From a virus: a stretch of 32,894 bases of DNA. This document shows, piece by piece, positions 1-32,894 of the stretch (the stretch's first letter is position 1; each line of letters starts with the position of its first letter). The notes below the pieces were generated by a model, which did not search any database, was not told where the DNA came from, and was given only the letters and a program-made list of their open reading frames with translations. A program made the position numbers and the translations under genes. The stretch is taken from IMG/VR virus record IMGVR_UViG_3300048928_000273, positions 1-32,894 of that record; one strand, 5' to 3'.

Positions 1-1
1 G

Positions 2-94
2 CCGGAAACTTTACGTCATCATTTCCGCCAGCGGCTGGGTACGTCGCCGACACAATGGCGCAAAGGGTTTGTTGAACGGGATTTGGTGGGATGA
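2..94 (+). CDS. AraC-family transcriptional regulator, C-terminal end (partial, host gene)
   Basis: The window opens inside this gene; only the last 30 codons and the TGA at 92-94 are present. The translation begins PETLRHHFRQRLGTSPTQWR, which matches the second helix-turn-helix of AraC/XylS activators (pattern S-x-E-T-L-R-x-x-F-x-x-x-x-G-x-S-P-x-x-Y/W-R), as in GlxA/FtrA-like members. The effector cannot be judged because the N-terminal domain lies outside the window. It is the only host gene seen and ends 47 bp before the prophage left end, so the prophage sits in its 3' intergenic region and leaves it intact. Confidence 0.8.
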   Translation, partial: PETLRHHFRQRLGTSPTQWRKGFVERDLVG

Positions 95-141
95 GTTTTG
101 GGGGGCTGGCAGCAGTGGACTTCCGCCACCCTGGTGATGCA

Positions 142-167
142 TTTCTAAGCTGCCTGTGCGGCAGCAC
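142..167. other. attL: attL: left prophage end, half of a type I-F CRISPR repeat
   Basis: The core GCTGCCTGTGCGGCAG lies at 149-164. It is preceded on the host side by TTTCTAA (142-148), giving 23 contiguous bases identical to the 28-bp type I-F CRISPR repeat known from Yersinia (read as its reverse complement). After the core the match stops (CAC instead of TGAAC), which is the switch to phage DNA. The same core with one mismatch occurs at 32593-32608 beyond the integrase gene. No second repeat lies one spacer length to the left, so this is a solitary repeat rather than an array. Confidence 0.75.
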
Positions 168-277
168 GGTTAAAACTGTATTAAAAACTTTGTAATCAAT
201 TACATAACACTAATTTTTCGAGTAGTACCAGTGGCTTTGAGCGCTAAATAAATCCCTTTAACTTCATATAGTTGAAA

Positions 278-302
278 ATGGTTTTGGGGAAAGGCTTTTG
301 GA
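278..302 (+). promoter_or_regulatory. Putative integrase arm-type sites, left arm
   Basis: Two TTTTGG motifs lie close together here (TTTTGGGGA then TTTTGGAAC). The same motif occurs three times at 32515-32550, directly after the integrase gene (TTTTGGGGA, TTTTGGAGG, TTTTGGAGA). Clusters of one short motif on both sides of the att core are what a lambda-type integrase needs for its N-terminal arm-binding domain. The function is inferred from position and repetition only. Confidence 0.4.
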
Positions 303-340
303 ACTTTTAATGTTTTGCCGCGATACATAACAGGAAATAT

Positions 341-369
341 CCGGGGGTTCAAATCCCCCAGCGCCACCA
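341..369 (+). other. 3'-end fragment of a tRNA or tmRNA gene (T-arm, acceptor end and CCA)
   Basis: A T-arm with five G, loop TTCAAAT and five C is followed by AGCGCC and a genomic ACCA. This is the 3' end of a tRNA-like gene; tmRNA (ssrA) ends similarly. No matching 5' acceptor strand (GGCGCT-type) lies at tRNA distance upstream, and the 3' acceptor strand is one base short, so it is a scar and not a working tRNA. Such 3' ends are normally integration sites of mobile elements. This one lies about 175 bp inside the prophage, next to the SIR2 cargo, and no second copy was seen in the window. Confidence 0.5.
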
Positions 370-497
370 ATTTAGATAGGACAGTGAAGGGACGAACTAG
401 TACAAACCAGCAAGTAATGTGTAAAATTAGGACTCTACACTGACACCAGCTGGACAGAAAAGGTTACGTAAAGATGCGCAGCCCCTTCTGTTACGAG

Positions 498-524
498 AAC
501 CTCCGCCAGCAGCGGAGGTTTTTT
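498..524 (+). terminator. Rho-independent terminator
   Basis: The 9-bp perfect stem AACCTCCGC / GCGGAGGTT with a 5-nt loop is followed by a run of T on the plus strand only. It would end transcription coming from the tRNA-like fragment side, before the SIR2 gene. Nothing coding was found between 370 and 498. Confidence 0.75.
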
Positions 525-796
525 CTCCCGCTGTATGTCCACATGTACAGAATGTCACCAGACACATTATTCGTTGCAGTTAGAATCTGCTGATTAATTT
601 TCCAGCCACCCTTCCCCTGATATATTCCCAGTATTTATGTTCCAAACCTTTCAGTCTATTATGATTACAATTACTTAGCATATCGGATAAAGACTACGGT
701 CTAAAAATCACTTAGCAGGTTGTAGCATCACATTTTTACGGCATTTGCCGACAGGTAAACACAGCTTGAGCCCGACTTACACAGAAGGATTTTGCT
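525..796. other. AT-rich intergenic leader of the SIR2 gene
   Basis: No open reading frame or RNA gene was recognised. A small hairpin CGGCATTTGCCG lies near 739-750, and a good ribosome-binding site (GAAGGA) precedes the ATG at 797. A promoter must lie here because the terminator at 498-524 isolates the gene, but no convincing -35/-10 pair stood out. Confidence 0.5.
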
Positions 797-2404
797 ATGC
801 CAAACCAGATATTTGAATTCAAAAATTATCCTATAGTTTTTATTGGGTCAGGCATATCAAAAAGATATCTTGAGGGCTACCCAACTTGGGTAGAACTGCT
901 AAATGAGTATTGGCAAAAAACAAATCAGGAAATGGATTTTTATAATTACCTTTTAACCATAAAGGAAAAGTACAAGAACACTGTCCATGATGATTCTGAT
1001 TTGGATCATAAAATTTACACAGAAGCTGCAAGCAAAATTGAAAATGACTTTAATAAGATGTTCACAGATAGCATAATTACACTAGATGATTTAGATGCAA
1101 AGCGAGTTTTTAGCGAAAACATCTCTCCATTCAAGCATTCGATATGCCAAAGATTCTCAGAAACAATCCTAAAGCCTGATGTGAATCACGAAGAATTAAA
1201 TTCATTTAAAATCCTTTTAAAAAAAGCAAAGATGATTATCACCACGAATTACGATGCTTTCGTTGAAAGTTTACTTCTTGAGCAAGGTGTAATACCAAAA
1301 TTATATATTGGTAATAATGGATTTTTCGAGGATACCGTAGGATGGAGCGAGCTCTACAAAATCCATGGCGACATCAAAGATCCACACTCAATTATCATTA
1401 ACACAGAAGACTATGAAAAATACGATGATAAAGCAATATTAATTAGTGCTAAAATATTATCTAACATGATCAAAAACCCAATACTATTTATTGGTTACTC
1501 ATTGACTGATAGGAATGTAAAAAAACTACTCTCTGACTTTTCCTCACAACTGCCGAAGGAGGATGGCCGAAAATCAGCTGAGAGAATAATCCTTATACAA
1601 CACAAACCAAATGAACATGAAGTTATAACCCATCAAATCACTGACCAACAACTGCAAGTCACTTATACTTCTGTTGAAACTGACAATTATAAACAAATTT
1701 ACGATGAGATTAGTGCCGTTGATGAAGGTTTATCACCTTACGATGTTTTGCGTTATCAGAGAGCTATTAAAACACTAATTGTAAATGAAGGTGAGAAAGG
1801 GAATTTAGACACACTACTTGTCTCCCCTTCAGACTTAGACAAACTTGAAGAAAGCGTGAAGCAGGGTAAAAATCTTGTCGTCGCACTCGGCGATAAAAAA
1901 TATGTTTTCACTCAAATTAAAGAAATTAACTACCTAGAAGATTACTTATTTGATAAGAACGAAATATCTAGCAAGCTAGCAATTGAATTTATAATTGGAT
2001 CTACTAATACTGTAAGACTTCCATTTTCAAAGATAATAGCCTCTTGCAACATTAAAGAATTAAATCTGTCCGCAAAACTATTAAACAGGCTTAATCAGAG
2101 AATCGAACGTCATGGAAGATTAGACTCAATGATCGGTGCAGTTAAGTTAGACAAAGTCAATGCTGATAAGGAATTCCATGAAATCAGCATCATAAAAAAC
2201 TCTGCATTTAGCAAACAAAAAGAATTGCTTGTGATAATTAAAAACATTAAAAACCTTCAAATTGATGACTTGGAAAAGTACGTTAAGACTGAAGCATTTC
2301 AACAGTTTAAAAATTGTGAAAATGACAATTTAAAAACGGATTTCCGTAGATTATTTTTAGCTTATGATCTGCTAATTAATGGCGACATCAAGAAGATAAG
2401 TTAA
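797..2404 (+). CDS. SIR2-family protein, probable anti-phage NADase
   Basis: A 535-residue protein with a SIR2_2-type Rossmann domain in its first ~270 residues. The nucleotide-binding GSGIS is at 17-21, TTNYD at 149-153, the probable catalytic His in IHGD at 190, and an FIGYSLTD motif at 231-238. These are the hallmarks of bacterial SIR2 NAD-hydrolases used in abortive anti-phage defence (ThsA, DSR and SIR2-HerA families). Residues ~280-535 form a helix-rich C-terminal part I do not recognise, perhaps the sensor. The start at 797 has the RBS GAAGGA. The gene stands alone between its own terminators. Its base composition is much more AT-rich than the phage structural genes, which fits late acquisition as cargo. 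There is no neighbouring ThsB, HerA or Argonaute, so it would be a single-gene system. Defence function is inferred. Confidence 0.8.
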   Translation: MPNQIFEFKNYPIVFIGSGISKRYLEGYPTWVELLNEYWQKTNQEMDFYNYLLTIKEKYKNTVHDDSDLDHKIYTEAASKIENDFNKMFTDSIITLDDLDAKRVFSENISPFKHSICQRFSETILKPDVNHEELNSFKILLKKAKMIITTNYDAFVESLLLEQGVIPKLYIGNNGFFEDTVGWSELYKIHGDIKDPHSIIINTEDYEKYDDKAILISAKILSNMIKNPILFIGYSLTDRNVKKLLSDFSSQLPKEDGRKSAERIILIQHKPNEHEVITHQITDQQLQVTYTSVETDNYKQIYDEISAVDEGLSPYDVLRYQRAIKTLIVNEGEKGNLDTLLVSPSDLDKLEESVKQGKNLVVALGDKKYVFTQIKEINYLEDYLFDKNEISSKLAIEFIIGSTNTVRLPFSKIIASCNIKELNLSAKLLNRLNQRIERHGRLDSMIGAVKLDKVNADKEFHEISIIKNSAFSKQKELLVIIKNIKNLQIDDLEKYVKTEAFQQFKNCENDNLKTDFRRLFLAYDLLINGDIKKIS

Positions 2405-2410
2405 ACAAAA

Positions 2411-2440
2411 AACCCCGAAGAGAATCTTCTCCTTCGGGGT
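2411..2440 (+). terminator. Terminator after the SIR2 gene
   Basis: CCCCGAAG and CTTCGGGG form an 8-bp stem starting a few bases after the SIR2 stop codon, with an A-run before it and TT after it. It could act in both directions. Confidence 0.7.
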
Positions 2441-2444
2441 TCTG

Positions 2445-2858
2445 CAATCGATCCCGTATGGTGGCGGAATATTTCCCTTTTGGCGGAGGGAAACGTTTCA
2501 TTACTATATATTGCCTAGAAAAGTAAATCAATATTTAGTTCAAAATTTCAATGATTAAAAACAATTCAATTAAATACAGCAAATTCAAATAATTAGATCT
2601 TCGTACAATTTTTCACTGCAGATTTCACATTTAAAATTAACCACGAAAATACGTTATGGGCGGGCATTAATTAAATAACTTCATATGCTTATATGTAAAT
2701 AATCTGAATGAACTCTGCAACCATATGTTATGTGCCAGTAATCTGGTAAAATCACCACCCTGCACTACGATCATGTCAGCTGACACAAGAACAGCAAGCC
2801 TGCCAAGGTTCTATGAGTGCCTATCTTCTGATAGCCCGCCGTTAACCCGTGCTGTTTT
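2445..2858. other. AT-rich gap without a recognisable gene
   Basis: A small inverted repeat (TTCCCT / AGGGAA near 2473-2492) is the only structure noticed. The composition is very AT-rich up to about 2750 and more balanced after that. No RNA gene or coding region could be supported. Confidence 0.4.
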
Positions 2859-3026
2859 TTAAATGCATGGCGTATCGTCAAACACATCATTCCTGGCATT
2901 GTAGAATATTTGAGTAATCACATATCCAATCACCAGCTTGTCGTCAGTGAAAGCTTCACCGAACTTAATGTCGACGTTCTTGTCTGCCAAAGACTCAAGC
3001 CCTCGCCTGAGGATTGTCACCAATCG
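2859..3026 (-). pseudogene. Remnant of a small gene (unknown product)
   Basis: On the minus strand an open frame ends with TAA at 2859-2861 and reads with natural codon and residue use, including RRGLESLADKNVDIKFGEAF and then a hydrophobic stretch LVIGYVITQIF. There is no ATG in frame; only TTG/GTG codons at about 3021-3026 could start it, and the frame closes upstream at a TAG near 3073. I read this as the 3' part of a gene whose start was lost. The family was not recognised. The region is less AT-rich than its flanks. Confidence 0.35.
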
Positions 3027-3181
3027 ATATGCCCATATGATACATATGGGCGAACAGAAGTGAGCTTTAACTAGCTAAGCCATTTACCCCTGCTACTCTT
3101 ATTATAGCGCATTAAAAAATGCTGCCTGTTTGCAGAGGCATAGTCGGCATCCTCAACACATGCTCATTTTGCATCCAGATC

Positions 3182-3209
3182 TTGCAAATTATTTAGCGTA
3201 GGCTATTTT
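3182..3209 (+). promoter_or_regulatory. Possible sigma-70 promoter of the secreted-protein gene
   Basis: TTGCAA (3182-3187) and TATTTT (3204-3209) are spaced by 16 bp, 34 bp before the start codon at 3243. The match is moderate; only position and spacing support it. Confidence 0.35.
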
Positions 3210-3242
3210 AAACTATATCCATGATAATGGTGAGGGTTAGGA

Positions 3243-4073
3243 ATGAAAGCAGCCACTTTTATACACTTGCTACCGCTTTGCATTACCCCTACAACTGTTT
3301 TTGCTAATGAATGTGATGCAATTCTGGAACAAGGAGTCCGCAACACATACAGTGATATAACCCAAGCGGAACTCAAAAACAATATTAGTACGAACTTTTG
3401 CTCGTCATCATCGAGTTCTACTGGCGACTCTGATGAGAAGAAAGGTGGCGTTAGTGTTCAGATTGGTAATTGGGGCCTAGGTGGTGAAGGAAGTGGTAGC
3501 CGGGATCAATTTGCTCAAACTAAAAACGAACTCTGCACCAGTAGTAATAGCCAATTATCAGATGAAGGATATCACAAGGTATTAACTTTACTTGCTGACA
3601 AGAATATTGTCGATGCATGGTCAAAATGTAATAGCAATAGAGGTTTGATAATTAATGGTGATGTCCATGATGCAACTCAAATTGATGTTTCTGTGAAGTT
3701 TTTAAATGTGCATAAAATATCTCAAGCGACAATTACAATGCCAGCCCAGATAATCGGAATGACGTGTCCTAATGTCCTCGACACCGGAAGAATTATAGAT
3801 GGTAATGAACTACTTTTTAGTTGCCAGCGGATAGGGGATCAGGCAATAACGGTCAATCTAAACACGGATTATATGGGACAACGTTTGTACATTCCTAAGC
3901 CACAACAAATAGTACATATTGCTGCCCCCAACAAAACCGATACGTTACCCATAGAGCAAAAACCTGCTTTAAACTGTACGATACGCAAACAACCCGATGG
4001 TTCTTATATAATGCCTGACCGCGGATGTCCAAATTCCCCGGCAGTTATAGTTGGAACAGTACCAGCAAAATAA
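3243..4073 (+). CDS. Secreted protein of unknown function (cargo gene)
   Basis: A 276-residue protein with a clear Sec signal peptide (hydrophobic residues 4-18, cleavage likely after VFA at 21). The mature part starts with a cysteine, has several cysteines that could form disulfides, a serine-rich linker (~54-60) and a glycine-rich segment (~68-85). No known domain was recognised. It is transcribed on its own on the plus strand, convergent with the late operon, with GAGGGTTAGG before the ATG. Position at the phage end, AT-rich composition and export signal mark it as a lysogenic-conversion cargo gene. A periplasmic or surface role is inferred; no enzymatic role is proposed. Confidence 0.6.
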   Translation: MKAATFIHLLPLCITPTTVFANECDAILEQGVRNTYSDITQAELKNNISTNFCSSSSSSTGDSDEKKGGVSVQIGNWGLGGEGSGSRDQFAQTKNELCTSSNSQLSDEGYHKVLTLLADKNIVDAWSKCNSNRGLIINGDVHDATQIDVSVKFLNVHKISQATITMPAQIIGMTCPNVLDTGRIIDGNELLFSCQRIGDQAITVNLNTDYMGQRLYIPKPQQIVHIAAPNKTDTLPIEQKPALNCTIRKQPDGSYIMPDRGCPNSPAVIVGTVPAK

Positions 4074-4100
4074 TTAAAAAAAACATCAGTTAGAAGTTTT

Positions 4101-4118
4101 TATAATTAGCTAATTATA
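4101..4118. repeat. 18-bp perfect palindrome
   Basis: TATAATTAGCTAATTATA lies between the convergent secreted-protein gene and the tail fibre gene. It may be a protein-binding site or simply AT-rich intergenic sequence. Confidence 0.4.
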
Positions 4119-4207
4119 TGTTTAAACAGTATGTGTCCTAAGGTTTTTTGCTGGTGAAGCAAGGAAAGAGATGAATTTTTATGCCGCTGATCGACAAGGA
4201 AAGATAG

Positions 4208-5473
4208 TTATGAGGCCGGTTCGCCGTTGATCCCGAGATTTGTTTCGACCGCTTCCAAACGCTTCAACAAAGCCGCGATAAGTTCTGCCTGGTCTTCATT
4301 GCGTTTCTTTAATGCTTTTATCGCGGCACCAGCATATGCAGCTGATACGCCCAGCGTATTAAGAGACAAAGTGTCCTCTTTAGCGAAAAGCTCACCGTCC
4401 TCGGCGACGTACAACTGGGGATTTTTAGTCAGTGTTACAGCATCAGGACAATCTTTCTGGACGTCCTGCGCAATGAAACCAAAACCTTTAGCGCCCTTTG
4501 TTACCGAAATTACTTTTCCGGCTTCGTCGTATTCGCTCGGGACATCGCAGTAATCCCATGAGCAAGTCCGCCATGAGGTGAGTACTGATAGCGCTTTTTC
4601 CGGTTCAATTTCGACAACGTTCATCTTAACGTCAATGTCCGATACTGCCACCCACCCCGCAGACGAGACACCTTGACCCGTATTGAGCATCGTGAAATCT
4701 GTGATTACCGCTGTGTTTGTATTATTGACAGTACGGAAGCGGAAGCCGCCATCGCCAGTCCCACGATTACACAGGAAATCAGCACCTCCAACTAGGCCGG
4801 TTCCGTTCCAACCGATATAAGAGCCTTGAACTGCTGGGTTAACCAACCCCTGAGTATAATATCCCGCAGGACCCGCTGTTACGCCTGCTCCCACAGTTAA
4901 ATTGCCGGATATCGACGTGTTGCCGGTAAATGATGGTGATGCTTTGGGCGCAAAGGGGGCTGCTGCGACAGTGTTTGCACCTGTACCGCCCTGGCTAACC
5001 GACAGTGCAGTAGTTAAGCCGGTAAGTGACGTAATATCCCCATTAGCACCTTTAGCCGCTTTCGCTGCCAATGACGTCGTGATGTTGCTCCATGCAGGGC
5101 CGGTATATGTAGACCCGTCAGGCAGCGTCACCGTGATTGTACCCGTTCCACTGAATACCTGTTGCCAATTGGCCTTGTCCAGATTCAAACCGCGAATGGC
5201 TTTTGCAACATCGGCTGCGACCTGGGCCGTAATGCCTACCAGCGTCGCATTCGGTACCGCTGTCCATGCGTTACCGGTAGCCGTCGGGCCACCATAAGCA
5301 GTTATCAGAGTTAGTGCTGTTGCCGAGGTTATCGTTTTAACGCCAAGCGTGTAAGTCACACCGCCGACAATAACGACAATGAAGTCACCCGCTTTTAAAT
5401 CTGTGGTAAAAGCTGTACCGGTACCGGTCACTGCCGCTGAGTTGTTGGTTAACGCAATTGTGCCTGCTGACAT
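4208..5473 (-). CDS. Tail fibre with C-terminal S74 intramolecular chaperone
   Basis: A 421-residue side-tail-fibre type protein. The N-terminal ~130 residues are Thr/Ala/Gly-rich beta structure, the middle (~150-270) is a fibre shaft, and the last ~144 residues are a Peptidase_S74 domain. The expected autocleavage site lies before Ser278 in SDIDVK; the Ser and the Lys five residues on match the Ser/Lys pair of endosialidase chaperones. The GFIAQDVQ motif and a C-terminal coiled coil (~380-410) complete the domain. It should trimerise the fibre and be cut off. It is the last gene of the late operon, the usual place for a host-range fibre. The start at 5473 follows the RBS GGAGA. It appears intact. 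Confidence 0.85.
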   Translation of the reverse strand: MSAGTIALTNNSAAVTGTGTAFTTDLKAGDFIVVIVGGVTYTLGVKTITSATALTLITAYGGPTATGNAWTAVPNATLVGITAQVAADVAKAIRGLNLDKANWQQVFSGTGTITVTLPDGSTYTGPAWSNITTSLAAKAAKGANGDITSLTGLTTALSVSQGGTGANTVAAAPFAPKASPSFTGNTSISGNLTVGAGVTAGPAGYYTQGLVNPAVQGSYIGWNGTGLVGGADFLCNRGTGDGGFRFRTVNNTNTAVITDFTMLNTGQGVSSAGWVAVSDIDVKMNVVEIEPEKALSVLTSWRTCSWDYCDVPSEYDEAGKVISVTKGAKGFGFIAQDVQKDCPDAVTLTKNPQLYVAEDGELFAKEDTLSLNTLGVSAAYAGAAIKALKKRNEDQAELIAALLKRLEAVETNLGINGEPAS

Positions 5474-5489
5474 GCTTTTCTCCGGGCAT

Positions 5490-5512
5490 AAAAAAACCCG
5501 CCGTAGCGGGTT
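5490..5512 (-). terminator. Intergenic terminator before the tail fibre gene
   Basis: Stem ACCCGC / GCGGGT followed, in the direction of the late operon, by seven T and then ATG. It belongs to the recurring terminator family found between many late genes here. Confidence 0.7.
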
Positions 5513-5548
5513 GATGTGTAGAAATAATATTCCAAATGAGCGATTCCG

Positions 5549-6559
5549 TTAGAAATAATCAGTGGCCCACAGGAACGGTAATGGCTTGCTGGCATACCCA
5601 ACCACCTGCTGATTGGGGTTAGTGGAGTCACCGCCATTGATAAGGCTGGTTGGCCTGCCGAAAAATGATGTTCCGCTCCTCGCCATGCCAAGGTGAAACC
5701 AGTTTGTTGATGCCAGTTGTCCGCCAATTTTCATAACGGGGACCATAGGTTGTTGCGCCTGGTCCGTTGTACTAAAAGCAGTCGCTGAACCATTTGCCGA
5801 AGGGGTGTTGATATTCCCCCTATACATCATCGGTGTTTCAGCACTCGTAAAGCTGATCCCGCCATCAATCCCCCGTACCGCAATCCCCCAGGCAGGAACT
5901 TCCGGTGTTTTAATGGTGAAGACGCAAATCTTAATGGCTATATTGATCCCCGACTGGTTATTACCACTCACATACCCCTTAAGCGTTCGGCTTACTTCGT
6001 CATAAATCAGACCCACGTTTGGATCATCCCAATAACAAAATACCGTTGAGTTTGCGCCGACAGGTAACGTCAGGTTTCCCGTGAAAGCACCGTTGTATGA
6101 GTACGTGAGAAACAAACCGGAATTGCTATCCACCACGTAGGGAAAAGAACCCCCTGCGGCTACCGCGAAACCGAAACCGCCTTGATTTATCTCACCCGGG
6201 TAAACGCAGTACACATTAACAAGCTTCGGGCGATCCGCAGCGCTGCTGGCGAAACTCGGGCTTTGCAGATTGGTGGTCAAATCCAGCGTGGCCGTCACAG
6301 TTCTGGCATTATTGTCCACGCTTATCGCCAGCGATTTGAACTGCATAACCGCAGATATCGATGTTTTTAATATCGCGACCACGTTGTCCGGAATAGCCAC
6401 CAGCTGTGAACCCGCAGGGCATTTTGCTGAAAAGTCACCTGATGAAGTGTTCACATTACCAATGCTGGCACCGATAGAAAGACTGCCAATCCACGTTAAT
6501 GGCCTGCTGACAGACATGTCATAACTTTTGGCGCCAGCCACCGCAATCCCGAATGGCAT
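5549..6559 (-). CDS. Tail-tip associated protein (unknown family)
   Basis: A 336-residue protein directly after J, with its ATG overlapping the J stop codon by one base (TGATG), so translation is coupled. Composition is that of a phage structural protein: beta-rich, Gly/Ser/Asn-rich, few charges, starting MPFGIAVAGAKSYDM. There is no signal peptide or membrane segment. Its position between J and the fibre suggests a tail-tip accessory protein or fibre-attachment subunit, but I do not recognise the family. Intact. Confidence 0.65.
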   Translation of the reverse strand: MPFGIAVAGAKSYDMSVSRPLTWIGSLSIGASIGNVNTSSGDFSAKCPAGSQLVAIPDNVVAILKTSISAVMQFKSLAISVDNNARTVTATLDLTTNLQSPSFASSAADRPKLVNVYCVYPGEINQGGFGFAVAAGGSFPYVVDSNSGLFLTYSYNGAFTGNLTLPVGANSTVFCYWDDPNVGLIYDEVSRTLKGYVSGNNQSGINIAIKICVFTIKTPEVPAWGIAVRGIDGGISFTSAETPMMYRGNINTPSANGSATAFSTTDQAQQPMVPVMKIGGQLASTNWFHLGMARSGTSFFGRPTSLINGGDSTNPNQQVVGYASKPLPFLWATDYF

Positions 6560-9500
6560 CAGCTTAAATCCCCCACTTTAACTTTCCAGTTTCCGGCACT
6601 GTCATAGACACGTAATCCGCGGCCATCAAGCGTGATGCTCCCTTGCCCTGCGGTAGCCGATTTAAACGTAAAGCCGGTGTTCTTATCGAGATTCCAGCCC
6701 GTACCCGACGAGGAATAATTATTGGACTGAATGAAATTACCGATCTTCGCATTCGTAATCGTCCCGTCCTGGATAAACGCATCGCTGATAAACACCTGCC
6801 CGTTCACCACAGCAAATGGGGAATATTGTGTGCCACCGGAACCTGACATCAGCACGAACTGGTTCGCGTTAAAGCCCACCCGCGTCACCACCGGTTGACC
6901 TGCCTGCGCCAGCACAGCAATAGACATCCCGGCGTTGTACATCACACCGCCGATCCGTACGCCGGTTTTCAGGGTGTAAATTGCTGAAGCGCCACTGGCA
7001 TCAACAACCGCCGTCAGTTTGTCTTCAAGCGCTGCGGTCACATCACCGATTTGCGCCTGCACCTGCGTAGTCAGATCTGCCAGCCCCTGATCAACTTCTG
7101 CAATGGTAGTTTTTACCGTCAGAATATCAGCGCGAACCTCACCGTTCTGAGCGAACTGGTGATCAATGGTCGAGTTGAGGTTTAAGGCATTCTGCAGGAT
7201 GGCATCAATGTTGGTTTCAATATCACCCGTCAGCCGGTCACCGTCAGTGGCACTCAGGAAGTCATCAGCGATATCTCCCAGATAGTCGTCCGCATTGTCG
7301 TTCACCATCCCCCGGATCCAGTCGGTATATCCCGACTCATTTCCGGTCTTATCCACCAGTTGGGCGCGGTACCAGAATACCTGACCGGCCCTCAACCCCA
7401 GCTGCGTATAAATTGCCTGCGGATAGGGAACGTCGGACAGCAACAGCGGATTAGATTGATCAGAGTTCGGCGTGTACTGAATCTCTGTTTTCAGCGTGTC
7501 CGAAGTGTTTTCCGGGAAGCCCCAGTTCAACTGAATACCCCAGTTGATGCCGGTGGCCGTGAAACCTACCGGCTTCGGCGGATTACCCTCTTTACCGGTC
7601 AGCGTAACCTCAACCGAATAACCCCACCCGCTTGATATCTCCGCTGCGTTAATGGCACGCACACGCACCAGATAGCGGCCAGCGTAAATGCCAGGCACTT
7701 CAAACGACGTGGTAGAGCTGCGCGGAACGTTTACCCAGTTCCCATCGTTACGGCGCCACTGTGCCTCGTATGCGATAGCGTTCGTCGTTGCGTCCCACGT
7801 AGCCCGCATGGTCTGAACGCTGATCCCCTGATTGACCACAGAATAAGAACCGATCTGAATATTGGCCGGGGCAGACTGGTTACCTGGCGGGATAACACTG
7901 ATCGGCCGTTCGTCGATAATGGCGCCGGTATCGATGCGCGCGTATTTATCCGGGTCGTGATACGCCGCGGAAATGGTGAACGTATTGTCGTTGTTGTCAG
8001 CCACGCTGAGCACGCGGTATTGCTGCGCATACAGCTCGTCTGACTCAACCACCCAGATGCTTTCGGACTCTGGTGTTTCGCTGTAAGCCGTGGTGACGGT
8101 GACAACCTTCCCCGACACCGACTGAATTGTGCGTGACTGAGCTGCACCTGATGGAAGATTTAAAATCAGCCGGCCACCAGCAACAGCATCCGGCACGCGG
8201 TCCAAAGTAATCGCGCGACCGTTCACCGAACTTATGCGGCCACCGGTCACTTTTCCCGACAGCATTTCGTCTGCAACAGCAATAATGTAACCCGGCTGCG
8301 GGATCATGCCATCCAGCCCGACACCAAAAATTATCACCCGGTCTTTGTTATTCGTCAGGATACCCCAGCGTCCCTTCCTGTTCGCCTCTGACTGACGGGT
8401 ACAGCCAATAGCCGTAAGCTCTAACTGGTTAAAGCCGTAGCGCGTCACCAGATCCTGTTCAAAAACGGGCTCCATTGCGTCAGCGTAGGCATTGTCCGGA
8501 TCAGACCATGACACAAGGGCCGTTGTGTAACGGGTCTTGGTCGTGCTGCTCGAATAACTGAACTGGCCATCGATAACGTTCGCGCGCGTATAGCTGTAAT
8601 CGATATCGCGCGGCATGTCAGCCAGGGCAACAATCTGATTCCCGCCCCAGTACGTCATGCCGCGGAAGATCGCCGCAAAGTCTCTCAAAACCGTATAGGC
8701 ATCGTTTCGGCTTTGTGCGTAAACATTGCAGATATAACGCGGCTCAGTGCCATTTCCGCCTTTACCATCCGGAACCATCTGATCGCAATATTGTGCGACC
8801 TGGTACAGCTCCCATTTATCGATGTTGGCCGCGGTGAGGCGGTTACCCAACCCAAAGCGATCGGTGACCACAAGGTCATAGAAAACCCACGCTGGGTTAT
8901 CTGACCATGCCCACTTGAAAGCACCGGTCCATGTTCCGCTGTACGTTCTTGTTACCGGATCATAAGTATCAGGCACGCGAATAACGCGGCCCTGTGGCTC
9001 GCATGAAATTTGCGGGATGGAGCCATTGAATTGACTGGAATCGAATTCGATATACAGCAGTGCGGTGTTCGGATACCTGAGTTTTGCATCGATGACTTCC
9101 GTGTAGCTCTGGATAGTCATTGCATCGCCAATCTTTGCGCTGTTCGCATCTGCAGTAATCTTGCGCAGACGAATTGTCCAAGTGGTGCCAGCCGGTGGGA
9201 GGTCAACGCGATGGCTGCGCTCGTATCCTGACGTGGTTTTGCCAGTAACCGCTGTGTTGATTACCGTCTGAAATGCTCCGCCGTCGGTTTGCAATTCGAT
9301 GGTGTAATTGATCGAATACCCGACCAAATCACCGTCATCTTCCTGCTTAAATAAAGACGGCCATTTCAGCCGCAGGCGAATAGCTGAAAGTTGGGTATTA
9401 GTAAAAGTGTGCGTCCAGGCAACAGTGCTTTTCACCTCAGTGCCGACGCTAATTTCGTTCTCAGTACCCGGCAATCCCTGAATATAGGATTGCGCCTGCG

Positions 9501-9738
9501 TCCCGGCGCGGAACTCCCACGCCACCCCGCTGAAATTGCTCGAACCGTCACTGTTTAGAAGCGGCGTTCCGTCCAGAAAAATCGATTGGCCTGTGAGGCC
9601 ACCACCGAATTCCCCTTCCCCCAGAGCAATGAGCAGTTTCGCTTTAGCGATAGACTGAAGGTCATCTGGCTGTTCAACCGGCGTGCGGGATGAAGAACTG
9701 CCGCCCTTGCGGCCTTTTATTTTGGTTGCGGTTGCCAT
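6559..9738 (-). CDS. J: Tail tip host-specificity protein J
   Basis: A 1059-residue lambda gpJ homologue, the central tail-tip protein that contacts the receptor. It starts with the Lys/Gly/Ser-rich segment typical of gpJ and contains the conserved tail-hub region (~30-560) with WAWSDNPAWVFYDLV at about 285, then fibronectin type III-like repeats (~620-810), a helical stretch and a C-terminal receptor-binding part. Residues ~395-697 are encoded by DNA almost identical to a second, broken J copy at 15872-16783. Upstream is I, as in lambda. J appears complete and without frameshift. Confidence 0.92.
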   Translation of the reverse strand: MATATKIKGRKGGSSSSRTPVEQPDDLQSIAKAKLLIALGEGEFGGGLTGQSIFLDGTPLLNSDGSSNFSGVAWEFRAGTQAQSYIQGLPGTENEISVGTEVKSTVAWTHTFTNTQLSAIRLRLKWPSLFKQEDDGDLVGYSINYTIELQTDGGAFQTVINTAVTGKTTSGYERSHRVDLPPAGTTWTIRLRKITADANSAKIGDAMTIQSYTEVIDAKLRYPNTALLYIEFDSSQFNGSIPQISCEPQGRVIRVPDTYDPVTRTYSGTWTGAFKWAWSDNPAWVFYDLVVTDRFGLGNRLTAANIDKWELYQVAQYCDQMVPDGKGGNGTEPRYICNVYAQSRNDAYTVLRDFAAIFRGMTYWGGNQIVALADMPRDIDYSYTRANVIDGQFSYSSSTTKTRYTTALVSWSDPDNAYADAMEPVFEQDLVTRYGFNQLELTAIGCTRQSEANRKGRWGILTNNKDRVIIFGVGLDGMIPQPGYIIAVADEMLSGKVTGGRISSVNGRAITLDRVPDAVAGGRLILNLPSGAAQSRTIQSVSGKVVTVTTAYSETPESESIWVVESDELYAQQYRVLSVADNNDNTFTISAAYHDPDKYARIDTGAIIDERPISVIPPGNQSAPANIQIGSYSVVNQGISVQTMRATWDATTNAIAYEAQWRRNDGNWVNVPRSSTTSFEVPGIYAGRYLVRVRAINAAEISSGWGYSVEVTLTGKEGNPPKPVGFTATGINWGIQLNWGFPENTSDTLKTEIQYTPNSDQSNPLLLSDVPYPQAIYTQLGLRAGQVFWYRAQLVDKTGNESGYTDWIRGMVNDNADDYLGDIADDFLSATDGDRLTGDIETNIDAILQNALNLNSTIDHQFAQNGEVRADILTVKTTIAEVDQGLADLTTQVQAQIGDVTAALEDKLTAVVDASGASAIYTLKTGVRIGGVMYNAGMSIAVLAQAGQPVVTRVGFNANQFVLMSGSGGTQYSPFAVVNGQVFISDAFIQDGTITNAKIGNFIQSNNYSSSGTGWNLDKNTGFTFKSATAGQGSITLDGRGLRVYDSAGNWKVKVGDLS
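7645..8556 (-). repeat. Direct repeat copy A (inside J)
   Basis: About 912 bp of J recur at 15872-16783 in the same orientation. The offset is 8227 bp at both ends checked, so no indels. By eye only a few differences per hundred bases are seen. Similarity falls off gradually at the low-coordinate end and stops abruptly at TGCTGCTCGAATA (8544-8556). Confidence 0.9.
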
Positions 9739-9749
9739 ATTGCGCCCAT

Positions 9750-9774
9750 AAAAAAAGGCCGCCGCGGCGACCTT
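9750..9774 (-). terminator. Intergenic terminator before J
   Basis: A GC-rich hairpin (GGTCGCCGCGGCGGCC in transcript sense) runs into seven T and ATG. Same layout as the other late-operon terminators. Confidence 0.6.
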
Positions 9775-9798
9775 AGATGGAAGAATTAGAGGTGGGGT

Positions 9799-10416
9799 TT
9801 ACTGTTGATCTTCGACATAAATTCCGGCGGAAATAATCGCGCCGCCAATTCTACGTTTCCCGTAAAGAAGCGGGACCGGATAGCCCTGAGCGGCCGTATT
9901 CGTGACACCGCCAAAGGCATAGGAAGCCTGATTATCAGCATCCTGTTTACTGGCGAGGCCAGAGGTCTGCGGGGAAAGCATCTGAATGACGCCGCCAAGG
10001 GCCATTGCAGCACCGACTTTAATCATTCCTGCTGCGACGGCACCGCCGATACCAGTCCAACCAGTTAAAGCACCAACCACCACACCCACGACAACCAAAA
10101 CAGCTCCCAGAATGGTTTGCAAAGCTCCAGCGCGTTTACTGCCAATAGGCACAGGAACAATTTTTATGACATCTTCAGTGACTGGATAGCCCAAATCGTC
10201 AACGCCAACATTTTTCTGACCGATAAATACAGCGTAAGTAAGACCTCGCAATTTACTGGTATTTAGAAAGCGTTCAAAATTGCTAATTGTCTTACAAAGG
10301 GCATGTATGGCTTCGGCTTTGGTTCTGACGAGTCGACAATGAGTTTTGCCGAATGTTTTGGCAAGAACGCCATATAACTCAACTGTCGCCATCTTCTCTG
10401 TAGTCGTCTCTATCAT
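9799..10416 (-). CDS. I: Tail assembly protein I
   Basis: A 205-residue homologue of lambda gpI, needed for assembly of the tail tip but not found in the finished tail in lambda. Seen: an N-terminal part with LYGVLAKTFG, then a long Gly/Ala/Val hydrophobic stretch (~97-145) that could cross a membrane and is typical of the family, then the C-terminal segment ending LLYGKRRIGGAIISAGIY. It directly precedes J as in lambda, but is separated from K by five cargo genes. The start at 10416 has a GGGGAT site; an alternative ATG lies eight codons in. Confidence 0.88.
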   Translation of the reverse strand: MIETTTEKMATVELYGVLAKTFGKTHCRLVRTKAEAIHALCKTISNFERFLNTSKLRGLTYAVFIGQKNVGVDDLGYPVTEDVIKIVPVPIGSKRAGALQTILGAVLVVVGVVVGALTGWTGIGGAVAAGMIKVGAAMALGGVIQMLSPQTSGLASKQDADNQASYAFGGVTNTAAQGYPVPLLYGKRRIGGAIISAGIYVEDQQ

Positions 10417-10430
10417 TAATAAATCCCCAT

Positions 10431-10456
10431 AAAAAAAGCCGCCTAAGCGACTTTTT
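10431..10456. terminator. Bidirectional intergenic terminator before I
   Basis: A GCCGC...GCGAC imperfect stem with a run of A on one side and T on the other. It separates the cargo island from gene I. Confidence 0.65.
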
Positions 10457-10458
10457 AA

Positions 10459-10866
10459 TTATTTTGTTTGCCACATTCGATATTGCCCAGCAGCGCCTAT
10501 TTCGGTATCAAACTCTTTGGGTTTACCATCAGCTATTAACTGAGTCGATCTCCTCCATTCAGTGAGAGCACATTTAAATCTTACTGAAAGGGTGTGCTCT
10601 CCATGAGGTAGGTAAAAATCGACATATTGATTTTGTTGCAGCCCTGCAATTTCTTTTTCATCAACTTTTAGCACCAACGGACAGCTTTCCCCTAATGCAG
10701 AACCTGTCAGCTGTGACACTCTGTGGACTCGAACGTGTGTAAAGTTCTCTTTAGCGGTCGTAATATCTCGATCATAAATAGTACTGGTTTCCTCGAAGGG
10801 CTTAGTAGCACACCCCGCCAGCCCGAGCGCCAGAATAAACGCAGCAACTCTTTCGAATGTCTCCAT
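10459..10866 (-). CDS. Putative lipoprotein, cargo island gene 5
   Basis: A 135-residue protein with a lipoprotein signal peptide. The hydrophobic segment at 8-18 ends in the lipobox LAGC with the acylated Cys19; the next residue is Ala, so outer-membrane sorting is expected. The mature part is a small beta-rich domain with two further cysteines and no recognised family. It is the last of five small envelope-directed genes inserted between K and I. The likely role, by position and export signal, is modification of the lysogen's surface, for example superinfection exclusion. This is inference. Confidence 0.65.
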   Translation of the reverse strand: METFERVAAFILALGLAGCATKPFEETSTIYDRDITTAKENFTHVRVHRVSQLTGSALGESCPLVLKVDEKEIAGLQQNQYVDFYLPHGEHTLSVRFKCALTEWRRSTQLIADGKPKEFDTEIGAAGQYRMWQTK

Positions 10867-10894
10867 GTAAGATTTTCTCAGTGTATTAATGTCG

Positions 10895-11245
10895 TTACTG
10901 TGATTTTAGGAGGTAACTATCAATGAGACCCTTTAACTGTTCATCAGAGTACTCATAGCAATGCAATAAAGTATCTTTGCCAAGTCCCTGATAGGTGAGC
11001 GATGCGATTTTGTAATTTTCAGGAGCAGAATTACCAAGTCTTAATGGTTTAGAAATTCGTGCGGATTGTTCGATAACCTCAGTGGAATTATCACCTAATC
11101 CCTTACCAAGATGACCATTCCCGCGACACAACGCTTGCAAATAAAACTCCGGGGATTGGCCGTTCTGAGTGCCATCTTGTGCGAATGCAACTCCTTGAGT
11201 TAGGCCTGTAGCGAACATTAATCCGAGATATAAACAAACTTTCAT
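10895..11245 (-). CDS. Putative periplasmic protein, cargo island gene 4
   Basis: A 116-residue protein with a Sec signal peptide (hydrophobic 4-20, cleavage probable after VAFA at ~22). The mature ~94 residues include two cysteines (in ALCRG and LLHCYEYS) that may pair. No family recognised. It lies 66 bp downstream of the next lipoprotein gene in the same direction. Confidence 0.6.
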   Translation of the reverse strand: MKVCLYLGLMFATGLTQGVAFAQDGTQNGQSPEFYLQALCRGNGHLGKGLGDNSTEVIEQSARISKPLRLGNSAPENYKIASLTYQGLGKDTLLHCYEYSDEQLKGLIDSYLLKSQ

Positions 11246-11311
11246 TTCTGTTTTTCCATAACTTTTAAGAAAGAGTAATAAATATCATTCGTGAAATCAT
11301 CACGGGCAGCT

Positions 11312-11710
11312 TTAGCTTTTTCCACACTTCAACATGTACGTTTGAAGCGCTAGTTGCTGTTCATCTGATGAATCAGAACTGGCTAATACCCAAGGGTCTG
11401 ATGACCCTCGTAAGACCCCTAAGACAGGCAGTAACCATCTTGTTTTAACCGTGACGTGTATATAGAAAGGGTTGTAGCCAATATATGCACCAAAGGAGTT
11501 TTTGGCATTAAGCTGCCCACAGACATAGCCGCTCACGCCGTCGTCTGGCATTTTTTCATCCTTGTGAAAAAAGACGTCCCTAAATAACGGGCTTGTTGGA
11601 TCTTTGAGGTTTTGCGAAATCTCATTTTGACCGTAAGCAATAACCTTTTCATCACTTTCATTGCAACCGACAAGCCCGAGCGCCAGCAATGCTATAAGTA
11701 GTTTCTGCAC
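11312..11710 (-). CDS. Putative lipoprotein, cargo island gene 3
   Basis: A 132-residue protein with lipobox LVGC (Cys16) after a short hydrophobic segment; Asn follows the cysteine, consistent with outer-membrane sorting. The mature part contains DPTSPLFRDVFFHK and CGQLNAKNSFGAYIGY, a pattern I associate with a family of small enterobacterial phage and plasmid envelope proteins of unknown function. It starts 8 bp after the stop of the preceding gene at 11719, so the two are probably co-translated. Its role is not known. Confidence 0.65.
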   Translation of the reverse strand: MQKLLIALLALGLVGCNESDEKVIAYGQNEISQNLKDPTSPLFRDVFFHKDEKMPDDGVSGYVCGQLNAKNSFGAYIGYNPFYIHVTVKTRWLLPVLGVLRGSSDPWVLASSDSSDEQQLALQTYMLKCGKS

Positions 11711-11718
11711 ATTAAGAC

Positions 11719-12252
11719 CTATTGCTCAATTTTTGGCGATGAGTAACCAGTGAGATCAAATTTAAACTGCTTAGTTCCGGCTTGATAAAATTCAGCCTCA
11801 ATAATCAGTTTTTTGTGAGAGCTGACATTTTTAATGAAAGATGCCGAGTTTTCAAAGAAGATCACATCAGAACTTCCATCTGCGGCTTCTGTCATTGAGT
11901 ACTGCTGAATTTTTCCATCGTCAAACTTCACCGAAATGTGGCAGTCATTAAATGAATTACACAAGAACTGGCCCTTGCTCATTACCAAAACGGCTTCAGT
12001 AGGTTTCAGGTCATCTGGTTTTTGCCCTTCTTTGAGCGTAACTTTCTTCGAGCGGAGAACAATAGTCATCTGTGATCCGCCATTATACGGAAAATCAAAA
12101 TCAACAGAGTTATCAGAAACAGAACGCACAAACTTCTGCGCAGTACCTCGCATCTCATCATTCTTGAAGTAAGTAGACCAATCATTTGCGAACGATGAAG
12201 TACTTGGGAAAAGAAGGAAAGCCGTCGCGCCTAAAAATAAATATTTCGTCAT
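11719..12252 (-). CDS. Putative secreted protein, cargo island gene 2
   Basis: A 177-residue protein with a Sec signal peptide (hydrophobic 5-17, cleavage after SFA at ~22). The mature domain is beta-rich and contains one CNSFNDC motif where two cysteines could form a disulfide. I recall type VI/T3SS-like effector-immunity proteins with similar architecture, but there is no real match and I assign no function. It is spaced about 100 bp from gene 1 of the island. Confidence 0.6.
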   Translation of the reverse strand: MTKYLFLGATAFLLFPSTSSFANDWSTYFKNDEMRGTAQKFVRSVSDNSVDFDFPYNGGSQMTIVLRSKKVTLKEGQKPDDLKPTEAVLVMSKGQFLCNSFNDCHISVKFDDGKIQQYSMTEAADGSSDVIFFENSASFIKNVSSHKKLIIEAEFYQAGTKQFKFDLTGYSSPKIEQ

Positions 12253-12351
12253 TTCATACCTTTCTTATAGACAAGTTACAAGTGGTAACATCCTACCACC
12301 GGAATGACGTAAGGCAACGCTAAAACCGCATTCTTAATGCATATAAACAAC

Positions 12352-12693
12352 CTAATTATCCGCACCGCCTAAGTTTGACGTTTTGTATCTTTTTAATTCA
12401 TCCTGGACAAAACTGACGCTACTTTTGTTGAAATCCATCCCTTTACGGCACTTTTCCATATCAGTTCCTATCTTTTCGTAGTCGTCACCAATTTGCTTGC
12501 TGCTGTTCAAAGTGTTGATCTCTATGAGGGCTTTACTCGTATCCGACAAACAATTAAGGCCTTGAATATCAAATTTAGTCATATGCCATAGATAAGATGG
12601 GTAAGACGTAATCAATGGCACTCCAAAAACAGCTGCAAACAAGAAGCCTATTGCAATAACAATAACTTTGCCTTTAAGTCCCATAATTTCCAC
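12352..12693 (-). CDS. Membrane-anchored small protein, cargo island gene 1
   Basis: A 113-residue protein with one N-terminal transmembrane segment (~8-30) and a ~80-residue hydrophilic, probably periplasmic part with two cysteines. Lack of a clear cleavage motif suggests a stable anchor. First gene of the island in transcription order, about 95 bp after K. Family not recognised. Confidence 0.6.
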   Translation of the reverse strand: MEIMGLKGKVIVIAIGFLFAAVFGVPLITSYPSYLWHMTKFDIQGLNCLSDTSKALIEINTLNSSKQIGDDYEKIGTDMEKCRKGMDFNKSSVSFVQDELKRYKTSNLGGADN

Positions 12694-12767
12694 AACTAAC
12701 GATATGCTCTTGCATGTTTATCGCCAGTAGGAGATAAAATCTTAATTGACTTACAATGATTTACATA

Positions 12768-12790
12768 CAAAAAATCCGCCGAGGCGGGTC
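12768..12790 (-). terminator. Terminator at the end of K
   Basis: GACCCGCC...GGCGGAT stem followed by six T on the minus strand, overlapping the last bases of K. It would insulate the cargo island from tail-gene transcription unless antitermination is active. Confidence 0.65.
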
Positions 12791-13499
12791 AAAACAAATC
12801 TTTGTGCCTGACAATTTTCATGGTTCTTTCCTGCCAGTATCCACCGAAAGGTACTCGGTTACTGAGCATGCCGTACATGTGGTGCATAAGCATGTTGCCT
12901 TCTAGCAGGATCCCCGCATGATTCCACTTATTGGACTGAACCTGCATGATTACCATATCGCCCGGCTCTGGTGGCCCACTGAATTCGCGAAACCCACATT
13001 CATACCAGCAGTCCTGATAAAAATTATCTGGGTGCTCGTCTTCCCACCACGGGTAATCGACACGGTAATCGGTCAGCTCAATGCCATGCGTCTGCCGGTA
13101 ATAGCTCATGACCAATCCCCAGCAATCGGTGTGACCGAGCACGAACGGTCGCTCGAGTAATGGCAACTCGCCGCGCGGCTGAATGGTACGAAAATCCCCC
13201 TCCGGCCAGTTCACGATGTGCCAGGGTAATTCTGTAGCGTCGCACTGTGCCTTATCCAGTTCGCTAGGCTGCGTGGTTGCATCAGGGTGACTGTGAACGA
13301 TGGAAATAACCGTTCCCCAGTCTTCGGCGTCAGCATATCCCACAGGATCAAGATGAAAATCTTCGGTGGGATTGGCTGCCAGATTGGCACAGGGAAAATA
13401 ACGTTCAACCCGGCTTTTCTGCGCTACCACGCCACAGCATTCGTGCGGGTAGCTCTGCCGGGCATGTTCAAAAATAGCCTGCAGGGTTTTATCACGCAT
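12789..13499 (-). CDS. K: Tail assembly protein K (JAMM peptidase and NlpC/P60 domains)
   Basis: A 236-residue homologue of lambda gpK. The N-terminal JAMM/MPN domain has Glu20 in HECCG and the metal motif H69-S-H71-P...S79-x-x-D82. The C-terminal NlpC/P60 domain has Cys126 in TDCWGLV and His194 in NHAGILL. Together they are expected to act as a tail-tip cell-wall or tail-processing enzyme. It follows L by 2 bp. All catalytic residues are present, so it appears functional. Confidence 0.92.
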   Translation of the reverse strand: MRDKTLQAIFEHARQSYPHECCGVVAQKSRVERYFPCANLAANPTEDFHLDPVGYADAEDWGTVISIVHSHPDATTQPSELDKAQCDATELPWHIVNWPEGDFRTIQPRGELPLLERPFVLGHTDCWGLVMSYYRQTHGIELTDYRVDYPWWEDEHPDNFYQDCWYECGFREFSGPPEPGDMVIMQVQSNKWNHAGILLEGNMLMHHMYGMLSNRVPFGGYWQERTMKIVRHKDLF

Positions 13500-13501
13500 A
13501 A

Positions 13502-15160
13502 TCAGCTCTTAATCAGAGAAGTTCCCGGGAAGCCACCGAAGGGCAATGCGTTATTTGCCCCGAAGCGAAGTTTGCAGCCTGTGTTCAGCGTACCGTTGCA
13601 CACGTCGAGCGAGGGATCGCTAACCGGATTGCCGTGCTTATCGAAATAGTTGGTCCCCGCGTAATCGCAGCCATCCCCTGATCGGTATTTGCCACGAATA
13701 CACCAGGTGCAGAGTGAATGAAGCTGCCGCGTCGGGATCATCAATCCCTGCAAATCCATCGGGCTGCTTAGCGTGAACTCAACGGAGATGTTGGTTTCCA
13801 TGCTCTTGCTGTCGATGTAGAAAACCTGCAACTTCTCCTGCGTGGCGTCCGCCGTGGCATTCCCGCCAGCAAAGTTTCGGGCGTCGAGGTATTGCGCCAG
13901 CGTATCGTGAATCGTCACCACGGCCTGAAGCATGTCATCGTAAGCCAGACAAAGCGCGGTAATCGACCCGTCAAGATTCGCCACAGTCAGTTTCGGCTGT
14001 GCGCCGCTGCCGCTGGTTGAAGCCTCAATGCCTTCAATCTGAACCGGCCAGGCTGAATATTCATTGCCCTGCCACCAGATGGATTTTGCAGGCAGTTTTG
14101 ATTCGTCGTAAACCGGCGTCCCACCAATATATTCAATTTTGGTGATATAACGGGTGCCCCACGGCTTAGTTGCTGCAGGTAGCGCAATTGAACCGGCGGA
14201 CCCGAAAGACAGACTGGCTGTCTCGCCTGTTGAATAAGTTATCTTGACGCCGGATGCTCCGTTTGCCGGAATGACGGCTGTCGCTGCTGGCCGAGTCTGT
14301 ATTGTTCCTGATGTGTAAATTAAGCTCGTCGGCGCGCTGTTCTGTTCAAAATGCGCTCCCCAAACTGCTATTCCTTTCACACCATCCCCGGTCATCAATG
14401 TGGTGCTGGATGTGGCCATCGGATAGACAGCAGGTCGGATATCTCCACTGATCGTGGCCGCCGTCGTAGATGTTACCGTGACCCTTACCCACCCATCAGC
14501 CAGCTTAATAATCGAGCATCTCGTCATATCTGTAGCGCGCAAAATAACGCCAGCATTCAGATCGACCGTGACCAAATTTTGTTGAACTAAGTTGCTGGCC
14601 TGCACGATTGATATCGTCGCGAATCCATATCCTGCATCCTTAATGAATACAGAAAAGCTGTAATCAGTATTCGGAGAGGGGATAAAACTTCTGTAAATAG
14701 GGTGGGTGTTATTAACGGTGTTGGGGATCCATTTAGTCCCATTCTGCGTGCCATCCGGTGCAGTCACTGCGTTGCTGACTGCTGAGCCATTACTTTTTAA
14801 CCATGCGGCATTTGCCCAGGCGTTCGAATATGTCAGCAAGTTTGTTGATGCTGGTTCAGGCTCAGTTCTGCCGCCAAGTTCAAGCGGCCACTGGTTAGCC
14901 GCTGTCTGGTAGATTTTCCCATCCTGACCAATATAACTGGCCGCGCCAGCGCGCTGGAAGGTCACACGATTATACAGCGCGGTTTCTGACAAATTGATAG
15001 GACTCAGGGGATTAGCCGCGGCAATTTCATCCTCGGTGTAAGCCAGATTGTAATTGTGAAATCTGAGGACTTCGCCGGTGCCAAAAGCGGTACCGTCCAC
15101 CTCAAAAAGCCGGACAGTGTTTCCCGGCTCGAGTTTTTGATAATCACTGTTTAATGACAT
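13502..15160 (-). CDS. L: Tail tip protein L with a large inserted domain
   Basis: A 552-residue protein, more than twice the ~232 residues of lambda gpL. The last ~190 residues are ordinary gpL, with the cysteines of its iron-sulfur site (CTWC, GDGC, DVC, GC) and the typical ending FGGFPGTSLIKS. The first ~50 residues and ~340-370 match the gpL N-terminal half. Between them (~75-310) sits an extra beta-rich domain with features of phage fibre/spike carbohydrate-binding modules (NLLTYSNAWANAAWLKSNG opening, YSFSVFIKDAG strand). The insertion may expose a binding domain at the tail tip. Its ATG overlaps the stop of the M fragment (TAATG), which shows the native M-L order. Confidence 0.85.
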   Translation of the reverse strand: MSLNSDYQKLEPGNTVRLFEVDGTAFGTGEVLRFHNYNLAYTEDEIAAANPLSPINLSETALYNRVTFQRAGAASYIGQDGKIYQTAANQWPLELGGRTEPEPASTNLLTYSNAWANAAWLKSNGSAVSNAVTAPDGTQNGTKWIPNTVNNTHPIYRSFIPSPNTDYSFSVFIKDAGYGFATISIVQASNLVQQNLVTVDLNAGVILRATDMTRCSIIKLADGWVRVTVTSTTAATISGDIRPAVYPMATSSTTLMTGDGVKGIAVWGAHFEQNSAPTSLIYTSGTIQTRPAATAVIPANGASGVKITYSTGETASLSFGSAGSIALPAATKPWGTRYITKIEYIGGTPVYDESKLPAKSIWWQGNEYSAWPVQIEGIEASTSGSGAQPKLTVANLDGSITALCLAYDDMLQAVVTIHDTLAQYLDARNFAGGNATADATQEKLQVFYIDSKSMETNISVEFTLSSPMDLQGLMIPTRQLHSLCTWCIRGKYRSGDGCDYAGTNYFDKHGNPVSDPSLDVCNGTLNTGCKLRFGANNALPFGGFPGTSLIKS

Positions 15161-15244
15161 TATGCTCCCGTTGCAGAATAGGCCTGCTCGAACGTTGCTG
15201 TGATGGTTGCCTGCAACTTTCCGTTTGGTTGCATACGAATAGAA
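15160..15244 (-). pseudogene. M: 3' stub of minor tail protein M
   Basis: In the frame ending with TAA at 15160-15162 the translation runs ADSIRMQPNGKLQATITATF and continues EQAYSATGA. This resembles the end of lambda gpM (…FSAEFEQ…), and the stop overlaps the L start as expected for M. Only about 28 codons remain; the rest of M (normally ~110 residues) is replaced by a J fragment. It has no start codon and cannot be expressed on its own. Confidence 0.65.
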
Positions 15245-16783
15245 TCAGCTGCTAACCGCTTCCTGCTCACCAAATTTAGCCGCTACATCCGTTTCGAGCT
15301 GAGCGATAGAGCTGTTCGCATCGGTAGCTATTTTTGTTGCTTCAATAATCCCCGCACGGTTTTCACCGTAGTTTTTCCACTGCTGATCCACGCTGTCATA
15401 ATTAGCAAGGATGCTTTCAGCCAGAAGTTGGGGATCGGTAATCAGCGGCTCTAAAAGCGCTTTACCGTCCTGTGTTTCAAGATATTTTTCCAGCGTGTCA
15501 TGAATAAGGTCATTGGCATCAACATTGCTTGCACCGGCGACATATTCGGTCCAGTCCCCCACGTTGCCAATTCTGTCAACCAGTCTGGCCCGGTACCAGC
15601 GCCTTATACCTGCCGGCATCGGGCCATGCTGATATGCAGACCCCGGATAGGGAATGGTGGCCAGCAGCGTTGGGTTTTGATGGTCAGCCGTGGTTGCTTG
15701 CTGCAGCTCGGTATAGGCTGTATCGCCGCTGCCTGCAGGAAATCTCCAGGTAATATCGATATTCCACACGACATTATCGCTGGCGACCAAGTTTATCGGT
15801 GTTCCGGGATTACCCACCTTGCCGTTAAGCGTGGTCAAATCGGAGTATCCCCATGGAGATGACACTTCGACCGCATTAATCGCACGCACACGCACCATAT
15901 AACTGCCAGCATAAATGCCAGGCACTTCAAACGATGTGGCAGAGCTGCGCGGTACGTTTACCCAGTTCCCGTCATTACGGCGCCACTGTGCCTCATAGGC
16001 GATAGCGTTCTTCGTTGCGTCCCACGTAGCCCGCATGGTCTGAACGCTGATCCCCTGATTGACCACAGAATAAGAGCCGATCTGAATATTAGCCGGGGCA
16101 GCCTGGTTGCCCGGCGGGATAACACTGATCGGGCGTTCGTCGATAATGGCACCGGTATCGATGCGCGCATATTTATCGGGGTCGTGATACGCCGCGGAAA
16201 TGGTGAATGTGTTGTCGTTGTTGTCAGCCACGCTGAGCACGCGGTATTGCTGCGCATACAGCTCGTCAGACTCAACCACCCATACGCTTTCAGATTCCGG
16301 TGTTTCGCTGTAAGCCGTTGTGACAGTGACAACCTTCCCCGTCACCGACTGAATCGTGCGTGACTGAGCGGCACCTGATGGAAGGTTTAAAATCAGCCGG
16401 CCACCAGCAACTGCATCCGGCACACGGTCCAAAGCAATCGCGCGACCGTTCACCGAACTTATGCGGCCACCTGTCACTTTTCCTGACAGCATTTCGTCTG
16501 CAACCGCAATGATGTAACCGGGCTGCGGGATCATGCCATCCAGCCCGACCTTGAAGGTAATCACCCGGTCTTTGTTATTCGTCAGGATACCCCAGCGTCC
16601 CTTCCTGTTCGCCTCTGACTGACGGGTACAGCCAATAGCCGTCAGCTCTAACTGGTTAAAGCCGTAGCGCGTAACCAGATCCTGTTCAAAAACGGGTTCC
16701 ATAGCATCAGCATAGGCGTTGTCCGGATCAGACCATGACACCAGAGCCGTCGTGTATCGGGTTTTGGCAGTGCTGCTCGAATA
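15245..16783 (-). pseudogene. Displaced internal fragment of a second J gene
   Basis: The open frame (usable from a GTG at 16741) corresponds to gpJ from about residue 395 onward. The first ~300 residues are nearly identical to the intact J of this phage. The following ~190 residues (fibronectin-like domain and helical region) are still J-like but diverged, for example VVWNIDITWRFPAGSGDTAY in place of the INWGIQLNWGF segment. It starts inside H and ends inside M, so both ends are truncated. It lies exactly where the end of H and most of M should be. It is therefore a rearranged piece of another J allele, not a tail gene in its normal place. Confidence 0.85.
15872..16783 (-). repeat. Direct repeat copy B (inside the J fragment)
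   Basis: The second copy of the ~912-bp repeat also found at 7645-8556, same orientation and collinear without gaps. It ends at the same TGCTGCTCGAATA where the sequence switches to H. Confidence 0.9.
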
Positions 16784-19700
16784 CCGTTCCCATCAATAGA
16801 GATGTAAACCTGAGGTGCACCACCTGAGACACCGGAAGAGTTACCCCCGCCCACCGCTCTCACGCCGAGTGAACCGTCTGCTGCCCGGGTCAGTGGCATG
16901 ATGGCTTCCGGCCCCGCCTCTCCGAATACCCCAGCGCCCTGCGCAAAAGCAAACATGGTTGGCGTGTTGTAGACCCCACCGCTGAATGAATTCAGGGACG
17001 GGGAATCGTAGACGCCGCCTTTGGCGTTAAAACTCAGATTGCTATACGCACCAGAAGAGAATGAGCTGGACGCTGCCGCGCCGGATGTGCCTGAACCGCC
17101 GAAGTAACTCGCAACGCCGCCAACCAGAGAGCCGAATAAACCAGATGACGAAGAAGAGCCGCCTCCCATAGCGCTGACCACCGCCATCTGAAGCGCCACT
17201 TTTTCAATAATCTGCAGGATTGACACTCCCCATGACTTCCAGCTCACCTTGTTGCCTTCCAGCATTGAAGTGACGTTGGTGAACGCGCTATCAAGGGTAT
17301 TTTTCACGCCATCTGAAACGGTTCCTGATACGCTACTGACTTCCTCGAGCCAGTTGTTGTATCCCTTCGAAGCGCCAGACATCCAGTCTGCCTCTGCCGC
17401 GGCAGTGGCTTTATATTTCTTATCCAGTTCGGTCAGCGCGGCCTCACGCGCCGCTATGGCCTGTGCGCCCTGGTCGGTTTTAGAGAACACCCTGTTAACC
17501 TGCTGGGTTTCATCAAACCGCCCGCGCTGCCGGTCACTCAGCCCGGCCGTTTCAGTCGTCAGCGCCGCCTCATCCCGGTATTTTCTGGCCGCATCCGTTA
17601 AGTCCTTCAAAGCATCGGCCTGTTCGCGCTGTTTTCTGACAGTTTCGTCAGCGCGTTGATTCCACTTGGCGAGCTCAGCAGATGAAGCCTGAATGGCTTT
17701 GCGCTGTTCATCCGTCCATTTGGTACCGGCCTGGTGAGAGGCAGCATAAAGCTCAGAAGCCTTTTCACCTTCAGTGGCCCTGACCTTTTGAACCTCGATA
17801 GCGACCGTCAGATCGGCCATTTTGCGACTGTATTGCTCGGCGACTGTCGCCGCTTCACGCTCTGCCTTGTTCTGGGCATTGGTGGCGGCAGTGCCGTCCT
17901 TTTTGGCCTGTGCGGCTGCCGCGTCCTTTTTGGCTGCCTGATCTTTGTTGTAGATGTAAGTCGTATAGAGTGCGCCGGTAAGTTTCAGGTCCTCGGCTTC
18001 ATACACATATTGCTGATGAAGCTTTTGCAGCCCTGAAAGGTTGGCTAACTCGTTTTCACGCCGGGATTTTTCAACTGCGGTGGATTGCTGAGGAGTGGCA
18101 TTCGCGGTTGAAACTACAGGCCCAGCATATTGAGGCGGCGTGGCACCGGCTGTCGCCGACATTGACCGGTTAAGCAGGTCATAGGCACCTTTCAGAATGG
18201 AGACCGCTCCAGCCTGTTCGATAGCCTTTTTAGTTGCCAGATCACTGGCGTCATTGACTAACTTTTGAGTGCTGGCCACTTTCGCCGCAGCATTCTCGCG
18301 TTCGTATTCCAGTTTGTTCAGCTTGTCGGTCAGTTCGATGTTTTTAGCGGTGATGTCCGCCTGATCCATGAACGTGTTCAACTGGGTTACGGTCGGGTGT
18401 GCGTTATAGTCCTGCTGGATCTGATCCAACCCTTTCAGGCTGTCTTTCACTTTGGCAATCTGAACATCCAGATCGGCAAGGTCGCTTTTCTGTGCGGCCA
18501 GAGAAGAACGCGCGTCACCGGCTGTTGCCTTCAGGCCAAGCACAGACATGGTCTGAAGCTTGCCGTTTATCTCATCGAGATTATTGGCAAAGCTGACGGC
18601 TTCCTGGTGTACCTGTTGAGTATGCTGGTACAGACCATACATTGCCGTTCCGGCCGCAATAATAAGGCCCGGCCAACCACCCAGCAGGCTAAGAACGCCG
18701 CCACCCAGCCGGTTCATGACTGACGCTGTGTTATTCAGCTGGCTCATTGCCGCAGAACGCCCGCTGATAGCACTATTCAGTGATGTCTGGGCGGCAGCTA
18801 AATTCCGTTCAGCGAGAATTTGCGCCTCAATGGATGTTGCGGCAGCCCTTGCCTGTTGCGCACGATAAACAGTCTGGCGTGCAGCGGCCACGCTGACTTG
18901 TGCTCCACGCACCTGAGCCTGTGCCAGCGCCACCTCGGCAGCAGTGTTTGAGATTACTGCGGCCGTTGACTGGGCGACACTTCCCACCATATTCCCGAAG
19001 TACCGGGCAATGCCCAATCCAACCAGAGCGCCCGTAACATTCGCAACGGTATCGATATTTTTCGCCAGTCCATCCAACACGCCAGACAGACTTGATGACG
19101 CGCCAACCGCATCATTCGCACCACCCACCCATGCGAGGAAGGCATTTTTCACTTTCTGCGCGGATCCGCTGATCGAAGCAGGAAGGGTTTCAAACTCTTT
19201 TCTGAGCACCTGAACATTGGTCAGCAACGGGATTATCTTATCAGTCGTCAACTCGCCGTTGTTTGCCATGTTACGGAGACCGCCAACCGTGGTACCCAAC
19301 CCATCTGCAAGAAGCTTCGCCAACCGGCCGCCACTCTCCATAATGGCGTTGAATTCTTCACCACGTAAAACGCCGGAACCTAATGCCTGGCTGAGTTGCG
19401 TGATCACCGAACTGGCTTCTTCTGTGCTGGCCCCTGACAGTTTCAGCGACGTGGCCACGGTTTCCGTGACCTTCGCAACGTCTGAAGATGCATAGCCTGC
19501 CGCACGTAGCGCCTGGGCAATACGGCTGTAAAGGTTGCTGTTTGCCTCGAGAGAAGTCCCCGTACGTTGGCTGATTTCCATCAACGTACGTTGTGATGTA
19601 GCGTAATCATCTGCTGAGGTTGAAGCCAGGCGCAGCCGTCCGTTTAGCTGATTCCATGTGTCGGCAAATTCAATAAGTTGGTGAGTGGCGAATGCGCCAG

Positions 19701-19926
19701 CAAACGCACCGGCTAGACCGGCGGCGGATGACTGAGCTGATGTAAGTTGCGCGCTTAATTCAGATACGGCTTGGCGAGTATTACGTGCTGCTGCTGCGGC
19801 CTTCTTGCCGCCCTGTTCCATCGTTTTGTAATAATCGGCCCCCATCCGGGAAGCACGGGAAATTTCAGACTGAAATGAACTGGAGTTCGCTGAAATTTTG
19901 ATAATAAGTTCGCGCAGCGTAGCCAT
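16784..19926 (-). pseudogene. H: Tape measure protein H, truncated at its C-terminus
   Basis: About 1047 residues of a lambda gpH-type tape measure protein, which sets tail length and is ejected with the DNA. The N-terminal tape-measure domain (1-270) is complete, followed by a hydrophobic segment (~410-430), long coiled coils (~470-560 and ~640-840), and the C-terminal gpH region with FGEAGPEAIMPLTRAADG. At SIDGNG the gene runs into the J fragment in a wrong frame, adding about 45 unrelated residues and ending at 16648. In lambda gpH only a short tail follows this point, so the loss is probably 30-50 residues. Possibly non-functional. Confidence 0.88.
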
Positions 19927-19936
19927 ATTTCACCCA

Positions 19937-19959
19937 TATAAACCCCGCCTGCGCGGGTA
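19937..19959 (-). terminator. Weak intergenic terminator between T and H
   Basis: A CCCGCGCAGGCGGGG-type stem followed by only a short T-run on the minus strand. It fits the recurrent pattern but is the weakest member. Confidence 0.4.
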
Positions 19960-20259
19960 TCAAAGACCGCCTAAAAACTCTTCAAAATCACTAATTTCTT
20001 TCTCTTCTTCCGTCTGGCCCCACTTCAGCAGCACATCGTTTAAGCTGAGTTTTCCGCCCTGTGCATTGATAGTTGCGGTCGCGACTTGCGCAGCCTGAAC
20101 ATCACCGCGCCAGTCGCCAATAGGGCTTAACCGGTCATAGGCGATCCACATTTTCAATTCACTGGCGGTAAGGGTTTGGCGGAGTTCGTGAACGGTGCGC
20201 CCCAGACGTAGCCGCTGACCATGAGCTTTGACGTACTTCAACGAGAATGTAGTAGCCAT
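19960..20259 (-). pseudogene. Tail assembly protein T (gpT/DUF4035 type), 5' end lost
   Basis: From about residue 19 the protein is typical of the T part of the G-GT tail chaperone: LGRTVHELRQTLTASELKMW, then YDRLSPIGDWRGD. The first ~18 codons are not T; they are the tail-tube gene read in another frame, and the ATG at 20259 lies inside that gene. G, the partner chaperone normally made from the same message by frameshifting, is absent. The real fragment begins near 20205. Confidence 0.75.
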
Positions 20260-20602
20260 TGCCTGAAGCGAATTTCACGCGCAGCGCCCGCAATTCGTCA
20301 TTTTCATATGCCGTCTGCAATGCGGCCTGTGCCTCTTCATCGCCAACCCAGTTACGCGTAATCGACATTTCTGCCGGAGCAGCGAGGCCGTTGGTCTGCT
20401 CCTGTTCGACAGAGCACAGCGTGGTGACATCAATGTCGCCCTTCTGGCCGCCGGTATAGGTGATTTCTTTCGTTGCGCATGCAGCTTCCAGCCAGGTGAT
20501 CCCCACACCGGGAAAACCAGGTGCGGTAAAATCAGCGGCAGAAACCGGCGCGTCGGTGACGGCGAACGTCATACCCTTTGTGACTTCGTATTTACTCGAC
20601 AT
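20159..20602 (-). pseudogene. Major tail tube protein (V-like), C-terminal end lost
   Basis: The start MSSKYEV at 20602 has the RBS GGAGA. About 133 residues of a tail tube protein follow, with VTTLCSVEQEQTNGL and an acidic helix, up to SSWSAATSG. At about 20202 the frame enters the T gene, adding ~15 unrelated residues. In relatives the SxSWSAATSG segment is followed by a final strand, so 20 or more residues and all of G are missing. An ATG five codons upstream (20617) lies in the terminator tail and has no RBS. Confidence 0.7.
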
Positions 20603-20617
20603 AAATTCTCCGGACAT

Positions 20618-20640
20618 AAAAAAACCGCCCGTGGGCGGCT
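20618..20640 (-). terminator. Intergenic terminator before V
   Basis: CCGCCC / GGGCGG stem with a 3-nt loop followed by seven T and ATG on the minus strand. Confidence 0.75.
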
Positions 20641-20657
20641 ATTGGTGAGGTGATGGG

Positions 20658-21005
20658 TTATTGCTGGTTCTGAATTTCCAGCATGGCACGGTAGAGCCCC
20701 GTTTCTGACTCGTAGCCGTTAGTTCGGTTAAGTTGCGTGAAATTCAGTGGCGCCAGCGCGTTTTGTACCAACTCACGAATTGTGCGGGCTTCATCAGGCG
20801 ATTTGGCGTAAACATCGACCTGAACGGAATCTGTCTCTTCGGCAGGGCCGCAAAGGGTATCGCCAAAGTTTTCGCTGACAATACTGAAGACGATCCACGG
20901 CGCGCTGACAGCGGTTTGGCCTTCGGCATTCAGCGGGGCAACGTAAGGATAAACCTGCCCGCCTGCCAACATACCTATGAGCGCAAAAACATCGGCTTCG
21001 GTCAT
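20658..21005 (-). CDS. Tail terminator/completion protein (DUF3168-like, gpU position)
   Basis: A 115-residue protein with the small DUF3168-type fold: APWIVFSIVSE strand, VQVDVYAKSPDEARTI followed by a helix, and the closing LYRAMLEIQ strand. This family caps the tail tube. It overlaps the upstream gp10-like gene by 4 bp and precedes V. Intact. Confidence 0.75.
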   Translation of the reverse strand: MTEADVFALIGMLAGGQVYPYVAPLNAEGQTAVSAPWIVFSIVSENFGDTLCGPAEETDSVQVDVYAKSPDEARTIRELVQNALAPLNFTQLNRTNGYESETGLYRAMLEIQNQQ

Positions 21006-21448
21006 TTTGATAGCGCCTTATCGATAGCAAGATTGGCCTGGGAAAATGCAGCCTTTGTTGCATCATCCTGCCGGGCGTCATAAGCCGGGCGAACAAAAGG
21101 AACCTGAGCCATATAAGAAGTGCCCAACTCAACAAACCGCCAGTAAAAGGCATTCTTTCTGTCGTTGGTCTTCATCTTGTTATCGCTGTTCCCGGTGCGA
21201 GGGTTAGTGCCTCGGATATGAACACCAGAGGAAATATCACCGTTTCTGTCTCGCTGAGTCATCACGACAATATTTTTCTTCAACTTGCCGGTGCGAACGG
21301 GGGCCCGCTTGATCACTTCATCTTTAAAAACAGTGGCTGCGGCGCGTGTGGCATCGCGCATCACTTTTCTGTTTTCAGCTTTGCTCAGGGCTTTCAGGTC
21401 ATCGGACAGGTCCAGCAAATCCGAGAAATCGAGTTTAGTGTCGATCAC
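21002..21448 (-). CDS. HK97-gp10-like tail/neck protein
   Basis: A 148-residue protein of the HK97 gp10 family: the helix with KVMRDATRAAATVFKDEVIK, then RAPVRTGKLKKNI, then FVELGTSYMAQVPFVRPAYD. These are neck or tail-completion proteins. It overlaps the genes on both sides by 4 bp, so the small head-tail genes form one tightly coupled block. Confidence 0.85.
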   Translation of the reverse strand: MIDTKLDFSDLLDLSDDLKALSKAENRKVMRDATRAAATVFKDEVIKRAPVRTGKLKKNIVVMTQRDRNGDISSGVHIRGTNPRTGNSDNKMKTNDRKNAFYWRFVELGTSYMAQVPFVRPAYDARQDDATKAAFSQANLAIDKALSK

Positions 21449-21783
21449 GTTTTCACCCCCTGATTACAGAGAATTTCCAACTGCGTCATTCTTGAGTCTG
21501 GGATTGGGGGACCTGATATTTCTAAAACCTGTCCTTTAAAGGGTCCTGACTCGCAGACAAGCCGGGATGAAGCGCCGACGTCATCGCGATAGCGCATCCA
21601 TACACGTATCGTTGCTTCGGCTTTTTCCGCCCCTGACGCCACAAGTTCACGCCCGCTTATGCCTCTCACTTCCGCCCATACGGTTGCCGTGTCCGACCAG
21701 ACCTTTTCCGGTTGTCCGGATGGCTTTCTGGTTTCAATAAAATTCTGAATAGTTACCCGATCACGAAGTCGTCCGGCCTGCAT
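21445..21783 (-). CDS. Head-tail adaptor (SPP1 gp16-like)
   Basis: The ATG at 21783 with AAGGAG eight bases upstream gives a 112-residue protein opening MQAGRLRDRVTIQNF, the standard start of the phage head-tail adaptor family, with VWAEVRGISGRELV in the middle. A longer reading frame extends to 21840 but runs into the preceding gene and lacks an RBS. It joins the connector to the tail completion protein. Confidence 0.82.
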   Translation of the reverse strand: MQAGRLRDRVTIQNFIETRKPSGQPEKVWSDTATVWAEVRGISGRELVASGAEKAEATIRVWMRYRDDVGASSRLVCESGPFKGQVLEISGPPIPDSRMTQLEILCNQGVKT

Positions 21784-21793
21784 AAAGCACTCC

Positions 21794-22138
21794 TTAAAGA
21801 CCGTAAATTCTATACGGCTGCAAAAGCGATCCCACTGCAAAAGGGATGGTCGAAGTGATATTCCCGATGTTTACGGCTTCCCTGTTGGCATACCAGTGGC
21901 CAATCAGCAAAAGCATCGCTGTGCGGATATCGTCATCAAGTAACAGGCGGTTTTCGTCTGTGTCGTAACCCGGATCAGTGTTCAGTAAGTAAAGCGTCCG
22001 GCGCGTCCACGTTTCAACATAACGCTTCGCAGCACCGGTATAAATTTGGAATAACGAATCATCAAGGGTGAAATCAGGTTCAACCCGGCAATGATTTTTT
22101 ACGATACCGAGATCAATAACTGCGGCGGGATCAGCCAT
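21794..22138 (-). CDS. Head-tail connector (phage gp6-like)
   Basis: A 114-residue mostly helical protein with VKNHCRVEPDFTLDDSLFQIYTGAAKRYVE in the first half and a C-terminal PFAVGSLLQPYR, the signature of gp6-like DNA-packaging/connector proteins (…P.gv..LL..yR). It forms the ring under the portal. The portal gene itself is missing upstream. Confidence 0.82.
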   Translation of the reverse strand: MADPAAVIDLGIVKNHCRVEPDFTLDDSLFQIYTGAAKRYVETWTRRTLYLLNTDPGYDTDENRLLLDDDIRTAMLLLIGHWYANREAVNIGNITSTIPFAVGSLLQPYRIYGL

Positions 22139-22162
22139 CTTTTGCCCAACCTTTTACAAATG

Positions 22163-22184
22163 AAAAAGCGGCCCGAAGGCCGCC
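22163..22184 (-). terminator. Intergenic terminator between capsid stub and connector
   Basis: GGCGGCC / GGCCGC stem followed by a five-T run on the minus strand. Confidence 0.65.
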
Positions 22185-22198
22185 ACAAGTTGCAAAAT

Positions 22199-22700
22199 TT
22201 AACTTCCCGCACCAGGCGCGGTGAATGCACCGTAAATAAACGCTTCCGGGCGCTTAACTGCCAGCGCCAGACGCTCTTCGCAACGAATCGAAATCATGTT
22301 CTTTTCGAAATCGTCGGCATTCTCGGTGCTGATCACTACGTTGGCGTCTTCACGGTCGAACAGCTGAGCGGCGGCATTAAAGGCACCTGTCAGGAATTTA
22401 CCCTGGAAGGCGGCAGTTTCTGTTGCCACGACTGGCAAGCCCCACAGTGTAGGACCCGTCAGAGCTGAAGGGTTCGCCAGAATGTAGCGGCCCAGCGTGT
22501 CTTTCGTCAGTTCGATCTTCGCCCAGTCGATGAAGTGCAGGACATGGCCTGAAGCCGGGAAGCGCGCCAGTTGTGCCTGCAACATTGCCAGGCGCAGATC
22601 ATCGATGCCGTTCTGCTGCTCTACCGAAAATGCCGGGTCGAACGCAGAGGCTTGAGGCACAATGCCGTGAAGGTGTACGCCGGTAGGCGTCGTCATCCCA
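22199..22700 (-). pseudogene. HK97-type major capsid protein, C-terminal part only
   Basis: About 160 residues that match the P- and A-domain end of HK97-fold capsid proteins: GRYILANPSALTGPTLWGLP, VVATETAAFQGKFLTGAF, DREDANVVISTENADDFEKN and RLALAVKRPEAFIYGAF. A full protein would have about 400 residues; the delta domain, the N-arm and half the P-domain are missing. The junction with a glycosyltransferase gene is near 22690-22705. It cannot form a capsid. Confidence 0.85.
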
Positions 22701-22994
22701 CAGGAAAAGGTGCTCACAACCAGCATCAATCAGTTCCTCGAGGCTCCGGTTCTTCGATGCCACGATCCCGAGTGACCTCTCATGCCTGATTATTTCGATA
22801 CCGGAGGCGGTAGCAGCTGGCGCTGAACCATCATCAATCACGATTAACTTAGCGCCTGCCGGTAGATATTTCAGATGCTGTTCAATCTTTTTTTCCAGAA
22901 CAACAGGCCGGTTGTGTGACGTTATTGCGATACCAATGCTTGTTTTCCGTTCCCCGGCTGGACTGTAGGGTGTACCGTCAATAATGACTCCCAT
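22700..22994 (-). pseudogene. Family 2 glycosyltransferase, N-terminal fragment
   Basis: From MGVIIDGTPYSPAG at 22994 (RBS AAGAAGG) about 98 residues of a GT-A fold sugar transferase are visible: SIGIAITSHNRP at the start, KLIVIDDGS (nucleotide binding), GIVASKNRSLEELIDAG and the metal-binding LFLWDDDA. It then runs out of frame into the capsid gene. Phages carry such enzymes to modify host surface polysaccharide or their own proteins. The remaining part, including the acceptor site, is lost, so it should be inactive. Confidence 0.8.
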
Positions 22995-23039
22995 TGAATA
23001 ACACCTTCTTATTGAGCATAAAAAAAACCGCCCTTAGGC

Positions 23040-23183
23040 TAATGCCAGTCACTTAAGCATTTTTATGAATACAAATTCATTTTTGTGCTTCAAAGGATAA
23101 TGAAGGAATCAGGCTTATAGCGCTATTTTTCTTCATCGAAGGCCCAAATTCACGGGCCTCATTTCCTTAAGTGACCGGCATTA
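23040..23183. mobile_element. IS4-family-like MITE (144 bp)
   Basis: The ends are 18-bp inverted repeats with one mismatch (TAATGCCAGTCACTTAAG at 23040-23057; its complement at 23166-23183). They resemble IS4 ends (TAATGCCGATCAGTTAAG). A 10-bp target duplication GCCCTTAGGC flanks it at 23030-23039 and 23184-23193, near the usual IS4-family size. The interior has no coding frame, so it needs a transposase in trans. Removing it restores a terminator hairpin CCGCC-CTTA-GGCGG with poly-T, so it interrupted one of the late-operon terminators. Confidence 0.8.
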
Positions 23184-23212
23184 GCCCTTAGGCGGCTTTT
23201 AATATCTGTTGT

Positions 23213-23731
23213 TCATTTAAAATCAGCAACAGCACTTAACTTTAATAGTAATTCATCTACAGCATTGTCAAAATTAGTCCCCGATTCAAGAATAATATTT
23301 CGTGTTCTAACTCTATCAAACTTCTTGCCTTCTCTTATATCGAAATAAACTTTATTTGCAGGTTGCAACTTTACCTGACACGCTTTGAAGTCATGCTTTA
23401 AGTTTGGGAAGTAAACCCCTAAAGATGCCTGAAGCGCATTGACATCACAATTTTTGGATTCTTTTTTATCTAATTCCTCGAGAGTTGCATGCCCATCCAT
23501 AAGTGATATCCAATCCATATGCAGGGAAAAAATGAACTTTTGCCATTTTACTAAATTTAAATAAATCTCCTCGCACTTTGCCAATCTTATTTTTTCTCTT
23601 TCTTTATTTCGGTCTAGCTCTGCCTGTATTTTTATCCTATTTTCGTTAGATTTATTATTTATATAATTTGCAACCAAAATTGAAAATGATGAAATAAAAG
23701 CAACTAAGATCGACACCCAGATATTAATCAT
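23213..23731 (-). CDS. Membrane-anchored protein of unknown function
   Basis: A 172-residue protein with one N-terminal transmembrane segment (~4-24), a charged coiled-coil stretch (~26-60) and a soluble domain containing LVKWQKFIFSLHMDWISLMDG. AT-rich compared with the head and tail genes around it. It lies between Rz and the MITE, where phages often keep cargo genes. Family not recognised. Confidence 0.55.
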   Translation of the reverse strand: MINIWVSILVAFISSFSILVANYINNKSNENRIKIQAELDRNKEREKIRLAKCEEIYLNLVKWQKFIFSLHMDWISLMDGHATLEELDKKESKNCDVNALQASLGVYFPNLKHDFKACQVKLQPANKVYFDIREGKKFDRVRTRNIILESGTNFDNAVDELLLKLSAVADFK

Positions 23732-23816
23732 GCGAACTCCGATGAAGTGAAATTTTTAAAAGTATAACAGCACAGATTGTTGTGTCTTAAGTACTATTAA
23801 CTTCACTTTATCAAGT

Positions 23817-24323
23817 TCACTGAATCTTACAACGGGCTTTTGCCTCCTTCACGTAATCTTGGAAGTACTGGATTACTTGTTCATCTCTGCTGGTTGACTC
23901 TCTGAGACTGAGAACAGCTGATCCACCTGCTGGCGTGAGGTCGATTTGTACTGCATCGCCCAGGCTGCCGCTGCCGGAAGTGCTGTTCCCGACGAGCTGA
24001 CAGGTGGCAAGTTTTGCCGCGGCGATTCGCACCCGGCGAGTACCAGCAGCGACATCAACACGCAACTTCTCATTCTTGGCCTGTTCATCTGCCATTTCCT
24101 TCGTCTGCTTAGCGTCCAGCGCCTCGAAAGCCGCCAGTGCAGCATCGGTGCGCTTCTTCTGATTGGTCAGGTCAATCACGGCCTGATCGCTTTGTTTCTT
24201 TAGTTCTGCGGTGTGGGATTCATTCCGTTTGGAAACGTCGGCGTCCCAGCGTAGCCCTTCAACCCACCAGGTAAGAGCAACGCCAGCCACGAAGACCAAC
24301 ACCATCGATAAATTGTTATTCAT
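23817..24323 (-). CDS. Rz: Inner-membrane spanin Rz
   Basis: A 168-residue Rz-type i-spanin: an N-terminal signal anchor (MNNNLSMVLVFVAGVALTWW), then a long periplasmic helical coiled coil (~30-100), and a tail ending KARCKIQ. With Rz1 it fuses inner and outer membranes in the last lysis step. It overlaps the end of the endolysin gene by 8 bp. Confidence 0.85.
   Translation of the reverse strand: MNNNLSMVLVFVAGVALTWWVEGLRWDADVSKRNESHTAELKKQSDQAVIDLTNQKKRTDAALAAFEALDAKQTKEMADEQAKNEKLRVDVAAGTRRVRIAAAKLATCQLVGNSTSGSGSLGDAVQIDLTPAGGSAVLSLRESTSRDEQVIQYFQDYVKEAKARCKIQ
23873..24073 (-). CDS. Rz1: Outer-membrane spanin Rz1 (embedded in Rz, other frame)
   Basis: Inside Rz in a different frame, ATG at 24073 opens a 66-residue protein with a lipoprotein signal MRSCVLMSLLVLAGCES, lipobox LAGC, and a short Pro/Ser-rich mature part (NLPPVSSSGTALPAAAAW). 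Embedded Rz1 lipoproteins are standard in lambdoid phages. An upstream ATG at 24088 is possible. Confidence 0.85.
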   Translation of the reverse strand: MRSCVLMSLLVLAGCESPRQNLPPVSSSGTALPAAAAWAMQYKSTSRQQVDQLFSVSESQPAEMNK

Positions 24324-24846
24324 CCAGCCCCCAGCACGTCAGCTCGCTTTCCTGATCACGTCTGATGACTTGTCCGGCGCAGTTGTTCGCCCGAATTCGG
24401 CAATCTTTCCCACCGTCCCAGATCCAGCGTTTAATCTCTGCGCATGCACCAAGGCGGTCACCAGCGTTAATTTTTCGGTAGAACGTTGAAGGGAAGCATT
24501 TGCCAGGACCGATGTTCCATGGACAAAACGACGCAATACCGACTTTTTGCGGCTCGGTCAGTGGAGTGTGAATATTTTTATCAACCCATGCCAACGCCTT
24601 TGCCTGCTCGGCTTTATCGATAACGTCACATTGGTTCTGGGTGAGACGCATACCCTTAAACACTGGTTTGCCATTTACCGTTGTTACACCCCCGCATATT
24701 GTCCATTTTCCACCCTGATCCTGATATGCAATCAGGCTGGTTCCCTCTTTTTCTTTCTGGAATTGAGCCATCATCACCGGGGCTGAAGCGCCAGCGGTAA
24801 TCAGCGCCAGCATGGCAGCACTGAGTTTTGTTCTCAGGTTCGCCAT
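24316..24846 (-). CDS. SAR endolysin (phage lysozyme, GH24, R21 type)
   Basis: A 176-residue T4/P21-type lysozyme that cuts the peptidoglycan glycan chain. Catalytic residues Glu34, Asp43 and Thr49 have the R21 spacing (E-x8-D-x5-T, with KWTICGG). The N-terminus (~8-27, Ala/Leu/Met-rich, weakly hydrophobic) is a signal-arrest-release segment, so it exports by Sec and is activated when the pinholin collapses the membrane potential. ATG at 24846 is preceded by GAGG; a TTG two codons upstream overlaps the holin stop. Intact. Confidence 0.9.
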   Translation of the reverse strand: MANLRTKLSAAMLALITAGASAPVMMAQFQKEKEGTSLIAYQDQGGKWTICGGVTTVNGKPVFKGMRLTQNQCDVIDKAEQAKALAWVDKNIHTPLTEPQKVGIASFCPWNIGPGKCFPSTFYRKINAGDRLGACAEIKRWIWDGGKDCRIRANNCAGQVIRRDQESELTCWGLDE

Positions 24847-24848
24847 GG

Positions 24849-25067
24849 TCAATCCTCGTCACGCCGCACCATATTGTGTTTTCGGTCCCAGATTTTAAAT
24901 CCGACATTAATCAGGCAAGTAATTAGGGCGAAAAAAAGACCACCAAGAACACCGATAGCCGTCCACTGCTCAGGGCTGAACGAATTCAACAGACTGTAAA
25001 GCCAGAAGCCTGTATTTGACCCAGCCGCACCGTAGGCAATTCCGGTCGTTAATTTGTCCATTCTCAT
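24849..25067 (-). CDS. Class II pinholin/holin (S21 type)
   Basis: A 72-residue protein with two transmembrane helices (~9-28 and ~36-57) and a charged C-terminus (DRKHNMVRRDED), like S of phage 21. The dual start motif is present: M1-R2-M3, with the extra positive residue making the longer form the antiholin and the M3 form the holin. It precedes the endolysin by a stop/start overlap. Confidence 0.88.
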   Translation of the reverse strand: MRMDKLTTGIAYGAAGSNTGFWLYSLLNSFSPEQWTAIGVLGGLFFALITCLINVGFKIWDRKHNMVRRDED

Positions 25068-25107
25068 AGCTCCACCTCCAACATCTAAGTTGGCTGTGCT
25101 TAGTCAT

Positions 25108-25134
25108 AAAAAAGGCCACGCAAATGCGTAGCCT
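25108..25134 (-). terminator. Intergenic terminator before the holin
   Basis: GGCTACGC / GCGTGGCC stem followed by six T and ATG on the minus strand. It guards the lysis cassette so that Q-mediated antitermination is needed for expression. Confidence 0.7.
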
Positions 25135-25229
25135 GAAATTGTTGCCAGAGTTAGCGTCTGGCCGCTTATTACCGTATCTGATATTGTTAAATCGCCAAAA
25201 GTAACCACATCAGATAGAAGGAATTATTT

Positions 25230-25433
25230 ATGAGCAAGGTTAGTTTTAAATGCCCCGGCTGCGGTCATGACTTGGTCGTAAGAAGCGGCGTCGAAATCAA
25301 AGACACAGACGATATCGAGGGCACCACCTGCACCAACTGCAACAGGACCATTCACAAAGACGACATTGTTAAGCAAGCCAGAGACCATGCCGAGAAGCTC
25401 GTCAGAGAAATGTTTGGGAAACACTTCAAATAA
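25230..25433 (+). CDS. Small zinc-ribbon protein (cargo gene)
   Basis: A 67-residue protein with two CxxC pairs (CPGC at 8-11, CTNC at 34-37), a classic zinc ribbon, and a charged helical C-terminus. RBS AAGGA with the spacer ATTATTT. It is on the plus strand, against the late operon, and antisense to nothing essential. It precedes another plus-strand gene with a nearly identical ribosome-binding leader. Zinc binding is inferred from the cysteines; role unknown. Confidence 0.65.
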   Translation: MSKVSFKCPGCGHDLVVRSGVEIKDTDDIEGTTCTNCNRTIHKDDIVKQARDHAEKLVREMFGKHFK

Positions 25434-25541
25434 ACGGTTTAATTTCTCTTCAATCAAGCTGGTATCCGCTGAAATGAATGCCAGCATTTTATCGATAGCC
25501 ATTTAGCCTCCAGAAGCCAAACCAGAAACAAGGAATTCATT

Positions 25542-26036
25542 ATGGTGGATAAGTTTGATAGAAATATTCAGAGGGAAATGCTTCAGATTCTCTATGACGT
25601 TTACCCAGAAGAACTCACGCACGAGCAAATCCAAGAAGTGCTTTCAAAATTCGGTAGCAATGAACATAGCATCGCAAACTTACTTTATCTTGAGCAGCAC
25701 CAACTGATACATAGCGGACTAAAGCCCACCATGTCCGGATATGCACTTGTTAATCGGCCGTCTATTACCCATAAAGGTATAGATTTTATCCGCGATGACG
25801 GTGGATTAGGAGCAATACTCAATGTCCAGACGGTGAAGCTACACGACAGTACAATTATCGCATTAGAAGACGTCATTGCTGTTTCGAATATTCCGGAAGA
25901 GCAGAAGAAGGGGCTGATTTCAAAACTTCGAGAGCTTCCGGCAGACGCCATAAAACATTTGACCCTTCAATTACTGACTCCGGCGGTTTTGCATCCGCAG
26001 GCCGTAATTCAGTCAATTGAAAAATTCCTCCAGTAG
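25542..26036 (+). CDS. Protein of unknown function with a winged-helix-like N-terminus (cargo gene)
   Basis: A 164-residue soluble protein. Residues 10-85 (QREMLQILYDVYPEELTHEQ to ITHKGIDFI) look like a winged-helix fold as in DUF-type phage regulators; 90-164 is helical with ALEDVIAVSNIPEEQKKGLI. RBS AAGGAATTC. It follows the zinc-ribbon gene by 108 bp, so they probably share a promoter and form a lysogeny-expressed pair. No family name is assigned. Confidence 0.6.
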   Translation: MVDKFDRNIQREMLQILYDVYPEELTHEQIQEVLSKFGSNEHSIANLLYLEQHQLIHSGLKPTMSGYALVNRPSITHKGIDFIRDDGGLGAILNVQTVKLHDSTIIALEDVIAVSNIPEEQKKGLISKLRELPADAIKHLTLQLLTPAVLHPQAVIQSIEKFLQ

Positions 26037-26190
26037 CACTGAATTCATCGTCGGGGCGGATCATGGAGAAATGCCCCTAGCCAACAGTATCACTCAGAAA
26101 ACCCAGAAATCTTCCCGTGCTTCGCAGCCCATGAAGAAACCTTTCGTATGAAAGTGATTCGAATAAATTTTCATAGTCTTCCAGAAATGC

Positions 26191-26212
26191 AAAAACCCAC
26201 ACATGGCGGGTT
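26191..26212 (-). terminator. Terminator on the minus strand
   Basis: ACCCGCCATGTGTGGGT stem followed by five T in the minus direction, upstream of the two plus-strand cargo genes. Confidence 0.6.
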
Positions 26213-26224
26213 CTGATTCACATT

Positions 26225-26570
26225 CGGCTGAGCACTTGCCTACCAAGCAAAAACGACTTCAAGATGAGGTTCGTTAAGCACTCATGCGAATGTGCTTTCC
26301 AGTCACTACGGGCTATCCCATCTTCGCAGACTGCAAAGCCTTGTTCGTTATGTGCTGCGGTGCCGGGTGCCTCCCGGTGAACCTTTAGTCAGCCAAACCA
26401 TGGTTCGCTTACACTGTGCCAAACTTACTTCGTTAGCTGATTTGCCCCACCGCTTAGGTGAGATCCACCACAGCGACATAAAATACCATACAGCATAAAA
26501 AGAGAAAACTACGCTGACTCGAAGCTGGGGTTCTTTGCCACTTCTCTCTGCGGCCGCGTTTGCCAATCGA
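26225..26570 (-). other. Conserved prophage non-coding segment (C4/isrK/Ash-like region, tentative)
   Basis: No convincing gene. The stretch contains compact hairpins (CCGGGAGGCACCCGG, TTGCAGTCTGCGAA and GCACATTCGCATGAGTGC in minus sense). Several overlapping short frames on the minus strand resemble peptide fragments seen over and over in enterobacterial prophages between Q and the lysis genes (for example SLAQCKRTM followed by SPGGTRHRS). In such phages this place holds an antisense RNA of the C4/isrK kind and Ash-like leader frames. Identification is from memory of the pattern only; orientation and limits are uncertain. Confidence 0.3.
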
Positions 26571-26616
26571 TAACCTCCTATCGCCGTAGGTATCCTTACA
26601 ACCGAATTGAGGGCAT

Positions 26617-26643
26617 AAAAAAAGGCCGCCTGATGGCAGCCTC
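26617..26643 (-). terminator. Intergenic terminator downstream of the 194-residue membrane protein gene
   Basis: GGCTGCC / GGCGGCC-type stem followed by seven T and ATG on the minus strand, the same layout as at 5490, 9750 and 20618. Confidence 0.65.
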
Positions 26644-26663
26644 ATTGTCTTTAGATCTACGTA

Positions 26664-27248
26664 TTAACGAGAATTTAGAAATAAATGACATGCAAATATG
26701 AAGTCATTAATTGACTTATTAAATGCATCCTGCTGTTGGGTAAAAGCTGGGTTACTTATAGATAGTTGCATTCTTTGTTGTACTACTCCCAGACTTTTGA
26801 GTACTTCATTCCCATCAGGAACACCAGTTAATAACATAATTTTATTTTTACTTTTTTCAGCCGCCTCCATAGGAGCAATCAATACATGAGGCACAATACC
26901 TCTTTTCAAGGCAGCTAAATCTTTTGGTTCATTATTTTTCTGCAATAACCACTGCTGATATGCAAAAAGATACATTCGTATATCAGTAATATGTTCGGCA
27001 ACTGCCGCACGATATATCTGAGCGAAGTCTTTCTTTTCTAAAAGTTCGTTTTGATATTTTGCAAGCTCGAAGTTTTTCTTGATTGCAAAATAAGCGAAAA
27101 CAGTAGGAATCACGCCTGCTATAAAACTGCTAATTACAGTTTCCCAAGAAAATGATGTTTGTAGAACCAAGTCGGGAATGTGATTTATAGAAAGTGATAA
27201 TGGTTCATAAATTCTATCATCTAAAAATGGGGTGCCGAGCCAACTCAT
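26664..27248 (-). CDS. Membrane protein of unknown function
   Basis: A 194-residue protein with one transmembrane segment (~36-56, ISSFIAGVIPTVFAYFAI), then a coiled coil (~60-75) and a helical soluble domain. First gene after Q on the late transcript. AT-rich relative to Q. The fold resembles small effector or exclusion proteins but no family is recognised. Confidence 0.55.
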   Translation of the reverse strand: MSWLGTPFLDDRIYEPLSLSINHIPDLVLQTSFSWETVISSFIAGVIPTVFAYFAIKKNFELAKYQNELLEKKDFAQIYRAAVAEHITDIRMYLFAYQQWLLQKNNEPKDLAALKRGIVPHVLIAPMEAAEKSKNKIMLLTGVPDGNEVLKSLGVVQQRMQLSISNPAFTQQQDAFNKSINDFIFACHLFLNSR

Positions 27249-27282
27249 AGTCCACTCCTCTTATTTGAAGGAGTGATGATAA

Positions 27283-27310
27283 CAAAAAGCCCCAGCATTT
27301 GCCGAGGCTT
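27283..27310 (-). terminator. Terminator downstream of Q (tR'-like)
   Basis: AAGCCTCGGCA / TGCTGGGGCT stem with wobble pairs, followed by five T on the minus strand, 70 bp after Q. In lambdoid phages the late promoter pR' lies just after Q and is blocked by such a terminator until Q acts. The putative promoter near 27320-27350 is not convincing by sequence, so only the terminator is called. Confidence 0.55.
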
Positions 27311-27379
27311 GATATCAGGTATAATCTTCCATTATTTGGACAAATCTAGCCAGATTCGGCAACTTTTGCAACGTCTAAA

Positions 27380-28204
27380 TTATCGGATAACCTTTTTAAA
27401 TTCAAATTCTGCGGCCGACTCCTCAATGAAGCACTTGGTGATCAGCTTATCGTAGAACGGTTTCCAACTGTTGTTCCATGTTCTTTCCGGCAGGTCTGGC
27501 AGTAATGCTTTCACTGCGCGGTGCGCCGCTGCCGCTGCCGCTGGCAGGCGTGAATAGCCAACGCCATGACAGCGCGGACATTCCTTTTCTACCGGCAGCC
27601 CCATCAGAATGGATTTCTCCCGATCGACAACTTTGCCCGTACCGTTGCACCGGCAGCGGCTCGAAATAACGCCCTTTCCTTTGCATGGCTGACAAATAAC
27701 ATCAACTATCTCTTCGCCTTCAGTTTTGGACTTCATTTCATCCCGGTAAATCAGCCCTAAATTGCCCGGCAGCGCATCAAGATATTCACGGCGGTCAATT
27801 GCCAGCTGATTTCTGAAGGTTCTTTTCACCTTCGTAAGGCCGGTACCGGAACAGCACGGGCAGGTAGATGTAGCCGCCGCCGAGCGCGCGTAATCTTCAA
27901 AAGCCATCTTCGCCATAATGCGCAGGCATTCAGCCATGCGGCGCCCAGCCACTTTGCCGATGTGTTTCGGGGCATGCTGTTTGGCGTACTGCGTCAGCAT
28001 ACCGATCGCTATGGTTTTGTCCTGCTGGCTGATACCGGCTTTTGCCAGGAACAGACGCAGGCCGAATTCAGCACCACTTTGTGTCATACCAAGTGCTGCC
28101 ATGATGTCAGTGATGTTCAGTGCATCGCTGGCCGTCGCGCGGGAACTGTCGCTGATCGATAAGCCTTTCGGGGAAAAATGCTTCAAAATCGTTTCAAGGT
28201 TCAT
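27380..28204 (-). CDS. Q: Late antiterminator Q (82/21-like, zinc-finger type)
   Basis: The ATG at 28204 (RBS GGAGA) gives a 274-residue protein. Central cysteine clusters CPCCSGTG, CQPCKGKG, CRCNGTGK and CPRCHGVGY form a DnaJ-like zinc-binding module typical of the Q82 family. Q loads onto RNA polymerase paused at the late promoter and makes it ignore terminators, which suits the many terminators in this operon. The longer frame upstream overlaps the DUF968 gene and has no RBS. Intact. Confidence 0.88.
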   Translation of the reverse strand: MNLETILKHFSPKGLSISDSSRATASDALNITDIMAALGMTQSGAEFGLRLFLAKAGISQQDKTIAIGMLTQYAKQHAPKHIGKVAGRRMAECLRIMAKMAFEDYARSAAATSTCPCCSGTGLTKVKRTFRNQLAIDRREYLDALPGNLGLIYRDEMKSKTEGEEIVDVICQPCKGKGVISSRCRCNGTGKVVDREKSILMGLPVEKECPRCHGVGYSRLPAAAAAAHRAVKALLPDLPERTWNNSWKPFYDKLITKCFIEESAAEFEFKKVIR

Positions 28205-28223
28205 GCTGTCTCCACACTTATTT

Positions 28224-29231
28224 TTACTTGCCGGTAGCGATAACACCCATCGCCAGCGCGCGGTCTAATGTCTTCAGCACCAGAAATTCCTGTGCACCGT
28301 GCTCTACTTCCCAAGCGGCTACATCTTTATGAAGTGAGTCGTGACACCCTCTGCACAGCGGGATCACGAACAAGTCATGCGCTTTTGTCGCCATACCGCC
28401 AAATCCATTGCCAGTGATGTGGTGCGGATCATCAGAACCGCTGCCACACCCGCAGCATGGCTGGCGCTTTACCCATTGGGTGTATTTCGTGTTTTCGTAC
28501 CTGCGCCGCTTCGGGCGAAGCATGAAGGATTCAGGGGTTTCCGGATCAACGGTCAGCGCCAGCACCGGTTTGACATTGTTCGCTAGTTCTTCGCGGGGTT
28601 GCTTCTCCCACGGATTGACGTCAGCCTCTTTACGCTGGCCACCGGGCGGGTTGTATTTCATTCCCAGTGCCGCGCAGACCACTTCTTCCGGCAGCAGGTG
28701 AACCAGCCCTTTCGAAACTGCCCACCAGCACAATTCTGGCAAGGTCAGGTGACGGCCATCAGGCAGGCCATACCGGTACCGGATTGCCTCAGTCACAAAT
28801 TCGGCGGCGTTCGCCAGCGCGATAGCATCCAGTTTTGGCGATTCTTTCTCCCGAAACTCGTTGTCATGCGCCCAGCACAGACAGACCACGCCACGACCAC
28901 GCGGAACCTGCACCAGCTCATGGTGATGGTATTCTCCGTTGTAGTCCGGGCATTCACAGGCGCGGTGGCGCTTAACCCACAGCGTCAGCGCCGCCATGCC
29001 GCCGACCTTGGCAATGACCGCAGGGGAAGACAGGAAACCAGACAGGCGCGGATCACGCGAAAGTGATTGTGCTTCTGCTGGCACCAGTCCATCTGGCGCG
29101 GTATGCAGGTCAGCAGGCTCGTTGGTGATCAGCAGACGTTTACTGCTGAAGAACTTCAACATGTCCGCCGGCAGCGCGAACTGCACGATCCCCAGTTCCC
29201 TCTGAGGATACGGTTTTAACAATGCTCTCAC
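28224..29231 (-). CDS. DUF968 protein with HNH-like zinc domain
   Basis: A 335-residue protein of the phage DUF968 family, starting with GTG at 29231 (RBS AGGAGG). The GTG overlaps the stop of the Rha gene (GTGA), so the two are coupled. The C-terminal part has CCGCGSGSDDPHHITGNG and LCRGCHDSLH, an HNH/zinc nuclease arrangement, preceded by a cysteine/histidine cluster near 109-140. It sits in the nin-type region, where recombination functions are found. A longer in-frame extension to 29285 has no RBS. Confidence 0.82.
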   Translation of the reverse strand: MRALLKPYPQRELGIVQFALPADMLKFFSSKRLLITNEPADLHTAPDGLVPAEAQSLSRDPRLSGFLSSPAVIAKVGGMAALTLWVKRHRACECPDYNGEYHHHELVQVPRGRGVVCLCWAHDNEFREKESPKLDAIALANAAEFVTEAIRYRYGLPDGRHLTLPELCWWAVSKGLVHLLPEEVVCAALGMKYNPPGGQRKEADVNPWEKQPREELANNVKPVLALTVDPETPESFMLRPKRRRYENTKYTQWVKRQPCCGCGSGSDDPHHITGNGFGGMATKAHDLFVIPLCRGCHDSLHKDVAAWEVEHGAQEFLVLKTLDRALAMGVIATGK

Positions 29232-29923
29232 GCGTGGGCCTCCTGTTTCTGTCGCAGATAACCAGTCCACAGCCCGGCAACCCATTCAACGCCCTTTGCC
29301 GTGAATCTGGCCTGGCGAAACGCATGCTGATTCTGCTGGCTGGTACCGGTTTTCACCTCAAACCGACCTGCCTCTAAATGATTGGCCTTTGGCGTCAACT
29401 GGCCTTCAAGTCGGTAAACAATGTCTTTCTCGAGCAGGAACATCCGGAATTCCGGTTCTTTGGCATGCAGTAATTTGCAGACCGCGCGGAATCCCATAGA
29501 GCCCTTAGCCATCACGTACTGATCAACGAATTCCACTTTCGGGGCCGCCAGCGCCAGCTGTGATTCCAGCACCTGTTTTTCTTCGGCCAGGTCAGCAGCC
29601 AGTCGTAACGCTTCCGGCAATGACTGAGGTAACTGGCTTTTCGATTCCAGTTCCTGCCAGCGATCCACTACCACGGCAGTGAATTCAGGCGACAGGCGGG
29701 CAACCAGCACCAGCGAATCACGTTTATTGAACCAGTACTCCTGATACTCCTGACCGTTTTGCTCATGAAAATAGGGGGTGTGCGCCAACGGCGCGCTTAA
29801 AATTCCACCAACTGCGAGCCGTTCAGCTGAGCGCTTCACATCGCTATGCTTACTTTGCACCAGCTCAGCAATCTCACGGCTCGACATCGTTACCACTTTT
29901 CCTGACAGCAAACTGTTCGACAT
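29228..29923 (-). CDS. Phage regulatory protein: Rha N-domain with KilAC-type antirepressor C-domain
   Basis: A 231-residue protein. The pRha domain (~10-100) contains MSSREIAELVQSKHSDVKRS and YWFNKRDSLVLVARLSPEF; residues 120-231 form an antirepressor/KilAC domain with FRMFLLEKDIVYRLEGQL and ARFTAKGVEWVAGLW. Such proteins interfere with prophage repressors and with IHF-deficient growth. ATG at 29923 with GGAG five bases upstream is preferred over the GTG two codons earlier. Intact, although the repressor gene it would act on is missing. Confidence 0.85.
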   Translation of the reverse strand: MSNSLLSGKVVTMSSREIAELVQSKHSDVKRSAERLAVGGILSAPLAHTPYFHEQNGQEYQEYWFNKRDSLVLVARLSPEFTAVVVDRWQELESKSQLPQSLPEALRLAADLAEEKQVLESQLALAAPKVEFVDQYVMAKGSMGFRAVCKLLHAKEPEFRMFLLEKDIVYRLEGQLTPKANHLEAGRFEVKTGTSQQNQHAFRQARFTAKGVEWVAGLWTGYLRQKQEAHA

Positions 29924-29937
29924 AATCACTCCACACG

Positions 29938-30272
29938 TTAAACCGGCTGCACACCGGGGGTTTTGAAATCAGTAATCGTTATTTCTGCTTTACCGCCCTT
30001 CGTTACCTCTCCCCATTCAACCGTCATGCGTTTGACCTGGCTGTCGTCCTTCCAGATCCCAGCGTGGGTCAGCCCATCAAACAGCGCCTTCTGGAAATTA
30101 TCTAAATCCCGTTTCGCCCGGTTCGGCGGGTAGAGAACCAGATGCACATCCAGTTCGGTGAGTAGTGCCGTCGGACGGCTGCGCAACTGCTGATAAATGG
30201 CCGCCAGCGCATTTGACCGGAAGATCCGTCCGCGCTCGCTGATCAGCACGCCCTTTTGTGTGGAGCGCCAGT
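29938..30272 (-). pseudogene. rusA: RusA-type Holliday junction resolvase, 5' end lost
   Basis: The protein matches RusA from about its residue 15 onward: a YWR segment, NALAAIYQQL, LVLYPPNRAKRDLDNFQKALFD with the catalytic Asp cluster, GIWKDDSQV and VTKGGKAEITI. The usual beginning (…WPPSNNRYYR) is replaced by the antisense of a DUF2303 gene. The open frame from 30309 has 15 unrelated N-terminal residues. Catalytic Asps are present, but the altered N-terminus and lack of an RBS make activity doubtful. Confidence 0.82.
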
Positions 30273-30274
30273 AA

Positions 30275-30782
30275 CATCGCAGTTTTGAAACTGAAACGCA
30301 CTGCGCCATTCCAGGCTTTGCTGAACATCAATGGCGATAAAAACTCACAGAAGGATCTGGCCGAGTGGCTCGAAGACTGGTCTGAATTCCTGATGGCTTT
30401 CACCGCTGACGGAGAAGTGCTGGACATCAAGAAAGCGATCGGCGGCGTCCGTAAAATTACCATCGAAGCATCCAGTTCTGCGGATCATGAAGATAGTGAT
30501 TTCGGCGCCAAGCGCTCAGTGATGGAAAGCGTTGAGGCAAAAAGCAAAGAAGTCATGCCTGCGGCATTCGAATTTAAGTGCGTGCCATATGAAGGGCTGG
30601 GAGAGCGACGATTCCGTCTGCGCTACAGCGTGCTGACCGGCGGCAATGCTCCGGTGCTGGTTCTGCGCATCGTGCAGTTGGAAACGGCTGAAGAACTGAT
30701 GGCCACCGAGTTCCGCGAACTACTGGAAGCCAACTTCACCGACGTTGAAGTCGAAACATTCATCGGTGAGTTCAAAGCCTGA
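30275..30782 (+). pseudogene. DUF2303 (YfdQ-like) protein, 5' half lost
   Basis: From [14 protein letters not shown] onward, about 168 residues of the C-terminal part of DUF2303, including [13 protein letters not shown] and the closing [19 protein letters not shown] normal member has about 270 residues. The missing 5' half lies where RusA starts, so an early-region deletion joins the left-arm (plus) and right-arm (minus) genes head to head. Confidence 0.8.
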
Positions 30783-30793
30783 TAGCGCGGCCT

Positions 30794-30821
30794 TAAATGC
30801 CCTGGTCCACTGGGGCATTTA
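30794..30821. terminator. Hairpin after DUF2303
   Basis: Perfect 9-bp arms TAAATGCCC / GGGCATTTA with a 10-nt loop, shortly after the DUF2303 stop. No T-run follows, so either a weak terminator or an RNA processing hairpin. Confidence 0.5.
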
Positions 30822-30912
30822 GTGAATCGTTATTACTGAAATTTAATTGCCAATGCTGGCAAGGGATTCGCTCACGCCGAAATCTGGGAATTACTTATTT
30901 AGGAATGCAGCC

Positions 30913-31077
30913 ATGATTGAAACAACCCGTTCGCATTTTGTAAGGCGGTTTTTTGTGAAAAGAATGCTGAATCTGTGGTTTGTCCCAGTTGAGTTTGCAC
31001 CAGCAATGCCGCTGGGTATGAAAATGCTCTGGTGGCGAGCTGGGAAATATTACGGCCGATTTCGGGTCAGTCAGTAA
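30913..31077 (+). CDS. Small basic phage protein of unknown function
   Basis: The ATG at 30913 with AGGA eight bases before it gives 54 residues, very basic and aromatic, opening MIETTRSHFVRRFFVKRML and ending YYGRFRVSQ. Lies between DUF2303 and excisionase on the plus strand, where lambdoid phages keep small early genes. An upstream extension to 30847 has no RBS. No family recognised. Confidence 0.45.
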   Translation: MIETTRSHFVRRFFVKRMLNLWFVPVEFAPAMPLGMKMLWWRAGKYYGRFRVSQ

Positions 31078-31120
31078 ACCGGTGTGCAGCCGGCTATAAC
31101 TAAACGTGTGGAGTAATAGT

Positions 31121-31378
31121 ATGGGCCAATTAGTTTCTTTAGCGGAATGGGCAGCAGGACCAAATGGCTTCAAAGAACCTCCCTGCAAAGCCACCCTTCA
31201 CCGTATTGCGAAAACGCGGCAAACATATCCGCCAGCCGTTAAGCAAGGTCGCCGATGGGTTGTTGATGAGGAAGCTAGGTTTGTTGGTATGGTTGAACGG
31301 GTCGAAATATCGAACCATCTCCCTGCCAGCGCCCGCACTTTAGTGGAGAAAGCACTTAATGGCAGCAAGACCCCGTAA
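31121..31378 (+). CDS. xis: Excisionase (Xis)
   Basis: An 85-residue protein with the MerR-like winged-helix of lambda-type excisionases: VSLAEWAAGPNGFKEPPCKA, LHRIAKTRQTYPPAVKQGRRW and VVDEEARFV. It bends DNA at the att site and directs the integrase to excise the prophage. ATG at 31121 with GGAG nine bases before is preferred over an ATG five codons upstream. It overlaps int by 20 bp. Intact. Confidence 0.88.
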   Translation: MGQLVSLAEWAAGPNGFKEPPCKATLHRIAKTRQTYPPAVKQGRRWVVDEEARFVGMVERVEISNHLPASARTLVEKALNGSKTP

Positions 31379-32504
31379 ATACAACATTTCAACACCGAAC
31401 TTGTATTGCAAATTGGATAAGCGAAACAACAAAACGTACTGGCAATATCGTCACCCCATTACGGGGGAGTTTATTGGTTTTGGTACGGATTCAGATGCCG
31501 CGCATGCAGCGGCACTTGAAATGAATCGCATTACGGCTGAGCAATTAACTTCTCAATCTTTCGCCCTGATAGATATTGCGAAACAAAAAACCGAACCAAA
31601 TGCTCAGAACATGCGATTAAAGCAATGGGTGAAAGAATACAAAGCCATCCTTGACCGACGTGTGCAGCGAAAAGAGCTGGCATCATCTACTGCCAGGGGG
31701 CGCAAAGCATGTGCTGAACTTCTCTCGGCTCGTTCTCAAAACACATTGCTCAAAGAGTTCGGCGCACGTGAGATGGCTGCATTGATAAACGAATATGTCG
31801 ATGCAAATAAAACAAGAATGGCACAGGTCATGCGAGCTGCATGGATCGACATGTTTAAGGAAGCACAGTTTGCCGGTGAGGTTCCGCCCGGCTTTAATCC
31901 GGCACTGGCCACACGTAAACCACTGGATGAAGTCTCCAGACAGCGACTCACGCTCGAGAACTGGTGGGCGATCTATCACGAAGCAGAACGTAGGTCACCG
32001 TACATCTGCAATGCAATGCTGCTCGCTGTAGTTACTGGCCAGCGGCGTGGCGACATAGTAAAAATGAAATTCTCTGATATCTGGGATGATATGCTTCATA
32101 TTGTCCAGGGAAAAGGTAAAGGAAAAATCCGGATAGCGATCCCCCTCTCGTTGCGATGTGACGCCATCAACATGAGTGTTCGTGATGTGATCAACAAATG
32201 TCGCGACCGTGTGCTGAGTAAACATCTTGTCCATAACTCAACTGTCATCGGCGGTTCGGCGCTGGGTTCACCAGTGGCTGAAGGGTCATTAACTCAACGA
32301 TTCGCGGAAGCCCGGGATTGCGCAAAAATTAAAATTGAAAAGGGTAAAACCCCGCCGACATTTCACGAACAACGTTCCCTTTCCGAGCGCTTGTATAAAG
32401 CACAGGGGATCAACACTCAGGAATTGCTGGGACACAGTTCAGCGAAGATGACTGAGCTCTATCATGACGAGCGCAAAGAAAAGTGGGTCGTCATCGCCGT
32501 TTAA
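31359..32504 (+). CDS. int: Lambda-type tyrosine integrase
   Basis: A 381-residue site-specific recombinase. The N-terminal arm-binding domain (RPRKYNISTPNLYCKLDKRN), core-binding domain (~85-190) and catalytic domain are all present. Catalytic residues are seen in TGQRRGDI (Arg), HEQRSLSERL (His-x-x-Arg) and LLGHSSAKMTELYHDER (His and Tyr). RBS GGAG. It catalyses integration at the solitary I-F CRISPR-repeat site. Intact, and with xis and both att sites, so the element may still excise. Confidence 0.93.
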   Translation: MAARPRKYNISTPNLYCKLDKRNNKTYWQYRHPITGEFIGFGTDSDAAHAAALEMNRITAEQLTSQSFALIDIAKQKTEPNAQNMRLKQWVKEYKAILDRRVQRKELASSTARGRKACAELLSARSQNTLLKEFGAREMAALINEYVDANKTRMAQVMRAAWIDMFKEAQFAGEVPPGFNPALATRKPLDEVSRQRLTLENWWAIYHEAERRSPYICNAMLLAVVTGQRRGDIVKMKFSDIWDDMLHIVQGKGKGKIRIAIPLSLRCDAINMSVRDVINKCRDRVLSKHLVHNSTVIGGSALGSPVAEGSLTQRFAEARDCAKIKIEKGKTPPTFHEQRSLSERLYKAQGINTQELLGHSSAKMTELYHDERKEKWVVIAV

Positions 32505-32514
32505 TTATCAATCG

Positions 32515-32550
32515 GTTTTGGGGAAGAGTTTTGGAGGGTTTTTGGAGAGG
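32515..32550 (+). promoter_or_regulatory. Putative integrase arm-type sites, right arm
   Basis: Three tandem TTTTGG motifs (TTTTGGGGA, TTTTGGAGG, TTTTGGAGA) start 10 bp after the integrase stop and end about 42 bp before the att core. The same motif occurs twice at 278-302 near attL. Confidence 0.45.
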
Positions 32551-32590
32551 GAATTTATTTAAAGAAAAAACAGTAAGTTATTGGATTTGC

Positions 32591-32613
32591 GTGCTGCCTG
32601 TCCGGCAGTGAAC
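32591..32613. other. attR: attR: right prophage end, other half of the type I-F CRISPR repeat
   Basis: The core GCTGCCTGTCCGGCAG (32593-32608) is followed by TGAAC (32609-32613), the natural end of the I-F repeat. To the left it reads GT, which belongs to the phage and matches the CAC after the attL core as a palindrome. One mismatch to attL (C for G) lies at the position that varies among natural I-F repeats. No further repeat follows after a spacer length. Confidence 0.75.
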
Positions 32614-32894
32614 CGTTGGGTTTACAGCTTTAGGCTTTGAACCGCAAGAGATTATTCCTGTTTTAGCAGAAATACCCTCTTTTTTTGTGGGTTCGCATGC
32701 ACTCATTAAATCAATGAGTTAGGAGCCGTGCAAAAAAGAGGGTCAGTTCAGAGATGCCATTAATACCCCATCCCGGCCTTCCCCTTCGCCGGGGAACGAG
32801 CAAGAAAAAAACTTCTGCCCTTATTTTTAACAGGAAGAATCAGAACGAGGGTTTTATTCGATCGAGACTGGCGTGATCAAAAATCTTGCTGAAC
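32614..32894. other. Host sequence beyond attR, no gene found
   Basis: No coding region was recognised. A long inverted repeat (32674-32687 with 32731-32743) encloses a small palindrome ACTCATT-AAATC-AATGAGT (32701-32719). A further GC-rich inverted repeat CCCC-TTCGCC-GGGG lies near 32783-32796. The left part is short and AT-balanced. Confidence 0.5.

Follow-up and report, generated by a model that had tools for sequence, protein, structure and literature searches.

What does a stand-alone SIR2-family gene do at the edge of a prophage, and is it of a kind of its own? The question is raised by a viral record of 32,894 nt (IMG/VR IMGVR_UViG_3300048928_000273, positions 1 to 32,894; the window), whose preliminary description proposed that the gene at 797-2404 is prophage-borne defence cargo. 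Our preferred reading, to which we give a probability of about two in three, is an abortive-infection system made of one protein and borne by the prophage as cargo, in which a SIR2 NADase effector is joined to a C-terminal phage sensor. The gene and its neighbourhood contain the following features.

498-524, + strand: terminator upstream of the gene, AACCTCCGC-CAGCA-GCGGAGGTTTTTT, a hairpin with a T-run (from sequence)
797-2404, + strand: SIR2-family gene, 535 aa, of the PDC-S25 / phrog_2695 family (ORF, profile matches)
797-1705, + strand: SIR2_2 NADase domain (predicted activity), residues 1-303 (Pfam, PDB alignment, Foldseek, invariant residues)
1706-2401, + strand: putative sensor domain, residues 304-535, mostly helical, with a conserved VVALGDKK segment (AlphaFold2)
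2411-2441, - strand: hairpin with a minus-strand T-run, turned towards the approaching late operon (from sequence)
3243-4073, + strand: ORF of 276 aa, matching no family, that shares this end region with the SIR2 gene (profile searches)

The reading frame is complete, with an ATG start and AGGA about 8 nt 5' of it. The PADLOC profile for PDC-S25 (PDLC04967) matches the product at E 4.9e-236 over residues 3-529 of 535, and the gene is also a member of phrog_2695 (PHROGs). Against seven close relatives pN is 0.09-0.15 and pS 0.71-0.87 (near saturation), with pN/pS 0.11-0.19. The full-length family match and the near-saturated synonymous sites at such pN/pS values show that this is not a chance ORF. 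As judged from these ratios, the close relatives are under strong purifying selection. For the relative L024, the sole pair for which dS could be computed across the whole gene, dN/dS is 0.044 overall; taken by halves, it is 0.035 for the SIR2 part and 0.054 for the C-terminal part.

All 39 aligned members match PDC-S25. The suggestion that the 535-residue layout forms a separate group did not hold, since the group already stood in PADLOC-DB 2.0 (2023) as PDC-S25 and in PHROGs as phrog_2695; homology is full-length (535 aa against 528/531 model positions), and the single-gene layout is no different. On these profile matches the gene is a new member of a family catalogued as a candidate and apparently uncharacterised. 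We found no open-access paper naming PDC-S25, which is weak evidence that the family is uncharacterised, and no experiment on any family member in open-access papers.

An alignment-based scan of viral contigs recovered 64 distinct loci, and the family ranges over prophages of enterobacteria, Streptococcus and Lactococcus. Identity of the aligned relatives runs from 83% down to about 20%; it is 41-44% for Streptococcus phages in the annotated collection and 31% across the full-length alignment for the homologue in Lactococcus BK5-T. Intact aligned members keep the layout at 475-557 aa. Among 5426 complete E. coli genomes, a sample not chosen for phage context, 165 carry one copy each, all chromosomal. 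For the window as such, a search at near sensitivity gave no E. coli match. A scan of genome contigs by exact peptide patterns, which make it insensitive, returned one distant relative only.

The SIR2 motifs are complete, as first described: GSGIS at 17-21, TTNYD at 149-153, IHGD at 189-192 (with His190) and FIGYSLTD at 231-238. Pfam SIR2_2 matches residues 145-272 (E 7e-22), and in a PDB sequence alignment N151 and H190 pair with N112 and H152 of ThsA. Their equivalents in DSR2, N133 and H171, are required for NADase activity (PMC10981675). Invariant in 39 of 39 aligned members are G17, G19, T149-D153, H190, G191, D205 and G233. Since the CxxC zinc motif is absent from the first 320 residues in all 39, the family is not a classical sirtuin deacylase. 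The SIR2 part resembles ThsA and KomC by sequence, and DSR2, ThsA and KomC by fold. An AlphaFold2 model built on 39 sequences (mean pLDDT 83.7, pTM 0.61) matched these three in a Foldseek search of the PDB at E 1e-8 to 4e-10, in alignments that rest on the SIR2 part (query TM-score about 0.35); SIR2-only chains of about 270 residues reached a target TM of about 0.6. Foldseek against viral models gave no match at E<=0.001. Catalytic residues and fold together make NADase activity likely.

The C-terminal half, described earlier as not recognised, indeed comprises some 230 residues with neither a Pfam family nor a PDB fold. No Pfam match rose above threshold there in the window protein, no Pfam family recurred at a meaningful score in the C-terminal part of 35 relatives, an NCBIfam search gave no family, and no PDB sequence-profile match was meaningful. 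The structure prediction and search that the preliminary description called for yielded a model of the domain alone (AlphaFold2, pLDDT 79, confident from about residue 374) with a best PDB match at E 0.93. No PDB fold matched this model at E<=0.001, DSR2 entries being among those searched. SLOG, DSR2-type and other sensor folds were tried for the C-terminus and set aside, Pfam, PDB sequence profiles and Foldseek all having given no match; nor did the C-terminus match any non-defence family. Residues ~357-371, which include the conserved VVALGDKK, are of low confidence in the AlphaFold2 model, and this conserved, not confidently folded stretch may be an interface.

As no sensor fold is recognised, the case for sensing is built on the architecture and on how fast the domain diverges. 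In 38 of 38 comparisons the C-terminal half is less conserved than the SIR2 half, with lower identity. Such divergence fits a constrained effector joined to a faster-evolving sensor in an arms race; it can also mean looser constraint, which would look similar. Should defence be confirmed, the C-terminal half would add a new fold to those that sense phage.

We propose that the N-terminal SIR2_2 domain would be an NAD+-hydrolysing effector, kept inactive in the uninfected cell, and that the C-terminal helical sensor would be bound by a product of the infecting phage. Binding would switch the effector on, NAD+ would drop, and the infected cell would be killed or stalled before phage release. By analogy with DSR2, one may guess at a structural protein of the phage as the trigger.

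Like DSR2 and DSR1, the window protein is a single chain with an N-terminal SIR2 domain bearing the catalytic Asn and His and a presumed C-terminal sensor. It is distinct from the DSR type, as had been suggested: DSR2 has about 1000 aa with MID and CTD, whereas the window protein has 535 aa and a C-terminus with no fold match to DSR2. ThsA (SIR2-SLOG) offers the best-matching characterised SIR2 domain by sequence and a similar total length (about 480 aa), but the window C-terminus is helical with no SLOG match, and the ThsA profile covers only its SIR2 part (91-220 of 478). No TIR protein of the Thoeris ThsB kind lies beside the gene in the window or among the 25 families listed for the relatives. 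Kongming KomC, SIR2-HerA and SIR2-pAgo (SPARSA) share the SIR2 effector domain but need separate partner proteins, of which none is conserved here among the families listed. Neither a HerA ATPase nor a short pAgo is adjacent in the window or among those families. With no conserved SIR2-system partner among the neighbours listed, the gene is stand-alone, as first stated.

The position of the gene across relatives is a strong argument for lysogen-expressed exclusion. Among 65 loci, a CI-like repressor lies upstream on the same strand in 35, an integrase lies downstream in 19, and at least one of these is present in 44; the counts include contigs almost identical to one another as well as the window, in which neither gene is so placed, and representative repressors and integrases were checked. 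Most of the relatives come from viral contigs, so that the contexts seen are weighted towards phage. Five E. coli chromosomes (L004, L070-L073) were examined, and in all of them the gene lies in a lambdoid prophage in the order repressor, SIR2, kil, gam, bet, exo ... integrase; their integration sites differ (e.g. tRNA-Arg by intD and icd). Lambda has cI, rexA and rexB in that order, followed by N and the left operon; the SIR2 gene therefore stands where lambda has rexAB, on the same strand as cI and downstream of it. It differs in being one gene, not two, and we claim no sequence or domain similarity. The family thus occupies lambda's exclusion-gene position, yet we found no function for any member in open-access papers.

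In Streptococcus phage SVep1, from a mitomycin-treated culture, the SIR2 gene lies 30 nt after CI and before the integrase; in Javan227 it precedes the integrase, and in Lactococcus BK5-T it lies between endolysin and integrase. In prophages the gene thus lies in lysogenic-conversion positions, either by the repressor or near the att/integrase border. Among 101 neighbours of relatives, the recurrent ones of the first 25 families listed are integrases, HTH repressors, IrrE-like peptidases and lysis genes; known defence genes (PD-Lambda-1, restriction-modification, other PDCs) appear among those families at single loci only. The contexts examined are prophage rather than housekeeping ones, and they bear out the description of the gene as prophage-borne; across relatives the context is that of lysogeny cargo.

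The SIR2 fold alone cannot tell NAD+ hydrolysis from other chemistries, and ADP-ribosyl transfer has been proposed for some phage sirtuins by Iyer et al. (PMC9503650). The domain might therefore modify a target or make an NAD-derived signal with no bulk NAD+ depletion, and the gene would still serve defence or exclusion. We consider this unlikely, as the characterised SIR2 domains nearest to it, those of ThsA, KomC and DSR2, have been described as NADases and no macro-domain or hydrolase partner is conserved beside the gene among the families listed. Alternatively the gene could be a moron for lysogeny or fitness with no anti-phage function: it might regulate how the prophage behaves, or act as an NADase of a toxin-like or metabolic type. 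Some genes in the rex slot are morons unrelated to defence, which counts against the defence reading; co-orientation with the repressor would fit a lysogen-expressed fitness gene too, and open-access papers yielded no defence assay. Against this, no antitoxin-like partner is conserved among the families listed, PADLOC lists the family as a defence candidate, the lambda genes in the same slot are annotated as exclusion genes, and another PADLOC candidate, PDC-S31, lies in the same end region of one relative prophage; on balance we hold a moron of this sort to be quite improbable.

The reading of the gene as a decaying passenger of a dead prophage, no longer functional in this host, would agree with the deleted head and early regions described below and with the lack of a repressor upstream of the gene. 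It is very improbable given the full-length ORF, the intact catalytic residues, the low pN/pS against relatives (which reports family-level selection, not this host's) and the upstream terminator and ribosome-binding site that the gene has kept. Selection could have kept the SIR2 ORF intact while the prophage around it broke down, but a single case proves nothing. The abortive-infection system remains our preferred reading.

The immediate flanks bear on how the gene is expressed and transferred. Of the two terminators first described, the one upstream (498-524, + strand) stands, although it is absent from the listing of a consensus scan; host transcription running rightward would be kept out of the gene by it. 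The hairpin downstream, at 2411-2441, would be no terminator for the gene: since its T-run is on the minus strand only, it would stop the late operon, not the SIR2 transcript, and would insulate the gene from that operon. No promoter is claimed, because a sigma-70 scan upstream of the gene did no better than shuffles. Sequence at ~740-796 and from the stop codon to ~2550 is common to the window and L024, and in part to L028 and L023, which indicates that the gene and its downstream element travel together. To the right lie the one unmatched 276-aa ORF and then tail-fibre genes.

The gene is AT-rich, as noted earlier (GC 32.6% against 51% in the tail genes), but it is AT-richer than its surroundings in 41 of 41 loci tested; AT-richness is thus a family trait and weak evidence that the window gene is recently foreign, and we dropped it as a mark of recent transfer.

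The carrier prophage has these further features.

142-168: attR, the left half of a I-F CRISPR repeat (TTTCTAAG), the core CTGCCTGTGCGGCAG (150-164) and phage-side CACG
22202-22729, - strand: major head protein remnant (profile positions 482-641 of 752), head region deleted (profile match)
30258-30782, + strand: phrog_210 C-terminal remnant against a RusA-like fragment (29941-30309), early/repressor region deleted (profile match)
31106-31378: excisionase (profile matches)
31359-32504, + strand: lambda-type tyrosine integrase, 381 aa (profile matches)
32590-32613: attL, phage-side CGTG, the core CTGCCTGTCCGGCAG (32594-32608) and the right repeat half TGAAC

The SIR2 gene starts about 630 nt inside the left prophage end, in agreement with its reported place at the phage border. 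By its gene remnants the prophage is defective, both the head and the early/repressor regions having been cut. At one deletion scar (22202-22994) the truncated major head protein adjoins an N-terminal glycosyltransferase fragment; at the other (29941-30782) the RusA-like fragment adjoins the truncated phrog_210 gene. No repressor was found among the genes scanned in the window; in this host the SIR2 gene and a repressor of its own phage cannot share a transcript.

The attachment site is a more surprising result than the SIR2 gene. The two bacterial halves and one core make up a 28-nt repeat, TTTCTAAGCTGCCTGTNCGGCAGTGAAC, so that the prophage ends split a type I-F CRISPR repeat; Rfam gives weak CRISPR repeat family matches at both ends, below the gathering score. 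Twelve viral contigs encode integrases 96-99% identical to that of the window, and the same core occurs at the same distance past the integrase in all six that extend that far. In two (L079, L088) the core is followed by two more repeats at exactly 60-nt spacing (28 + 32) and in L083 by one more, then by leader-like sequence. At the other end, L096 (G006) has a further repeat 60 nt past attR, and L098 (G012) has cas1f, cas2-3 and csy1 directly past attR. A core search in shuffled windows gave no match. From this arrangement of repeats, close-relative prophages sit within I-F arrays, one of them beside a cas operon, and attB appears to be the CRISPR repeat itself, with core CTGCCTGTNCGGCAG.

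Two contigs with integrases about 49-53% identical (L089, L090) lack the core in the stretch read, one lying beside dcp; CRISPR targeting is therefore a property of the close integrase clade only. We found no report of a CRISPR-repeat attB in open-access papers, which is weak evidence of novelty. If true, such a phage lineage would be an unusual route for temperate phages to edit host immunity. Direct repeats of GGTTTTGGGGAA near both ends (280-298 and 32514-32532) are likely integrase arm sites. The prophage end also holds a tRNA-like 3' end (GGGGGTTCAAATCCCCCAGCGCCACCA) at 279-368, where ARAGORN calls a tRNA with a stop anticodon. A tRNA gene was ruled out, the anticodon reading as stop and only the 3' end being tRNA-like; the segment may once have served another element as its attachment site.

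Two conserved blocks bound the region that holds the SIR2 gene.

343-527: conserved block A, bounding the cargo slot, with two copies in L095 (sequence comparison)
2764-2860: conserved block B, the other boundary of the cargo slot, present in L095, L096 and L098 as well (sequence comparison)

In L095 both blocks occur twice, around different genes (583-767, 2068-2164, 5061-5244 and 6382-6465), which suggests exchangeable cassettes. The SIR2 gene is in none of the 12 contigs of close-integrase relatives, several of which are fragments. From tail fibres to the attR end, G002 has an unmatched 342-aa protein, a DUF2971 protein (PDC-S31) and UmuDC-like genes, and G012 has a ClpP-like SDH-type protease. 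With other genes in this end region in relatives, and blocks A and B around different genes in L095, the SIR2 gene appears to lie in an exchangeable slot. The PDC-S31 match is the DUF2971 protein at 2245-3030 of L095.

A tentative reading, which we think possible but doubtful, is that a lambdoid phage lineage with the host's I-F repeat as its attachment site enters the array, separates distal spacers from the leader and delivers an interchangeable defence gene (here SIR2) beside its att site, so that part of the host's adaptive memory would be traded for an innate system of the phage. The repeats and cores above support the integration part well; the functional exchange is speculation.

Elsewhere in the window, a match to the STnc100 sRNA family (RF02076), above the gathering score, lies at 26311-26498 on the minus strand between the Q antiterminator and the lysis genes. 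In the tail genes, a 300-nt direct repeat (7580-7879 and 15807-16106, 86% identical and 8.2 kb apart) could mediate deletion or fibre exchange.
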